A stretch of 64,000 nt of DNA from Opitutia bacterium (GTDB lineage: Bacteria; Verrucomicrobiota; Verrucomicrobiia; Opitutales; Seribacteraceae): NCBI GenBank assembly GCA_002716045.1, contig PAZC01000040.1, positions 1 through 64,000 on the forward strand, written 5' to 3'. The position numbers were made by a program, and so were the translations under genes. Shown piece by piece: positions 1 to 64,000 of this stretch. Every line of letters starts with the position of its first letter. Within the stretch, counting starts at the first letter, position 1. Under the pieces are notes generated by a model. The model saw only the letters and a list, made by a program, of their open reading frames with translations. It ran no database searches and was not told the origin of the DNA.

Positions 1-1778
1 AAATGCTTCCAATAGCGATTTACCAAGGTATGCGCGAAGAAGGGGTTTTTCTCCTGGGACATCCAGTCGACGAGGGCGTGCCGAGGGTCGTCGTCGACCA
101 GAAGCTCGGGGGGTTTCGCCCCTAAGCCGGCAGGATGGACGGGTTGGTTGTTTTTCTTGTTGGTGGCCTTGGCCAAGCCGCGCTTGTGGAAAATCACGTC
201 CTCGTCCGGATAACGGCTCTTCTCGCGCCCGACCTGGGAGAAGAAGGCGGCCAGCTTGTAGTAGTCCTCCTGACTCCACTTTTCGAAGGGATGGTGGTGA
301 CACTGGGCGCACTGGATGCGCGTGCCGAGAAAGAGCTGGGCGGTGTCCTCGAGTTGGTTCTGGACGGTCTTCACTTCACGGTACCATGCGACAGCGGGGT
401 TGTGGAGCATTTCCCCGGAGGCCCCGACCACCTCGCGCACGAACTGGTCATAGGGCTTGTTTTGTTGCAGACTGTCGCGAATCCAAGCGTGAAAGGCGAA
501 GTTGCCCCGTTGGTAAGAGGTCTTGGTTCGCTTGTTGCGAAGCAGGGAGGACCACTTGTTTGCAAAGTAATTGGCATAGTCGGTACTGGCCAAAAGGCGA
601 TCGATCAACTGGTCACGTTTCTTGGGATCCTTGCTTTCCAGAAAGGTCTTGGTTTCCTCGATGGTAGGCAAGCGGCCTGCAACGTCTATGGTCACGCGGC
701 GAATGAAAGTGGAATCGTCGGAATTTTCAGAGGGAGGCATGCCCACGGCCTTGAGTTTGGTGAAAACATGCTCGTCAACGTAATTTACCGGTGTGGGCAA
801 GTTATCGACCGGTGCCCCCAATGGCACGATCGCGCGGTAAACAGATACCTTGTCTTGGTAGCGAACCATCACACCGAGATCTCCCGGTTGTTCGAACACG
901 GCGACGTGACCGTTCTCATCTACCTCGCCAACCTCCTCGTCATTCACTTCGTAGACGGATGAACGGGTCACGTCTTTCATCGAACCATCCGAATACTTAG
1001 CCGTGACCAAGAGTTGCTGCTCCCCCGTCATGTCCATTATACGGACGCCGGGATGGACGGATATGCCCTCCAATGTGGGATCGTCAGGCTTTCCGTATGG
1101 CATGCCTTGGGCAATCCAGGAACGAAGGAGGCGATAATCCAAGGAATCCTTCTCTATGCGGGAACCGCCGCCATGAGGCGACTGGTTGATGGCCTTGAGC
1201 AAAAGCAGGCTGTGATCAGGAGCGGCAGGGAACACCCGACGGCCGCGGGCTTCCTTCACGATGTATTCGTAGTCCTCTTGTGGTTCGAATCCGAGGAGCG
1301 AGAGGCGAAATCCGTTTTGACCGCCCGACTTGCCATGGCATCCACCGCCATTGCAACCATACTTGGTGAACAAAGGGGTGATTTCATTGGGGAAATTGAT
1401 TCGCTGAATGGCACTTGAATCCTCAACCGTAATTTCAGCTGTAGCAATTGAATCACCGTCAGCCTTTGCAGTGATTACCGCCTTGCCGTCCTCGACCGGA
1501 CTCACCCAACCCGTCTTGTCTATGACCACGATGCCTGCAGGTTCGGCATTATATTGAACCTGACGGGTCAAGTCACGTTTATCACCATCCAAATAAATCC
1601 CAGTGACGACCAATTGACGACGCGCATCGATGCCTTTCAATTTGAGGGAGTCACCCTCGAATGCGGAAAACGAAAGCGTGATTTTCTCCGGGTCGCCGAA
1701 ATCGGCGGCGTGAACAAGAGGCGAGAAGGCCAAGGAAGTGGTGATTGCGGCAAAGATGCCAAGTCGGGCAAAAGTCAT
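1..1778 (-). CDS. DUF1549/DUF1553 cytochrome-like exported protein (3' end beyond window)
   Basis: The frame is open from an ATG at 1778 to the left edge, so about 592 N-terminal residues are visible and the C-terminus is missing. It opens with a Sec-type signal peptide (MTFARLGIFAAITTSLAFS...HAA) and a bacterial Ig-like stretch. A CNGGGCH (CX4CH) motif follows near residue 143 and a second Ig-like segment lies after it. The DUF1549 core carries CAQCHHHPF near residue 490 and runs into the start of DUF1553. These are the usual parts of planctomycete/verrucomicrobial PSCyt-type proteins. The C-X-C-H motifs suggest haem binding, but this is unproven and the family function is unknown. Genes of this type usually sit beside DUF1501 genes, as here, 58 bp after one. 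Confidence 0.9.
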   Translation of the reverse strand, partial: MTFARLGIFAAITTSLAFSPLVHAADFGDPEKITLSFSAFEGDSLKLKGIDARRQLVVTGIYLDGDKRDLTRQVQYNAEPAGIVVIDKTGWVSPVEDGKAVITAKADGDSIATAEITVEDSSAIQRINFPNEITPLFTKYGCNGGGCHGKSGGQNGFRLSLLGFEPQEDYEYIVKEARGRRVFPAAPDHSLLLLKAINQSPHGGGSRIEKDSLDYRLLRSWIAQGMPYGKPDDPTLEGISVHPGVRIMDMTGEQQLLVTAKYSDGSMKDVTRSSVYEVNDEEVGEVDENGHVAVFEQPGDLGVMVRYQDKVSVYRAIVPLGAPVDNLPTPVNYVDEHVFTKLKAVGMPPSENSDDSTFIRRVTIDVAGRLPTIEETKTFLESKDPKKRDQLIDRLLASTDYANYFANKWSSLLRNKRTKTSYQRGNFAFHAWIRDSLQQNKPYDQFVREVVGASGEMLHNPAVAWYREVKTVQNQLEDTAQLFLGTRIQCAQCHHHPFEKWSQEDYYKLAAFFSQVGREKSRYPDEDVIFHKRGLAKATNKKNNQPVHPAGLGAKPPELLVDDDPRHALVDWMSQEKNPFFAHTLVNRYWKH

Positions 1779-1836
1779 GTTGTTTGAGCGCTGGATTGTT
1801 TCAGGTCTGTTGCTTTGTCTGAGTTTCGGGAACCGG

Positions 1837-3123
1837 TCAGCCAACCAGTTCGGAAAGAGGTCCGTGGCCATTTTCCACCAAATACTGCGGGCGACCGGAA
1901 AGGTCTTTCAATTGAGTCTTCGTAACGTCAATGCCCACGTTGTGGTAAAGCGTGGCGAATACTTCGCCCAAATAGACGGGACGATCGGCGGGCTCTCCGC
2001 CTTTGGGATCGGTGGTGCCTATGACTTGTCCATTCTTCATGCCTCCACCGGCAAGAAGCACCGACATGACGCGACTCCAGTGGTCGCGACCGGCGTTGCC
2101 ATTTATCTTGGGCGTGCGGCCGAACTCACCCCAAACAATAACTGTGACGTCATCCAACATGGAGCGATCTCGCAAGTCTTGGATTAGATTGGATACGCCC
2201 TTGTCCAAATTGGGGAGTCGAGAGTTGCGAAGATTAATGAAGTTCTTGCTATGCGTATCCCATCCTCCCGTGGTCAATGTTACGAAACGGGCTCCAGCTT
2301 CCACTACGCGGCGGGCCAAGAGGAAATTTTTGCAGTCATTGCCATACCGCTTGACTGTCTTGGCATCCTCGTTCTTCAGGTCCAGGGCCTTGGCCAGACG
2401 TTCCGAGGTAATGATGTCAAAAGCCTGACGATTGAATACGTCGAATCCGTTCATCATGCCACTGGCATCACAATCGCGGCGAAATTGGTCGAACCCCTTG
2501 AGCAAACCCATGCGGGAAGCGTAGCGATTCTCCTTCATGCCCGACTGGCGGGCCATGTCGTAACGGCCCTTGCCGCCACTGCTGAAGCCCGCATAGGCGG
2601 AACCCAAGAACCCGCCACCTTTGAGACCGCCTCCCATGTTGACGTAGCCGGGCGTGCCCAAGTGATCCCCTTGGACCTTGGAAACGATGGAACCGATGGA
2701 AGGCCAGCCACCGACAGGTTGCGGACCATTCTTCGGGCGACCCGTCATGCAATGGTAGGAACTATGGTTGTTCACCGTGTCGGCAATCGAACGAATGATA
2801 GAGCATTGATCCATTTGAGCGGCGATGCCCGGCAGGTGTTCGCAAATACGTATGCCAGGGACCTTGGTCGGAATAGAAGCGAACTCCCCGCGAAATTCGG
2901 AAGGGGCATCCTCCTTGAGGTCGAAAGTGTCCATATGAGAAGGACCTCCGGCGAGAAAAACCATGATGACGGCTTTCTGCGAGCCCTTCCCTTGCGCCTT
3001 CTCCGCTTGGAGCAAACCCGGCAAACTCAAGCCTCCCATGCCCAATGCGCCGATCTTCAAAAAATCGCGTCTGGCGACTCCGTCACAAAATCCCCGTTGC
3101 TTGCCTCCGTTAACGTTCAACAT
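1837..3123 (-). CDS. DUF1501 family protein, Tat-exported
   Basis: A 428-residue DUF1501 protein, a family related to the alkaline phosphatase/sulfatase fold but without an assigned reaction. The N-terminus carries a twin-arginine signal, ARRDFLKIGALGMGGLSLPGL, with the Arg pair at residues 18-19, so folded export is likely. Family landmarks include FLAGGPSHMDTFD near residue 55, GGWDTHSKNF in the middle and WGEFGRTPKINGNAGRDHW near residue 335. GGGAGG-like sequence (GGGAGGG) sits about 8 bases before the ATG, one of the few clear ribosome sites here. It lies between another DUF1501 gene and the DUF1549 gene on the same strand. The first 20 residues closely match those of the upstream paralogue, which suggests duplication. 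Confidence 0.93.
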   Translation of the reverse strand: MLNVNGGKQRGFCDGVARRDFLKIGALGMGGLSLPGLLQAEKAQGKGSQKAVIMVFLAGGPSHMDTFDLKEDAPSEFRGEFASIPTKVPGIRICEHLPGIAAQMDQCSIIRSIADTVNNHSSYHCMTGRPKNGPQPVGGWPSIGSIVSKVQGDHLGTPGYVNMGGGLKGGGFLGSAYAGFSSGGKGRYDMARQSGMKENRYASRMGLLKGFDQFRRDCDASGMMNGFDVFNRQAFDIITSERLAKALDLKNEDAKTVKRYGNDCKNFLLARRVVEAGARFVTLTTGGWDTHSKNFINLRNSRLPNLDKGVSNLIQDLRDRSMLDDVTVIVWGEFGRTPKINGNAGRDHWSRVMSVLLAGGGMKNGQVIGTTDPKGGEPADRPVYLGEVFATLYHNVGIDVTKTQLKDLSGRPQYLVENGHGPLSELVG

Positions 3124-3274
3124 GTCAAATACCCTCCCATGTCATTACTGTAACTTTGCGAATTATTGCATGCACAAATACAATAGAACATAACTATTAG
3201 TTTAAGACAATAACTTCTCGCCCGCACGAGGAGGCATGAAAATGGGCGAAGCGCCAAAACACGGCGCAGACATT

Positions 3275-4639
3275 CTAGCCCACTAATTCGGGCAGGGGTT
3301 TCCAGTCGTCGACCAAGTAATGAGGCCGCCCGGAAAGATCTTTCACGGTCGTGGCATGGGGATTTATGCCCAAGTGCTGATAAAGAGTGGCATGTACTTC
3401 GCCGAAATGAACCGGTCTTTCAGTCGGCTCGGCCGCCTTGGCATCGGTGGCGCCGATCATTTGGCCATGGTTCATGCCGCCTCCCGCGAAAAAGGCACAT
3501 CCGACCTGCGGCCAATGGTCCCGACCGCCGTCCTTGTTGATCACGGGGGTACGGCCAAATTCGCCCCAAGCAACCACCGCAACGTCATCCGCCATGCCTC
3601 GTTGGTGAAGATCCTCGATGAGGGCACTAAGGCCTTGATCGAAGATGGGAGCATGACCTTTAACGCCACCGGTGTTGTTGCTGTGAAAATCCCAACGCCC
3701 GAAATTCAGCGTGACGACACGAGCCCCGGCCTCGACCAATCGTCGAGCCAAGAGGAAATGTTCGTTGTTGCGAGGCGCTCCGTCACCTACGTTTTTCGGG
3801 TCGCCTTTGCCGTAGCGTTCCCGAACCTTCGGATCCTCATTGTCGAGATCGAGGGCTTCACCCAAAAGGGAGGAGGAGAGCACACCGAAGGCCTGTTGGG
3901 TGAAGGCGTCCATGGTTTCCAATTCATTACCTTGGTCCAACTTTCGCCGAAAGGCATCGAAGCCTGAAAGCAAGGACTGCCTTCTGTCCAGACGCGCAGA
4001 ACCGACGGGTTTGGGATCCATGTCCGTCCGGGCTGGGCCCGATGGACGAAACGGTCCATGCGAGGCACCCAAAAAGCCAGCCTCGCCCGGTGACCCATAA
4101 GGAGGATGGCCCGCCATGGGAGCCAATCCCACGAAGGGCGGCATCCCGGGAAACCTTGCGCCTGCAAGCTTGGAAACCGTGGAGCCAATGCTCGGCCAAT
4201 TGCCGGGAGGTTTCGGGTAAGGACGATCGAAAAAAGCGGAACCGGGACGTCCGGTATAACACATGAAGGAGTCGTGACTTCCGCTCGGAGCGCCCACGAG
4301 GGAGCGAATTCCGGTCCACTTGTCCATCACTTTGGCCATCATGGGGAGCGATTCGTTGATATGTATGCCCTTCACCTTCGTGGCAATCGGGCCAAATACA
4401 CTTCGCACCTCTTTGGGCGCGTCCGGTTTCGGGTCGATCAAGTCTTGGTGCGGAGGGGCCCCTGCCATGTAGATCATAATGACAGACTTGTTGGAATGCC
4501 CCAACCCAGCAGCCTTTTCGGCCTGAAGCAATTGAGAGAGATTAAGCCCACCCATGCCCAAGGCGCCGACGGTCAAGAAATCCCGTCGGCTCAAGCCGTC
4601 GCAAAAACGTCCTGCTCCTTTACCCTCGACGTTCAACAT
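3275..4639 (-). CDS. DUF1501 family protein, Tat-exported (second copy)
   Basis: A 454-residue DUF1501 paralogue. I chose the ATG at 4639 because it gives MLNVEGKGAGRFCDGLSRRDFL, which aligns with the downstream paralogue and places the Tat arginines at residues 18-19. A further in-frame start at 4741 would add 34 residues before the Tat signal and is unlikely. It shares the motifs YMAGAPPHQD, FGRWDFHSN and WGEFGRTPVINKDGGRDHW with the other copy and with the family. The gene is 152 bp upstream of the other DUF1501 gene. The gap contains a short GCGCC/GGCGC hairpin just after this stop, without a U-tract. Function is unknown. Confidence 0.93.
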   Translation of the reverse strand: MLNVEGKGAGRFCDGLSRRDFLTVGALGMGGLNLSQLLQAEKAAGLGHSNKSVIMIYMAGAPPHQDLIDPKPDAPKEVRSVFGPIATKVKGIHINESLPMMAKVMDKWTGIRSLVGAPSGSHDSFMCYTGRPGSAFFDRPYPKPPGNWPSIGSTVSKLAGARFPGMPPFVGLAPMAGHPPYGSPGEAGFLGASHGPFRPSGPARTDMDPKPVGSARLDRRQSLLSGFDAFRRKLDQGNELETMDAFTQQAFGVLSSSLLGEALDLDNEDPKVRERYGKGDPKNVGDGAPRNNEHFLLARRLVEAGARVVTLNFGRWDFHSNNTGGVKGHAPIFDQGLSALIEDLHQRGMADDVAVVAWGEFGRTPVINKDGGRDHWPQVGCAFFAGGGMNHGQMIGATDAKAAEPTERPVHFGEVHATLYQHLGINPHATTVKDLSGRPHYLVDDWKPLPELVG

Positions 4640-4765
4640 GAGATTGATCTTGAGAGATTCATTGATTGCACGCAATGCAAACCAACCATTCAAAGCATAA
4701 CCAAAAACCTGCGAAGCGCCACCGAACAATCCGAAAATCAAGTTTCAGGTGGCCCGTTACTCAAC

Positions 4766-5755
4766 TCAATCGGGAGCCAGAGCCATCACGGCCCAGCAGG
4801 TCGCAGCAATTGATATGAACTGGTCCTTGCCGTGAGGAAATTCACTGTCGAGTGGTTTCTGGATCGGCTTGCTGCGTGTCTTGACCAACCAGGAACCGTC
4901 CTTCAGTTGGTTGTCCAGCAGCCACTTCTCACCCAAGGAAATGGCCTTGGGCACGGGTTGCGGCACACCGCTTTCCTTCAAGGCAAAGAGTGCAAGCGAA
5001 GTAGCGTAAGCATCGCTCGCCATGTCAGGCAGCTGACCCCAGCCATTATCCTCGCGTTGCAGGGCGAGCAAAGCCCGAGACGCTTCGCCTGCCTGCCCTG
5101 CCTTCGGGACGCCGCCCCAGTGAAGTCCAAGCAGCTTGAAGGCATGATCCTCTGTTGAACTGGGCGGGAACTCCTTCATCCATTGGAGTGCCTTTGCCAT
5201 CGCGCCTTGCCGTTCATCGGTCCCGCCATAGGCTTGCAGTCCCCTGTAGGACAGAGCGGTGGCGGCGAAATGGCTGTCCTCGATCGGCGGTCGATGATTG
5301 ATGATCTTCCACGACCCGTCCTTCTTTTGGGACTTGAGCAGGTAACGAACCAAAGACTGGGTCACTTCATCGGCAGGCTCCCCCGCCGCGGACAAGCTGG
5401 TGAGGGCATAACCTGCATTATAGGGTCCGCCCGGCACACCCTTCCCTTGAAGCAAAAGTTTGCTTCGTCCACCAAAGTAATCGAGGGAGAACTTGACCTG
5501 CGTCGCGATAGAATCCTGAGCCACCTTGAGGCCGAAGTCCCGTGATCTTCCCAACGCCATCATCGCCAGGGCTTGATGGTGACAAGAGAAGCAATCACGC
5601 TTCTCCACGTAGGCGAGGACGCTCTTCTCGATCAAGGGAATGGCCCGAGAAACCGCCTCGCCTGCGGGCGAACTCGTTTCCTTGGCCGACAATGCTCCCC
5701 AACCCGACGAAAAGGTTGCCAGTACGAGCAAAAAACGAAAGGGGAAGATTCTCAT
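4766..5755 (-). CDS. Terpene-cyclase/prenyltransferase-fold repeat protein with CxxCH motif
   Basis: A protein of about 329 residues with an N-terminal signal peptide (MRIFPFRFLLVLATFSSG...ALSA). A CFSCHH motif at residues 55-60 resembles a c-type haem site. The rest is a series of alpha-helical repeats of the squalene-hopene cyclase/prenyltransferase beta type, with QKDGSWKI, QREDNGWGQL and LKDGSWLV marking successive repeats. The DXDD motif of true hopene cyclases is not seen, so a catalytic cyclase is unlikely. Such CxxCH plus cyclase-repeat proteins occur beside DUF1501/DUF1549 genes in PVC bacteria. ATG 5755 was preferred over GTG 5761 (2 residues longer). It is the first gene of the apparent left-end cluster, read toward position 1. 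Confidence 0.8.
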   Translation of the reverse strand: MRIFPFRFLLVLATFSSGWGALSAKETSSPAGEAVSRAIPLIEKSVLAYVEKRDCFSCHHQALAMMALGRSRDFGLKVAQDSIATQVKFSLDYFGGRSKLLLQGKGVPGGPYNAGYALTSLSAAGEPADEVTQSLVRYLLKSQKKDGSWKIINHRPPIEDSHFAATALSYRGLQAYGGTDERQGAMAKALQWMKEFPPSSTEDHAFKLLGLHWGGVPKAGQAGEASRALLALQREDNGWGQLPDMASDAYATSLALFALKESGVPQPVPKAISLGEKWLLDNQLKDGSWLVKTRSKPIQKPLDSEFPHGKDQFISIAATCWAVMALAPD

Positions 5756-5838
5756 CTTCACTCAAGCCTTGCAGGAACCCGTCACAATTCCAAGGAATAG
5801 ATTGTTTCAAACAAAGGGTCGCGAAGAGCAAGCATAGC

Positions 5839-7920
5839 TTAATCGCGGACCGGTTTCCTAACGGAATAAGCCTTGCTGCCCAAACCCAGTGCCTCGACCG
5901 CTTTAGCGGGGAAAGGGTCGTACTTCCCCTCGGGTTGGTAGAGGACGACGCGGCAACGCTCGGCGGCAAGAGCAACCGCTTGGGGAAGATTGAGGTGTCG
6001 CAACACATGGAGATAGGCGGGGCCTTCCATATGGCTGGCGGAGAGGTCGTGGAGATCAAGACGAGTGACTTTGGGAGTGAAGAGCGATGCGTACAGAAGA
6101 TTGGCCGCCATGTGACCGTGGGCCTGCATCCAAAGAGGCGTTTTGGCGAAGCCGTCCACCTTTCTGAGCGCCTCTGCGGAACGGATAACGTCGAGGACGC
6201 GCATGCCGTCGAGGGTTTGGCCGAGCAGGTAAAAGCGGCGGCGAATATGGTTCTGTTTGCGGGCGTCTCCCGACCAAGCGGTGAGTCCTATGCCACGTGG
6301 GGCGACGTATGCCATGGCCCATTCCTGATTCTTGAACATGCGTTTTTCAGAGGCGAAGGCATCGGCATCGTGGGCGGGAAGTTCGTCCAGCTCGCCCAAG
6401 ACCTTGGAGAAGGGTTTGCCATATGTAGCGGCGAACTCGCCCCACCCTTTTTCGTCGAGGACGTTGAGGACGACGAGGTCGAGATCCTTGCGAGGGAGTC
6501 CCTTGCGGTGGACTACGAAAAGGCGGAGGTTCCACGGTTCCTGCGAAACAAAGTCATAAGCGGAGAAGGCAACGTCGTCCGACTGCATCCCGATCACCTT
6601 CCGAACAGTTACGGGATGAGGTTTGTCAGGCCATGCCAGAAAAACGTTTTTCTTGAGACCGCTTATGGTGTTTTCGCGAAAAGTGGCCCAGACCTTCTTG
6701 TTCTCTGGAATAGCAGGTGGAGCGATCGGCGGCACGAAGGTTTCATGTATCGTGCTGGTGATTTGATTCTCGGGAAGTTTGTCGAAGACTTTCAATTCCT
6801 CGGGCTCGAAATACTTCACGGCGGGCTTGTCAATGAGTGGTCGCTCATTCTTGAGGAAGCGGTTGAACCATGAAAAGGCATGCACCCGAAGGTCCTGCGT
6901 GTCCTTGTGCGGGCCTTCTGCAATCTGGAGGCCGAGCTTGCTGGAGGCGCCGAGCATATCATAGACCCGCTTCGTCTTGCGGTGCACCTCGACAACACCA
7001 TCGAGGGGAAAAATACGGTCCTTGTCGGTGTTCGAAATGAGCAGGGCCCGCGGGGCCACGAGCGAGGATATCAAGGCGAAGTCCCAACCTTGGGAATTCA
7101 CCTGGTACATGCAGTCGCAATGGCCCTCGACGCATCCGTCGACGACGTGGTTGCGCATACTGGTGATGCCCGCCACGGGGACGGCGGCCTTGACCCGCTC
7201 GTCTAGGGCGGCCACCCACCAACTGTAGGCGCCCCCACCCGACCGGCCGGTCACGCCAATGCGTTCACCGTCCACTTCGGAACGGGACTGCAGGTAATCT
7301 ATGCCTCGAATGCCATTCCAAGCCTCCACACCAGCAGGTGTGTATCCACGAGACGCCCACCACCACATGTTCTTGGAATAGATGCCGTGGTGAAGTCCCT
7401 CGATCTCGCCCAGTTGAATGGTATCTATGGTGAGGCAAACGTAGCCATGCCTTGCGAACCATGATCCGTGGTGATGGTAGTGCACCTTGTTGCCGTAGCT
7501 GATGCCGTCCTTCTTCACCCGGCCATGCCCACAGACATAGAGTATGGCGGGAAATTTCTGGTTAGGTTTGCGATCGGCGGGAAGATAAAGGTTGCCCGTT
7601 ACGTATAAGCCGGGACTCGATTGGTAGTGCAATTTCTCGACCATAAAGCCCTCCTCTTCCACTTTGCCGGTGATGGTCGCCTTCAGATCTGTTCGGGGTC
7701 GATTGGGATCGAGACCCAACATATGGAAGAGCTGCTTTCGATAGATGTCCTTCTTAGCCGACCAGTCCGCCGCGTTCTTCACCTCGGCGAGAAAACCCGC
7801 TTCGATCTTGGTCGTCTCGAGCTCGAAATATTCCTTGAGAGCGTCGTCGCCGGGATTGGCGAAAACTCCAGAAGCAAAAGAAGCAAGGGGGAGGAGCAAG
7901 CAAGGGGCATACGGTTTCAT
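5839..7920 (-). CDS. Exported alpha/beta hydrolase, acetylxylan-esterase-like
   Basis: A 693-residue exported hydrolase. The ATG at 7920 gives a good signal peptide (MKPYAPCLLLPLASFASGVFA); an ATG 20 residues upstream would bury it. The first half is an alpha/beta-hydrolase of the AXE1/dienelactone type: YVCGHG, then the nucleophile elbow GRSGGGAY with Ser227. The second half (about residues 430-690) contains a second, weaker hydrolase-like segment with AHGHMAANLL but no clear GxSxG. Two-part proteins of this kind are common in marine Verrucomicrobiota and Planctomycetes and are usually linked to acetylated or sulfated polysaccharide use. The substrate here is not readable from sequence. It is divergent from the SGNH hydrolase at 8048. 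Confidence 0.82.
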   Translation of the reverse strand: MKPYAPCLLLPLASFASGVFANPGDDALKEYFELETTKIEAGFLAEVKNAADWSAKKDIYRKQLFHMLGLDPNRPRTDLKATITGKVEEEGFMVEKLHYQSSPGLYVTGNLYLPADRKPNQKFPAILYVCGHGRVKKDGISYGNKVHYHHHGSWFARHGYVCLTIDTIQLGEIEGLHHGIYSKNMWWWASRGYTPAGVEAWNGIRGIDYLQSRSEVDGERIGVTGRSGGGAYSWWVAALDERVKAAVPVAGITSMRNHVVDGCVEGHCDCMYQVNSQGWDFALISSLVAPRALLISNTDKDRIFPLDGVVEVHRKTKRVYDMLGASSKLGLQIAEGPHKDTQDLRVHAFSWFNRFLKNERPLIDKPAVKYFEPEELKVFDKLPENQITSTIHETFVPPIAPPAIPENKKVWATFRENTISGLKKNVFLAWPDKPHPVTVRKVIGMQSDDVAFSAYDFVSQEPWNLRLFVVHRKGLPRKDLDLVVLNVLDEKGWGEFAATYGKPFSKVLGELDELPAHDADAFASEKRMFKNQEWAMAYVAPRGIGLTAWSGDARKQNHIRRRFYLLGQTLDGMRVLDVIRSAEALRKVDGFAKTPLWMQAHGHMAANLLYASLFTPKVTRLDLHDLSASHMEGPAYLHVLRHLNLPQAVALAAERCRVVLYQPEGKYDPFPAKAVEALGLGSKAYSVRKPVRD

Positions 7921-8047
7921 GGCATGAGTTTCGGGAAGAGAGCGAGAACGGTCAAACTCGAAGGAGCGCGAACAAGTCAATTGGGGAAATCAGGACAAAG
8001 GGGAATACGCGCTTGCCCGCAACTGCCTTTCTACCAACCTTATCACC

Positions 8048-8749
8048 ATGAAACAAATATTCGCCTTCATCCTGATGGCCTGCCTGATAGGCGGAACCCT
8101 TTTCGCCCAAGAGGCAAAGAAACCGAAACGGATCAGCCCGCTGACTTCGATCAAGGACGTCGCGGGCTTGCCCCGGGTCCTAATCATAGGGGACTCCATT
8201 TCGATCGGGTATACTTTGCCCACTCGCGCCTTGCTCAAGGGGAAGGTGAACCTGCACAGGATACCGACCAACGGCGGCCCGACGACCAAGGGCGTTGCGG
8301 AAATCGACAAATGGCTGGGTGACGGGAAGTGGGATCTCATCCACTTCAACTGGGGTCTGCACGACCTGAAGTACATGGGGCCCAACGGTGAAAACCTGTT
8401 TCCCAAGGAAAAGGGCGGAAAGGTACAGGTGCCGATCGACGAATATGAAAAAAATCTGCACAAACTCGTTGCCCGCATGAAGAAAACCGGTGCCAAGTTG
8501 GTCTGGCGGAATACCACACCAGTGCCTCCGGGTTCAAAGGGTCGTTACGTGGGAGATTCGGTTCGATTCAACGAAGCCGCCGCTCGAGTTATGAAAAAGC
8601 ACGGCGTGCCCACGCTGGACCTGTTCACAATGAGCAAGGAACGAATGAAAGAGCTCATGCGGCCAGCCAACGTGCACTACTTTCCCGAAGGCTCGAAGGC
8701 TCTCGCCGAAGTGGTCGCCAAGGATATCCTGAAGCGCTTGAAGGACTAG
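8048..8749 (+). CDS. SGNH/GDSL-family hydrolase, exported
   Basis: A 233-residue protein with a signal peptide (MKQIFAFILMACLIGGTLFAQ). The SGNH block I nucleophile is in IIGDSIS (Ser50). Block III is FNWGLHDLKY, with His where many members have Asn. The C-terminal NVHYFPEG supplies the likely catalytic His. These enzymes hydrolyse esters such as acetyl groups on glycans, and the opposite-strand neighbour is also an esterase type. Its stop codon overlaps the stop of the subtilase gene on the other strand by 4 bp. No Shine-Dalgarno sequence is visible. Confidence 0.85.
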   Translation: MKQIFAFILMACLIGGTLFAQEAKKPKRISPLTSIKDVAGLPRVLIIGDSISIGYTLPTRALLKGKVNLHRIPTNGGPTTKGVAEIDKWLGDGKWDLIHFNWGLHDLKYMGPNGENLFPKEKGGKVQVPIDEYEKNLHKLVARMKKTGAKLVWRNTTPVPPGSKGRYVGDSVRFNEAAARVMKKHGVPTLDLFTMSKERMKELMRPANVHYFPEGSKALAEVVAKDILKRLKD

Positions 8750-10329
8750 TTCTTCTTGGCTTGGCGCACCGCGACCAAGGCGTCGAGCAAACCGGCGCCA
8801 TATTGTGTGTCGTAACCTTTGGGCCCAAGATCGACGGCGGTACTCTCAAGCAGTACCTTGACCTCCCAGGGATTCATCTCGGGATTGGCCGAAAGCACCA
8901 ATGCGGCGACACCAACGCCATGGGGCCCGGAAAAGGAATTTCCTCCGGGGCCGACGACCAAGGAAGCTCCCTCTTCGGCGCTGATCTCCTGCCAACCACG
9001 TGCCTTGGTCTGTCGGCTCGGAGGATAGGTCCACATCGGATATCCGGTGGGGAAAGCGGTGAGGTCCGGCTTGGAAAGAGGTTTCTTCCGAGGATAGTCG
9101 GAAAAGAAAGCAACGTCCTCCCAATAACATGGCCCCTTGCTGCTGAAGGAAACGGTCGCTCGATCCTTAGCTGTCCCGGCCACAGCCACCACGCAGGGAA
9201 TATCCTTTGGCAAACCGATCTGCTTGCCTTTGCCCAAGGCTCTGGGCCCTGCGGCATAATTGCCAGCTCCGCCCATGGATAGGACACCCGCTGCGGAAAG
9301 ATGCTCGAAGGCATTGCGATAGAGTCCGCGAAGGTGTCCCAGCTCGCGACCCACGATCATGAAGCTCATGGAAACGAGGTCCGCATCGTTGAGCAACAGA
9401 TATTCCAAGGCCCGGAGGTCAAAGGATCCCTTGAGCAGCATGAGCTCCGCCTTGGGAGCCACTCCCGTCAACCATTTGCTTTTCGCCGAGGGCCGACCCG
9501 CGATGATACCCGAACAGGCGCTGCCATGTGACATCATTTGATTTGTTTCCTGCACGAATCCACTGTCAGAACTGAAATCATATCCGAAAACATCGTCCAC
9601 CAAACCGTTGCCATCGTCATCCTTGCGGTTGAAGGTTTCCTGCGGATTCTTCCACAAGGCATGAGCCAAGGAAGGGGTGGGTAAAATACCTGAATCGATC
9701 ACCGCAACGGTGACACCTTGGCCAAATGCCTTTTCCTTGCGCCAAGCTTCAGGGGCTTTGATTTCCTTCAAGTTCCAAGGAATCTTAGCATCCCTCCAGT
9801 TAGGATCTGCAGGCTTTTTTTGCCACAATTCGAAGAGGCCCTTCATGGCAATCCTTTGGTCATCACTCATGGGTCTGGGTCTTGTCGCGGGTCGAGCAAA
9901 TCGATTGAGATAGACGAAGGACACAGCCTCATGCTCAGCCAGTTTCTTAATCGCTGACGGCTTTGCGGCACAGACAAATCCATTTACGATCCAGAAACGT
10001 CGGAGTCCGCGAATCCCTCCTTCTTTCTCCAGTTGGGCAACCAACTCCTCGACCTGTTTCCAGGAACCGTCGGCCTTCTTTTGCAACAAGGCAGTAACCT
10101 CCTTGCGGTTTTGCGAACGGGGACGATCAGCATGCTTTTTGCAAAAGTCTTCGTGATCACCCGCCTTGCGAAACAGTTGGTCCTCCATGCGAACGAACAC
10201 GGGACGAAAGGAATCTCCCGTCATGGGGATCGCCTCATCGACCTTGGCCTCGCTTGCCCATGCCGCGGCAAATGCCGACAGCATGGCAAAGACTAAAAGC
10301 ATTCGGCACATGGCGAGGAAACGCCTCAC
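8746..10329 (-). CDS. Subtilisin-like (S8) serine protease, exported
   Basis: A 527-residue S8 peptidase with a GTG start and a signal peptide (RRFLAMCRMLLVFAMLSAFAA). An inhibitor-I9-like propeptide covers about residues 40-145. The catalytic triad is visible: Asp212 in AVIDSGI, His268 in SHGSACSG and Ser465 in GNSFSGPHG. The oxyanion Asn is N357 in GGAGNYA. The usual GTS at the serine is GNS here. It starts 10 bp after the stop of the TlpA-like thioredoxin gene, so the two are probably co-transcribed, and a redox partner for an exported protease is plausible. The substrate is unknown. Confidence 0.9.
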   Translation of the reverse strand: MRRFLAMCRMLLVFAMLSAFAAAWASEAKVDEAIPMTGDSFRPVFVRMEDQLFRKAGDHEDFCKKHADRPRSQNRKEVTALLQKKADGSWKQVEELVAQLEKEGGIRGLRRFWIVNGFVCAAKPSAIKKLAEHEAVSFVYLNRFARPATRPRPMSDDQRIAMKGLFELWQKKPADPNWRDAKIPWNLKEIKAPEAWRKEKAFGQGVTVAVIDSGILPTPSLAHALWKNPQETFNRKDDDGNGLVDDVFGYDFSSDSGFVQETNQMMSHGSACSGIIAGRPSAKSKWLTGVAPKAELMLLKGSFDLRALEYLLLNDADLVSMSFMIVGRELGHLRGLYRNAFEHLSAAGVLSMGGAGNYAAGPRALGKGKQIGLPKDIPCVVAVAGTAKDRATVSFSSKGPCYWEDVAFFSDYPRKKPLSKPDLTAFPTGYPMWTYPPSRQTKARGWQEISAEEGASLVVGPGGNSFSGPHGVGVAALVLSANPEMNPWEVKVLLESTAVDLGPKGYDTQYGAGLLDALVAVRQAKKN

Positions 10330-10339
10330 TGCGGGGAGG

Positions 10340-11161
10340 CTATTGAGCCAAGTATTTCTTCACCTTTTCCTCAAGACCCGAACGGGCATTCTGGTCGACT
10401 AGATTGCCTTCCTTATCGATCAACCACATAGCGGGGATACTCCGGATGCCATGCTCTTGCGCAAGAGCGCTCTTCCATCCCTTGCCGTCGCAAAACTGCA
10501 CCCAAGGCATGTCGTTCTTGGCCACGAAGTCAGTTAGCTTTTTCTCACTGTTGTCGAGAGAAATTCCGACGATCTCAAAACCTTGCTCATGAAGCTCGGC
10601 GTAGGCTTTCTTTACGCTAGGCAACTCACGCACACAGGGACCACACCAAGTGGCCCAAAAATCAATCAGCACCACATTGCCCTTCATCTTGGAAACATCG
10701 ACCTCACGCCCGTCAACGGCAGTGAATTTCATTTCAAAAGGCTTGCCCAAGGCTTCCATTTTCTTGATCTCGCCTTTGGCTTGTCCAACGATTCGGGCAA
10801 TTTTTTCATCAGAGCCCTCCAACGCCGCCAATTGATTCAATATTGCTGTTTTCTTTTCGTTGTCGCTCGTACTGCGAGCAACAAAAGAAAGCATGGCGTA
10901 GGGTATGAATTCCTCGGGGTAATCCTTGATCAAAAGGCGGGCAATGCGCTCCACTTCCTTGACCCCCTCCTTGGGATCTTTCTTCATGGCGGCGCGGGCT
11001 TCGGCATCGAGTTTCTTGAAAACCTCCTGAAATGGAGGCTTGTCTTCAGCGACCTCTTTTCCCTTGGTCTCCTCCTTCTGTGCGGAGAGCAAAGCGGTGG
11101 AAAATAGCATTAGAAAAGCCCCCAACAAGAGGCTTAAAACAGTAGAGGGTGATGATTTCAT
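10340..11161 (-). CDS. TlpA-like thioredoxin-family protein, exported
   Basis: A 273-residue protein with a signal peptide (LLLGAFLMLFSTALLSA), a helical linker of about 100 residues, and a C-terminal TlpA/ResA-type thioredoxin domain. The active site is WATWCGPC (Cys173, Cys176), followed by the family signatures GISLDNSEKKL and IRSIPAMWLID, with the cis-proline. It should act as a thiol-disulfide oxidoreductase outside the cytoplasm. It is the first gene of a likely two-gene unit with the S8 protease. No strong ribosome site is visible. Confidence 0.9.
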   Translation of the reverse strand: MKSSPSTVLSLLLGAFLMLFSTALLSAQKEETKGKEVAEDKPPFQEVFKKLDAEARAAMKKDPKEGVKEVERIARLLIKDYPEEFIPYAMLSFVARSTSDNEKKTAILNQLAALEGSDEKIARIVGQAKGEIKKMEALGKPFEMKFTAVDGREVDVSKMKGNVVLIDFWATWCGPCVRELPSVKKAYAELHEQGFEIVGISLDNSEKKLTDFVAKNDMPWVQFCDGKGWKSALAQEHGIRSIPAMWLIDKEGNLVDQNARSGLEEKVKKYLAQ

Positions 11162-11243
11162 TCAGGCAGAATGCGCCATATCAAATCACAGCGCGAGCAG
11201 AATAAGAGTGGACGCAATTTTAGATTAACTGTGAGTGAATCAA

Positions 11244-12119
11244 TTACTGCGCTTGGTGACTAGATGGGTTGACGACATCAGAAACAGGAGTGCGGGTAGC
11301 AAAGGTAAAGCCCTCCCGAATGGCATAGGAACCTACTCGTCCCTGTATGTCCAAAGCGAGAACACCTAACTGCGAATCCCCTATGTCCTGTTTTTCAACC
11401 ACTCTCCTGATCGCCTGCTCGCAAGCCTCTTGGGGGGATGCTCCGTCCCGCATCAATTGAACCATGAAAAAGGAACTGAGGGCGCGCATGGCTAATTCGC
11501 CGACACCGGTGGCACAGGCCACGCCCACCTCGCCGTCAACGAACAAACCTGCTCCGGCAATGGGTGAATCCCCCACCCTGCCACTCATTTTCCCAGCAAG
11601 GCCGGAAGTTGAGCAAGCACCCGCCAAACGACCGGACGCATCCAAAGCCAAAACCCCCACCGTGTCATGATCCTCGACGTTGGCGATAGGCTTGAAATCT
11701 TCATTTTCCAGGCTCTTTCGCCATCGCTCCTCGGCATATTCCGTAAGCAAGTCTTCTCGCTCGAAGCCCTGCTCCAATGCAAATTGCAAGGCACCTTTGC
11801 CCGTTAGCATGACATGCGGAGTATCCTCCATGACCTTGCGAGCGACTGAGATTGGATGACGCACCTCTCGCAAACAAGAGACTGCGCCGCAATCTCCCTC
11901 ATGATTCATGATCAAGGCATCCAATGTCACTTCGCCTTCACGGTCGGGCAAACCACCAAAACCAACGGAGGTAAAACTAGGGTCAGTCTCGACTGCCCGA
12001 GCTCCTGCCTCTACGGCATCAAGAGAATCACCACCCTCGGAAAGCAAGGCCCAAGCCGCCTCATTCGCGGCTCGCCCATGATTCCAAGTGGAAACAACCA
12101 AAGGACCGGAGGTCATCAT
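11244..12119 (-). CDS. Glycosylasparaginase / isoaspartyl-peptidase family (Ntn hydrolase)
   Basis: A 291-residue N-terminal-nucleophile hydrolase. The self-cleavage site is VEDHDTVGVLALD, where Thr153 would become the N-terminal nucleophile of the beta subunit. It is followed by LAGACSTSGLAGKMSGRVGDSP, the substrate-binding segment of N4-(beta-N-acetylglucosaminyl)-L-asparaginase, and by ATGVGE. The WNHGRAANEAAWALL start is also typical. Many homologues in related bacteria carry signal peptides; this one has none, so it appears cytoplasmic. Two consecutive ATGs (12119, 12116) could start it. It likely removes Asn from GlcNAc-Asn or cleaves related amides. Confidence 0.88.
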   Translation of the reverse strand: MMTSGPLVVSTWNHGRAANEAAWALLSEGGDSLDAVEAGARAVETDPSFTSVGFGGLPDREGEVTLDALIMNHEGDCGAVSCLREVRHPISVARKVMEDTPHVMLTGKGALQFALEQGFEREDLLTEYAEERWRKSLENEDFKPIANVEDHDTVGVLALDASGRLAGACSTSGLAGKMSGRVGDSPIAGAGLFVDGEVGVACATGVGELAMRALSSFFMVQLMRDGASPQEACEQAIRRVVEKQDIGDSQLGVLALDIQGRVGSYAIREGFTFATRTPVSDVVNPSSHQAQ

Positions 12120-12133
12120 ACGCAGGCAGAAAA

Positions 12134-13429
12134 TCAGGGTTTGGGAACAGACGCCAACTGCAGAGGCAAAGGGCCTTTCACCGAGAAACCAAATTCGGGA
12201 TCACCGCGTTCCTCCAAGGTTCGGCAAAGGGAGGAAACGGAAGGGTTTAGGGCTCGATTCACCACCTCGATCCCATTGACGCGCACAATCACGGGCTTGC
12301 TGAAATCAACCAAGCGTTCGTCGAGATAGAGGTTCAGTTCTTCCACTTTGGTAAGCTTTATCTCGATCCGATTATTGTCGCAGGAAGCCTCAACCAATTG
12401 CTTCTTCGAAGGTTTCGGTATTTCCAGCCAAGCGAAACGGCTCACCACTGAATCAGTGGGCTCCCAGACAAGGGTCTTGGGCACAGGGTTACGGATTGCG
12501 GGATACATTATCTTGATATGATCGCGATCCGGCAAACCGCCATGACCATGACCACGCATGAGAAACATTTTCGAAGGGTAAATATCCTTACGAATTCGCA
12601 GTTTTTGAACCTCTTTGTGGAAGGCGATGCAACGCTTGAGACGACCATAAGCCGTGTCTCTCTCCCCTATCATGAAAGTGAAGGGAGTGTTGCGGAGATT
12701 TTTCGGTGAAGATTCGCCGTCTGTGGGAGCAGCGGCAGAACTATGAATGGCGGCAAAGCGATCGGCCATCTTCGGCCCAATCGCGAAGGCACCATACCCA
12801 CCGTGGGAATAACCCATTAGAAAGACTTTGTTTGGATCCACCTCTTCAAAGATCAAGAACTGGCGGATGAGCTTGGCGATCAAAGGATAAACGTACCCCG
12901 TGTAAAACCCATTCCATTCATCGGTTGGGGCGCGCAAAGCGAGGTAAAGATATCCACCCTTTTCAGCATGATCCTTATAATAAAGCTGCATCATCCTCCA
13001 CTGACTGTCGTTTACTTGCTTTGGCGCTCCACCACCTCCATGCATGGCAATGAACAAAGGCCACCCCGAAGCAGGTTTCTTCCCTACCTTTCTCACCACG
13101 TATGGACTCAGGTATTTGCCGGAGGTCACGCGATCCGCCTTGAAATCCTTCTGCAACTCACGGCGAGTTCTGCCTGCTCGATACGCTTCCCAAGCCAAGG
13201 ATCGAATGACCTTCGCATGATCTCCCATGAGATTATCAAAGGACGCCAAGGATCGAAGGCTCTCTGGCGTCGACTGTGGTTGATCAAAGAATTTACGAAG
13301 GGCTTCAGCGACGTCTCGTCCTTGTTTGGTTGAAGTAAAATTTTGGCCGGCAAGATGGTGGCCAATGCAAAAAAATGCGACTAGCAGCAATGCGCTGGAT
13401 CTTCGTATCTCCAATCTGACACCGGCCAT
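12134..13429 (-). CDS. Exported alpha/beta hydrolase (PHB-depolymerase/feruloyl-esterase-like)
   Basis: A 431-residue protein with a signal peptide (SSALLLVAFFCIGHHLAGQ). The hydrolase core shows the oxyanion segment AMHGGGGAP near residue 130, the nucleophile elbow GYSHGGYGAF (Ser near 207) and a late GHGHGG His region. This is the arrangement of LpqC/polyhydroxybutyrate-depolymerase-like esterases. The C-terminal 110 residues form a separate beta-rich segment. It is followed closely by the glycosylasparaginase gene on the same strand (14 bp). The substrate cannot be read from sequence. Confidence 0.8.
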   Translation of the reverse strand: MAGVRLEIRRSSALLLVAFFCIGHHLAGQNFTSTKQGRDVAEALRKFFDQPQSTPESLRSLASFDNLMGDHAKVIRSLAWEAYRAGRTRRELQKDFKADRVTSGKYLSPYVVRKVGKKPASGWPLFIAMHGGGGAPKQVNDSQWRMMQLYYKDHAEKGGYLYLALRAPTDEWNGFYTGYVYPLIAKLIRQFLIFEEVDPNKVFLMGYSHGGYGAFAIGPKMADRFAAIHSSAAAPTDGESSPKNLRNTPFTFMIGERDTAYGRLKRCIAFHKEVQKLRIRKDIYPSKMFLMRGHGHGGLPDRDHIKIMYPAIRNPVPKTLVWEPTDSVVSRFAWLEIPKPSKKQLVEASCDNNRIEIKLTKVEELNLYLDERLVDFSKPVIVRVNGIEVVNRALNPSVSSLCRTLEERGDPEFGFSVKGPLPLQLASVPKP

Positions 13430-13443
13430 TGGATCGCAGGCAA

Positions 13444-13767
13444 TTATTCGATCAAGCGCAAGGCGGACGAGGAAACGTACGCTGTGATTCCCGACTCACT
13501 GGTCACCAAGGAATAACTTCCCGCATCGATCACCAAAGCTACTCGGGTACCCAATTTAAAAGTGCCGTCCGGAGGACGAGCCTGTTGTGGGCCGGTCAGG
13601 TAATAAACAGCGTCAGACGCTGCCACGGAAAGAGGATATGGCCCATTGAATGGCCTACCGAGGACGGAAGGATCAAGCAGAGGCGGTTTGCTCTGTTGCT
13701 CCACCTGGGGAGATGAGCACGAGGCAAACAAAAGAAGAATGGAAATCGGTGAAAGCCAACCTGACAT
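13444..13767 (-). CDS. Small lipoprotein with SH3-like C-terminus
   Basis: A 107-residue protein with a lipoprotein signal, SPISILLLFASC, ending in a lipobox Cys near residue 17. The C-terminal half (GTRVALVIDAGSYSLVTSESGITAYVSSSAL) has the periodicity of a bacterial SH3-like domain. ATG 13767 was chosen over a TTG at 13773. It lies 14 bp upstream of the esterase gene and 41 bp downstream of transketolase, all on the minus strand. Its function is unknown. Confidence 0.7.
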   Translation of the reverse strand: MSGWLSPISILLLFASCSSPQVEQQSKPPLLDPSVLGRPFNGPYPLSVAASDAVYYLTGPQQARPPDGTFKLGTRVALVIDAGSYSLVTSESGITAYVSSSALRLIE

Positions 13768-13808
13768 AACCAAATGGATCAGAAACGAGACTAGATAATC
13801 CGTCCGGT

Positions 13809-15812
13809 TCAGGCCTTCAGGCCAGCAAGCGCCGCTTGCTTGACGATGTTCTCAACCGATAGGCCTAATTCGGACATCACGCTTCCTCCTGGAGCCGAAA
13901 GGCCAAAACGGTCAATTGCAACGATAACGCCATTGGTGCCAACGTACTTGTGCCAAAGATCGCTTACACCGGCTTCAACGGCCATGCGGTTACTACAATT
14001 GCGAGGCAAAACCTCACGCTTGTATTCTTCGTCCTGCCGGTCAAAGCGTTCCATGCATGGCATGGAGACTACTCGGACAGTGTCACCTAACTCATTGGCA
14101 GCATCCAAGGCTAGCGAAAGTTCGCTTCCGGAAGCGAGAATGATGAGTTCAAGTTCATTGGATTCCCTACGAGCCACGTAACCTCCGCGAAGAACGCCAG
14201 CCCTGCGTTCGGCAACAGGAATTTCATTGAGGTTGGGAACTCCTTGGCGTGTCAGCATGAGACCGGTGGGGCCATCGGTTCGCTGGATAGCTGCGACAAA
14301 AGCGGCAGCGGTTTCCTCCGGATCGCCAGGACGTATCACGTCGAGATTCGGTATGAGGCGCAAGGCGCTGGTCGTCTCCACGGGTTGATGGGTGGGACCA
14401 TCCTCGCCAACGGCAACGGAATCGTGCGTCCAAACGTGGAACACGGGCAATCCCGCGAGCGCTGCGATACGGACCGAAGGCCGCATGTAGTCGGAGAATA
14501 CGGCAAAGGTAGCTCCCGAGGCACGGAAGATGCCGTAGTAAGCGAAACCATTCACCATGGCTCCCATCGCATGTTCCCGAATCCCGAAAAGTATGTTGCG
14601 CCCACCTCGGTTATCTCGGGAGAAATCACCTTTTTCCTTGAGGTAATTCTTGGTGGAGCCATGAAGATCTGCCGAACCACTAACCAGCAAAGGCAGGGCA
14701 GTCGCCAAATCGTTGATAATTTGGGCTCCGGCGGCGCGAGTGGCAAGCTTGGCATCCTCTGGAAAGGTTTGCACCCGATCCATCAGGTCGGCCGGCACTT
14801 CACGGGCAAGGCCGCTCGCCAGGAGGCTAGCCTTGTCAGGGTTAGCCGCTTTCCAGGCTTCAAATGTTTGGTTCCAAGCGGAACGCTGCTCCAACAATTG
14901 AGCCTTACGTGTCGAAAAGTAGTTCCTGACCTCCTCGGACACATGGAAGGTTTCCTCGGGCAAACCGAGAGCGGCGCGTGATTCGGCAGCGAACTTGGCG
15001 CCACCTTCCCCATGACCCGCAGCGGTGCCGGCGACCTCGGGGATGCCCTTGGCAATGATTGTCTTAGCCTCGATGAACTTGGGCTTGCCGTTGTCATTGG
15101 CACGAGCTCTGTCAACGGCAGCCGCTATGGCATCCAAGTCGTGACCATCCTCGACACGCTCGACGTCGAAGCCATAGGCAACGAAACGGTCCTGAACACT
15201 TTCGCTTTGGGTGGCATCGGCCATGGCATCAAGCGTGACGTCATTGGAATCATAAATGATTATAAGGTTATCCAGTCCAAGGTGCCCGGCGAGAGAAGCT
15301 GACTCCGCGGCCACGCCTTCCTGCAAACATCCATCGCCAGCGAGGCAAATGACGTGATGGTTGAAGATGCTATGTTCATCGGTATTGAAAGTGAAGGCAG
15401 CCAACTTCGCGGCAACAGCCATACCAACGGAATTCCCAACGCCTTGGCCGAGAGGGCCTGAGGTGCACTCTACGCCCGGTGTCTCACCAAACTCCGGATG
15501 TCCGGGGGTCTTGCTATGCATCTTGCGGAAATTCCGAACCTCCTCAAGCGACAGATCAAAGCCAAGCAGATGGAGCCATGAATAAATAAACATGCTGCCA
15601 TGGCCGGCGGAGAGAACAAAACGATCCCGATTGATCCAGTCGGGATCATCGGGGTCGACGCAAAGAGAGTGCCCGAAGAGAACAGCCCCGATCTCGGCGG
15701 CGCCCAAAGGGAGACCCAGATGACCGGAACTGCATGCGTGAATGGCGTCGATGGCTAAGCCTCGAGCCTGTGAGGCGGCTTGTTGAAGTATTTCTTTGTT
15801 AAGGTCGCTCAT
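13809..15812 (-). CDS. tkt: Transketolase
   Basis: A 667-residue thiamine-diphosphate enzyme of normal transketolase length. Visible signatures are [14 protein letters not shown] near residue 28, the ThDP-binding [19 protein letters not shown] near 160, and the pyrimidine-domain run [19 protein letters not shown] near 465 with the conserved phosphate and His contacts. It transfers two-carbon ketol units in the non-oxidative pentose phosphate pathway in the cytoplasm. No Shine-Dalgarno sequence precedes the ATG. Its upstream same-strand neighbour is an exported protein of unknown function. Confidence 0.96.
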
Positions 15813-15889
15813 GAGAAAAAGCGGGAACTAAAGGGAAGTCGCCTTGGATGGCGAGACTTAGATTCGAAAGTTTGGAAAGGGAAAAGAGT

Positions 15890-17089
15890 TTACTTGTTCC
15901 AAACGACGTCCTGAAGGGATAGCTCGACAAGGTTTTCACCTCGCCCGACAGCGATGGGCTTGGACCAAATGGTTACAATTCCAGTCTCGTCATCCTTGTC
16001 GATGCCGATGAGGTAGTAGTCATCTGGCTTCAAGCCGGCAAGTTCCGCCTCCCCCTTGAAATCAGTGAGAACTTTGCTGACTTGCGCCTTGATCAAGACG
16101 GACTTCACGTTGAGAGCCAGTTTCACCCCTTTGCCACCTGCCCGTTTTTCCGACTCGGCCCACAACCGAATCAGTTGACGAACGTCATTGGCAGCCGATG
16201 GATAAGGAATGGCTTCGGTCAAGAGATCCTCGAGTTGACGAGTGGTGAGAAAAAACTCCGAAGCGAAAGCTGGTCTTTGAGAACCATCGGGCAAGGGCAC
16301 CTTGGCCGCAACCCGCAAAGTGCCTTGATCGGGCAGAACCTGATCGTTCGATTGAACAGCAACCAAAGGAGAAAGGGGCGGCTCGATGAGTACTTGCGGG
16401 GTCGACAAGGCTTGAGGAGAAACAGCGGAAGGCAAAGAGGCGGAGTCTGGATTGGGGAGCGCTGGAATAGGTAGATTCAAAGTGGAAGAAGCGGGAGGAC
16501 TAATTATAGATTTGGGTTGAGCCTCGGTGCGTAAACTTTCCAAGAAAGCAATACCCTTTCGCAAATCCTCTTCAGATGGAGGATTGACAAGCATGCGAGC
16601 CTTGAGGGCAATCTCGTCAACGGAATTGGAAGCTTCCTCCGATAGCCGAGCAATGTATTGATCAACGGCATCCTGATCTTCGTTATTTTCAGTTTCATCC
16701 GTGGGGTTCCTTGAAAAACCTGGGGCAACCAACAAATCAGAACCCACTTCCTTGTCATGCGATTTCGGGAAAGCCTCATGAGCAAGATCGGGGTGTTCGA
16801 TTAGATCCTGCAGGGAATGCCAATTCGACTTAGCCGAATCAATCCACGAAAAAATATTAGCTGCCCGCGGATAAAACAAGGGGGGCTTGCTTAGCAAACG
16901 GTCATAGGAAGGCAAACCGAGTTGGTCGGCGTCATCCAAGCGGAAAGGAGCCTCAATATAGTGAGGAGGGACGACCGGAACGGTCTCCTGAGCTGGGGCA
17001 GTCTCATCGGCAAAAGTCGGCAAACAGGCAAACAAGGCAGATACAGCAAGAATCTCGATCACGGGAAATAACCGATTAATAATGCGCAT
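15890..17089 (-). CDS. Exported protein of unknown function with C-terminal beta-sandwich-like domain
   Basis: I do not recognise this protein. The ATG at 17089 gives a signal peptide (FPVIEILAVSALFACLPTFA) and about 399 residues. Upstream in-frame starts reach 17203 but would place a long extension before it. The middle is Pro/Ser-rich and low in complexity (about residues 175-260). The last 100 residues (VLTDFKGEAELAGLKPDDYYLIGID ending in VELSLQDVVWNK, split here by residues not listed) resemble a transthyretin- or carboxypeptidase-regulatory-like beta-sandwich. It sits between transketolase and the divergent Gld-like transporter operon. No function is proposed. Confidence 0.72.
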   Translation of the reverse strand: MRIINRLFPVIEILAVSALFACLPTFADETAPAQETVPVVPPHYIEAPFRLDDADQLGLPSYDRLLSKPPLFYPRAANIFSWIDSAKSNWHSLQDLIEHPDLAHEAFPKSHDKEVGSDLLVAPGFSRNPTDETENNEDQDAVDQYIARLSEEASNSVDEIALKARMLVNPPSEEDLRKGIAFLESLRTEAQPKSIISPPASSTLNLPIPALPNPDSASLPSAVSPQALSTPQVLIEPPLSPLVAVQSNDQVLPDQGTLRVAAKVPLPDGSQRPAFASEFFLTTRQLEDLLTEAIPYPSAANDVRQLIRLWAESEKRAGGKGVKLALNVKSVLIKAQVSKVLTDFKGEAELAGLKPDDYYLIGIDKDDETGIVTIWSKPIAVGRGENLVELSLQDVVWNK

Positions 17090-17165
17090 GGGTTTAAAAC
17101 GCCTCATCTCAAGTGATGCAAACAAGTGCAAAAGGATATACTGCATTTTCTCGTTATAAGCGCTT

Positions 17166-17193
17166 TTGCCAAGGTTTTTTTCTTGATTAAAAT
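17166..17193 (+). promoter_or_regulatory. Candidate sigma-70 promoter for the Gld-like ABC operon
   Basis: TTGCCA (17166-17171) and TAAAAT (17188-17193) are separated by 16 bases in the AT-rich divergent gap before 17298. This would give a leader of roughly 95 bases. It is a pattern match only. Confidence 0.3.
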
Positions 17194-17297
17194 GGAAAGA
17201 CAATTTTTTGAGAAGAGTTCAATACCCTAAGAAAGTCTTTGTTTCACATAGAAGATAGAAGGAAATTCTTTCTGCATCTTGTTCCACAAATAACATT

Positions 17298-18035
17298 ATG
17301 AGTGACGACATAAGCACAGGAAACAGCTCAATCATGATAGAAGCGATTGGATTGAGCAAATATTATGGGAAATTCAAAGCCGTGGAGGATTTGAATTTCA
17401 AAGTTCGCGAAGGCGAAATCGTCGCCTTCCTTGGTCCAAATGGCGCCGGCAAAAGCACAACCATGAAAATGCTCACGGGCTATTTGGCACCATCAGCGGG
17501 CGAAGCATGGATTTGTGGTGAAAACGTCTTGGAAAACCGCATGGCGTCAGCCAATCGAATCGGGTACCTTCCTGAAAATGGGCCGCTTTACGAAGAAATG
17601 ACCCCTTTGGATCTTCTGGATTTTTTTGGCAATGCCCGCGGCATGGACGCAGATCGATTGGAAGCACGCATCGAAAAGGTTATCGCCCAATGTTCCCTTA
17701 ATACTGTAATGAACAAGCCAATCGGCAAGCTATCACGAGGATATCGCCAGCGCGTGGGCATGGCGAACGTTCTCCTGCATGAACCTGACGTACTCATTAT
17801 GGATGAACCAACTGCCGGACTGGATCCAAACCAAATACTGGAAGTGCGAAGCACCATCAAGAAACTCGGAAAAACCGTGCTGCTTTCCACTCATATCCTA
17901 CAGGAAGTTCGCGAAATGGCGGACCGTATTCTCCTCATCAACGAAGGCAGATTGATCTTCGAAGGAAAGCCCGAGGACTTGAGAGAAGAGTCATCCTTGG
18001 ATTCCTGGTTCCGCAATCAGACGGCAGCCGCATAG
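17298..18035 (+). CDS. ABC transporter ATP-binding protein, GldA-like
   Basis: A 245-residue ABC ATPase. Walker A is GPNGAGKST (residues 46-54), the signature is LSRGYRQRVGMA near 144, and Walker B is VLIMDEPTAGLDP near 165, followed by the H-loop STHIL. Similarity runs to the GldA/CcmA/NatA class that pairs with ABC-2 permeases. The next gene encodes its membrane partner. In Flavobacterium GldA-GldF-GldG are needed for gliding and surface polysaccharide. Here gliding genes are not seen, so the exported substrate is unknown. A second ATG at 17334 is possible. Confidence 0.92.
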   Translation: MSDDISTGNSSIMIEAIGLSKYYGKFKAVEDLNFKVREGEIVAFLGPNGAGKSTTMKMLTGYLAPSAGEAWICGENVLENRMASANRIGYLPENGPLYEEMTPLDLLDFFGNARGMDADRLEARIEKVIAQCSLNTVMNKPIGKLSRGYRQRVGMANVLLHEPDVLIMDEPTAGLDPNQILEVRSTIKKLGKTVLLSTHILQEVREMADRILLINEGRLIFEGKPEDLREESSLDSWFRNQTAAA

Positions 18036-18078
18036 GCCAACCGCTCACAATGACCTTTGAACTTCAATTTTTGAAATC

Positions 18079-21000
18079 ATGAACCTAAAAGCAGTCAAAG
18101 CCATCTTTAAGCGTAACCTCGCTGCCTATTTCGGTAGTCCGAGCGGTTACTTGTTTATTTGCGCATTCGTACTGGTGAGCGGGCTGTCCGCGTTTTGGCC
18201 ACACGAATTCTTCAATTCCAACTTGGCCAACCTCGACCAATTAAACAAAGTTTTGCCTATCATCATGCTGGGCTTCATCCCTGCCATCACCATGGGCGTC
18301 TGGGCTGACGAGAGGCGTCAAGGGACCGACGAACTCCTTCTCACTCTTCCGAACGGAGATATTGAAGTAGTCCTTGGCAAATACCTGGGAGCTGTCGCGA
18401 TCTTCACTATATCGTTACTATTCTCTCTGACCAACGTGATCGTTCTGATGACCCTCGGCGAGCCTGACGTCGGCCTTCTTCTTTCCACCTACGCCGGATA
18501 TTGGTTTGTTGGTTTGGCCATGCTTGCCGTAGGCATAGTGGCCTCCTTCCTTAGCGCCAACCTAACCGTCGCCTTTGTTCTGGGAGTGGCCTTCAACGCA
18601 CCACTCGTACTTCTCTCATCCGCCGACGTTTTCATGGCAGAAGCCGAATGGATTCGTTCTTTCAAGGATTGGAGCATACATGCCAATTTCCTCGATTTCA
18701 GTCGTGGCGTATTGAGCCTCTCCAGTATTTCTTTCTTTCTCGGTTTAGTCAGTGTCATGCTATATCTTTGCTCAGTACTCATTGGAAAGCGGCACTGGGC
18801 CGCAATCGATGGTCGAGCCAAACACTACTTTGGCCGAGCATTATCGATTGCAGTAATCGCCTTCTCCGTGACTTTCTTTTTGCGCGATCATGACCTACGC
18901 GGCGACGTCAGCTCCGAAGGTCTAAGCTCTCTTTCCGAAAAGAGCCTTGCCCTACTGAATGAACTGGATCGCAACGTCGAAGTGGAAGCCTTCGTGAGTC
19001 CTGAACTAGAACTACCCGAAACCTATGTCCAGACCCGACTCAACCTGCTCACCACGCTGGACGAGCTTCAAAAGCGGAGTGGCGGGAAAGTGAAGGTAAG
19101 GGTTCACGAAACCGAATCTTTCAAAAAGGAGGCCACCGTGGCCGAGCAACGATTCGGCATCGAGGCACAAAATATCTTCGTCAGCGAGCGTGGACGAAAC
19201 CAAGACTATCGCGTCTACCTCGGCCTTGCTTTCAAGAGCGGCGTTGACGACAAGCTAGTGGTGCCATTCCTCGACAAGGGAATCCCCGTCGAATATGAAT
19301 TAATGCGCTCCATTGCCACTTTAGCAGGCGAAAAAGGTCGGAAGAAAATAGGTATTTTCACCACCGATGCGCCCATTATGGGCATAAGTCCAATGATGGA
19401 TCCCATGGGAATGGGCTTTAACATGGGAGGAGGAACCCCACCCTACCAGTTCATCACCGAACTTCGCAAACAATACGATCTCCAAAACGTCGATGGTGGT
19501 GAAATCAAAAAGGGTGATTACGACGCCCTCATAGTAGTTCAACCATCCACCTTGAACAACGAAAAGATGGGGGATCTCATCAGTGCCATTCGAAACGGCG
19601 TTCCCACTGCGATATTCGAGGATCCCCTACCCCTTCTGGACGGACGCATAACCGGCACCTACGATCCGATACGCAACAACCAAGGCGGAGGTCCCGGTCA
19701 ACCTCCCCCCAAAGAAAAGGGTGACATCGGGAAATTGTGGGATGTCCTTGGGGTGCATTTCAATTATGACCCAGTGGCCCGGACAAAGGCGATTCAAAGG
19801 GAAGTCTCGGAAATGACCGGACGACTCAACGGACTCCATCCCAGTTTCAAGAATTTGCTCGGAGGCCTTGGTTTCAATCCCAAGCGAGCAGATCTCGACA
19901 GAAAAGTAAATGCCCTCGTTGCGAAAGCAAATGGTTCTCAGACAATAACTGACGCCGACTGGAAGGGCATCACTTCCGCGATTGATGGAGTTCGCGATTC
20001 GGTCAACGATCTGGACTATCGTCATCCATTGCGAAAATTCGTTCAGGAAACCCTCGTAGCACCCATTAAAACGAAACTCGAAATACTTGAAAAACGAGTG
20101 GTGTGGGATGATTACAATCCCTTCCCCAAGATCGAGAAACCAACGGAAGGCTTTCCGAACGAATTTGTCTACGTCGGGGGTGCCGAAGGAATCTCTTTTG
20201 CCAAGCATCGAACCACCACTGGACTCCAGCACATACTGCTCACCTGCCCTGGCTCACTGTACAAGGCAAAGAAAAACAACCTGAAGTTCACTCCCCTGCT
20301 AAGGGTTGCCGGAAAAAACTCCGGCTTCACCAATTCGGCTGAATTTTGGCAAACCAGCATTATGGGACAGCGAGAGGGATTCAACGCCAACCGCACCACG
20401 GTGCTTGATCGAAGCAACCACGTCCTCGCAACAAAGATTACCGGAAAATTGAGCCCAACTATTGATTCCAATGCCAGTAATTTCATCGACGTCACCTTGG
20501 TGGCGGACTCTGACATAGTGGGTGACCCTTTCTTTGACATAAGGAATCGTGGAGCTCACGAAGACTTCCCCCTCGACGTCGACAACGTGACCTTCGTGCT
20601 GAATCTCATTGACGAACTCACCAAGGATGATCGCTTCATTGACATCAGGGCTCGCCGCATCCGGCACCGAACCCTATCAGCCTTCGAGGAAAGCATTGCC
20701 GAATCCCGCGAGCAAGCCAGGCAAGCCGCGAAAGAGCAAAAAGACAACTTCAACGAAATGCTAAGAAAGGAGCAGGACAAGATCAACACCCGTCTGGCAG
20801 AACTGCAGCAGCGAAAGGAGAATATGGATCAACGGCAATTCGAGCGGATGTTGAACTCTTCAATGGCTCAGCTACAGCAAGTCCTGGCTACCAAGCAACG
20901 TCAGATGCAGCAAGACATGGAAGCCGAGATAAAGCAGGCTGACAACAAGATGCAGCTAGCTATTCGCGAACAGGAAAACTCCACCAAACTCATAGCGGTT

Positions 21001-21105
21001 TTCCTCCCCCCCATTCTACCACTCTGCATAGCCATTTACGTCTACAGTCTGAAACGAAGACGTGAACTCGAGGGAGCCGTCGCCAGTCGCGTGCTCCCCT
21101 CCTGA
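18079..21105 (+). CDS. Fused ABC-2 permease and GldG-like auxiliary protein
   Basis: A 1008-residue fusion. About residues 1-240 form an ABC-2 permease with six hydrophobic segments (GldF-like; GVWADERRQGTDELLLTLP is characteristic). Another membrane segment near 260 leads into an extracytoplasmic GldG-like auxiliary domain of the ABC_transp_aux/DUF7088 type (EAFVSPELELPETYVQTR, RRKIGIFTT-like core, VVQPSTLNNEK). Residues of about 860-965 are a long Glu/Gln/Lys-rich coiled coil (EQARQAAKEQKDNFNEML..., REQENSTK). The C-terminal membrane segment is LIAVFLPPILPLCIAIYVYSL. GldF and GldG are separate proteins in Flavobacterium. It lies 43 bp after the ATPase gene. Confidence 0.9.
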   Translation: MNLKAVKAIFKRNLAAYFGSPSGYLFICAFVLVSGLSAFWPHEFFNSNLANLDQLNKVLPIIMLGFIPAITMGVWADERRQGTDELLLTLPNGDIEVVLGKYLGAVAIFTISLLFSLTNVIVLMTLGEPDVGLLLSTYAGYWFVGLAMLAVGIVASFLSANLTVAFVLGVAFNAPLVLLSSADVFMAEAEWIRSFKDWSIHANFLDFSRGVLSLSSISFFLGLVSVMLYLCSVLIGKRHWAAIDGRAKHYFGRALSIAVIAFSVTFFLRDHDLRGDVSSEGLSSLSEKSLALLNELDRNVEVEAFVSPELELPETYVQTRLNLLTTLDELQKRSGGKVKVRVHETESFKKEATVAEQRFGIEAQNIFVSERGRNQDYRVYLGLAFKSGVDDKLVVPFLDKGIPVEYELMRSIATLAGEKGRKKIGIFTTDAPIMGISPMMDPMGMGFNMGGGTPPYQFITELRKQYDLQNVDGGEIKKGDYDALIVVQPSTLNNEKMGDLISAIRNGVPTAIFEDPLPLLDGRITGTYDPIRNNQGGGPGQPPPKEKGDIGKLWDVLGVHFNYDPVARTKAIQREVSEMTGRLNGLHPSFKNLLGGLGFNPKRADLDRKVNALVAKANGSQTITDADWKGITSAIDGVRDSVNDLDYRHPLRKFVQETLVAPIKTKLEILEKRVVWDDYNPFPKIEKPTEGFPNEFVYVGGAEGISFAKHRTTTGLQHILLTCPGSLYKAKKNNLKFTPLLRVAGKNSGFTNSAEFWQTSIMGQREGFNANRTTVLDRSNHVLATKITGKLSPTIDSNASNFIDVTLVADSDIVGDPFFDIRNRGAHEDFPLDVDNVTFVLNLIDELTKDDRFIDIRARRIRHRTLSAFEESIAESREQARQAAKEQKDNFNEMLRKEQDKINTRLAELQQRKENMDQRQFERMLNSSMAQLQQVLATKQRQMQQDMEAEIKQADNKMQLAIREQENSTKLIAVFLPPILPLCIAIYVYSLKRRRELEGAVASRVLPS

Positions 21106-21153
21106 ACTTGCCTTCGGACCTAAATCCAGCGTTACCTTTTCGACTGAATCGCC

Positions 21154-22998
21154 ATGAACGAAAATACCAAGACTTATATCTTCGTCGGTATAGCCGCCGC
21201 TTCTCTAGCCATTGCTCTGCTGACTGAACCTCAAGGAATCGAACAGGCATCTTCGGAAGTCGATTCCGGCAATGTCTTCTTCCCCGCCTTCGAAGACCCC
21301 CTCGCAGCCAACAAACTGCAAATCGTCGGATTTGACGAAGACAAGGGATTGAAGGAAAACTTCGAAGTAACCTCAAGTCCCGAAGGCTGGTTCATTCCTT
21401 CTCATGAAAACTATCCAGCTGACGCAGACAACCAACTGGAGGACGTAGCCTCCATGTTGATTGGCGTGACCAAGTTGGGAATGGAAACGGAAGACAAGGG
21501 CTCTCACAAGGAATATGGGGTCGTTAATCCCGAAAAAGCAAAACCCGGTTCCTCCGGCGTCGGAAAACTCGTGCGCCTTGCAAAAGATTCCGAAACACTG
21601 GCCGAACTCATCATAGGAAATTCCTTTGATGCCCCTGCAGGTGTCGACTCCATTCGAACTCTGTACTATGTAAGGGAACCAGGGAAGGATCGGGTCTATT
21701 CCGCTGGTCTTCGTAACGTCGACGATATTTCCACAAAGTTTGTCGATTGGGTCGAGAAAGACTTCCTCGACCTCGACAAATGGGACGTCATGCAAGTGCA
21801 TTTTGACAATTACGACTTCGACGAAACACAAAGGGAACTAGAAAAGGCCAAGAAACAAATCGGTAAATATACGCTGTCCTACGTTGACGGAAACTGGACC
21901 AGTCCAAACGTAAAGTTAAGTGGAGCCGAATCCTTGGACAAGGATGTCCTCGACGCTCTCAAGGATGCCGTTGACGACTTGGAGATCATCGACGTGGAAC
22001 GCAAACCTAAATACCTGGCCGAAAGGTTGAGCAAGGGGAACGAGTTCCACGACGTGAAAAGCTTACCCCAACTGCAAGACATTGCCCGATCACTGGCAAG
22101 CAAGGGATTTTACGTCGGACAAAGCCCCATGCCCGGAGGGCAAGTCGCCTTGGAAGTTGTCTCGAACAAGGGAGAAATCCACGTCGGCATGAAAGACGGC
22201 GTCGAATACGTTCTCCGTTTCGGAGAAGTCTATCTTGGCCAGGAAACAGATGAAAACGCCACCGGTTCAAGCCGCTATCTCTATGCATTGGCCCGATTGA
22301 ACAGATCTCTTCTAGAAGTACCCGTGCTCGAAACCGTTCCCGCGCCAATTCCGCCGCAAAAGATATCTTCCCCAGATGGAAATGCCACTTCTGCTGCTCC
22401 AACTGACGCAAATGCAACAGCGGCTTATGAGAAGAAACGCGCTGAACGGGCTACGCAGATTGCCCGCATCAATGCAAGCAACGCCAACAAGCAGAAGACC
22501 TACGACGACAAGTTGAGCAAGGCCAACAAACGAATAAATGAACTGAATGCTCGTTTGGCGCCCTGGTACTATGTCATTTCAGACGACATCTACAAAAAGA
22601 TACACCTAGATCGCAAAGACTTCGTCAAGACCGACGAAGCCCCGAAGTCAGGTGACCAAAACGGCACCCCCCCATCAGAAATTCGCGCTTCCCACATCTT
22701 GGTCGCATACAAAGGTGGTCCTGACCCCAAACCATCAATCACCAGAACCAAGGAAGAAGCCAGAGCCCGAGCGGAAACAATTCGCAAGCAAGTCTCGGAA
22801 GAGGGCAAGGATTTCGCTCAAGTGGCTCGCGAGAGCTCAGATGGTCCCAGTGCTCCACAAGGAGGTGATCTAGGGAAATTCACCTTTGATAAAATGGTCA
22901 AGCCCTTCTCCGAAGCTGCGTTCGCCCTCAAGGTCGGAGGCATTTCAGGCGTGGTCGAAAGCAAATTCGGCTTCCATGTAATCAAACGCACGGAATAA
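21154..22998 (+). CDS. DUF4340 protein fused to a parvulin-type prolyl isomerase domain
   Basis: A 614-residue protein anchored by an N-terminal membrane segment (TYIFVGIAAASLAIALL). The body is DUF4340-like, a beta-rich family found downstream of gldG-type genes (for example ENYPADADNQLEDVASMLIGV and the DDIYKKI segment). A Lys/Ala-rich helical insertion lies near residues 430-465. From about residue 508 it becomes a complete PpiC/parvulin domain: IRASHILVAYKGG, then a helix, FAQVARESSDGPSAPQGGDLG, and ESKFGFHVIKRTE at the very end. The isomerase would sit outside the cytoplasmic membrane. It is third in the operon, 48 bp after the permease fusion. Confidence 0.87.
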   Translation: MNENTKTYIFVGIAAASLAIALLTEPQGIEQASSEVDSGNVFFPAFEDPLAANKLQIVGFDEDKGLKENFEVTSSPEGWFIPSHENYPADADNQLEDVASMLIGVTKLGMETEDKGSHKEYGVVNPEKAKPGSSGVGKLVRLAKDSETLAELIIGNSFDAPAGVDSIRTLYYVREPGKDRVYSAGLRNVDDISTKFVDWVEKDFLDLDKWDVMQVHFDNYDFDETQRELEKAKKQIGKYTLSYVDGNWTSPNVKLSGAESLDKDVLDALKDAVDDLEIIDVERKPKYLAERLSKGNEFHDVKSLPQLQDIARSLASKGFYVGQSPMPGGQVALEVVSNKGEIHVGMKDGVEYVLRFGEVYLGQETDENATGSSRYLYALARLNRSLLEVPVLETVPAPIPPQKISSPDGNATSAAPTDANATAAYEKKRAERATQIARINASNANKQKTYDDKLSKANKRINELNARLAPWYYVISDDIYKKIHLDRKDFVKTDEAPKSGDQNGTPPSEIRASHILVAYKGGPDPKPSITRTKEEARARAETIRKQVSEEGKDFAQVARESSDGPSAPQGGDLGKFTFDKMVKPFSEAAFALKVGGISGVVESKFGFHVIKRTE

Positions 22999-23061
22999 AA
23001 ATCGGGTGTAATTCAAGCGTTGCCTTTCAGGGCAACAGCTAGAATATCATAAGCTTCCATC

Positions 23062-24264
23062 ATGCCCATACCTTTCCTTCAGAGGCAGGGGAAACGTCTG
23101 GAGAAACGCTTTGGCGAAGACGACCCAACAAGACTGCGCCTTAAGTACGAGCCGTACTATCATACCTTCAACAAGCAGGTAGGCTCACGCGTTTGGCGGG
23201 ATGATCGCGAATACATAATGTTGGCGAGCAACGATTACCTTGGCTTGGGCAATCATCCGCTTGTGATCGAAGCCGGCAAGAAAGCATTGGACGAGTGGGG
23301 ATCCGGCACCACAGGCGCAAGACTGGCAAATGGCAGTCGATCTTTCCATTTGGAGCTTGAGGAGGAATTGGCAGACTTCCTGGGCAAGGAGGCCTGTCAA
23401 ATATCATCGGCAGGATATCTTTCTTGCATGTCGGCAGTGGCCTCCTTCGCTACTCGTGGCGACATGATTTTCGTGGACAAGAACTCTCATTCCTCCCTTT
23501 GGTCAGGCATACAGGCTTCCGGAGCCTCCTATGAAAAATTTTCCCACAACAACGCCGATGACCTTCGGCACCTGCTTTCGACGGAAAAACCTGAAAAAAC
23601 CAAAATAATTATCATCGAAGGGGTTTATTCGATGGAAGGACATATCGCAAAATTGCCCGAAATCGTTGCCCTCGCCGAGGAATTCGACGCCTTTCTCCTG
23701 ATGGACGACGCGCATGGCTTCGGTGTACTTGGACAAAATGGAAGGGGAACGGTCGAGCATTTCGAGATAGAAAATGGAGTAGATGCAATCTGCGGTAGTT
23801 TTTCGAAATCATTGGCCGGAACAGGCGGATTCGTCGCAGCAAGCCGAGATGCAATTGAATACCTCCGTAGCCACTCGAAACAAACCATCTTCAGCGCCGC
23901 AGTCTCTCCTGTTGCAACAGCCTGCGCCAAGACTGTCCTTGGCATCATGAAGGAAGAACCGGAGCACCGATACCGATTGTGGGAAAACGCCAGGAAATAC
24001 AAAGCAATTCTAGCGGATTTGGAGCTCGATACCTGGGAAAGTGAAACGCCCGCCGTTCCCATTGTGCTAGGCGACAAGGAGAAAGTTTATTTCTTTTGGA
24101 AAGCGTTAATGGAAAAAGGAATTTTCACGGTCATCTCAGTGGCTCCCGCTGTACCTCCGGGAAAAGACCTGATTAGGACTGCCATCTCCGCTCGCCACAC
24201 TGGGGAGGACCTCGAACGAATCGCCGATGCCTTGGCTTATGCCAAGAGTAAATGCCGACTGTAA
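23062..24264 (+). CDS. Alpha-oxoamine synthase, serine-palmitoyltransferase-like
   Basis: A 400-residue PLP enzyme of the BioF/KBL/SPT family. These enzymes condense an amino acid with an acyl thioester and release CO2. Landmarks are WGSGTTGARLANGSRSFHLE, the aldehyde-stacking DKNSHSS His, MDDAHGFGVLGQNGRG, and the PLP Lys in GSFSKSLAGTGGF. The FSKS/GGF form of the Lys site resembles serine palmitoyltransferase more than the GTLGKALG form typical of KBL and many BioF proteins. No other biotin gene is nearby. Two glycosyltransferases and an ACP-FabZ gene follow, so a lipid role is plausible but unproven. It could still be AONS. Confidence 0.82.
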   Translation: MPIPFLQRQGKRLEKRFGEDDPTRLRLKYEPYYHTFNKQVGSRVWRDDREYIMLASNDYLGLGNHPLVIEAGKKALDEWGSGTTGARLANGSRSFHLELEEELADFLGKEACQISSAGYLSCMSAVASFATRGDMIFVDKNSHSSLWSGIQASGASYEKFSHNNADDLRHLLSTEKPEKTKIIIIEGVYSMEGHIAKLPEIVALAEEFDAFLLMDDAHGFGVLGQNGRGTVEHFEIENGVDAICGSFSKSLAGTGGFVAASRDAIEYLRSHSKQTIFSAAVSPVATACAKTVLGIMKEEPEHRYRLWENARKYKAILADLELDTWESETPAVPIVLGDKEKVYFFWKALMEKGIFTVISVAPAVPPGKDLIRTAISARHTGEDLERIADALAYAKSKCRL

Positions 24265-24284
24265 CAGGGCAACCCGGCCCCGCG

Positions 24285-25469
24285 ATGCTTCAGGTAGACG
24301 TCACGCAATCCTGCCGATCCGCAAATAGCTCCGGGATCCAAGTCGTCACGCGAAAGCTATTTGGTGCGCTGAGAGCTCAAGCCCAGGTGGAGCCTGTGGC
24401 TTGGGATTCAATTCTCCGCCGCTACGCTCGTCTGGGGCCAACTGAAATAAAACGCATGGAAACTCCATTCCCGAATAATTACCGACCCACAGCCCGGCCT
24501 AACAAAAAAGACAACCCGCTCTGGAAGACCTTGGTAAGTTCCATCTTCCGCCTGTCCCGAAGAATCAAGTGGGAAGAATTCCATCTTCGGGGCAATGCCA
24601 TGCTATTCCCCGAGGTTTTCCGTGATGCCCGCACTCGAATTCTTCCGCGAAAACTCTCTAGCACTATCCCCTCTTCCGCCATCTTTTATGATGTATATGT
24701 CCTGAAGGAATCCGAAAAAACACCTCCGGCGCGAGCTCTAAACTTCATGGAATATGCCAAGTTTGCTGCATCCAGAGACCTCGTGCTTTGCATTTCCAAT
24801 GAAACGAAAGAAGACCTGCAAAGATTAATCATGCCACAGGTCGAACGCCCCGGATACTCCGCCGTCGAGCCATTGCCCGTCGAACGTCCCGAAAAGATTC
24901 CGGAAAGTCCTGCCAACGGAGAATTGCCGCTCATCCTTTGCGTTTCCACATTAGGCTATCAAAAGAATCACTTTCTCTTGCTCGATGCCGCCGACAAACT
25001 TTGGCAGGAAGGCATCGACTTCCGTCTTGAATTGATAGGAAAGGCGGATCCGACTTGGAGTTCACGGGTCATTGCCCGAATTGATAAACTAAAGGCCTCT
25101 GGGCGTAACCTGAGTTGGCTTCGGCACGTCGATGACAAAGCCCTATGCGATCGCTACCGGCAAAGCACATTCACCGTTTACCCTTCGAGGTACGAAGGGT
25201 TCGGTTTGCCTATCCTGGAAAGCATCGCTCACGGAAAACCTTGCATCTGCGGCTCAAACGGAGCCATCGGGGAAGTTTCTTCTGGCGGAGGATGCCTGCA
25301 AGTTGATCAAAACGACCTAGAATCATTGGCCGCAGGCATAAAAAAGCTGTTGGAAGATGAAAGTCTCGTCAAAAAATTACGAGATCAAGCCCTCCGCCGC
25401 GAACTCGGTTCATGGGAAGGCTACGCCGAACGTTTTCTGGAGCGTTTTGGAGAAATCTCAGGGGAATGA
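24285..25469 (+). CDS. Glycosyltransferase, GT-B fold (GT4-like)
   Basis: A protein of about 394 residues. ATG 24285 gives MLQVDVTQSCRSANSSGIQVV, a usual GT4 beginning. An ATG at 24252 would add 11 residues and overlap the preceding gene by 13 bp. Neither has a clear ribosome site. The C-terminal donor domain shows LILCVSTLGYQKNH, the DDKALCDRYRQSTFTVYPSRYEGFGLPILES run and a Gly-rich GGGCLQVD, as in GT4 enzymes using nucleotide-activated sugars. The last 49 bp overlap the opposite-strand glycosyltransferase gene. Acceptor and sugar are unknown. Confidence 0.85.
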   Translation: MLQVDVTQSCRSANSSGIQVVTRKLFGALRAQAQVEPVAWDSILRRYARLGPTEIKRMETPFPNNYRPTARPNKKDNPLWKTLVSSIFRLSRRIKWEEFHLRGNAMLFPEVFRDARTRILPRKLSSTIPSSAIFYDVYVLKESEKTPPARALNFMEYAKFAASRDLVLCISNETKEDLQRLIMPQVERPGYSAVEPLPVERPEKIPESPANGELPLILCVSTLGYQKNHFLLLDAADKLWQEGIDFRLELIGKADPTWSSRVIARIDKLKASGRNLSWLRHVDDKALCDRYRQSTFTVYPSRYEGFGLPILESIAHGKPCICGSNGAIGEVSSGGGCLQVDQNDLESLAAGIKKLLEDESLVKKLRDQALRRELGSWEGYAERFLERFGEISGE

Positions 25470-26653
25470 GCCGCGAAGGCGCACAAGAGCCTGTTGGCGG
25501 TTTTGCGAACGTCGAACTCCTCTTCCGTCCAAGATCGGGCCATTCTTCGAATATCAGCCAGACTGTTGGGTGAGGTCAGGAGTTTCTCCACCCGATTCAC
25601 CCAAGATCCGGGCTCATGAGGATTCAGGACAAACCCACTTTTGCCGTCCGTAATAGCTTCCGTGACGCCTCCAGTTGGTGAAGACAACACGATAGCTCCC
25701 GCGGCCATGGCCTCCGGTACAACGTTCGGCAAACCATCGCGATCACCGCTGCCATCAGATATGCCCGTGAAAAAGAACAAGTCTGCTTTTTCCTGTAGCA
25801 AAGCAACTTCTTCGCGAGGCAAAGCTCCACAGAAATTCACAATATTCCCCAAGTCCAAGCGAGCGCACTCTGCCTTCAACTCAATATAGAGAGGCCCATC
25901 CCCAGCAATTCTAGCCTTGAATGAAATTCCAGCATCGGCCAATGCTCGATAGATTGCCAACTGAAGAAAATAACCTTTCTTGGGCACCAATCGACCAACG
26001 CTCAATATAGAAAGTGTTCCATCTTCATCTCGTTTGCGGATAGTAGGGAATTTCTCCAAACCACGTCTGATAAGAAAAATTTTCTCGGACGCCATCCCCA
26101 TGAGTAGCAACCGCCTTTGTGTCGATTCAGAGGAAGTTCTGACAAAGGTTGCTTCACGGAACTTGATAGGTAGCAAACAATCACCTCCATCACGAAAAAC
26201 ATCATAGGCATGCGCTCCTATGCTGAATTTAATTCCAACAAGCTTGTGAATTACCAAGGCGGCGGTCGCTGGAAGTGTGCTCCAGACTGCATGACAAGAG
26301 GTGAAGCCTTGCTCTCGGAAGTCCCCAGCCCGAACCAAGCCAAAGCCAAAGCCAAGAAAAGTCTCCTGCCAATTTTGCCAAGAAGGGATACCGCGGTTCC
26401 ACAACTCCACCAAGACTTCAACGAAAGCCCCTGGTCGACGAACCAACCAAAGCGGCAACCTCCAGACCAAGCTCCATAACTCCCGCAAACGAAACTTCCT
26501 GATCTTAACACCATGAAAGTCACCACCGCCCCTCCATATTGAAAATGGTATTATTTCATGCCCCTGATTCAGCATGGCTCGCAACTCACGCCGGACGAAT
26601 GTCTCGGTAGGTTGAGGGAAAGTTGCATAGAGAACGGCGATCTTATGCTCCAT
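25421..26653 (-). CDS. Glycosyltransferase family 4
   Basis: A 410-residue GT4-type enzyme. The N-terminus, ATFPQPTETFVRREL, is typical of WcaL/AmsK-like exopolysaccharide glycosyltransferases. The donor site includes SVGRLVPKKGY, the FCGALPREEVALLQEKADLFFF segment (two overlapping parts quoted as one short region) and ISDGSGDRDGLPNVVPEAMAAG with the nucleotide-binding Glu. Its 3' end overlaps the plus-strand glycosyltransferase gene by 49 bp, so the two final coding segments share DNA. It lies downstream of the ACP-FabZ gene on the same strand. Its product may be a surface glycan or a glycolipid. Confidence 0.87.
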   Translation of the reverse strand: MEHKIAVLYATFPQPTETFVRRELRAMLNQGHEIIPFSIWRGGGDFHGVKIRKFRLRELWSLVWRLPLWLVRRPGAFVEVLVELWNRGIPSWQNWQETFLGFGFGLVRAGDFREQGFTSCHAVWSTLPATAALVIHKLVGIKFSIGAHAYDVFRDGGDCLLPIKFREATFVRTSSESTQRRLLLMGMASEKIFLIRRGLEKFPTIRKRDEDGTLSILSVGRLVPKKGYFLQLAIYRALADAGISFKARIAGDGPLYIELKAECARLDLGNIVNFCGALPREEVALLQEKADLFFFTGISDGSGDRDGLPNVVPEAMAAGAIVLSSPTGGVTEAITDGKSGFVLNPHEPGSWVNRVEKLLTSPNSLADIRRMARSWTEEEFDVRKTANRLLCAFAAHSPEISPKRSRKRSA

Positions 26654-26730
26654 TGGACAAACCCTTTACGAGCTAGACAGCGCTCGGTTGCAAACCGTCA
26701 CCTTGGCGACGTCGAAAAAACTAGAACTGC

Positions 26731-27594
26731 TCATTCGGCGGAATCGCCGCCAGTCACGTCCAGTTTCGGGAAATAATCAAAGGTGAGTTTGATTTCCTCT
26801 GCTGAGGCAGCCTTCTGGTCACCTACCCGAATCAACCCATCGAAGACCGCCATGGGATGTCGAATCTGCTTGGGCTTTATGGTAAGTTCCAATTTTTCTC
26901 CCGGCTTACAAACACGGCGGCAACGCACCCCATCACAAGAAGTAAAGAATATGGAGTCGGGGCGAATGGGCCCTTCGAATAAGGGGTTTTCTCCTTTGAG
27001 CAAGTAGAAGACACCTAATTGGCCGAGGGCTTCGATCATAATGGAGGCCGGGAACACGGGATTGTTCTTGAAATGACCCTCCATGAAACCCTCTGTGCCC
27101 GAAATATTGTAAATGCCAGTGGCCACATCACCATTCAAGGTAGCCGACTCAAGAAATAGAAATGGGTCTTGGTGCGGCATCACCGAGGCGATTTCCTCAA
27201 TCCGATAAGTCTTTTCCCTGGATGGAGGCTCCTCTCCCTTGATCTTGCAATCAATGTAAACTTTGACGTCACCAATTGTACGGAGATCCTTCAATTCCTC
27301 GTTGTCCAGACTAAGCTCAAGAGTTTGTTCCGTCATCATCACAATCTCCAGCATGGTCAAGGAGTCGACGCCAAGATCCTCATACAAACGAATTTCGTCT
27401 CCACCAGACCTCAAGACTTCCTTCTGTTCAGCTTCGAGATGGCGTTCGATTATACCCATCACGATAACTGGAACTTGCTCAGGATTCTGATCCTCGCGGA
27501 AGGCAACCACAGCATCAAAAGTTCCCTCAGGGCAACGCTTGAGGGTTTCCTTGATGTCTTCCAAAGACAACGTAGATTGTTGGGCGGTAGTCAC
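26731..27594 (-). CDS. Acyl carrier protein fused to FabZ-like 3-hydroxyacyl-ACP dehydratase
   Basis: A two-domain lipid enzyme. GTG 27594 gives 287 residues beginning TTAQQSTLSLED; a TTG at 27645 could add 17. No ATG is available in frame. The first domain (about 8-118) is an acyl carrier protein with the phosphopantetheine site LGVDSLTMLEIV, Ser78. The second (about 130-287) is a hotdog dehydratase with the FabZ His in VMPHQDPFLF (H141) and the Glu in GHFKNNPVFPASIMIEALGQ (E188), so it looks active. It would dehydrate 3-hydroxyacyl chains carried on its own ACP. It is divergent from trpS and upstream of a glycosyltransferase gene. Confidence 0.87.
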   Translation of the reverse strand: MTTAQQSTLSLEDIKETLKRCPEGTFDAVVAFREDQNPEQVPVIVMGIIERHLEAEQKEVLRSGGDEIRLYEDLGVDSLTMLEIVMMTEQTLELSLDNEELKDLRTIGDVKVYIDCKIKGEEPPSREKTYRIEEIASVMPHQDPFLFLESATLNGDVATGIYNISGTEGFMEGHFKNNPVFPASIMIEALGQLGVFYLLKGENPLFEGPIRPDSIFFTSCDGVRCRRVCKPGEKLELTIKPKQIRHPMAVFDGLIRVGDQKAASAEEIKLTFDYFPKLDVTGGDSAE

Positions 27595-27704
27595 CGTTTC
27601 GTGATTATAACCTTGAGGAATGCAGGGAAAACTAGTTTCTAACAACCCATCCGTAAGGGATTTCCAAAGGAAACGTCAATCTCTTACCCATCAGAACAAA
27701 AAGT

Positions 27705-28781
27705 ATGGAAGAAAAGCCAGTTATATTAACATGCGCTCAACCTACCGGTGGGCTCACCTTGGGCAACTACTTGGGAGCGTTGAGAAATTGGTCGCGCATG
27801 CAATACGATCACGAGTGCTACTTTGGGATCGTAGACATGCATTCAATCACTATGCCATGTGTTCCCTCAGAGCTTCGTAGCAATACGCTCTCTTGCCTGG
27901 CTCAATACATTGCCTGCGGGCTGGACCCCGAAAAGTCCCACATCTTCGTTCAATCCCATGTCATAGGTCATGCGGAACTGGCGTGGGTGCTATCTTGCCT
28001 AACTCCCCTGGGTGAACTCCAGCGGATGACTCAATTCAAGGACAAGGTGTCCAAGTTGGGTTTCAAGGCGAGTGAGCCGGAAGATGAAAAAGAGGGCGAG
28101 GCAGTGAAATTCAAGCATTCAGGAGCCCGGGCTCAAGCCTCCATAAACTCGGGGTTACTAAGTTACCCCGTACTGATGGCGGCAGACATCTTGCTGTATA
28201 ATGCAGATCTAGTTCCAGTTGGAGAGGATCAGCGGCAGCACATGGAACTATGTCGAGACCTTGCCCAGCGTTTCAACCAGGTATATTCAGAAACATTCAA
28301 GATTCCCTCAGCCTATGTCTCCAAAGCCGGTGCCCGAGTAATGTCTCTGGCTGACCCCACTCGCAAGATGTCCAAATCGGACGAAAACCAAAACGCGACC
28401 ATCTTCATTCACGACGATCCTGACCTTGTTCGCAAGAAAATCGGCTCAGCCGTGACCGACTCGGGAAATGAAATCAAGGCGGGTCAGGAAAAGCCAGGTG
28501 TGACCAACTTGCTTTCCATTCTTTCGGCCCTTACAGGCAAGGAAACAAGCGAAATCGAGGAAGATTTCACGGGGAAAGGCTACGGCGAATTCAAAAAGGA
28601 GGTGGCCGAAGCCACGATCGAGACACTGCGACCTGTCCGCGAAAAATATCTTTCGTTGTCAGAGGACAAGACTTACCTGCTTTCGGCCCTCCAAAACGGA
28701 ACCGCGGTCGCCCAAAAAAGAGCTTACCGAATTTTAAGCAAAGTATATAGGAAAATAGGCTTTGTGGAACGACCGCGTTGA
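27705..28781 (+). CDS. trpS: Tryptophan--tRNA ligase
   Basis: A 358-residue class Ic aminoacyl-tRNA synthetase. The ATP site near the N-terminus is AQPTGGLTLGNYLGAL (the HIGH-equivalent), followed by SHVIGHAELAWVLSC. The KMSKSDEN motif lies near residue 223. It charges tRNA-Trp in the cytoplasm. The length is close to the usual 330-350. It is divergent from the ACP-FabZ gene, with no Shine-Dalgarno sequence before the ATG, and is followed after 32 bp by the acidic-repeat membrane protein. Confidence 0.96.
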   Translation: MEEKPVILTCAQPTGGLTLGNYLGALRNWSRMQYDHECYFGIVDMHSITMPCVPSELRSNTLSCLAQYIACGLDPEKSHIFVQSHVIGHAELAWVLSCLTPLGELQRMTQFKDKVSKLGFKASEPEDEKEGEAVKFKHSGARAQASINSGLLSYPVLMAADILLYNADLVPVGEDQRQHMELCRDLAQRFNQVYSETFKIPSAYVSKAGARVMSLADPTRKMSKSDENQNATIFIHDDPDLVRKKIGSAVTDSGNEIKAGQEKPGVTNLLSILSALTGKETSEIEEDFTGKGYGEFKKEVAEATIETLRPVREKYLSLSEDKTYLLSALQNGTAVAQKRAYRILSKVYRKIGFVERPR

Positions 28782-28813
28782 CATCGGTTCGTAATTACTT
28801 AAAAAGTTTAGAT

Positions 28814-30067
28814 ATGGACGACGAGCATGATTTTTCCACTACAAGAAATAATTTAATCAAATGGCCGTTCTACGTGGCCAACGCCCTCATATTGGGCACC
28901 GTTGTTTCCTATCTGATAAATCGCCCGAAAGGTGAAATTGGCAACGGGGAAGTCGCCATCTGCGTTTTCGCAGTCGCTCTCTCCGCAATGCTCTTCTTCG
29001 TCCCATACTTGGTAGAGTATTTCATCTCCATTTCGGCTCCGGAAAAAAAAGATTCATCCAATCAGGACGGCCTTCTTGAAAAGACTTATCTTGAATCGAA
29101 GGGGCTGAAAGAAAATCTTTCCGACTTTGGCGTAAAGCTAGAAAAAATTCCTTCCATCATCGAAGGCATTGTGAATGAAGCCAACCTGAAGAACGACGAT
29201 GATGAGAGCTTGGCCAAACTGGAAAAACAAATTGATTCCCTGCGCTCCAATCTAGAAGAAATTCTCTCCAAGCTGAGTGAAACACCGACCCCTCAAGATT
29301 CAGGGACCGACCCACGCTTGGATGAAATAATCTCATCCATGAAAGGTCTCGAGGAAACCTTGAAGCAAATCGGTCAGGACATTGCTAATCAACCGGCAAT
29401 CGATTCCAGAGAACCTGGACTGGTGGAGGAGGAACCTGCTGAATCAGATCAAGAGCACCCGGAAGGTAACCTGGCAAAAGTCGACCGCATCCTAGAGGAA
29501 ACAAAACCAGCTGTAGAAGAAGAAGAAGAAGAAGAAGAAGAAGAAGAAGAACGGGAGGATCTAGACGAGGAGGATGAGGTTGATGAAGGCTCCGATTCCG
29601 ACGACGAGGGTGACGAGGATGAAGACACCTCGGACGACGAGGGTGACGAGGACGATTCCGACGACGAGGGTGACGAGGATGAAGACACCTCGGACGACGA
29701 GGATAACGAGAATGATTTCTCCCCGGAAGGAAATGAGGAAAATGTGGCAGACGAGACAACGGGAGAAGACACCGCTGATTCTTCAGGTGTGGTCAAGGGG
29801 GTCTCACAACCTGCCACCGTTGTGGCTAAGATAATTATCGGCATAGGCAACAAAGTACATGTCAGGGGCGAGGGACCAGGTTTAAGTTGGGATGAGGGTG
29901 TTCCCATGAGTTTTCTGGAAATTGGCAAGTGGAGCTGGACACCTTCTGACAAATCCATCCCTCTCGTCATCCAGTTATACAAAAATGACGAGGAACCGGA
30001 CACCAATGGAAGGATAGAATTGGATCCTGGCGAAAACGTGGAGATCTCCCCAAAATTCACCGCCTGA
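28814..30067 (+). CDS. Membrane protein with coiled coil, acidic repeats and C-terminal beta domain; function unknown
   Basis: A protein of 417 residues from ATG 28814; a TTG at 28778 overlapping trpS is less likely. Residues 17-35 and 47-72 are membrane segments. A coiled-coil-like region follows (about 85-200). Residues of about 228-305 are almost wholly acidic, with 12 consecutive Glu and repeats of SDDEGDEDEDT. The last 85 residues (VAKIIIGIGNKVHVRGEGPG, GKWSWTPSDKSIPLVIQLYKN) look like a compact beta-sandwich resembling starch-binding or isoamylase-N domains. I recognise that last domain only loosely from hypothetical proteins of Verrucomicrobiota. The acidic tract and C-terminus probably lie on one side of the membrane. 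Confidence 0.8.
   Translation: MDDEHDFSTTRNNLIKWPFYVANALILGTVVSYLINRPKGEIGNGEVAICVFAVALSAMLFFVPYLVEYFISISAPEKKDSSNQDGLLEKTYLESKGLKENLSDFGVKLEKIPSIIEGIVNEANLKNDDDESLAKLEKQIDSLRSNLEEILSKLSETPTPQDSGTDPRLDEIISSMKGLEETLKQIGQDIANQPAIDSREPGLVEEEPAESDQEHPEGNLAKVDRILEETKPAVEEEEEEEEEEEEREDLDEEDEVDEGSDSDDEGDEDEDTSDDEGDEDDSDDEGDEDEDTSDDEDNENDFSPEGNEENVADETTGEDTADSSGVVKGVSQPATVVAKIIIGIGNKVHVRGEGPGLSWDEGVPMSFLEIGKWSWTPSDKSIPLVIQLYKNDEEPDTNGRIELDPGENVEISPKFTA
29516..29551 (+). repeat. (GAA)12 trinucleotide repeat inside the acidic-repeat gene
   Basis: Twelve uninterrupted GAA codons encode a run of 12 Glu. A pure triplet tract of this length is prone to slippage, and any gain or loss of whole units would keep the frame. 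Confidence 0.95.
29594..29702 (+). repeat. Tandem 60-bp repeat encoding an Asp/Glu/Ser repeat
   Basis: Two copies with a 60-bp period start at 29594 and 29654. The first 49 bases of each copy are identical. The encoded unit is DSDDEGDEDEDTSDDEG plus a short acidic spacer. Identity at the DNA level, including silent positions, points to recent duplication. Confidence 0.92.
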
Positions 30068-30095
30068 GGCTTTTGGCGAAAGGACGAGGACGAGA

Positions 30096-31013
30096 TCAGT
30101 CCCAAAGCCGTTCGGGATATGTTCCTTTTGCGGCCAAATCCCGAAGTTTGCTCATGACGAGTGGTCGATCATCTTGATAGGTGATTCCCATCCATGGACC
30201 TCTAGCATGATAAGTATGCACGGTTCCTCTACCCTCTCGGATCATCGCATCAACCGCGGCAGGAAGATAGAACTCATCGGTCTTTAGATCGGTCGCTGTT
30301 TCACCAAAGGTTTTCATACCTCGCTCCAGTTCCGAGAAAAATTCTTGAGGAAAAGCCCAAACGTTCATGGAAACGGTTTCCTCGCCGGCGAGGGAAACGG
30401 GAAGCCCAAGGGCTCCCAAACCTTCATATCCAGTACCATTTCTTTGAATGGACGTGGTTTCCTCGACAGTGCGCAAGAGACCTTCTTCAATTGTACATAT
30501 ACCGCGAGCGACGGTGCCATTCTCGGAAGTGACGTCAACCAAGCGAAAGCCAGCCATGGCACATGCCAAGCCATCGGAAGACTCCGACTGCATCAGGAAA
30601 TCGGCCAACAAGCGGAAGGCATCCTCGCCGTAAAAGTCATCTGCGTTACAGACAGCAAAAGGGCCATCGATCACGTCTCGAGCGCACCAAGTCGCATGTC
30701 CCGTACCCCACGGCTTATTCCTTTCCTTGGTGGCAGGAAATTCATCCGGTAAATCATCTATATCCTGATAGGCGTAGGAAACTTTCAGTTGTTGCGCAAA
30801 ACGTGCCCCGACCCGTGCTTCGAATTCCTCCCTCATGTTCTTTCCAATGACAAAAACCAAGTGTCCAAAACCCGCTCTACTGGCATCAAAGGCCGCATAG
30901 TCGAGCAAGGTTTCGCCAGAGGGGCCAACTTGCTCCAACTGCTTCATGCCGCCATAACGGCGCCCCAATCCGGCAGCCAATATCAATAAAGTAGGTTTTT
31001 CAGCCACTTGCAT
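30096..31013 (-). CDS. Nucleotidyltransferase (NTP_transferase family)
   Basis: A 305-residue protein from ATG 31013; an in-frame TTG at 31028 adds 5 residues. The N-terminal pyrophosphorylase signature is LILAAGLGRRYGGMKQLEQVG, with later WGTGHATWCARDVI and the metal-binding AVCNADDFYG. This matches sugar-1-phosphate nucleotidylyltransferases, which make NDP-sugars from NTP and sugar phosphate. Which sugar and nucleotide cannot be told. It converges with the acidic-repeat gene (28 bp apart) and follows the nnr gene on its strand. Confidence 0.85.
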   Translation of the reverse strand: MQVAEKPTLLILAAGLGRRYGGMKQLEQVGPSGETLLDYAAFDASRAGFGHLVFVIGKNMREEFEARVGARFAQQLKVSYAYQDIDDLPDEFPATKERNKPWGTGHATWCARDVIDGPFAVCNADDFYGEDAFRLLADFLMQSESSDGLACAMAGFRLVDVTSENGTVARGICTIEEGLLRTVEETTSIQRNGTGYEGLGALGLPVSLAGEETVSMNVWAFPQEFFSELERGMKTFGETATDLKTDEFYLPAAVDAMIREGRGTVHTYHARGPWMGITYQDDRPLVMSKLRDLAAKGTYPERLWD

Positions 31014-31085
31014 TCCACACGCTTTCAAAAGAAAGAGTTTCCCATCATGAACCGACCAAGCTGATTGCAGTTTTTCTTAGAAACG

Positions 31086-32672
31086 TCAAATATCGTTGCG
31101 CAGAGCAAAAGCCAATTGATCGAGAAGCTCGGTGGTGGCAACGGCTTCTTGCCCCCGTTGGCGGGCGAGACAATCGGCTGCAATGCCATGCCATATGGTG
31201 CCAAGGGATGAAGCGTCCAATGACTTGTGTCCGCGAGCCAACAAACCGCCGACAATGCCCGCGAGCAAATCACCGCTCCCTCCGCGAGCCAAAACGGGAC
31301 CACCCCGGTAATTAATAAGCACGCGCTCGGGATCACAAACACTGGAAAGGGGTCCTTTGAGAATCATGGTGACACCACCATTTTCCCGGCAGAAAGCTTT
31401 CAAGGCATCGGCTCCTTCAGGAGGATCATCCCCGCCGACCAAGCGAGCCAATTCCCCCAAGTGCGGCGTGAGGATTGCCCACTCGGGGCGGGCCAAGCTT
31501 TTGATGATCTCCGGACGCAAGGCATCGGCATCCAATAAAACTGGTCCGGCAAAAGCTTTCAAAACCTCCTCAAGCAAAAGCAGTGTTTCACGCTCGGCAC
31601 CCAAGCCAGGACCGGCGACCAATGCAGACGCCCCTTCCAATGCAGCCAATACTTGCCCACGCCCCTCCAGAGCCAATCCACCTGTCTCGGTCTCGGGCAA
31701 AGCCGCCCACATGGCTTCAGGCAATGCCGCGGAAAAGGATGGCATGACGGATTCAGGCCCACAAGCAGTGAGCAAGCCTACACCGGAGCGAGCCGCTGCC
31801 TTGGTCGCCATCAAGAGGGCTCCTGGCATATTGCGGGAACCTCCGAGGAGGACGAGGCGCCCAAAAGTTCGCTTGTCGCAAAGCGCTGGTCTCAAGGATC
31901 GAAGCAAAGCTATGTTTTCAGCGAGCAAAAGTTCCTCCGGACGAGCGGCCACCGGTAATTTTGCGCCATCGAAAAATCCCACGTCAACGTAACGCAAACG
32001 CCCTAGTGTTTTTGCATTGGCAGGTTCAAGCACGGGAGACTTGGCAATGCCGGTGGCATAGGTGAAATCAGCCCGAAAGCTGATTTCATCGGACTCGTCG
32101 CCCACCCCACTAGGCAGATCCACAGCAACTCGGACCCCGATTTTCTCAAAGTTATTGACGGCCTCGATCAACGAACGAAGGGGCTCCCGCAAGGGGGGAC
32201 GAAACTGCATTCCCACCAAACCGTCGAGACATACGTCGAAGCCCGAGCCCACAACCTCCTCTAATCCGGCAGTTATTTCGGCAACACTGTCATCAGGACC
32301 AAGAGGATCGAGAAAAGTCACCCGATCGGTCTTCTCCAGTTGAGCGACCGCTCGGCGAACATTAGGCTTGGCATCATGAAAAGGCACTTGGGGCAGAACG
32401 AAAGCATGGCCCAAGGGAAGGAATTTCAGCAAACGGCGAGTGACCACCAAGGCATCTCCTCCATTGTGACCCTTGCCAACCAAGGCAAGAATGCGGAGCT
32501 TGCGAGGCAAATTGCGCCATTCGCGTAGGTCACGAGCCAATTCGTCGGCCAAACCTTCACCCGCTCGGGTCATGGCTTGCCATTCCGCCTCCTCGTCCCC
32601 ACTCAACAAATCCCGCTCAAAGGCAAGCGACTCCTGGCAAGAAAGAAAAGGGGCTGTCCGGAGAGAATTCAT
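31086..32672 (-). CDS. nnr: Bifunctional NAD(P)H-hydrate epimerase / dehydratase
   Basis: A 528-residue repair enzyme. The ATG at 32672 overlaps the acpS stop as ATGA. Longer in-frame starts lie inside acpS and give an Arg-rich extension unlike the family. The N-terminal NnrE (YjeF-N) domain has LVGKGHNGGDALVVTR and a DLPSGVG segment. The C-terminal NnrD kinase-fold domain has LLGGSRNMPGALLMA, a GPGLGAERETLLLL run and the catalytic GGSGDLLAGIVGGLLARG. Together they epimerise and dehydrate damaged NAD(P)HX. It is the last gene of the pdxJ-acpS-nnr overlapping unit. Confidence 0.94.
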   Translation of the reverse strand: MNSLRTAPFLSCQESLAFERDLLSGDEEAEWQAMTRAGEGLADELARDLREWRNLPRKLRILALVGKGHNGGDALVVTRRLLKFLPLGHAFVLPQVPFHDAKPNVRRAVAQLEKTDRVTFLDPLGPDDSVAEITAGLEEVVGSGFDVCLDGLVGMQFRPPLREPLRSLIEAVNNFEKIGVRVAVDLPSGVGDESDEISFRADFTYATGIAKSPVLEPANAKTLGRLRYVDVGFFDGAKLPVAARPEELLLAENIALLRSLRPALCDKRTFGRLVLLGGSRNMPGALLMATKAAARSGVGLLTACGPESVMPSFSAALPEAMWAALPETETGGLALEGRGQVLAALEGASALVAGPGLGAERETLLLLEEVLKAFAGPVLLDADALRPEIIKSLARPEWAILTPHLGELARLVGGDDPPEGADALKAFCRENGGVTMILKGPLSSVCDPERVLINYRGGPVLARGGSGDLLAGIVGGLLARGHKSLDASSLGTIWHGIAADCLARQRGQEAVATTELLDQLAFALRNDI

Positions 32673-33073
32673 CGGGTAATTACGGCAAATGCCACAGCCA
32701 TGTCCTTTAGGTGAGACAGGCTGAGCAAAACTTGTTCGCCTCCGATGACCTTGAGTTGGGCAGCGGCCTTTTCGTCTAGCTTTACAACAGGGGCGCCGCT
32801 GTCTTGTCGTGAGACTGAAACCGAGAGCCAACCAATCTCAGCTCCGATCCCAGTGCCAAAGGCCTTGGAAACCGCTTCCTTGGCCGCGAAACGGGCCGCA
32901 AAGTGGGGGTCGGGATCGCTCATGGCCAGACAGTACTCCCGCTCCTCAAAGGTGAATACCTTCTCAAGGAAATGTTCTCCGTGATTTTCACGGGAATTGC
33001 GGATGCGGGCGACTTCCACCAAGTCAACGCCAACCCCCAAGGTGATGGCATCGGCTGAAAAATCGGGGTTCAT
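32669..33073 (-). CDS. acpS: Holo-[acyl-carrier-protein] synthase
   Basis: A 134-residue phosphopantetheinyl transferase of AcpS type. Magnesium/CoA motifs are GVGVDLVEVARI near the start and FAAKEAVSKAFGTGIG near residue 65. It moves 4'-phosphopantetheine from CoA to the serine of apo-ACP, here potentially including the ACP domain of the ACP-FabZ fusion. Both ends overlap neighbours by 4 bp (pdxJ upstream, nnr downstream), which implies coupled translation. Confidence 0.95.
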   Translation of the reverse strand: MNPDFSADAITLGVGVDLVEVARIRNSRENHGEHFLEKVFTFEEREYCLAMSDPDPHFAARFAAKEAVSKAFGTGIGAEIGWLSVSVSRQDSGAPVVKLDEKAAAQLKVIGGEQVLLSLSHLKDMAVAFAVITR

Positions 33074-33822
33074 GAGTCTGGGTTGAGGGAGGCGCGCATG
33101 CTGGCGACGGCTTCCTCAATGCCGGTGAAAAGAGAACGACTGATTATGCTATGGCCTATATTGAATTCATGAACTTGATCCAAGGTGCGCGCCTCCACGA
33201 CGTTATCATAATTGATGCCGTGCCCAGCGTTTACTCGCAGACCCAACTCCACGCCGAGTGTCATGCCGGAGCGCAAAGCCTCCATTTCACGGGTTCGGGC
33301 TTCCTGGTCGAACCAAGCTTGGGCAAAGCTTCCGGTGTGCAATTCGACCCACGGAGCACCTACCTCGGCAGATGCCTCTAGTTGTGAGCTTTCGGGATCA
33401 ATGAACATGCTCACAGGAATACCCGCATCGACCAAGGCACTGGTGACTTCCCTCGCCTTGGTTCGGTTTCCCGCCACGTCGAGTCCACCCTCAGTGGTGA
33501 CTTCCTCGCGGTGCTCGGGGACCAGGCAGACGCTGTCTGGCTTGATGCGCAAGGCGTAGTCCACCATTTCCTCGGCCCAAGACATTTCCAAATTAAGGCG
33601 AGTCCGCTTATTCTCCATGTACCGCTCCACGTCTTCCGTCTGCACGTGCCGGCGATCTTCGCGGACATGCATCGTGATGCCGTCGGCTCCAGCCTCTTCC
33701 GAGCGCCATGCGATTTCAGCGGGATCGGGTTCGACGAAGCCCCCGAAGGTGTTCGGTTCGTCTCGATAGCGAGCCTGCCGCACGGTTGCGGCATGGTCCA
33801 CGTTCACTCCAAGCAGAATCAT
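33070..33822 (-). CDS. pdxJ: Pyridoxine 5'-phosphate synthase
   Basis: A 250-residue TIM-barrel enzyme. It makes pyridoxine 5'-phosphate from 3-amino-2-oxopropyl phosphate and 1-deoxy-D-xylulose 5-phosphate. The signatures are LGVNVDHAATVRQAR, EAGADGITMHVREDRRHV, LVPEHREEVTTEGGLD and VNAGHGINYDNV. The pdxJ-acpS order is also found in E. coli. The last four bases overlap the acpS ATG. Confidence 0.96.
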   Translation of the reverse strand: MILLGVNVDHAATVRQARYRDEPNTFGGFVEPDPAEIAWRSEEAGADGITMHVREDRRHVQTEDVERYMENKRTRLNLEMSWAEEMVDYALRIKPDSVCLVPEHREEVTTEGGLDVAGNRTKAREVTSALVDAGIPVSMFIDPESSQLEASAEVGAPWVELHTGSFAQAWFDQEARTREMEALRSGMTLGVELGLRVNAGHGINYDNVVEARTLDQVHEFNIGHSIISRSLFTGIEEAVASMRASLNPDS

Positions 33823-33858
33823 GGCAAGAAAAGCAAAGGAATAGTAAATATCTGAAAC

Positions 33859-34617
33859 TCAGCTGAAATTCAACAGGGATTGCTCGGGCTTCTCCGTGTT
33901 GGGCTCGGACAAGATTTTCTTGAGAAACCGCGGACGGTGAACCTCGGTTGGTCCATCCTTGGCTAAACCTTTCAAATGGTTCGGCGAACCATAACCTTTG
34001 TTACTAGCGAAATCGTAGCCGGGATAACGGGCGGCTAATTCGATCATCAGCCTATCACGGGTGACCTTGGCCGCGATCGACCCCATTGCCACGGCCAAGG
34101 AAATCGTGTCGCCCTTGATCAAGCCTTGGTGATCATAAGGCAAACGCCTCATCGGTCGACCATCCACAAGTATAAGCCAACGTTCGCTGGCACTGGAGAG
34201 CGGAGAAAAGAAGTTGTCAGATTCTTCTTTTTTTTTCGGCTTCCAAATCCCATCGCATTGGTCGGCCAACGCATCCATGGCTCGTCGCATGGCGAGGCAG
34301 GTGGCACCAACTATATTCTCGCTCTCGATTTCATCAATCGATGCTTCGCCTGTCGCGAACCAAAGTTCGCCGGCATCGCGCATCGTTTCCATTTTCGCCA
34401 ACAATTTCTCTCGTTTCGCTTGATCCAGTTGCTTTGAATCGTTGACCTCGGCGCAACGGCGTCGGTTAGCCGCGTTGGCAAAGAAACCAACAGTCAGAAG
34501 AGCGGCTCCTGCTACGACAGGACCTGCCAAACAACCTCTCCCAGCCTCATCTACGCCCACAACACCTGAACAAGGTTTTGCAGCCTTGCGGTCATGGGTC
34601 CAGAGGGGATTGGGCAT
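33859..34617 (-). CDS. rnhB: Ribonuclease HII
   Basis: A 252-residue type 2 RNase H. The catalytic motif VVGVDEAGRGCLAGPVV carries the Asp-Glu pair. DSKQLDQAKRE and the late AKVTRDRLM, with VDGR in the middle, complete the family pattern. It cuts RNA embedded in DNA, including single ribonucleotides. It lies 12 bp after rnhC on the same strand, so this organism carries both type 2 enzymes side by side. The extra Ser/Lys-rich stretch near residue 125 (KPKKKEESDNFFSPLSSASE) is an insertion relative to short homologues. Confidence 0.94.
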   Translation of the reverse strand: MPNPLWTHDRKAAKPCSGVVGVDEAGRGCLAGPVVAGAALLTVGFFANAANRRRCAEVNDSKQLDQAKREKLLAKMETMRDAGELWFATGEASIDEIESENIVGATCLAMRRAMDALADQCDGIWKPKKKEESDNFFSPLSSASERWLILVDGRPMRRLPYDHQGLIKGDTISLAVAMGSIAAKVTRDRLMIELAARYPGYDFASNKGYGSPNHLKGLAKDGPTEVHRPRFLKKILSEPNTEKPEQSLLNFS

Positions 34618-34629
34618 AATCCACTAACC

Positions 34630-35622
34630 TTATTTTTTGCTGCGCCCCCAATTCGGGTTCCAAGGCTTCTTCGCCGGAGGTGTTTTGCCCAAGGCCTCGT
34701 AGGCAGTCTTGAAGTGCAGTTTGCAGAAGCGATTGAGTGAATCCGGACCAAGGCGAGAAATAATTGCCTTTGCTTTCTCCTTGGCATTGGCGCCGGACCC
34801 CTTCGGCAAGGTCTCGCCACACTCCTTTTCCAACTTGCGCATTTGCTGAAGCCAAGTGGCTCGAGCCACCACCGAGGCGGCGGCCACCACGGGATCTTCC
34901 TCCGCCTTTGGGCGCATGCGCAGGTCAAAGCTCTTGTCCTCGATGTGCCGCTGGACAAGAGGTTGCTTCGAAAATTGGTCCAGCAGGCCCCAAGTTGGCT
35001 TGCTTACCTCAAGGGCGTCATTGAGAGCCCGCCCATGCAACCACGCAAGGAACTTGTTTAGGTTCTTGCCAAACTTGAGGTACAATTCATTGTACTTGGG
35101 CATTCCCGTGTAGGCCGTCTTGATTACGACGCCCTTGGTTTCAATGATCAGCTTATGCATCTTCACGATGATGCTGTCCGTGATTGTCTTGCTGTCGCGT
35201 ATGCCGCCGTCCATCCATTTGCGCACCATGTCCCCATCTGCAATAACACAGGCAGTGACAACGGGTCCGAAAAGGTCACCCTTTCCACTTTCATCGAGCC
35301 CGGCATGGTGCTCGAACCATTCCGGGTTATTGACTTCCTCGTAGCCCAGAAGAAATTCCCCGGTGATCTCGGGTTCCAGTAAATTTTGCACGAAGTCCTC
35401 GGTCTTCTTTCCCTGAACGACCAACTTGCCGCTGGTGTATCCCACCACGTTCACCTGCTCGCCCTTGAATGCGAAATTGGAATAGTTAACCTCGTGCGGA
35501 AACCATCCACGAGCATCCAGAACGCCGCCAAGTTTTTCCATCTGCTCATCAGTGAGCTTGATGGTGTACATCGTTTTCTTGGGCTTTTCGCCATCGCCAT
35601 TTCCTGATGCTTTTCTTGCCAT
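34630..35622 (-). CDS. rnhC: Ribonuclease HIII
   Basis: A 330-residue protein from ATG 35622; an upstream start at 35661 would add 13 residues. The N-terminal 90 residues form the TBP-like substrate-binding domain found in HIII but not HII (YTIKLTDEQMEKLGG, ARGWFPHEVNYSNFAFKGEQ). The catalytic core begins GLDESGKGDLFGPVV, the HIII form of the DEAGRG motif. Asp in IRDSKTI is also present. It degrades RNA in RNA-DNA hybrids. It is divergent from mutY with about 50 bp between the two starts. Confidence 0.94.
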   Translation of the reverse strand: MARKASGNGDGEKPKKTMYTIKLTDEQMEKLGGVLDARGWFPHEVNYSNFAFKGEQVNVVGYTSGKLVVQGKKTEDFVQNLLEPEITGEFLLGYEEVNNPEWFEHHAGLDESGKGDLFGPVVTACVIADGDMVRKWMDGGIRDSKTITDSIIVKMHKLIIETKGVVIKTAYTGMPKYNELYLKFGKNLNKFLAWLHGRALNDALEVSKPTWGLLDQFSKQPLVQRHIEDKSFDLRMRPKAEEDPVVAAASVVARATWLQQMRKLEKECGETLPKGSGANAKEKAKAIISRLGPDSLNRFCKLHFKTAYEALGKTPPAKKPWNPNWGRSKK

Positions 35623-35673
35623 GTCGCCGCCACCTATGGAAAAGAGATCGAGTAAACGCAACCGCCAACCAAC

Positions 35674-36726
35674 TTGAATTTACCGAAAGCGCATCCTCTT
35701 GCCCCCACCCGAAGTCGCGCCGCCTTTGGTGAAAACTTGCTGGAATGGTATGACGAACACCAACGCGTCCTGCCTTGGAGACAACAGCCCAGCCTCTACA
35801 AAACAGTGGTCTCTGAATTCATGCTTCAACAAACACGCGTTGCCACTGCGCTCCCTTACTTCGAACGATGGTTGAAGAAGTTTCCAGACTTCGCCTCCTT
35901 GGCAGCATCTTCCGAAGAGGTGGTAGTCAAGGCATGGGAAGGGCTCGGTTACTATTCGCGAGCCCGCAATCTGCGAAAGCTCGCCCAACAAATCGACACT
36001 CTCGAAGAAATCCCGACCGACTCCAAGTCATGGGAAAGCTTTCCTGGCATAGGACCTTATGTCGCGGCCGCAGTCACCAGCATAAATTTCGGTACCCAAG
36101 CAGCCGTGGTGGATGGCAACGTAGTGCGCGTGCTCTGCCGGCTATTGTCGGTCGACAAGGAATATCGTGACGGCGCCAGCGCCCAACGCGAATTGCGACC
36201 AGTTGCACAAAAACTGCTGAATCCAGAAAGACCGGGAGATTACAACCAAGCCATCATGGAGTTGGGAGCTACCGTCTGCCATCGACAAGCCCCTGTCTGT
36301 ACCGTTTGTCCCATAGTGAAATTTTGCCATAGCGGAAGCCGCGGAGACGCCGAAAGGTTTCCCCGAATAGCGAAACGAAAAACTGAGAAAGTCAGCGTTG
36401 ATCGCCTCTGGATCACCCGTGACAGTTGCCTGCTTCTGCACGAAACACCAACCGATTCCAAACGCCTCGCAGGTCTTATGGAACTGCCTCGAACAGAGAA
36501 TCTGCCCACCTTGTCAAAACCAAAGAAAAAAGACCTCATCACCATCAAGAAAAGGGCAATCAGCAACCAATCGATCGAGGAACGCATTCATCGATCAGAA
36601 TTACCGGAAGACTTGGACTTGGAAGATTATCCCGAGCTACGCTTCGTGCCCTTGGCCAACTTGGATGAGATCACCCTGTCTGGCCCCCACCGCAGATGGT
36701 TACTCGAGTTAGCGACAAAGAAGTAA
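35674..36726 (+). CDS. mutY: A/G-specific adenine DNA glycosylase
   Basis: A 350-residue glycosylase that removes adenine mispaired with 8-oxoguanine. The catalytic Glu48 is in SEFMLQQTRV and Asp147 in AVVDGNVVRV, the latter after the helix-hairpin-helix FPGIGPYVAAAV. The 4Fe-4S ligands are Cys202, 209, 212 and 218 (C-X6-C-X2-C-X5-C). A NUDIX-like C-terminal domain follows. The start is a TTG, with no in-frame ATG before the conserved core. The stop codon directly abuts the stop of mpl on the other strand. Its divergent neighbour is rnhC. Confidence 0.95.
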   Translation: MNLPKAHPLAPTRSRAAFGENLLEWYDEHQRVLPWRQQPSLYKTVVSEFMLQQTRVATALPYFERWLKKFPDFASLAASSEEVVVKAWEGLGYYSRARNLRKLAQQIDTLEEIPTDSKSWESFPGIGPYVAAAVTSINFGTQAAVVDGNVVRVLCRLLSVDKEYRDGASAQRELRPVAQKLLNPERPGDYNQAIMELGATVCHRQAPVCTVCPIVKFCHSGSRGDAERFPRIAKRKTEKVSVDRLWITRDSCLLLHETPTDSKRLAGLMELPRTENLPTLSKPKKKDLITIKKRAISNQSIEERIHRSELPEDLDLEDYPELRFVPLANLDEITLSGPHRRWLLELATKK

Positions 36727-38169
36727 TCAAACCAAACTCTCCGCGACCTGACCAATCACACCGTCGAAGGAGCCATTAGAGAAAAAGGCCAGGAGAACTT
36801 TTCCCTCGCTCGAAAATTTGCGTGCAAGGAGTGATTCACCAAGGTCTGCATTTGTCTCATAGGCTTCGGCCAAACGACCTTTCTGCTGCAAGCATTCGAT
36901 CATCGATCGAACGTCCAAGCGCTCCTTGGGGGCAAATCTTTCGGCCCGGTTTATTCCGCCGACCAATACTTCGTCAGCCTCCGCGAGAGCTTCAGTGAAC
37001 TCGGCTTGGAAGACATTGGTCACGGCGGTGTTGCTTCGAGGTTCGAAGCACGCGATGAGACGATGCTGCGGCCAACGGGCACGCAAGGAAACCAACGCTC
37101 CCTCAATGGCCGTGGGGTGATGGGCGAAATCCGACAAGACAACGAGGCTCTCCCTATCAACCAGTACTTCCTGCCGTCGCTTGACACCTTGGCACTTGTT
37201 GAAGGGTGGTATGCCAAAAGAGGCAAAGGGGTTCGTCAAGTCGGGCTCAATTCCGGAAGCGACAGCTTGAGCCAGGACGGATGACATTGCGGCCATGGCG
37301 GCATTGCGGGCATTGTATTCTCCAGGAAGGCTCCATTCGATGGCACCGACCGGAGTGTCTCGCCAGACCAAGTTGAAGGAGGCCCCGGCAGGCCCTTCCG
37401 AGAAACCCGCCATGCGGAGGTCGTTGTCGGGGCCAACCCCCACGCGAACGGTTGTTGTCCAAGAGGCAGTTGGCAAGGAAGCTATGTTGGGATCGTCTCC
37501 GTTCAAGAGGACAAAGCCGTCGCTTGGCACAATTCGCAGAAGATGCTCAAAGGTTCGAGTGACGTCAGCGAGGTCACGAAAAATATCAGAGTGATCAAAC
37601 TCTAGATTGTTAAGAATTAGTATGCGGGGACGATAGTGAATGAACTTGCTGCGCTTGTCGAAGAAAGCCGAGTCGTACTCGTCGCCCTCAATCACAAATG
37701 GCGCAGTGGGCAAACCTAACTCGCTTCCCGAGGGAAGATCCAGCGGAACGCCGCCAACGAGATACCCCGGCTCGACCCCAGCCTCGCGCAGAGCGAATGC
37801 GGCAAGAGAGGTAGTAGTTGTCTTGCCATGGGTGCCTGCCACAACCACGGAAGGTCGACTTCCGATAAGTTCTTCGCCAATTAATTGCGGAAGACAAACA
37901 AAGGGCACGGATCTGTCGCGAAGAAGCCATTCCACTTGAGCATTTCCTCGTGAAACCGCATTGCCAACCACTACGCGGTCAGGCAACCAAGTGTGGAGAG
38001 CTTTCTCATCGAACCCCTCGAAAAGCTCGATGCCGGCTTCCGACAAGACATCAGACATGGGTGGATAGACCCCCGCATCCGAACCAGCCACCTCAACCCC
38101 TTGCTTCTTGAGCAAGACCGCGGCATTGCCCATGGCTGTTCCACATATTCCAATGAAAAAAACTCGCAT
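36727..38169 (-). CDS. mpl: UDP-N-acetylmuramate:L-alanyl-gamma-D-glutamyl-meso-diaminopimelate ligase (Mpl)
   Basis: A 480-residue Mur-family ligase used in peptidoglycan recycling, joining UDP-MurNAc to recovered tripeptide. It starts FFIGICGTAMGNAAVLLK, the Mpl form of the Mur N-terminus. It carries the ATP loop VVAGTHGKTTTTSLAAF, FVIEGDEYDSAFFDKRSKF, ILNNLEFDHSDIF and FAHHPTAIEGAL. MurC is the closest alternative, but GDEYDSAFFDKRSKF is Mpl-like. The gene converges exactly on mutY. Confidence 0.92.
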   Translation of the reverse strand: MRVFFIGICGTAMGNAAVLLKKQGVEVAGSDAGVYPPMSDVLSEAGIELFEGFDEKALHTWLPDRVVVGNAVSRGNAQVEWLLRDRSVPFVCLPQLIGEELIGSRPSVVVAGTHGKTTTTSLAAFALREAGVEPGYLVGGVPLDLPSGSELGLPTAPFVIEGDEYDSAFFDKRSKFIHYRPRILILNNLEFDHSDIFRDLADVTRTFEHLLRIVPSDGFVLLNGDDPNIASLPTASWTTTVRVGVGPDNDLRMAGFSEGPAGASFNLVWRDTPVGAIEWSLPGEYNARNAAMAAMSSVLAQAVASGIEPDLTNPFASFGIPPFNKCQGVKRRQEVLVDRESLVVLSDFAHHPTAIEGALVSLRARWPQHRLIACFEPRSNTAVTNVFQAEFTEALAEADEVLVGGINRAERFAPKERLDVRSMIECLQQKGRLAEAYETNADLGESLLARKFSSEGKVLLAFFSNGSFDGVIGQVAESLV

Positions 38170-38273
38170 GAGTGATGCATGGTTACGAATCGACGCCGGA
38201 ACGGAAGCTTGAAATTAGTACGCCCCAAACAAAAACCCTTTTCCCTCGACACTAACGAAGTTTTTGCAAAAAC

Positions 38274-39569
38274 ATGTCCATGGCTATAAACGACAACTTG
38301 AAAATTTTAATTTTAGGCTCCGGCGGCCGTGAGCACATGCTAGCAAAGGTCTGCTCCCAAAGCCCCTTGGCCAATGAAGTGATCGTGGCTCCGGGCAACG
38401 GAGGAATGGCCAAGGAGTTCACCTGTTTTCCGATTAATGCTGGAGACAACGCTGCAGTGCTCGATTTAGTCAGGCAAGAGGAGGTAAACTTCGTCGTTGT
38501 GGGACCAGAAGTACCTCTTTGCAATGGCATAGTGGATGCCTTGGCGGATGCGAACGTCCCGGCCTACGGACCCAACGCCGCCGGAGCCCAACTGGAGGGC
38601 AGCAAGGCATTCACAAAGGATTTCCTCGCTCGGCACGGCATTCCAACAGCCGCTTACGGAACCTTTACCGAAGTGGAAGATGCCTTGGCTTTCCTCGCCC
38701 AGTCCGATTTGCCCGTGGTGGTGAAAGCTAGCGGACTCGCTGCAGGCAAGGGGGTCATCATTTGCCAAACCCGCGAGGAAGCCGAGGATGCCACCCGGGA
38801 AATGCTTTCAGGAGCTTCCTTTGGAGAGAGTGGAAAAAAGGTAGTGATCGAAGAGTTTCTGGAGGGAGAAGAAGCTTCCTTGCACGTCATAGCCTCAGGC
38901 GAAAGTTACGTCACCTTGCCGATGAGCCAAGATCACAAGAATATTGGCGAAGGAGACGTCGGCTTGAACACTGGGGGCATGGGGGCATATGCGCCAGCTA
39001 GCCTGGTCACCCCCGAGATGCTGGCTGATTACGAGGAAAACGTCGTACGCCCTACCCTAGCGGGATTGAAAGCAGACGGCATAGACTTTCGCGGCACCTT
39101 ATACGTCGGCCTGATGTTGTCGGCGGACGGTCCCAAGGTGCTCGAATTCAACGTCAGGTTCGGCGATCCCGAAACCCAAGCCATCTTGCCTATGGTCAAC
39201 GAAGACCTGCTCCCCTCATTGCTTGCAAGTGCAAAGGGTGAACCCATGCCCGAACGGCTTAAGTTCAAGGAAGGGGCGACAATGGTTGTGGTATTGGCAT
39301 CAAAAGGATACCCGGAATCTTATCCCAAAGGGGAAATCATTGAGGTTCCCGAAAATCTTCCGGAAGGCACCCAGCTCGTGCATGCTGGAACTTCTCTCGC
39401 TGATTCAGGTGAATTAATTACTTCGGGAGGGCGAGTGCTCGGAGCAGTCGGCATAGGCTCGAATCTTGGCGAGGCCGCGAAAAAAGCATACCTGTTATGT
39501 GACCAAGTGGCATTTGAGTCGAAATATTTCCGCCGCGACATCGGACACCACGAGTTAAACCGCACTTGA
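38274..39569 (+). CDS. purD: Phosphoribosylamine--glycine ligase
   Basis: A 431-residue ATP-grasp enzyme for the second step of purine synthesis. It begins with LILGSGGREHMLAK. Other conserved segments are FTKDFLARHGIPTAAYGTF, VVKASGLAAGKGVI, EEFLEGEEASLHVI, LPMSQDHKNIGEGDVGLNTG, and LEFNVRFGDPETQAILP. An ATG 6 bases downstream is also possible. It is divergent from mpl, 104 bp away. Confidence 0.96.
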   Translation: MSMAINDNLKILILGSGGREHMLAKVCSQSPLANEVIVAPGNGGMAKEFTCFPINAGDNAAVLDLVRQEEVNFVVVGPEVPLCNGIVDALADANVPAYGPNAAGAQLEGSKAFTKDFLARHGIPTAAYGTFTEVEDALAFLAQSDLPVVVKASGLAAGKGVIICQTREEAEDATREMLSGASFGESGKKVVIEEFLEGEEASLHVIASGESYVTLPMSQDHKNIGEGDVGLNTGGMGAYAPASLVTPEMLADYEENVVRPTLAGLKADGIDFRGTLYVGLMLSADGPKVLEFNVRFGDPETQAILPMVNEDLLPSLLASAKGEPMPERLKFKEGATMVVVLASKGYPESYPKGEIIEVPENLPEGTQLVHAGTSLADSGELITSGGRVLGAVGIGSNLGEAAKKAYLLCDQVAFESKYFRRDIGHHELNRT

Positions 39570-39624
39570 TTTATTAGCCCTTGCCTTTTCCTGAGTTAAA
39601 CAAAAAAAAGGCGTTAATACAGGC

Positions 39625-40131
39625 ATGGGTCGAAAAAGCAGAAAGAAAAAAGAAAAAAGGCAGGAAAAACTAGTTGTTTTCATCTGCACCGCCAACATAT
39701 GCAGAAGCCCGATGGCGGAAAAGTTGTTTGAGGAAGCCCTCGCCAAGTCAGAAACCAAGCAAAACATTCGCGTATTCTCCGCAGGATTGACTGCTGCCAA
39801 TGGTGACAAGGCATCGGAGAATTCCTGCGAGGCCGTGAAGGAACTCGGTCTCGATTTGTCCGATCATCGTAGCTCTTCAGTGACTCGCGGCACTTTGCAG
39901 AATGCATCGGCTATTTTTTGCATGACGGAATCCCACCGCGCCCTCATGCACATGTATTTCGACCTACCCGAAAATGCCCCAGTCTTCCTGATGCGAGAAT
40001 TTGTTGAGGACGCCGAAGACAAAGAACTGCCCGATCCATTCGGGCAAGATTTGGCAACTTACAAGGTATGTCGAGACAAAATGGTCGAGTCACTCCCCTC
40101 CATCCTCAAATGGGTGGAAGAAAATTTCTGA
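39625..40131 (+). CDS. Low-molecular-weight protein phosphatase (arginine/tyrosine type)
   Basis: A 168-residue phosphatase. The active-site loop C-X5-R is CTANICRS (Cys21, Arg27), and the general-acid Asp is in LPDPFGQD near residue 137. This fits YwlE/Wzb-like enzymes acting on phosphotyrosine or phosphoarginine; the sequence cannot separate the two. An unusual Lys-rich segment (GRKSRKKKEKRQEK) precedes the first beta strand. It sits between purD and glyA on the same strand. Confidence 0.9.
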   Translation: MGRKSRKKKEKRQEKLVVFICTANICRSPMAEKLFEEALAKSETKQNIRVFSAGLTAANGDKASENSCEAVKELGLDLSDHRSSSVTRGTLQNASAIFCMTESHRALMHMYFDLPENAPVFLMREFVEDAEDKELPDPFGQDLATYKVCRDKMVESLPSILKWVEENF

Positions 40132-40170
40132 GGTAACGAACTTTACAACATCGAACCCAAGATCCAAAAC

Positions 40171-41421
40171 ATGTCATTGAACTCTGCCACTCTTGCAGAC
40201 CTCGATCCAGCCATCTATCAAGCCATCGAGGACGAAAGAAAACGCCAGCAAAGTCATCTCGAGTTAATCGCGTCCGAAAACTTCACTTTGCCTGCCATCA
40301 TGGAAGCAACAGGAAGTGTGCTCACAAACAAGTATGCTGAAGGATATCCCGCCAAACGCTATTATGGCGGTTGCGAACACGTAGACGTCGCGGAGAGCTT
40401 GGCCATCGAGCGGGCAAAGAAGCTTTTCGGGGCCGAGCATGCCAACGTTCAAGCTCATTCAGGAAGCCAAGCCAACACTGCAGTTTACTTCGCCGTCCTA
40501 GATGTCGGTGACAAAATACTCACCATGAGTCTGCAGGACGGAGGTCACCTGACCCATGGTCATCCCAAGAACTGCAGCGGCTTTCTTTACGAGGTCGTCA
40601 ACTACGGGGTAAGCCAGGAAACGGGACGAATAGATTACGACGAAATCGAAAAGATCGCCCAAGCCGAAAAACCTAAGCTCATCACGGTGGGCGCATCCGC
40701 ATACCCAAGGACAATTGACTTCGAGCGAATGGGGGAAATCGCCAAGGAATGCGGAGCCATGCTCCTTGCGGACATTGCTCATATCGCCGGATTAGTGGCA
40801 ACTGGTCTTCATCCGTCACCAGTTCCACACGCCGACTTTGTGACGACTACCACTCATAAGACTCTTCGTGGTCCGCGGGGCGGACTGATGATGTGCCGCG
40901 AGGAATATGCCAAGGCAATTGACTCCGCAGTCTTCCCGGGTTCCCAAGGAGGTCCTCTCATGCATGTGATCGCAGCGAAGGCGGTTTGTTTCGGAGAAGC
41001 GGCAAAACCCGAATTCAAAAGTTACCAGGAACAAGTGGTCCTAAACGCAAAAGCTCTTGCCACTGGATTGTCCAAACGTGAATTGAGCTTGGTCAGCGGA
41101 GGCACCGACAATCATCTCATCCTCCTCGACTTGCGACCCTCCCATCCCGATCTAACCGGGAAAGTCGCTCAAAACGCTTTGGAGAAAGCCAATATTACAC
41201 TCAATCGAAACACGGTTCCCGGTGAAAGCCGCAGCCCTTTTCAGGCGAGTGGCCTGCGAATTGGGTCACCAGCAGTCACGAGTCGGGGCATGAGAGAAGA
41301 GCAAATGGCGGAGATCGCCGAAATAATAGCTAACGTACTGGACGATCCCGAAAATGAAACCGTGCTGGAGGCTGCAAAGGAAAAGACGCTTGCGATTTGC
41401 AAGGAATTCCCCTTATATTGA
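40171..41421 (+). CDS. glyA: Serine hydroxymethyltransferase
   Basis: A 416-residue PLP enzyme that interconverts serine and glycine with tetrahydrofolate. Key segments are [72 protein letters not shown] and the PLP lysine in [14 protein letters not shown]. It lies 39 bp after the phosphatase gene and uses an ATG with no clear ribosome site. Confidence 0.97.
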
Positions 41422-41490
41422 TATTGAAAATGACTTGAAAGGGAGGCTACCTAGCCCACCGCCATTATCACCCAAACACTATTCCAAGCC

Positions 41491-42231
41491 ATGAAGAAAT
41501 CCAAAAAAGGTTTCACGCTAATCGAACTCTTGGTGGTCATCACCATTATTGGCATCCTAGCTGCCATCGTAATCGCGAATCTCGGTGACGTCACCGATGC
41601 AGCTGAGGTGGAGGCCGAAAAAGCCACTATCAAGTCCTTCTACAATACCTTGCAAACAAAGAAAATTCCGGTCTTCCCAGCCAAGGGGTCAGATGACTTG
41701 AAGGAAAGCACAACCGCAGGTTTCGCCGCATGGTTCCGGAAACGCGCCGATTTCATCCAGAATGACTTTTGGTACATTGAGTCCGCGGAGGACGTCATTG
41801 CCATTGCGGAGGATGAAGACAAGGGTGGCATTCCAACGGGTGCCTCAGGCATCGCCAAATCCGACGGCACCTTGTCCACCGACCTGAAGAAAGATCAAAA
41901 GGATGCCATGAGCTATTGCATTGCAGTGCCAGGCGGAGGAAACGGTGTGAAAACGAACCTCAGAAATCTAAAGAACGGCAGCAACTTTCCCATCCTATGG
42001 ACCAAGGGCCTGAAAAGAGATGGCACTTGGGACGGCGATTCTCCGTGGAGCGGCAAAGGTGGTCACATTCTTTTCAACGATGGTAGCATCAGATGGTTCG
42101 AGGACACGCTGGGAGCTGATGAAAAAGGGGTGTTCACCGACGTCGACACGGAAGAGAAAACCAAAGACATTCAAGATGCTATTCCCGACCAATGGGAAAT
42201 CCTCACGCCTGACGGCGGTGGCATCCAATAA
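41491..42231 (+). CDS. Type II pseudopilin-like protein with H-X9-DG-like C-terminus
   Basis: A 246-residue protein with a class III leader and methylation site: KKSKKGFTLIELLVVITIIG, cleaved before Phe with Glu at +5. The C-terminal GKGGHILFNDGSIRWFED matches the motif of the large PVC prepilin family (DUF1559/H-X9-DG group). These proteins occur in many copies per genome and their role, whether secretion or appendage, is generally not known. No secretion or pilus assembly genes are adjacent. It stands alone between glyA and rnr and is followed by a strong hairpin. Confidence 0.88.
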   Translation: MKKSKKGFTLIELLVVITIIGILAAIVIANLGDVTDAAEVEAEKATIKSFYNTLQTKKIPVFPAKGSDDLKESTTAGFAAWFRKRADFIQNDFWYIESAEDVIAIAEDEDKGGIPTGASGIAKSDGTLSTDLKKDQKDAMSYCIAVPGGGNGVKTNLRNLKNGSNFPILWTKGLKRDGTWDGDSPWSGKGGHILFNDGSIRWFEDTLGADEKGVFTDVDTEEKTKDIQDAIPDQWEILTPDGGGIQ

Positions 42232-42261
42232 GCGAGCCTTTTGACAGGTAAGTCTTTTTTC

Positions 42262-42307
42262 CAAGAACGCCGTGGGTAAATCGAATACCCGCGGCGTTCT
42301 TGTTTTT
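42262..42307 (+). terminator. Strong hairpin with short U-tract, overlapping the rnr start
   Basis: A 17-bp stem with one G-U pair (CAAGAACGCCGTGGGTA against TACCCGCGGCGTTCTTG, 42262-42278 and 42286-42302) closes a 7-base loop and is followed by GTTTTT. It begins 31 bases after the pseudopilin stop, so it resembles an intrinsic terminator. However, the GTG start of rnr (42272) lies in the left arm, so the stem could also hide the rnr initiation site in a longer transcript. Confidence 0.72.
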
Positions 42308-44287
42308 CGACGTAACGGCAAAGCCCACGTCGAGGTAGGTCAAGGCCGTAAATTCCTACAACTGACGAGGTCGGGAACCAGAACCGGGCTTCATGGCGAT
42401 GAAGTGGAAATACGTCCATTGGCCCGAAAAAAAGGGGATAGGCGAAAACAAAGAACGCCGAACAGACCCCGACATGAAGTGGTCAAGATCCTGAATCGAT
42501 CCTTAGATCAATTTCTGGGCTATGCAAAACGAGAGGGTGATCGCTGGATAATTCGGCCTGAAGATGGAAGAATTCACGTCAATTTTTCCGTTTCGGGCAA
42601 GCTTCCCAGAAAACTGAAGGAAGGTAACAAGGTTTTGGTGCAATTCACCAAGTGGGACCAACCACGTAGGACACCGCTTTGTCGTGTATTGAGAGTTCTT
42701 GGACCAGCTGGAGATTCCATGACCGATCACTTGGGAATCCTCGCAAAGTACAAGCTGCCCTCACATTTCCCCAAACAAGCGGTTAAAGAACTCGACGCAA
42801 TTCCCGATAAAGTTCGGGCAACCGATACAAAAGGGCGGCTAGACCTGCGGGAACGCTTCACCCTAACCGTGGATCCCATCGACGCCCGTGACTTTGACGA
42901 TGCTCTTTCCGTGCACCTGCTGAAGGGTGGCAACGTAGAGGTAGGCGTTCACATCGCAGACGTATCAGCTTATGTTCGAGCAGGCACTGCCCTCGACAAC
43001 GAAGCTTACCGGCGGGGGAACTCAACCTACTTGGTGGGAGAAGTCGTCCCCATGTTGCCTAAGCAACTTTCAAATGGCATATGCAGCCTAGTGGAAGGCG
43101 AGGATCGCCTGACTAAATCGGTTCTCTATACCTTCGACGGCAAAGGGGAAATACTTGGGCGACAATTGGCTGAAACAATAATATGCAGCGACAAACGCCT
43201 CACCTACGAGCAAGCCAAGCTCTTAATGGACGAAAAAGACCTCTCCAAAGTGCGTTCCGCCAAGCCTCCTGAAAGTCGATACTCAGGCGCCCCGGGGACA
43301 CCTCTTGAGAAAGTTCCGGAAAAAAAACTTCTCCAGCTACAATCCAGTCTACGCAAACTATGGAAACTAGCTGAAAGTTTGAGACGAGGAAGATTGAGCC
43401 GAGGTGCTCTGGACCTTGGCGGAGAGGAAGTGAAAATTCTGGTGGATGATCGAGGGAGACCCGAGCGGATGATGAGAATGGTCAATGACGAAAGCCATCA
43501 ACTGATCGAGGAATTCATGCTCCTTGCCAATGAAACAGTGGCCAAGGAATTCAAGCGGCTCAAGCGCCCAGCTCTCCACCGCGTCCACGATGAACCAGAC
43601 CCCGAGAAACTCGACGAATTGCGAAGCTTCGCATCTATGTTCGGTATATCTTGCGGTGACCTGAATCACCGCAAAGCCATGACCAAGTTAGGCAAGTCGA
43701 TCAAGGGTCACCCCTTGTCCCAAGTGCTGCGCATCAAACTCTTGCGAAGCCTTCGCAAAGCCTGCTATCGATCCAGTCCGGATGGGCATTATGGATTGGC
43801 TAAAAAAGACTATCTTCACTTCACTTCACCCATCCGTCGCTACGTCGACCTGATTGTTCACCGTATTCTGGAATCTCATCTACGTAATTCACGCAAAACC
43901 AGTCACTCGTATGGACGCCTGGACGGCATCGCGAAACACATTTCGGAGACCGAACGCAACAGCATCGATGCAGAACGGGAATCAAAGAAGACAAAGCTTG
44001 TCGCTTACTATGCCCGCGAAATAGAGGAGAATAATCTTCGTGAACATAAAGCGACAATTACTCAAATCGGTCGGAAGGGGTTCTTCGTGGAACTCGATGA
44101 AAGCCTTGCCCAAGGATTCGTCGCTCTTCGAACACTTCCTCGGCACGAAGGCTATCGTGTCTCCACCAACGAAACGGCAATCACAGCTCGGAACTCAAAG
44201 AACACCCTGAATATCGGACAAACTATCAAAGTAGTGATTGACCGCATCGATCGTGATGAAAAACTACTCGATTTCCGCCTCGCATAG
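42272..44287 (+). CDS. rnr: Ribonuclease R (RNB-family 3'-5' exoribonuclease)
   Basis: A 671-residue processive exoribonuclease. An N-terminal OB/cold-shock region starts GVLVFRRNGKAHVEVG. The RNB catalytic domain has VDPIDARDFDDALSV near residue 206 with the four-Asp metal site, HIADVSAYV, and HFTSPIRRYVDLIVHR. A C-terminal S1 domain follows (ATITQIGRKGFFVELDE). GTG 42272 is the only usable start before the conserved region, since a stop (TGA at 42242) closes the frame upstream. That start lies inside the hairpin described separately. Confidence 0.92.
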   Translation: MGKSNTRGVLVFRRNGKAHVEVGQGRKFLQLTRSGTRTGLHGDEVEIRPLARKKGDRRKQRTPNRPRHEVVKILNRSLDQFLGYAKREGDRWIIRPEDGRIHVNFSVSGKLPRKLKEGNKVLVQFTKWDQPRRTPLCRVLRVLGPAGDSMTDHLGILAKYKLPSHFPKQAVKELDAIPDKVRATDTKGRLDLRERFTLTVDPIDARDFDDALSVHLLKGGNVEVGVHIADVSAYVRAGTALDNEAYRRGNSTYLVGEVVPMLPKQLSNGICSLVEGEDRLTKSVLYTFDGKGEILGRQLAETIICSDKRLTYEQAKLLMDEKDLSKVRSAKPPESRYSGAPGTPLEKVPEKKLLQLQSSLRKLWKLAESLRRGRLSRGALDLGGEEVKILVDDRGRPERMMRMVNDESHQLIEEFMLLANETVAKEFKRLKRPALHRVHDEPDPEKLDELRSFASMFGISCGDLNHRKAMTKLGKSIKGHPLSQVLRIKLLRSLRKACYRSSPDGHYGLAKKDYLHFTSPIRRYVDLIVHRILESHLRNSRKTSHSYGRLDGIAKHISETERNSIDAERESKKTKLVAYYAREIEENNLREHKATITQIGRKGFFVELDESLAQGFVALRTLPRHEGYRVSTNETAITARNSKNTLNIGQTIKVVIDRIDRDEKLLDFRLA

Positions 44288-44318
44288 CTAACAACAATAG
44301 CCTTTTCATAAAATAAAG

Positions 44319-44843
44319 ATGCATCACAACTACCAAGATACACTGGTTCGGATTTGGAACGATGCCGTGGAGCGTTACAAACAAGGACACACGAAGACCG
44401 AGGGCTTCCTTGATGAGGAAGAACTGGGATTTATCGAATCCATTGGCATGAACCTAATGGATGTCTTTGATTTCGCGGAGGACTGGGTTTGCGAAGGATC
44501 GCCCGACTTGGCAACCTTCTTGCTGATTCATGACGCCCGGCGAGATTACTTCCTCAGAGAACAAGACAGTCAACGCTCTGAAAACCAACTTGACTCCTCC
44601 ACCCTGCCGGCCAAGACGGATGAGGTTCAAGGCATCCGTTGGTTGCCACGCATCATACCAAAGGCAAGAGCCAAGCTACGAGGCGAACTACCACCTGATA
44701 CGATGTTTTGTTGTGGAGGGGATCGTAATTTTTTCCAAATCAACAATGTCCATCCCAGTGAATTTCTCCGGGTGGTTCGAGAAGCCGGGGAAAATGATTC
44801 CATCATCATAGACTGGGTGGTGGAACGAAGTTCGAAAACCTGA
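44319..44843 (+). CDS. DUF5069-domain protein
   Basis: A 174-residue protein of unknown function. The C-terminal half, IRWLPRIIPKARAKLRGELP followed by a small beta segment and NVHPSEFLRVV, matches the DUF5069 pattern as I recall it. The acidic N-terminal half (FLDEEELGFIESIGMNLMDV) is helical. It is soluble, with no signal peptide, and lies between rnr and the dapF-like gene, 10 bp from the latter. Confidence 0.75.
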   Translation: MHHNYQDTLVRIWNDAVERYKQGHTKTEGFLDEEELGFIESIGMNLMDVFDFAEDWVCEGSPDLATFLLIHDARRDYFLREQDSQRSENQLDSSTLPAKTDEVQGIRWLPRIIPKARAKLRGELPPDTMFCCGGDRNFFQINNVHPSEFLRVVREAGENDSIIIDWVVERSSKT

Positions 44844-44852
44844 AGAGTCGCA

Positions 44853-45692
44853 ATGAATTTTGAGAAATATCACGCCCTCGGAAACGACTACCTGGTCCTC
44901 GATCCAAAAGATGGATCAGAGTTTCCCTCGGAGAAAGAAATCATTCGCATATGCCACCGAAACTTCGGGTTAGGTTCCGACGGCATCCTGTGGGGCCCAT
45001 TCCCTTGCGACGAGGCGAACTTCGGCCTGCGCATACTGAATCCCGACGGAAGTGAAGCCGAGAAGAGCGGCAACGGTCTGCGAATCTTCGCACGCTACCT
45101 GCGAGACCAAGGCAAAGTGGGGACTGAACCATTCAGCGTTCACACATTGGGAGGCATAGTGACTTGCGATGTCTCGGAAGACGCATCCTCGATCTCCGTT
45201 GAAATGGGGCAAGTCAGTTTTCGAAGCGACGTAATACCCGTCAATCTGGAAGGAGAAGCCCGCGAAGTACTTGACGAAGCAATCGAAGTAGCCGGTCACT
45301 CTCTCCAATATTATGCGGCCACCATCGGGAATCCCCATTGTGTAATCCCAATGGAGGAAGTGAGCGAATCTTTTGTTCGCGAGATCGGCAACGATCTCGA
45401 AAACCACCCGATATTTCCCAATAGAACGAACTTGCAACTCCTTCAGGTATTGGATCGGAACAATATCAGGATCGAGATTTGGGAACGAGGAGCCGGCTAT
45501 ACCTTGGCCTCGGGCAGCAGCAGCTCCGCAGCTGGCGCGGTGGCTCGCAAAATAGGCGCTTGTGATAATGAAATCACTGTCCACATGCCGGGCGGACAAA
45601 TAGAATTACGAATAGACGACGATTTCAACGTCACCATGAAAGGGCCGGCTACCCGGGTGGGAGCAATGGCCCTTGACCAAGAGTGCCTTTGA
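44853..45692 (+). CDS. DapF-family protein lacking both catalytic cysteines
   Basis: A 279-residue protein with the double-fold of diaminopimelate epimerase. Substrate-binding segments are kept: YHALGNDYLVLD near the start, GNPHCV near 159 and ERGAGYTLASG near 211. In true DapF the two catalytic cysteines lie in CGNG and ACGTG. Here they are Ser72 (EKSGNGLRI) and Ser220 (LASGSSSS), read from AGC and TCG codons. Canonical two-base racemisation by thiols is therefore unlikely. It may be a variant epimerase, a DapF relative on another substrate, or a genuine DapF using serines. I leave the symbol out for this reason. Confidence 0.82.
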   Translation: MNFEKYHALGNDYLVLDPKDGSEFPSEKEIIRICHRNFGLGSDGILWGPFPCDEANFGLRILNPDGSEAEKSGNGLRIFARYLRDQGKVGTEPFSVHTLGGIVTCDVSEDASSISVEMGQVSFRSDVIPVNLEGEAREVLDEAIEVAGHSLQYYAATIGNPHCVIPMEEVSESFVREIGNDLENHPIFPNRTNLQLLQVLDRNNIRIEIWERGAGYTLASGSSSSAAGAVARKIGACDNEITVHMPGGQIELRIDDDFNVTMKGPATRVGAMALDQECL

Positions 45693-45727
45693 GAAACTGG
45701 CAAGGGACAATCCCTTCCAGATCTCAA

Positions 45728-46468
45728 TCAACATGGTTTTCGGGCCACCCAGAAACGACATTCATCAGAAAATTCACGCACGGGCTCAGATTCAATCGCC
45801 ACTTGGGACCTAAGGACGTCAGCCTCGAGCTTGAACCCGATCGACTTCAGATCTTTCACAACGTCATTCTTTGCTGGCACATGAATGAAGAGATTTCCTA
45901 GTTTCGTTGGTTCATAGCGATCACCGTACTCACCGAGATCCTTGGCTTGCTTCCCTTTTTTCCACCGTTCGCGTTCTTGTTTCCAGAACTTCTTCCACTT
46001 GGTCATTTCACGTTCATGAGTGGTAAAGACAAAGTAGGATCCCGGACTGAGCACACGAAAAACTTCCTTTAGGGCGGCACGGCGCCTGTCGCGGCCAGGA
46101 ATCTGCATGAGGCCGTTAAAGCCAAAAATAGCTCCCTCGAACAAATTATCGGAAAAAGGAAGCTCAGTGGCATCTGCTACTTGAAAAGATAAGCCAACTT
46201 GGCGGATGCGAGCAATTTGGCGGGCTTTCTTTATCATTTTTTTAGAAAAATCGATGCCCAATAGATTCTTGTACCCAAGCTCGTTCAATCCAAAGCAAAT
46301 ACGACCACAACCACAACCAACCTCCAGAATACTTGCCTTGGAGTCACCAAAAACACGCTCGAAGATTTTTGCCTCGGAAACCCACAACCCAACAGATGAG
46401 GTGGCCTTGGCGTAATAATCAACCACGGTGTCCGACAAATAGTATTCCTTCACCTTGTCAACTTGCAT
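45728..46468 (-). CDS. Class I SAM-dependent methyltransferase
   Basis: A 246-residue methyltransferase from ATG 46468; GTG 46471 is one codon longer. The SAM site is ILEVGCGCGRICFGL (motif I), with LLGIDFSKKMI after it, VADATELPF (motif II) and VFRVLSPGSYFVFTTHE. It is of the UbiE/Methyltransf_11 type. The substrate is not known. It converges with the dapF-like gene (35 bp) and is divergent from rplU, with a perfect palindrome in between. Confidence 0.85.
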   Translation of the reverse strand: MQVDKVKEYYLSDTVVDYYAKATSSVGLWVSEAKIFERVFGDSKASILEVGCGCGRICFGLNELGYKNLLGIDFSKKMIKKARQIARIRQVGLSFQVADATELPFSDNLFEGAIFGFNGLMQIPGRDRRRAALKEVFRVLSPGSYFVFTTHEREMTKWKKFWKQERERWKKGKQAKDLGEYGDRYEPTKLGNLFIHVPAKNDVVKDLKSIGFKLEADVLRSQVAIESEPVREFSDECRFWVARKPC

Positions 46469-46518
46469 CACGAATACCTTTTACATAACTTCTTTTTCTT
46501 GGGCCACAACCTTCATTA

Positions 46519-46532
46519 CTAGGTTAACCTAG
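46519..46532. promoter_or_regulatory. 14-bp perfect palindrome, candidate operator
   Basis: CTAGGTTAACCTAG reads the same on both strands and lies in the gap between the methyltransferase and rplU, 52 bases before the rplU ATG and just upstream of a candidate promoter. It may be a dimeric-repressor site. No regulator gene is adjacent. Confidence 0.35.
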
Positions 46533-46539
46533 AAACATC

Positions 46540-46568
46540 TTGCCATAGAGGGCCTAAATCTCTTTTAT
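46540..46568 (+). promoter_or_regulatory. Candidate promoter of rplU-rpmA
   Basis: TTGCCA (46540-46545) and TTTTAT (46563-46568) are 17 bases apart. This would start transcription roughly 10 bases before the rplU ATG, a very short leader for a ribosomal protein operon. A pattern match only. Confidence 0.3.
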
Positions 46569-46584
46569 CTATCCTTTTTCCGAA

Positions 46585-46902
46585 ATGAAAGCGACTGTCC
46601 AGACACAAGGTCGACAATTCACCGTCGAAAAGGGTGACAAATTCACCGTTAATCGTTTCAAAGAAACGGAAGCCGGTGACGTGGTCGAGCTTGATCAAGT
46701 GCTAATGGTAATCGACGAGGGCAAGGCAACCTTTGGTTCACCCTACCTTGAGGGAACCGTTGTCAAAGCAAAGATTCTTGAAAACAAGAAAGATCGTAAG
46801 ATTATGGTTTTCAAGAAGAAGCGTCGAAAAGGATACAAGCGTCGCAAGGGACATCGACAACGTGTTTCCGTAATTGAAATCGAGTCCATAGAAACAAAGT
46901 AA
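46585..46902 (+). CDS. rplU: Ribosomal protein bL21
   Basis: A 105-residue large-subunit protein. It begins [20 protein letters not shown] and has the Lys/Arg-rich 23S-binding tail [17 protein letters not shown]. The usual partner rpmA follows after 15 bp, as in most bacteria. The start ATG has no clear Shine-Dalgarno sequence. Confidence 0.97.
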
Positions 46903-46917
46903 CCGGAGAACGAGAAA

Positions 46918-47166
46918 ATGGCTCACAAGAAGGGACAAGGAACTTCCAAGAACGGGCGTGACAGCAACAGCAAGCGCTTGGGCGTAAAGAAATTCGGCGG
47001 GCAATCCGTCATAGCGGGCAACATCATTTTAAGGCAAAGAGGCACGCGCTATCACCCTGGTGACAACGTGGGTATGGGTCGAGATTTCACCCTCTTCGCC
47101 CTTACCGAAGGCCAAGTGGAATTCGACAAACCTCACCGCAAGGTGAACGTTGTAGAAGTAGCCTAA
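46918..47166 (+). CDS. rpmA: Ribosomal protein bL27
   Basis: An 82-residue large-subunit protein near the peptidyl-transferase centre. It starts [21 protein letters not shown] directly after Met, with no cleavable extension of the Firmicutes kind, and has [28 protein letters not shown] before the ATG may act as a ribosome site. It is co-transcribed with rplU. Confidence 0.97.
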
Positions 47167-47209
47167 GGAAGCAAACCCGGGACCGGGGCATTGCAAATTA
47201 AAGTCCCCC

Positions 47210-47905
47210 GTGGAAGAAAACCTCCAAGAGGATTCTCCCTACCTCAATTTCGAGGAAACCCGCGTATTGGGATCTCTGGCTGAAAAAGCCATCATTACAC
47301 CGGAAAACTATCCGATCTCTCTCAATGCTCTGACCAATGCTTGCAATCAAAAGACAAGTCGGTACCCCAGAACGGAACTGGTGGACGAGGAAGTACAAGA
47401 GGCACTAGACTCACTGAGATACAAAAAACTCGTCATGCGAGTGGACTTGGCCAGTTCACGGATACCTCGATTTGAGCATAGGATTCCAGAAACCCTGAAT
47501 TTAGATAAAGGCCAAACGGCTCTGTTAATTGTTCTTATGTTGCGCGGTCCCCAAACCATCGGAGAATTGCGTACAAGAGTCGAACGCATGCATCCATTTG
47601 CGGACTTGGAAGACGTCGAAGAAACACTCACCGCAATGAGACAGCGAGAAGTCCCGTTGACCGAGGCACTCGAACCAGCAACAGGGCAAAAAGAAATTCG
47701 ATACTATCATTTACTGACAGACCCACCGGAAATCGAGGAGACGGCAGGCATGGTATATGTACCGGCACCCGACCGCAAAGTGAGCCAAGTGGAAGATATT
47801 TCGCAACAGATCGAAAGGATGCGTGAGGAAATCGATGCCCTTCGCAGCGAACTAAGGGAAACCACCGACTCCTTCCGGGAATTCAAGAAACAGTTCGGGG
47901 AATGA
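47210..47905 (+). CDS. YceH-like DUF480 protein
   Basis: A 231-residue cytoplasmic protein with a GTG start. It carries the two winged-helix-like halves of the DUF480/YceH family: TRVLGSLAEKAIITPENYPIS with LTNACNQKTSRYP, then LRGPQTIGELRTRVERMHPF. A coiled-coil tail (QQIERMREEIDALRSELRE) ends the protein. The fold suggests nucleic acid binding, but no function is established. It follows rpmA by 43 bp and converges with fcl. Confidence 0.87.
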   Translation: MEENLQEDSPYLNFEETRVLGSLAEKAIITPENYPISLNALTNACNQKTSRYPRTELVDEEVQEALDSLRYKKLVMRVDLASSRIPRFEHRIPETLNLDKGQTALLIVLMLRGPQTIGELRTRVERMHPFADLEDVEETLTAMRQREVPLTEALEPATGQKEIRYYHLLTDPPEIEETAGMVYVPAPDRKVSQVEDISQQIERMREEIDALRSELRETTDSFREFKKQFGE

Positions 47906-47920
47906 AATGACCAAGGAACC

Positions 47921-48862
47921 CTAATTCCGAAGGGTGCCTTTTGCCAATTCTCGCTGAAAATCAGCATAGGTAGCAAGTAAACCCTCATCGAGGGAAATCT
48001 GTGCCTCCCATCCCGTCGAACGGAGCAAGGAACTATCCATTAGTTTGCGAGGAGATCCGTCAGGTTTGGTTGAATCAAAGATCAGTTCCCCCTCATACCC
48101 CAAGGTATGCTTTATTTTTTCGGCCAACTCGCGAATACTGACCTCCATTCCCGACCCAACGTTTACCCAATCGGGAGGATCTTCCAGTTTCAGTAAATGC
48201 AAGCAGGCGGAAGCAAGATCATCCACGTGCATGAATTCGCGCATGGGATTACCAGTGCCCCAAATGACTACCTCGGAATCATTTTGCTGCTTCGCTTCGT
48301 GCATTCGCCGAAGCAAGGCGGGCAAAACATGAGAGTTTTCCGAATGGTAATTATCCCCGGTGCCATATAGATTGGTAGGCATAGCCGAGTGAAAAAGAAC
48401 GTCATACTGCTTCCGATAATGACTGCACAGCTTGAGGGCAGCGATCTTGGCTACTGCATAGGCTTCGTTGGTTGGCTCCAACGAACCACTAAGCAAAGCT
48501 TTTTCACTCATTGGCTGGGTAGCTTCGCGTGGATAAATACAAGAACTCCCCAGATTCAGTAATCTCGAACACCCGTGACGCCAAGCGGCATGAGTGACGT
48601 TCATGGAAATAGCCAAGTTTTCGTAAATGAACTCTGCGGAGTAAGTGTCATTGGCATGAATGCCGCCCACCCGAGCAGCTGCCATGATCACAACGTCCGG
48701 TTTCTCACTGGCAAAAAATTGATCTACCGCCGAACCCTCGCAAAGGTCGAGCTCGGCCCGGGATCGAGTAATGATCTCAACCTCCTTGCTAAACTGGAGG
48801 TTACGTAAAACAGAAGAGCCCACCATGCCCTGATGACCTGCCACGTAGATGCGTTGGCTCAT
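47921..48862 (-). CDS. fcl: GDP-L-fucose synthase
   Basis: A 313-residue extended-SDR enzyme from ATG 48862; a longer start at 48901 would overlap gmd. It has the NADP-binding [26 protein letters not shown], and the catalytic Tyr-X3-Lys in [12 protein letters not shown]. It epimerises and reduces GDP-4-keto-6-deoxymannose to GDP-L-fucose. The gene is 10 bp after gmd, which makes its substrate, so the pair supplies fucose for surface glycans. Confidence 0.95.
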
Positions 48863-48872
48863 CTTGATAAAA

Positions 48873-49889
48873 CTAAGCTTCAGTGGCCTGTTTGAGAACA
48901 AGCTCCCGTTCCGCTATCTTCATGTCGGCATCGGTCATGATATGAGCCAGTTCGGCAAAGGTTACTTTCGGTTCCCAGCCCAACTCCTTCTTGGCCTTGG
49001 AAGCATCACCGATAAGCAAGTCCACTTCCGCCGGGCGTTCGTATTTCTGGTCGAAGCCAACAAATTCCTTCCAATCCATGTCCAGATAAGAGAAAACTTC
49101 CTCAAGAAATTCCTTCACAGAATGGGTTTCGTTGGTGGCAATGACATAGTCGTCCGGTTCATCTTGTTGCAACATCATCCACATCGCCTCGACGTATTCC
49201 TTGGCGTATCCCCAGTCACGCTTGGCGTCCAAGTTCCCGAGAATAAGTTTTTTCTGGAGACCAAGTTTTATGCGCGTGGCGGCCCGAGTAATTTTTCGAG
49301 TTACAAAGGTTTCACCGCGACGGGGAGATTCGTGATTGAAAAGGATACCACTGCTTGCATGCAATCCATAGGACTCGCGGAAGTTGATGGTTAGCCAATG
49401 GGCGTATACCTTGGCGCATCCATAGGGAGATCGGGGCCAAAAGGGAGTAGTCTCCGTTTGCGGGACAGATTGCACTTTACCAAACATCTCCGAGGACGAA
49501 GCCTGATAGTAGCGTGCCTTGTTGACCAATCCGGCTTCCCTCAGAGATTCCAGAATGCGGGTTGCGCCCAAGGCAGTGACGTCACTGGTGTATTCAGGTA
49601 CGTCGAACGACACCCTGACATGACTCTGAGCACCCAGATTATAGATTTCATCAGGCTGCAGGTCATAGAGCAACTTGACCAGATGCACCGAGTCAGCCAA
49701 ATCACCATAGTGAAGAAAAAGTTTGGTATCGTCCACCAAGGGATCCTTGTAGAGATGATCAAGCCTACTGGTGTTAAAGGTAGAGGCTCTCCTGATGATC
49801 CCATGCACCTCGTAGCCTTTCTCCAAAAGTAGCTCAGCCAAGTACGATCCATCCTGTCCCGTGATTCCAGTAACCAGTGCTTTTTTCAT
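48873..49889 (-). CDS. gmd: GDP-mannose 4,6-dehydratase
   Basis: A 338-residue extended-SDR enzyme. The NAD(P) motif is [19 protein letters not shown], followed by [19 protein letters not shown], and the active site is [27 protein letters not shown] is also characteristic. It converts GDP-mannose to GDP-4-keto-6-deoxymannose, the first step to GDP-L-fucose. It is the first gene of the gmd-fcl unit and is divergent from the tRNA-Val gene. Confidence 0.96.
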
Positions 49890-49964
49890 AAGTCGAACAA
49901 TCTAAACCAATAGAAGCGCCGTTTGTAAAGATAAGAGGAAACGATTTATCTTAGTGAAGACAGG

Positions 49965-49992
49965 TTGACGTGCACCCGGAATGCGCTAGGGA
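49965..49992 (+). promoter_or_regulatory. Candidate promoter of tRNA-Val
   Basis: TTGACG (49965-49970) and TAGGGA (49987-49992) are 16 bases apart, and the predicted start is about 10 bases before the tRNA 5' end. Confidence 0.42.
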
Positions 49993-50010
49993 AATGTGTC
50001 TTGATTCCAA

Positions 50011-50087
50011 GGGGGATTAGCTCAGTTGGTTAGAGCGCATGCATGACACGCATGAGGTCACTGGTTCGAATCCAGTATCTCCCACCA
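50011..50087 (+). tRNA. tRNA-Val (GAC anticodon)
   Basis: A 77-base tRNA with CCA encoded. The acceptor stem GGGGGAT pairs with ATCTCCC (one G-U). The D-arm is GCTC/GAGC and the anticodon stem CATGC/GCATG. The 7-base loop ATGACAC has anticodon GAC at 50045-50047. The T-arm is ACTGG-TTCGAAT-CCAGT. It reads GUC and, with wobble, GUU valine codons. Confidence 0.95.
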
Positions 50088-50126
50088 CCTCCCCGAAGAT
50101 CAATGTAAGGAAATTGGATCGATAAA

Positions 50127-50825
50127 ATGATCGCTGTACCCGAAGAGAATCGGATTGCTTGCGTAACGGGTTGCGCTCGGGGTCTGGGGCGAGCCATGAG
50201 CCGCATCCTAGCTAATCGTGGTTGGACGGTGGCGGGATGCAGTCGGTCAAAAGAGCACTTGGCGGATTTGAGAAAGGAACTGTCTTCACCTCACTTCTTT
50301 CAATCAGTTGACGTCAGGTATGAGGATGAGGTCAGGAGGTTCGCCGAGGAGACTTTGAATGAAGTTGGTCCGATCGATCTATTGCTGAACAATGCAGGAG
50401 TGATAAATAGAAACGCTCCTCTGACCGAACTTTCGGAAGAGGAGGTTTCCCACGTTATCGACGTAAACGTCAAAGGAGTGATCTCTTTCATGCGACACTT
50501 TATGCCAGCAATGGAAGAGCGTGGGCGTGGCGTAGTGGTGAATTTCAGTTCGGGATGGGGGCGTTCGACTTCTCCTGAGGTAGCTCCATATTGCGCCTCG
50601 AAGTGGGCGATTGAAGGTCTTAGCCAAGCCGTTGCCCAAGAAGTACCAGCGGGAATTGCAGTTATCGCCCTGAATCCAGGAATCATAGATACTGACATGC
50701 TTCGCAGTTGCTTCGGGGAATCCGCCGCCAGTTATCCCAATGCCGAGACTTGGGCGGCTAGCGCCGTGCCCTTTTTGGAGAAACTCGATTCTTCCGACAA
50801 TGGGAGGGCCCTCACTGCTCCCTGA
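50127..50825 (+). CDS. Short-chain dehydrogenase/reductase
   Basis: A 232-residue classical SDR. The cofactor site is CVTGCARGLGRAMSR (TGX3GXG), with LLLNNAGVINRNAPL next. The active site shows NFSSGWGRS with the catalytic Ser and YCASKWAIEGL with Tyr-X3-Lys. An NADP preference is possible but not certain. The substrate is unknown. It follows the tRNA gene and precedes a Dabb protein. Confidence 0.87.
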   Translation: MIAVPEENRIACVTGCARGLGRAMSRILANRGWTVAGCSRSKEHLADLRKELSSPHFFQSVDVRYEDEVRRFAEETLNEVGPIDLLLNNAGVINRNAPLTELSEEEVSHVIDVNVKGVISFMRHFMPAMEERGRGVVVNFSSGWGRSTSPEVAPYCASKWAIEGLSQAVAQEVPAGIAVIALNPGIIDTDMLRSCFGESAASYPNAETWAASAVPFLEKLDSSDNGRALTAP

Positions 50826-50919
50826 AAAAGTCGATAGACACAAGGATTGACTTGCGGTTTGCCAAAAAGGGAAGTTTTGCCTAGCTCGTTGGCTTTCCCA
50901 TTAACAATCATTAAATATC

Positions 50920-51219
50920 ATGCTAGTTCACAACGTATATTTTTGGCTTAAGGAAGGTCTAACTGAAGAGGAGAAGGCACAATTTCGTGCCGGCGTCGAA
51001 ACACTGGCTGAAATTCAGTCAAGCATACATACCTTCATCGGTGACCCTGCCGGCACCGAGCCAAGACCCATAATCGATCGAAGCTATGATCTAGGGCTAA
51101 CTGTGGTTTTACAGGACGTAAACGCCCATGACGAATACCAAGTGGATCCAATACACCTCAAGTTTGTCGAGGAATGCGGTCATCTCTGGGAACGCGTTCA
51201 GATTTACGATAGCGAGTGA
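50920..51219 (+). CDS. Stress-responsive A/B-barrel (Dabb) protein
   Basis: A 99-residue ferredoxin-like dimeric barrel protein. The family pattern is at both ends: LVHNVYFWLKEGLTEEEKAQF at the start, LTVVLQDVNAHDEYQVDPIH in the middle, and a conserved His before the last strand. Its role is unknown. It ends 2 bp before the stop of the opposite-strand permease gene. Confidence 0.87.
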   Translation: MLVHNVYFWLKEGLTEEEKAQFRAGVETLAEIQSSIHTFIGDPAGTEPRPIIDRSYDLGLTVVLQDVNAHDEYQVDPIHLKFVEECGHLWERVQIYDSE

Positions 51220-51221
51220 AG

Positions 51222-52361
51222 CTAAGATTTCCCGGGGTGTGACTCGTCGTCAACCGGGACAAGCAAAAAGCGGCCAATGGCGGAAACCGCGATAATTGCG
51301 GCTGGGCCAATCACGAATCCCGCTGCTCCATGAGCAAGCACACCACCAATGATGCTTAGGAAAAGCAAAAAACTAGTCCAAGCGCCCTGCTCATGAAGCT
51401 TGGCTCCCAAACGACTCTTGCCGATACTCACCAGGGAATTGAGGACGATGCAAACAACTGCCAAAATGACAGCTTGATAAATATCTCCTCGTGACCAAGC
51501 GATAGACGCCAGAGGGAACCATACCATGGCCGCTCCAACGACCGGAACCAATCCGGCAAAGGCACCCGCCAATACAACCAGGAAAAAGGGGAATCCACCG
51601 AAGATCCAAGCCGCTCCACCGAGGCACAAGCCCCGAACAACAGCTGTCATCACAGTGTCCCACCACAACCGCAAGACAGTTCGTCGATGCAAGCGGGCCA
51701 AACGACTTACCTCACGCTTGGCGAAACCCGCCCGTTCCAGCAAAGTACGAGTGAGCTCGGTCCCATGTACGTAGAGAAAAGAAAGAGCCATGAGGGATAG
51801 AACCAGTTCGGCAAGAAATCCACTCGCTCCTCTAAATAAATAACCAAGAAAGGATCCGGAAAACTCCCGAGCATCACCCAACAATTCGTTCACGAAGGCA
51901 CGAACACGATCCTCCTCGATAGGCAAACGGGGATACAACTCCTTGAGCTCGGCTATCTGGACGGAGATGCGATCAAGGAAGATTTTCCGCCATGCCTCGT
52001 CCCCCAGGGCCACACCGACCAGCATCTCCGAAACGGATCCCGAGCTAGCATAAAGCAAAGGGAAAATTGGGGTCACAGCCAAGACAACCAAGAGGCAAGT
52101 AGCTCCGATTCCACAACAGGCGCGGCGAGCAGAGGTATCCCATTTCGGGAACTTGCGTGAAGTCAAGGCATTCAAAGGCGAAAATAAAATCGGTGAGGTC
52201 AGAATGGCCAAGGAAATTGCTAGCAAGAGAAATCCAAAAAGAGGACGAAACACCCCGAACAATGGAACCAGGGCCAAGAACAGCAAACCGAAGGCAAGCA
52301 GTCGGGGAGCCCATGAGCGCAAGCCAGATGCTTCCGTTGCTTTATCAGGTTTTTCGCTCAT
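51222..52361 (-). CDS. AI-2E-family transporter (permease)
   Basis: A 379-residue membrane protein with about seven hydrophobic segments, including [20 protein letters not shown] and [13 protein letters not shown]. The C-terminal half has the conserved [17 protein letters not shown] (as [14 protein letters not shown]) and a GRFLLVP end. ATG 52361 overlaps the uvrA stop as ATGA, so it was chosen over 52391. The family includes TqsA, but most members have no proven substrate. Confidence 0.87.
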
Positions 52362-55225
52362 GAGAAGTTGGTTTCCTTTTCCGCCAAACAAGACCCTGTG
52401 GCAGAAGATTTATTTTGAAGCAAATCATCCACAGACCCCTGATGTATGATACGTCCGCCAGAAGAACCGCCACCGGGTCCTAGCTCCATCACCCAGTCAG
52501 CGCATCTAATGAAATCCAAGTTGTGCTCGATCACGATTACGGTGTTTCCAGCGTCCCTCAAACGGAACAACAAGTCCAGTAAACGCTGAGCATCCACCCA
52601 ATGCAAGCCAGTGGTCGGTTCATCCAGCAAATACAAGCTAAGCCCCTGTTGACGCTTGGATAGCTCCAGCGAAAGCTTGAGTCGTTGAGCTTCACCTCCG
52701 GACAAGGTATTGGAAGGTTGTCCGAGCTTGAGGTATCCCAAGCCCACTTCGTCCAACACCTCGAGCTTGCCTAGAATCGAGCGATGGTTGCGGAAAACTT
52801 CCTTGGCTTCGGTCACCCGCATATCAAGGGTTTCCGCAATGTTGTATCCCTTGAATCGAACATCAAGTGTTTCACGATTAAATCGGCGGCCACCGCAACT
52901 TTCGCACTCTACGAAAACATCGGCGAGAAACTGCATGTCGAGGCGGATCATACCATCGCCCTTGCAACGCTCGCAACGCCCACCAGGGGAATTGAAACTG
53001 AAACGGCCTGGCTTGTAGCCACGCACTCGGGACAAGGGAAGTTGAGAATAAAGACGACGCATGGCGTCAAAGAGTTTTACGTAAGTGGCGGGATTGGACC
53101 GTGGACTGCGTCCAACAGGTGACTGGTCGACTCGAGCCACTTTCTTGAAATGTTCAAGTCCCTCGATGCCTGCATGCTTGCCGGGAACTTCCTTGGCGCG
53201 ATTCAACTTGAAGGCAGCCGACCGGGCCAAGATGTCATTGACCAAGGTACTCTTACCTGAACCTGAGACTCCGCAAACGACAGTAAGCAATCCCACGGGA
53301 AAACTAGCCTCTACTTTTTGCAAGTTATTCTCCGCCGCACCCAACACTCGAATCTCCCTGCCATCTGGTCGCAAGGTCTTGACCTCTTTCTCAATCTGTT
53401 GCTCTCCCCCAAGAAATGGTCCCGTGCGGCTCTCCTTGGAAACGAGACATTCCTCGACAGTACCGGAAAAAGTGAGGAGTCCGCCTTCTGCACCTGCACC
53501 AGGTCCGATCTCAAGCAAGTGGTCACAAGACAACAAAGTCTCAGGGTCATGCTCAACCACCACCACGGAATTACCGTGATCACGGAGACTCAGCAAAGTA
53601 TCCAAAAGGCGCCGGTTATCACTCGGATGCAAGCCAATGCTAGGCTCATCCAAGATATAGAGCACACCTACCAAACCCATGCCCAACTGCGTGGCCAAAC
53701 GAGTTCTCTGGGATTCACCTCCACTCAAGCTACCAAAAGGTCGATCCAAGCCAAGATACCCCAGTCCAACCTCATTCAAGAAACGCAAGCGCTGCTCCAA
53801 GCCTGCAACGGCATCGTCCACGGCCTCGAAACCTTCTCGCTCAATCACTTCCTTGCGGACGAACTGCAACCCCTTCTCGGCCGACATGCTAAGAAAATCG
53901 GAATATGACAACCCGCTAACGGTTATTCCTCGGGCGTAGGACGACAAGCGACTTCCCTTACAGGAACGACAACCGGAAGCCACCTGAAAAGCCATCAACT
54001 TGGCGCGAAGCCCTTCACTCGTGGTAATGCGAAAAATGCGATCCAAGTCAGCAATGACACCACCAAAAACCATTTTCACGGGCGGCTTGCGCCCTCTGCC
54101 AAGCTTGAAGAAGAACTTTCGGCGAGCATCTCCGTGAAGAATGAGGCGCCGAATCTTTGGATCAAGTTCTTGCCATGGGAGATTTATATCAAATGGCACC
54201 TGCTCGGCAAGCTGACGCAAGATAGCGTTCCGCCTGATAATCATGCTCCGCGAACCCACTCGCCAAGGTTTTATGGCACCTCTGCGGACCGATTTGGTGA
54301 GGTCTGGAGTTATCAATGCCTCGTGAAATTTCAAGGTTTGCCCAAGACCTCCGCATTCCTCGCAAGCACCGTCAGGATGATTCCAGGAAAAGAGTCGGGG
54401 CTTTACCTTTGGATAAGTCGTTCCACAGGTTTCGCAGGCCAAGCTATTGCTTACGGTGAATTCCTTGGATGCATCTTCCTTGGTCGCAGGGGACAGTATG
54501 ACAGCAAAATCGTCACCCTCGCGAAAGGCTTGCTCAAGTGCATCGGCCAAGCGACTTCGCTGAGCTTCTTCGGCAATTAAGCGGTCGATCACCAAGTCAA
54601 CGCTTACCTCGTCTTGTCCCCGCTTGACGAAATCTCGATCATCCAAACGGTGGATTTCATTATAAATCCTAACTCGCTGAAAACCCCTGGAAGCGAAAAG
54701 TTCGAGTTCTTCACGAACAACCGAAGGTTTTGCATTAAGGACCGGGGCCAAGACCATGAAGCGCCTTCCTTCCAACTCAGACAATATACGGGCAATGATA
54801 TCATCGATGGAACGGCGCGTCACGGTGCCACCGTCAACGGGGCAATGGATATTTCCCGTAACCGACCAGAGCAGGCTGGCGTAATCAGAAATCTCAGTCG
54901 CGGAAGCCAAGGTACTGCGGAGGTTAGCTCCCGCAGTAGTTCTTTGCTCTATGGCAATGACAGGGGACAAGCCTTCGACGTAATCTACGTTCGGACGGCG
55001 AACTTGAGCCAATGCCTGTCTTGCCTTGGCTGACAAACTCTCGACGTATTTGCGATGGCCCTCCGCATAGAGCACGTCAAAGGCAAGTGAAGATTTCCCG
55101 GAACCACTTACCCCGGTAACCCCTACCAGTTGACCACGAGGAATCCTTACGGTGATATTACGCAAGTTATTCTCTTGGGCACCTTTAATGACTATGCAGT
55201 CATCCCTTTGCTTAGCCTTTTTCAT
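52358..55225 (-). CDS. uvrA: UvrA excinuclease subunit (divergent form)
   Basis: A 955-residue tandem ABC ATPase for nucleotide excision repair. It has Walker [20 protein letters not shown] near residue 37 and [13 protein letters not shown] in the second half. Two signature regions are [19 protein letters not shown] and [14 protein letters not shown]. Zinc-finger Cys pairs are at CETCG/CEECG and [13 protein letters not shown]. The lengthy insertion is retained, as in class I. The segment [20 protein letters not shown] differs from the usual KTTSxNPRSTV. A second, more canonical uvrA may exist elsewhere, so this could be a paralogue. It is divergent from the glutaredoxin gene with a 236-bp gap in which I see nothing else. 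Confidence 0.9.
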
Positions 55226-55461
55226 CTTGTTGCAAACTGCCTGTTACAGCCAAAGGCTCAACCATGAAAACCAAAAGGCATCCGAACCAAATTTGAATAA
55301 CAAAAAAAACGTCGGTTGTATTGCCTTGCGATTGGAAGAAATAAGAAAATAAGATCAATTGAATTAAAAGTCCAAAAGCTTGCTCGTGGAAAACAATCTG
55401 AAAACGACATCGGAAGCAATCGACACGCTCTTCAAACAAGGGATTGGGACAAAACGAAAAA

Positions 55462-55725
55462 ATGAAAAAAACCATACTTTTCGTCAAGACGGGATGCCCA
55501 TGGTGTATTGACGCCTTGGCCTATTTCGAGAGCAAGCAGGTAAAACTTGATATCATTGACGTGCGAGCTGATGGGCAGAGAATGGACGAACTGGTAGCGA
55601 CCAGCGGCCAAACCAAAACGCCTACCCTGAAGCACGGGGATTTCGTAGTGGCGGATTTCGATCTGGAGGAGTTAGAAGCCGCGCTCGCCAAGAACCCTGA
55701 AGCCAAGACTGCACTGGGGCTTTGA
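55462..55725 (+). CDS. Glutaredoxin-like protein
   Basis: An 87-residue thioredoxin-fold protein. ATG 55462 gives MKKTILFVKTGCPWCIDAL with the CPWC redox centre at Cys12/Cys15. An in-frame TTG at 55444 is less likely. TKTPTLKHGDFVVADFD supplies the cis-proline and the C-terminal glutathione-site strand. It probably reduces small disulfides in the cytoplasm. It lies divergent from uvrA and convergent with an aminotransferase gene. Confidence 0.88.
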   Translation: MKKTILFVKTGCPWCIDALAYFESKQVKLDIIDVRADGQRMDELVATSGQTKTPTLKHGDFVVADFDLEELEAALAKNPEAKTALGL

Positions 55726-55732
55726 GGTATTA

Positions 55733-55753
55733 GATGGCAGACACTATGCCATC
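55733..55753. terminator. 7-bp hairpin between convergent genes
   Basis: GATGGCA and TGCCATC flank a 7-base loop, 7 bases after the glutaredoxin stop. There is no U-tract on either strand, so it is only a possible terminator or RNA 3'-end structure. Confidence 0.25.
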
Positions 55754-55792
55754 AGTCCATGCTCCATTCGGGCTTATTCAACTTCGGGAGGA

Positions 55793-55814
55793 GTGAGTTT
55801 TATTCGCAACTCAC
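55793..55814. terminator. Second 7-bp hairpin between convergent genes
   Basis: GTGAGTT and AACTCAC flank an 8-base loop, 20 bases beyond the aminotransferase stop on the minus strand. AAAAG lies on the right side, giving a short U-run before, not after, the hairpin on the minus strand. Confidence 0.25.
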
Positions 55815-55834
55815 AAAAGAAAGTGGAAATTGAA

Positions 55835-57025
55835 TCAAAGATTAGCGCAAAATTCCTGAAAGCGGGCAACGCCCTTCTCAATCACCTCGTCGGAAGTGGC
55901 ATAACTCAGACGTATGTATCCCTCCGCCCCAAAACCACTGCCAGGCACAACTGCAACCTTGTGATCGTCAAGCAACCTGTCAGCGAGATCATCCGTTCCT
56001 ATGCCGAAAGAAGAAACGTTAGGAAATAGATAAAAGGCTCCTTGGGCACGTGGACATGAAACCCCATCAATGGCGTTAAGTGAATCCAACAGGAAAAGAC
56101 GCCGGCGATCAAAGTGGGTTAACATTTCAGCTACAGCCGCCATGGCATCGTCCGATCGCTCGAGGGCAGCCAAAGCTCCGTACTGGGCAAAAGTCGTTGC
56201 ATTGGAGGTGGTTTGGCTCTGAATGCTTGCAACGGCCTTGGCCACCGGCGCAGAAGCCACCAAGGTACCCAAGCGCCACCCAGTCATTGAATAGGTTTTG
56301 CTGAAGCCAGCTACAGTGATGACTTTGTCGGCTGCCTCTGCGGAAAAGGAAGCGGGACTGTGGTGCGTAACGTCATCATAGAGAAGATACTCGTAGATTT
56401 CGTCTGACATCACGTAGAGTCCGTGCTCGAGAACCACTTCCATGATGGCCTCCATCTCCTCGCGATCGTAGATAGCTCCAGTAGGATTGGAGGGGCTATT
56501 GAGAATGAGCATTCTGGATCGATCAGTAATGGCTTCCCTAAGCTGGCCTGCAGTGATTTTAAATCCTTGCTCGTCGCCTGCGAAAATAACCTTCGGTTCG
56601 GCTCCAGCCAACTTCGCCATCTCCGGGTAACTTACCCAGTAAGGAGCAGGTATTATGACTTCGTCTCCCGGACCACAAGTTGCCTGGATGGCAAGGAAGC
56701 AAGAATACTTGCCACCCGGACTCACCACAACGTTGACAGGCTCAAGCCCTGTTATGCCATTCTCCGAAACATACTTGGAAGCAAGAGCCTCTCGCAAGGC
56801 GGGCAAACCTGCCGCAGGAATATATTTGGTCTGACCTTCGGCCAAAGCCTTGGCACAAGCTTCCTTAATGAACTCGGGGGTATCGAAATCAGGTTCCCCT
56901 GATCCAAATCCACAAACGTCCTCTCCAGCGGCTTTGAGCGCCTTGGCCTTCGAGTCCACCGCCAATGTTGGAGATGGCGAAACATTAGCTGCAACTGCTG
57001 ACAGAATTCTATTTTCAGTAGACAT
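55835..57025 (-). CDS. Class I/II aminotransferase, aspartate-aminotransferase-like
   Basis: A 396-residue PLP enzyme of the Ib (AspB/thermophile) group. Landmarks are [61 protein letters not shown], and the lysine in [16 protein letters not shown]. It probably moves the amino group between aspartate and 2-oxoglutarate, but other keto acids are possible. It converges on the glutaredoxin gene and follows the LolA-like gene on the same strand. Confidence 0.92.
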
Positions 57026-57075
57026 GACTTATATGGAGTTAGTGAAAATTGGTTGAAAACCTTTGTGGGGAAAAA

Positions 57076-57975
57076 TCAATCGAAGAAAACAAAAGATTTT
57101 TCTGGCACATCCGGCAAGCGGTCGAGATTTTCTTTGCGAAATATTTCCGGACCCAAGGAAAGATCGACCGCAGCAGCTTCGATGCGCAAACGAGTCTTTT
57201 CCCGTGAACGCGTATCCAGAAGGTCGATTGTCTTCACGATCCAAACGTCCCGGACTTTCTTGAATCCGATGACCGAAAATTTCCGATCAACCACTCCCCG
57301 CCGGCCAAAAATCTCTACTCGCAGAAGGGCATTGTACGCATCATCCACGGCCACTCGAACAGATCGTATGTCGGGTTTAATCTCCAGCATCTCCTTCGGG
57401 GGTAAGCAGGAAAACAAATGCGACACTCGGCCAATGACTCTACCTGAGCCAACGTAGGAGACGTTGTCCCAGTGGATAAAAGGCATAAGCGCATCGAACC
57501 CCGAATAATCGATACCAATGGCAAGAGGGTCGAAAAATTCAACGGCTTCCATTTTTTGAGCTTCCTTGTCTCCTGACGCGAGACGCCATGCTTCGGGACT
57601 GGTCCCGTTGCGAAATACCACAGAGGCAGATTTTTCGCCATTTTTCGAAGGGAAGTCCATGCGCAGAAGACCTTGGTCCGACCAAAGACCATAAAGAAAA
57701 CCTTTTCGAGTAATCACTTCTCCCCGCCTCGGAAATTTCTCCAAACGAGCCTTGAAAGCAAAGCCCGGCAAATTGTCAGTGACCGGCAATTGCCCACGAA
57801 ACTGATCACGAAATTTTTCCCATCTCTCGGAAGCCTTGTCCGCGGTAAGGGCCTTGCGGTCGATGCCTCTAGCCGGCACCGGAGTAGCTGCAACTGCCTG
57901 CGTCCCAAAGAAGACAACGCTCAAGGAAGAGAGGAAAAGCAGGTAAACTAGCGAAAGCCTAGGCTGTTCGCCCAT
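57076..57975 (-). CDS. Exported LolA-like (outer-membrane lipoprotein-sorting fold) protein
   Basis: A 299-residue protein from ATG 57975, which begins just before the signal peptide (LSLVYLLFLSSLSVVFFG...AVA). A longer start at 58017 would precede it. The body resembles LolA/LolB-type half-barrels, with the sequence around WSDQGLLRMDFPS and the late VIGFKKVRDVWIVKTIDLLD typical of the outer membrane lipoprotein-sorting family. No lipobox is seen. It directly follows secG (43 bp), which suggests an envelope role. The family assignment is moderate. Confidence 0.7.
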   Translation of the reverse strand: MGEQPRLSLVYLLFLSSLSVVFFGTQAVAATPVPARGIDRKALTADKASERWEKFRDQFRGQLPVTDNLPGFAFKARLEKFPRRGEVITRKGFLYGLWSDQGLLRMDFPSKNGEKSASVVFRNGTSPEAWRLASGDKEAQKMEAVEFFDPLAIGIDYSGFDALMPFIHWDNVSYVGSGRVIGRVSHLFSCLPPKEMLEIKPDIRSVRVAVDDAYNALLRVEIFGRRGVVDRKFSVIGFKKVRDVWIVKTIDLLDTRSREKTRLRIEAAAVDLSLGPEIFRKENLDRLPDVPEKSFVFFD

Positions 57976-58018
57976 AAGGCAAACCGGCGCAGTTCGGCTT
58001 CGCCAGTTACTCGCCACC

Positions 58019-58459
58019 TTAAGGGCTTGGCGTTACAGGACCGTTCGGAGGAGTGGCATTGCTGTCCGGTTGAACGGAGGCATTGGCTTCCAACTCGGGC
58101 GGTGATAGTGGCGGGGATCCTGGATTTGCTGGAGGAATCTGCAAATTAGGTGTCGGGCCGGTGGCGTTACCAGTGGACGATGGAGCCTTGGGGGCGACCG
58201 TCGGATTGGGTGCCACGGGTTCTGGTGCTCCCGCATTGTGTTGATTTTTCAAGTAAAGGGCAAAGGAAAGCAGGAAAAACAGCAGCACTCCCCAAACAGT
58301 CCATTTCGTCAAGACTGCGGCTGATCCACCGCCAAAGACTTGATCAGCGGCACCTCCGCCCAAGGCAGAGCCCATCCCCCCCGAAGTTCTTTGCAAGAGG
58401 ATGAGGAGAACAAGAAAAAGGCTCAAGAGAACCAATACAATCGTAAGGAAAGCGGTCAT
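58019..58459 (-). CDS. secG: Preprotein translocase subunit SecG
   Basis: A 146-residue membrane protein. The first segment is FLTIVLVLLSLFLVLLILLQ, then the hallmark RTSGGMGSALGGGAADQVFGGG and a second segment (WTVWGVLLFFLLSFALYL). The last 70 residues are a long Pro/Asn/Ser tail not found in short SecG proteins. It assists SecYEG export. Its neighbours are parB and the LolA-like gene. Confidence 0.94.
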   Translation of the reverse strand: MTAFLTIVLVLLSLFLVLLILLQRTSGGMGSALGGGAADQVFGGGSAAVLTKWTVWGVLLFFLLSFALYLKNQHNAGAPEPVAPNPTVAPKAPSSTGNATGPTPNLQIPPANPGSPPLSPPELEANASVQPDSNATPPNGPVTPSP

Positions 58460-58559
58460 AACCGTTTATAAAAATCCAAAGGACAAAGAAAAAAGAGATT
58501 TCGGCGAAAAACGCAACCCCCCTTTCACGAAGAAGTCATATCAAGGGAGACGGGAGAAT

Positions 58560-59513
58560 CTAGAGACCGAACTTTGATCCCAAGGTAGCGAGTTCCCCCG
58601 AACTTCCGTACTCAATAGTGATTCGCCCTTTGCCTTCGCCATTGGATGAAACACTGACCTTAGTCTTAAGCAAATCAGATAATTGCATCGCCATATGCCT
58701 GGCTGCCTTTGCGTTTTCACGAGCGGCGGGGCTACCGGTTCTTCCCTTGCCCTTTGTCTTGACCGCGGCCACCTCGTCCTCGGCTTGCCTTACGCTCAAT
58801 TCATTACCAACAATCTTCTTGGCCAACTGCAATCGGGCAGAATCATCCTCAACGCCAAGCAAAACCTTGGCATGACCTACAGAAAGGCGTTCATCCGAAA
58901 GAAATTGCTGTATTTGCTCATCCAGTTGCAACAAGCGCAAAGCATTGGTTACGTAAACACGACTTTTGCCAAGACGCTCGGCCACTTGAGCTTGGGTGAG
59001 CTCGAAATCTTGAATCAAGACAGAGCAGCCCAAGGCTTCCTCGATCGGATCCAAACCCTCCCGTTGCAAATTCTCGATCAAGGATAGAGAAGCGGATGAA
59101 GCATCACCCACCTCAAGAACTCTCACGGTAATAGTTTTTCGTCCGAGTTGGCGATAGGCTCGCCAACGTCTTTCTCCTGCTATGATCTCATAGCCTTCCT
59201 TGGAGGAACGCGCTGTAATCGGCTGAATCAGCCCCTCTGCCTTAATACTAGCAGCCAATTCCTTGATTTGGTCTGCATTGATCCGTTTACGCGGTTGATA
59301 TCGATTGGGCTTCACCTGATTGATCGGGACTTCGATCAAGGTTTCCCCACCAGTTCCAGACGAAGGCTTGGGCTTTGCGTTGGAACGGGTTGCCTTCGCC
59401 TTGGATTGAGCCTTGGACTTTTCCTTTTTGGTTTTTGGGGCAGCCTTGCCCGCCACACCCGACGAAATCAAGCCTCCCAAGCCACGTCCCAGACCCATTG
59501 CCTTTTTCGCCAT
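58560..59513 (-). CDS. parB: Chromosome partitioning protein ParB
   Basis: A 317-residue ParB/Spo0J protein. It starts GLGRGLGGLISSGVAGK and then has a Lys-rich linker. The CTPase/nuclease-like domain follows (VKPNRYQPRKRINADQIKEL, AGERRWRAYRQLG), then the DNA-binding helix-turn-helix (LTQAQVAERLGKSRVYVTNALRLL, quoted as two parts). The C-terminal dimer region is present. It binds parS and loads chromosome condensation complexes near the origin. parA is not in this window, and I saw no TGTTTCACGTGAAACA-type parS. Confidence 0.94.
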   Translation of the reverse strand: MAKKAMGLGRGLGGLISSGVAGKAAPKTKKEKSKAQSKAKATRSNAKPKPSSGTGGETLIEVPINQVKPNRYQPRKRINADQIKELAASIKAEGLIQPITARSSKEGYEIIAGERRWRAYRQLGRKTITVRVLEVGDASSASLSLIENLQREGLDPIEEALGCSVLIQDFELTQAQVAERLGKSRVYVTNALRLLQLDEQIQQFLSDERLSVGHAKVLLGVEDDSARLQLAKKIVGNELSVRQAEDEVAAVKTKGKGRTGSPAARENAKAARHMAMQLSDLLKTKVSVSSNGEGKGRITIEYGSSGELATLGSKFGL

Positions 59514-59523
59514 GACTAAAGAT

Positions 59524-60120
59524 TCAATTGTTTTGGGGAATAAAAACTGCCCGACCCACCTGCAAACTGGTGTCCTTTACAATATTGTTGGCTGCCTTGA
59601 TCCAAGAAACCCTGGACCCGTGTTTTCTGGCAATGGCACTCAAGGTGTCACCACCCTTGACGGTATAGACCGTACCATCATTCGGGTAATTCACTTGGGC
59701 GGCAGCAGGCGCAGCGGGCGGAGCCTTTGCCATGGTGTCGAACTGTTGTTTGGTTTGTTTTGCGAGGGCGGTGAGCTTGGCATTTACCTCCTTCAAGAGA
59801 TCCTTCTTGTGAGTCGCATTGGAACTAGTGATCTCGCTGCGGAAGGTAGAAAACTTGTTGTCCATGATCTCACCCAAGGAACGCAAGTTATCCCTTGTCA
59901 CCAAGTTGGAGGAAGAGGTTGCTTTGAGTTGAGCGTTTTCCCGGCGCAAAGCCTCTACTTCCGAGCGCAGGATGGCCACTTGGCGACTGAGCAATTCAAC
60001 GTCTTGGGTCAAATTGGCCAAACGAACGTTAGCCTGAGCGCAAATCGATGCAGGCAACGATCCGAGCGACGTCAACAAAATCAAGCAACCGCCGAAGCGG
60101 ATTGGCATTCTTCCCATCAT
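59524..60120 (-). CDS. Exported LysM-domain protein with coiled coil
   Basis: A 198-residue protein with a signal peptide (GGCLILLTSLGSLPASICA). ATG 60120 is chosen because GGAGGT lies 5 bases upstream (60125-60130), one of the clearest ribosome sites here; the GTG at 60126 overlaps that site. About residues 30-120 are coiled coil. The end is a LysM domain, VYTVKGGDTLSAIARKHGS ... VGRAVFIPQ, which binds peptidoglycan. It lies 10 bp upstream of parB and 70 bp after fmt on the same strand. Confidence 0.87.
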   Translation of the reverse strand: MMGRMPIRFGGCLILLTSLGSLPASICAQANVRLANLTQDVELLSRQVAILRSEVEALRRENAQLKATSSSNLVTRDNLRSLGEIMDNKFSTFRSEITSSNATHKKDLLKEVNAKLTALAKQTKQQFDTMAKAPPAAPAAAQVNYPNDGTVYTVKGGDTLSAIARKHGSRVSWIKAANNIVKDTSLQVGRAVFIPQNN

Positions 60121-60190
60121 GTTCACCTCCCCTTAGGTAAATTATATATGTAGCTTCGTTGCTAGATTGGTATGCGCAATGTGAGAAAAA

Positions 60191-61198
60191 TCAATCAGTC
60201 TTTTCGTTTTTCGTGGAGAAACCTAGTTTTTTCCTAACCAAGGGAGTGGCCGGAAAAATCTCCATGCAGGCGTCGAGCAAGGCGGGAAATCCTCTCAAGA
60301 AATCTGGCGCAGCCAACATTTTACCCCCTGGACGCTGAAGCTCCAGTAACTCGAGAGAACCATCCCCGGTGGCCACGGACAAAGCACCGTTCCGTTCGCC
60401 GAGGACAGTGCCCGGAGAGGCATCGACAGGTTGAGAATTAGGGCGCGCGAAGCCCACCTTAATCCGTAAATCACCAAACTCAATGAAACATCCGGGCCAA
60501 GAACGAAAAGCAGCAACCCGACGAGCCAGAAGGTGTGCGGACTTGGAGAAATCGAGCCTTCCATCATCTTTGCGCAGAAGCCGGCAATAAGTTGCTGATT
60601 GATCGTCTTGTGGTTCCTCCCGAACTTCCCCGCTCAACAAATCGGGGAAGTTGCGCGACAGCAAAGGCAAGCATGCAGTGGCAAGTTTCTGGCGCAGGGA
60701 AGGACCGCCATCATCGGGATCGATAGCCACCAACTCTTGATCCACCAGAGGGCCTGCATCCATTTTTTGCACAAGGCGCATCAAGCTGACACCGGTGTTT
60801 GACTCTCCCTCGGCAAGAGCCGTTTCAACAGGTGAAGCACCTCGGTAGGCAGGCAACAACGAAGCATGTAAATTGTAAAATCGCCCACCGGCGGCTTGCA
60901 GGAGCGCTGACGACAAAATGTGCCCATATGCCATGACGATTACAATATCCACCCGTTGCTCCGAAAGCCATTGGGCATCAGGTTTTCCTGGGCGTTCCGG
61001 TTCGCGGACCTGCGTTCCGTTCAAGACTGACCATTCCTTGATAGGGTTGGCTCGCAACCGCTTGCCCCGCCCGGAGGGACGATCCGGTTGCGTAAAGACA
61101 GCAACCAGTTCGACCTGCTTCTCCTGAGCAAGTAAAGACAACGTCGGTAACGCAATGGCATCCGATCCCATGAAGATGATTCGCTTCTTTTCTCCCAT
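60191..61198 (-). CDS. fmt: Methionyl-tRNA formyltransferase
   Basis: A 335-residue enzyme that formylates initiator Met-tRNA. The N-terminal domain begins IIFMGSDAIALPTL, has the 10-formyl-tetrahydrofolate loop SLLPAYRGASPVETAL (the family SLLPRWRGAAPI motif) and a catalytic Asn/His/Asp arrangement near NLHAS. The C-terminal tRNA-binding domain contains VAAFRSWPGCFIEFGDL. Its first codon lies 83 bp after the der stop, with an intrinsic terminator in the gap. Confidence 0.95.
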   Translation of the reverse strand: MGEKKRIIFMGSDAIALPTLSLLAQEKQVELVAVFTQPDRPSGRGKRLRANPIKEWSVLNGTQVREPERPGKPDAQWLSEQRVDIVIVMAYGHILSSALLQAAGGRFYNLHASLLPAYRGASPVETALAEGESNTGVSLMRLVQKMDAGPLVDQELVAIDPDDGGPSLRQKLATACLPLLSRNFPDLLSGEVREEPQDDQSATYCRLLRKDDGRLDFSKSAHLLARRVAAFRSWPGCFIEFGDLRIKVGFARPNSQPVDASPGTVLGERNGALSVATGDGSLELLELQRPGGKMLAAPDFLRGFPALLDACMEIFPATPLVRKKLGFSTKNEKTD

Positions 61199-61220
61199 AC
61201 AGTACTACTCTTTAGACACG

Positions 61221-61253
61221 AAAAAAGGCCGGCGTTCAAGAAAACGACCGACC
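61221..61253 (-). terminator. Intrinsic terminator of der
   Basis: On the minus strand GGTCGGTCGTT pairs with AACGCCGGCC (10 bp, one G-U and one bulged T) around a 6-base loop, followed directly by six T. It begins about 28 bases beyond the der stop, so it would end the aminotransferase-der transcript before fmt. Confidence 0.8.
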
Positions 61254-61281
61254 CAACGAAAAAAAAGGGATGTTCTGGAGG

Positions 61282-62676
61282 TTAGTTCTTCTTTGTGTAG
61301 CGAGCTTCTTTTCCGGTCAAAGTGAAGCGCAAAGGGGCGCCAAGGAGGTCGAAACGGGTAGTCAAGCCGTTGGTCAGATAGCGTTGATAAACGTCCTCCA
61401 ACCGGTCGGCTCGGTTACAAAACAAGCGTATGGTAAAAGGGCGGGTACTTGTTTGCACCGCATAGAAAATCTTGAATCGCTTGCCTTTGCGGGCAGCCGG
61501 CGGACGACTCTCCATCATGCTGATGATGGTACGATTAAGGTCCGGGGTGGGAAGGAAACGGTCGAGGCCTTGATCCACTCGGCGAACTGCGGAAAGCATC
61601 TCTTCAATGGATAACCCTGTCTTGGCCGAAACAAAGAGCATGGGGAAACGAGGAAGCACAAATAATTCCTTCCGAGCCGCCTTCTCGTACTCGGCTCGAA
61701 AATGGTCCTCATCCCTAAAGCCACTCAAAGGATCCCGACGAAATCCATCGATCGCGACGTCCCATTTGTTGACCACTACAACAAGAGCCTTCCCTGCATC
61801 GACAATGCGGCCAGCCATAATCTTGTCTTGCCTGGAAACTCCTTCGCGAGCATCGAGAACCAAAAGAGCGACGTCTGTTTGCGTAATTGCTTCATCTGTC
61901 CGGAGAGAAGAGAAATACTCAAGTGAGTCGGCGATTTTTTTTCTTCGACGCAAGCCCGCGGTATCGAAGAGGCGGAAACGCCAGGATTCGCCATCATTAG
62001 TCTTGTAATCAAGTTCTCTTGTGGTGGTTTCACGAGTCGTCCCGGGCAATTCGCTTACGATGAGGCGTTCGGCATCAAGCAAACGATTGCAGAGAGAGGA
62101 CTTTCCCACATTGGGTCGTCCCACAAAGGCGATGTGAATGGCTCGATCTTTCGTGGACGGAGCCTCTTTGGACACCGGACCGAGTCGCTTACGAATTTCT
62201 TCGACCAAGCCATCCACCCCAAAAGCATGCTCCGCAGAGACTCGGTGGAAATCATCGAAGCCTAGTTTGGCAAATTCGTCGGCAAGCCCGACTTGGTTGG
62301 GGAAATCGATCTTGTTGACTACCAAGAGCGGTGTTTTCCCCAAGCGGCGCAACTTTTCAGCCACCATTTCATCCAAGGGGGCGAGGCCGTCCCGGCCATC
62401 GCAAACAAAAAGAATGAGGTCGGCAGCCTCTATGGCGAAAGCTACTTGGGTTTCGGTGGCATCCTGGATTTCAACGGGAGTCATACTCTCCCGCAGACCG
62501 AGGCCACCAGTATCCATCAGGACGTAACCGTCAGAAGACTCGGCGGTCACGACGTCGCGAGTTACCCCGGGGCGGTCATGGACAATCGATATGCGTCGCC
62601 CGGCCAACCGGTTGAAGAGACGGCTTTTCCCGACGTTGGGACGGCCCACGATGGCAATGCTGGGAACAGGACCCAT
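61282..62676 (-). CDS. der: Ribosome-biogenesis GTPase Der
   Basis: A 464-residue tandem GTPase. The first G domain begins AIVGRPNVGKSRLFNRLAGR, with DRPGVTRD, DTGGL and NKID. The second has FVGRPNVGKSSLCNRLL, DTAGLRRRKK and NKWD. A KH-like C-terminal domain follows (RFKIFYAVQTSTRP, FCNRAD). Arg replaces the usual Ser/Thr after the first Walker lysine in GKSR only at the position after Ser. It is needed for 50S ribosome assembly. Its start is 8 bp after the stop of the aminotransferase gene. Confidence 0.97.
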   Translation of the reverse strand: MGPVPSIAIVGRPNVGKSRLFNRLAGRRISIVHDRPGVTRDVVTAESSDGYVLMDTGGLGLRESMTPVEIQDATETQVAFAIEAADLILFVCDGRDGLAPLDEMVAEKLRRLGKTPLLVVNKIDFPNQVGLADEFAKLGFDDFHRVSAEHAFGVDGLVEEIRKRLGPVSKEAPSTKDRAIHIAFVGRPNVGKSSLCNRLLDAERLIVSELPGTTRETTTRELDYKTNDGESWRFRLFDTAGLRRRKKIADSLEYFSSLRTDEAITQTDVALLVLDAREGVSRQDKIMAGRIVDAGKALVVVVNKWDVAIDGFRRDPLSGFRDEDHFRAEYEKAARKELFVLPRFPMLFVSAKTGLSIEEMLSAVRRVDQGLDRFLPTPDLNRTIISMMESRPPAARKGKRFKIFYAVQTSTRPFTIRLFCNRADRLEDVYQRYLTNGLTTRFDLLGAPLRFTLTGKEARYTKKN

Positions 62677-62684
62677 AGGAAAAA

Positions 62685-63887
62685 TCAGGAGGCGTTGGAA
62701 GAGGAAGAAGGCAAGTCTGCAAAAGTGTCCATGAATCGAGCAATTCTTTCGGTCGCTTCCTGCAATTTGTCATAGGAGGTGGAGAAACTGGCCCGAACAT
62801 GCCCTTTGCCTGCCTGCCCGAAAGCGGATCCGGGAACAACGGCAACCTCGTGTTCACGCAGCAATCGATGAGCGAAGTCAATTTCATCAAGACCTGTTCC
62901 ACTGACCTTGGGAAAGACGTAAAAAGAGCCTCCCGGAGAATGGCAGGCAAGCCCCAGTTCATTGAGGCGGCGTACCATGAAATCACGTCGGCGAAGGTAC
63001 TGTTCCTTCATCCTGGAAACACTTTCCTCTCCATGCAGAAGCGCTTCCACGGCAGCTTCCTGACTCAGGATCGGAGCACACATCATGGCATATTGATGCA
63101 CCTTCATCATTGCTTCGATCAAGTCAGCCGGGCCGCAAGCATAGCCGATACGAAAGCCCGTCATCGCAAAGGCCTTGGAAAAGCCATGCAGAAAAATCAC
63201 CCTTTCCTTCATTCCGGGGAGCGAGGCAATACTGATATGTTCGCCTTCAAAAGTGAGTTCGGCATAGATTTCGTCACTCAGTACAAGCAGGTCCTTTTCC
63301 ACCGCGAAGCGAGCAATTCTATCCAAGGTAGCCTTGTCCGCGATACCACCTGTGGGGTTAGTGGGAAAGTTCAGGATAAGGGCTTTGCAACCGGGTTCCC
63401 AGGCATCCTCAAGGGAGGCGGGATCGAGAGAGAAATCTTTTTCAGCGAAAGTGGGAGCACCTATGGCTTGTCCGTGAACCAAGGTGACGCTTGGATCATA
63501 TGAAACATAACAAGGCTGATGATGAAGAACTTTGTCACCTGGGTTCACAATGGCTCGAAGGGCAATGTCCAAAGCCTCGGAGACCCCGACCGTGACCAAA
63601 ACTTCTTCTTCTGGTTGGTAGTCTACCCCAAAGGTTTTTCCCACGTATTTTGAAATAGCTTTGCGCAGGCGAAGCAGACCCCGGTTGTCAGTATAACTGG
63701 TGCAGCCTTTCTCGAGAGCGAAAATAGCTGCTTCACGAACATGCCAAGGGGTAATGAAATCGGGCTCGCCAATGCCTAGTGATATAGCCTCGGGCATCTC
63801 CGAGACCACTGCGAAAAAGTCGCGAATACCGGATCTTGGCAAATCCCTGACGTGATTTGCCACAAATCTTGAAGTCGTGGCACTCAT
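62685..63887 (-). CDS. Class I/II aminotransferase
   Basis: A 400-residue PLP enzyme of fold type I. Landmarks are SLGIGEPDFITPWHVREAA, YTDNRGLLRLRKAISKY, LILNFPTNPTGGI, LSDEIYAELTFEG and the lysine in LHGFSKAFAMTGFRIGY. It resembles aspartate/aromatic or PatA-type aminotransferases. Its ATG overlaps the stop of the upstream Lrp/AsnC gene as TGATG, a context seen for PatA-like genes elsewhere. The exact amino acid substrate is not given by the sequence. Confidence 0.9.
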   Translation of the reverse strand: MSATTSRFVANHVRDLPRSGIRDFFAVVSEMPEAISLGIGEPDFITPWHVREAAIFALEKGCTSYTDNRGLLRLRKAISKYVGKTFGVDYQPEEEVLVTVGVSEALDIALRAIVNPGDKVLHHQPCYVSYDPSVTLVHGQAIGAPTFAEKDFSLDPASLEDAWEPGCKALILNFPTNPTGGIADKATLDRIARFAVEKDLLVLSDEIYAELTFEGEHISIASLPGMKERVIFLHGFSKAFAMTGFRIGYACGPADLIEAMMKVHQYAMMCAPILSQEAAVEALLHGEESVSRMKEQYLRRRDFMVRRLNELGLACHSPGGSFYVFPKVSGTGLDEIDFAHRLLREHEVAVVPGSAFGQAGKGHVRASFSTSYDKLQEATERIARFMDTFADLPSSSSNAS

Positions 63888-64000
63888 CAGGGACTGACGG
63901 CTGGTTGATCAACTGCGGAGCTTTCGCCCACCAAAAGGTGACGCTGCTCCTTGTAAGCCCTTAGCAAAAAATGCGTGGAGGTAGAAAGCACTCCTTCGAT
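63887..64000 (-). CDS. Lrp/AsnC-family regulator, C-terminal end only
   Basis: The frame is open to the right edge and ends in TGA at 63887-63889. The visible 37 residues, IEGVLSTSTHFLLRAYKEQR and a short tail, match the last strand and helix of the Lrp/AsnC (RAM) domain (usually GVxSTSTHFxLKxYK). This family often regulates amino acid genes. It overlaps the aminotransferase start and probably shares its transcript. The start lies beyond the window. Confidence 0.82.
   Translation of the reverse strand: MEGVLSTSTHFLLRAYKEQRHLLVGESSAVDQPAVSP

Follow-up and report, generated by a model that had tools for sequence, protein, structure and literature searches.

A DapF homologue with serine in place of both catalytic cysteines is a likely diaminopimelate epimerase of the DapL route

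The dapF locus of an Opitutia bacterium

When analyzing a 64,000-nucleotide stretch of contig PAZC01000040.1 from Opitutia bacterium (here called the window), we examined a gene encoding a full-length homologue of the diaminopimelate (DAP) epimerase DapF. The positions of the gene, its upstream neighbor, and the residues discussed below are listed in Table 1. Pfam assigns the protein to PF01678 alone, with a score of 181.5 bits, and against the NCBIfam DapF model TIGR00652 it scores 233.4 bits, compared with a curated equivalog cutoff of 114.65. The solved structures nearest to it in sequence are DAP epimerases, led by those from Anabaena (9MRO) and Arabidopsis (3EJX). In the window and in close relatives, dapF is preceded by an RNase R gene and then by a short gene that weakly matches DUF5069 and adjoins dapF, and no other DAP gene was found nearby.

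Table 1. Features of the dapF locus, numbered along the window
Feature	Position	Strand	Remarks
Upstream gene	44319..44843	+	Ends 9 bases upstream of dapF; DUF5069 match weak (35 bits)
Ser/Ser dapF	44853..45692	+	279 amino acids; ATG start; only PF01678 protein found in the genome
Asn11	44883..44885	+	Contact to substrate alpha-amine; Asn13 of Anabaena DapF
Asn63	45039..45041	+	Contact to distal amine and carboxylate of DAP; Asn66 of Anabaena DapF
Lys71	45063..45065	+	Adjoins Ser72; Lys in 135/136 Ser forms, mostly Met in Cys forms
Ser72	45066..45068	+	Replaces first catalytic Cys; codon AGC; Cys75 of Anabaena DapF, Cys73 of E. coli DapF
Asn160-Pro161-His162	45330..45338	+	Asn160 is the distal-carboxylate Asn164 of Anabaena DapF; His162 conserved
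Asn193	45429..45431	+	Contact to distal carboxylate; Asn197 of Anabaena DapF
Glu211-Arg212	45483..45488	+	Contacts to distal amine and carboxylate of DAP; Glu215 and Arg216 of Anabaena DapF
Tyr216	45498..45500	+	Tyr in 135/136 Ser forms; Glu, Ile, Val, or Pro (mostly Glu) in Cys forms
Ser220	45510..45512	+	Replaces second catalytic Cys; codon TCG; Cys224 of Anabaena DapF, Cys217 of E. coli DapF
Ser223	45519..45521	+	+3 from Ser220; Ser in 135/136 Ser forms, Gly in 67/67 Cys forms; Gly227 of Anabaena DapF

Two serines beside conserved DAP contacts

The original prediction placed serine at both catalytic positions, Ser72 in SGNG and Ser220 in ASGSS, and held that the remaining binding segments were intact. 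The sequence and an alignment to Anabaena DapF (9MRO) bear out both statements. The serines lie in the wider contexts EKSGNG and ASGSSSS, and the protein therefore lacks the two catalytic cysteines, in CGNG and ACGTG, that mark DapF. The residues reported to bind DAP in Anabaena DapF are Asn13, Asn66, Asn164, Asn197, Glu215, and Arg216 (PMC12039745). Their equivalents N11, N63, N160, N193, E211, and R212 are kept in all 136 related sequences with serine at both positions (Ser forms), one of which is a row without the N-terminal part.

An AlphaFold model of the protein (pLDDT 95.5) has inhibitor-bound DapF 9MRO as its best PDB match, with a TM score of 0.93 and an rmsd of 2.0, and hydroxyproline epimerases are weaker structural matches, with TM scores of about 0.7. 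Helices in the model begin at residues 73 and 221, directly after Ser72 and Ser220.

The 203 distinct sequences that we compared comprise 136 Ser/Ser and 67 Cys/Cys proteins, without any mixed form; the set was collected around the window protein, and rare mixed forms may exist elsewhere. Both catalytic positions are thus serine in 136/136 Ser forms and cysteine in 67/67 others. The serines are accompanied by other fixed residues, namely Lys71, Tyr216, and Ser223 (Table 1), Gln195, and Ile78, the last of which is cysteine in 65 of the 67 Cys forms. Ser223 stands where Anabaena DapF has Gly227, whose backbone NH is within hydrogen-bonding distance of the catalytic sulfur (PMC12039745). Tyr6 was also considered as a residue specific to the Ser clade and was discarded, as Anabaena DapF has Tyr6 as well.

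Among the Cys/Cys proteins, 20 of 67 have valine at the position of the distal-carboxylate residue Asn160, similar to the change at V145 that has been reported for the Chlamydia enzyme. These 20 proteins may be identical with a long-branch clade of Cys forms in Verrucomicrobiota, also of 20 rows, that includes L187, L188, and L189.

Distribution and phylogeny of the Ser/Ser form

A scan of GTDB genomes returned 80 relatives with 48 to 80% identity to the window protein, and all 80 have serine at both sites. Their labels include Verrucomicrobiota, Desulfobacterales, Planctomycetota, Chloroflexi, Desulfosporosinus, Marinomonas, Cellvibrio, and others; many of the genomes were assembled from metagenomes, and a few may be mislabeled. 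Of 289 genomes surveyed in the phylum, 57 had a match of at least 50% identity. Within the order, 39 of the 41 genomes having any match reach this level, and all of those sampled by sequence were Ser/Ser. No close relative of the Ser form was found in plasmid records, where the best match had 37% identity.

In each of two phylogenetic trees, one branch separates all Ser/Ser forms from the Cys/Cys forms. In the more careful tree (115 rows, including the Anabaena and Arabidopsis proteins), this branch has a support of 100/100, and each of the 200 bootstrap trees needs one change only. The trees are unrooted, and we infer that the direction of change was from Cys to Ser. Median identity in the 203-sequence set is 55.3% among Ser forms and 32.5% between Ser and Cys forms. 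The pair is therefore fixed over a deep clade along with other active-site changes, which agrees with the earlier view that paired loss of the cysteines was not random decay. A local mutation or sequencing error is ruled out by the presence of serine at both sites in 136/136 distinct clade members, and decay of the window gene is ruled out by its open frame and conserved active site.

One Ser/Ser DapF is encoded on a viral contig (IMGVR_UViG_3300035326_000440, our L274, positions 2923 to 3768), which also carries an apparent serine-recombinase gene. This protein nests within the Ser clade, beside a Clostridiales sequence, and has Gln in place of Lys71, Gly in place of Ser223, and Asn in place of His162.

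The only DapF homologue in a complete DapL pathway

No second, canonical dapF was found in the window's genome (93.9% complete, 60 contigs) using PF01678 and protein-query six-frame searches, and the Ser/Ser gene is the only DapF homologue there. The Ser form is likewise the sole PF01678 protein in eight genomes of the order that consist of one contig each (G051, G121, G124, G132, G155, G173, G305, and G308), and also in G161, G206, and G116.

These bacteria also encode pathway partners of DapF in the aminotransferase (DapL) route. DapL of the TIGR03542 type was found in the window's genome and the eight one-contig genomes with scores of 552 to 580 bits (cutoff of 365), while G161, G206, G116, and G018 have the other DapL type, NF004937 (636 to 682 bits). 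MurE is above its cutoff in the window's genome and the eight one-contig genomes and is present in G161, G206, and G116; the DNPR motif, which marks DAP-adding MurE, could be read in each of these genomes except G173, where the pattern was unmatched. LysA is above its cutoff in seven of the eight one-contig genomes and narrowly below in G124, and a LysA or LysA-like protein is also found in G161, G206, and G116. The LysA-like protein of the window's genome scores 245 bits, comparable to the 249 bits of a LysA encoded beside a Ser-form dapF elsewhere (L020). The two copies of the lysA-like region in the window's genome (L208 and L209, on contigs C39 and C6) have flanks that are almost the same, and they look like a redundancy of the assembly or a mixture of strains. 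Among these genomes, DAP dehydrogenase was found only in G051 and G132, and a bypass through this enzyme is ruled out in the window's genome, where the best match scores 19.7 bits.

In G257, which belongs to the same order, the only DapF is a Cys/Cys form, and DapL and a DNPR MurE are present. The Ser/Ser and Cys/Cys forms therefore appear to fill the same slot. Three further genomes of the order (G182, G209, and G316; 97 to 98% complete) yielded no match to DapF when searched with the protein. DAP has been measured in Opitutaceae such as Lacunisphaera, for whose strain IG16b a pathway through DapL and DapF has been listed (PMC5303756); the measurement was reported without a stereoisomer breakdown, DL-DAP was not seen by TLC, and strain IG16b was not matched to any genome of our set.

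Gene clusters and genomes with two forms

At several loci elsewhere, the gene is found in DAP and lysine gene clusters. L020 has the cluster dapA, dapB, Ser-form dapF, dapL, and lysA; L081 has lysA, Ser-form dapF, and dapL in this order; and in L042 Ser-form dapF directly follows dapL. In L029 and L282, respectively, dapB and dapA lie near it.

Several Ser-form genomes, from Marinomonas, Cellvibrio, Thalassomonas, Propionispora, and Desulfosporosinus, encode an additional Cys/Cys DapF that is 32 to 40% identical to the window protein. In the class of Desulfosporosinus, a DapF match was present in 62/62 genomes, and the Ser form occurs sporadically as an additional copy, with some of these copies decaying in Desulfosporosinus relatives (truncated in G336 and degraded in G340). 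Because a Cys/Cys DapF is present as well in that class and in the examined Gammaproteobacteria, the Ser form is not needed there as the only epimerase, and this additional copy is the strongest point still in favor of another role there. In Cellvibrio sp. 79 (L070, positions 5001 to 5831), the Ser-form gene lies between leuD-like and leuB-like genes and the Cys/Cys dapF adjoins lysA.

DapF domains also occur in larger proteins. In L278 (positions 3971 to 8038, minus strand), a complete DapF domain is fused to the C terminus of a carbamoyl-phosphate synthase large subunit (254 and 1,512 bits, respectively). In the class of Desulfosporosinus, open reading frames of 1,320 to 1,392 amino acids with a DapF match, seen as long open frames only, were noticed in G356, G338, G357, G358, G361, G366, and G368.

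A probable epimerase with different chemistry

The window protein, a member of a deep branch of Ser/Ser forms within the DapF family, is probably a working LL-DAP epimerase of the DapL route, an activity to which genome context and conserved residues point. It resembles the DapF proteins of TIGR00652 and PF01678, such as those of Anabaena, Haemophilus influenzae, and E. coli, in predicted fold, length, DAP contacts, the placement of the catalytic pair at helix N termini, and pathway context. It differs from them in having serine for both catalytic cysteines and in the residues Lys71, Tyr216, and Ser223 fixed in its clade. We describe it as a member of the Ser/Ser branch and not as canonical DapF, since the cysteine pair is one defining feature of the latter, though the protein is DapF-like by every test available. 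Since many DAP-producing bacteria have no other DapF, it probably catalyzes the same reaction by different chemistry.

LL-DAP supplied by DapL would bind in the usual DapF groove, where one serine would remove the alpha-proton and the other would give one back on the opposite face, and the product meso-DAP would pass to MurE and LysA. Ser72 and Ser220 lie where the cysteines of other DapF proteins lie, at the N termini of helices 2 and 4, and would owe part of their reactivity to these helix ends, as has been proposed for the cysteines. Lys71, Ser223, and Tyr216 are the residues that we infer to make the two serines reactive. We are inclined, with some reserve, to see here a large natural branch of cofactor-independent epimerases in which a Ser-Ser pair tuned by Lys71, Tyr216, and Ser223 transfers the alpha-proton and which provides the only meso-DAP supply of many bacteria, so that a thiol-thiolate pair would not be essential to DAP epimerase chemistry.

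A natural serine pair is chemically unexpected, because engineered Cys-to-Ser mutants are nearly inactive. Such mutants of PddB, a racemase with the DapF fold, keep <0.1% activity (PMC8225329), the same paper cites <0.1% for Mt-DapF as well, and in HisR the mutations C67S and C209S greatly reduced activity (PMC11602996). The engineered proteins, including those of the DapF structures 2Q9H (C73S) and 2Q9J (C217S), have serine at the same positions as the window protein and are nearly inactive where activity was reported. They are, however, single changes in a Cys/Cys background, whereas the natural clade has other fixed changes around its serines, and the two observations can thus be reconciled.

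The wider fold offers a precedent for catalytic serine in the natural Ser-Cys 4-hydroxyproline epimerase (PMC4113996). The proline racemase superfamily, which also includes a Ser-Thr hydroxyproline dehydratase, shares this fold class and the natural catalytic serine with the window protein, but it is a different family with other substrates, and the window protein does not belong to it by sequence. A Ser-type enzyme of that superfamily has asparagine at +3, which positions the catalytic serine (PMC4113996), where the window protein has a fixed serine at +3 of Ser220. The pair types listed for the superfamily are Cys-Cys, Cys-Thr, Ser-Cys, and Ser-Thr; Ser-Ser is not among them (PMC4364671).

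Alternative explanations

Four other readings were weighed against a serine-based DAP epimerase. In the first, LL-DAP is epimerized with Lys71, and perhaps Tyr216, as the acid/base, while the serines only bind or orient the substrate, so that the reaction is unchanged and the mechanism is another. Lysine and tyrosine act as racemase bases in PLP enzymes (PMC8142540), and the two residues, nearly invariant in Ser forms, are absent from those listed at their sites in Cys forms. We nevertheless consider this reading unlikely: Ser72 and Ser220 coincide exactly with the catalytic positions at the helix N termini, the side chain of Lys71 need not point to the substrate, and the viral protein of L274 has kept both serines despite having lost Lys71.

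A double role as DAP epimerase and glutamate racemase is rather improbable. It would follow Chlamydia DapF, a homologous enzyme which performs both reactions and whose authors extend the idea to MurI-less PVC bacteria (PMC5885031), and it would give a source of D-Glu to genomes without MurI, namely the window's genome, G051, G124, G155, G305, G308, and G161. However, Ser-form genomes G121, G132, G173, and G206 do have MurI. The Chlamydia enzyme keeps both cysteines and has a changed DAP pocket, whereas the window protein has changed cysteines and an intact pocket, including Asn160, which is apparently valine in the Cys forms of a Verrucomicrobiota clade. By score it also falls outside the bifunctional model NF038284 (51.6 bits, with a cutoff of 350), in contrast to the 233 bits that it reaches as ordinary DapF. 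Moreover, the MurI-less genomes have D-amino-acid-aminotransferase-like genes (194 to 234 bits, below the cutoff) that could make D-Glu.

The original prediction had read the paired replacement as a changed reaction. The protein would then act on another amino acid or catalyze an elimination, and another enzyme would epimerize DAP. Both acid/base residues do differ, Cys-to-Ser mutants are nearly dead, the Ser form stands beside a Cys/Cys DapF in several lineages, and the Ser-Thr pair of a related proline racemase enzyme belongs to a dehydratase (PMC4113996). Our results do not support this reading, and we regard it as very unlikely. The Ser form is the sole DapF homologue, with a complete DapL pathway, in its own genome and in closed relatives having DapL, MurE, and LysA or a LysA-like protein. 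In addition, its gene clusters with dapA, dapB, dapL, or lysA elsewhere, its DAP-binding residues are conserved, and a Cys/Cys form stands in its place in G257.

Least probable of all, indeed hardly credible, is a noncatalytic DAP-binding protein, for example a regulator like E. coli DapF in its second role as partner of RppH (PMC4227774), given an active site that is near-invariant over many phyla, including Ser72, Ser220, His162, and Glu211, and the absence of other DapF homologues from the closed genomes.

Implications

In searches of the open-access literature, we found neither a description of a Ser/Ser DapF nor an assayed member. The use of a weak thiolate base (pKa of about 8.5) against a proton with a pKa of about 29 in enzymes with the DapF fold has been described as an unusual mechanism (PMC12039745). 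If the serine pair works as proposed, a thiol-free natural clade would represent an independent solution to the same proton-removal problem and would allow a direct comparison with the Cys forms. Cysteine-directed DapF inhibitors, such as aziridino-DAP and thiol reagents, should then not act covalently at Ser72 or Ser220, and the redox switch of the catalytic cysteines reported for Corynebacterium glutamicum DapF (PMC5296763) could not operate in the Ser/Ser form. Motif rules requiring CGNG would likewise miss real DAP epimerases.
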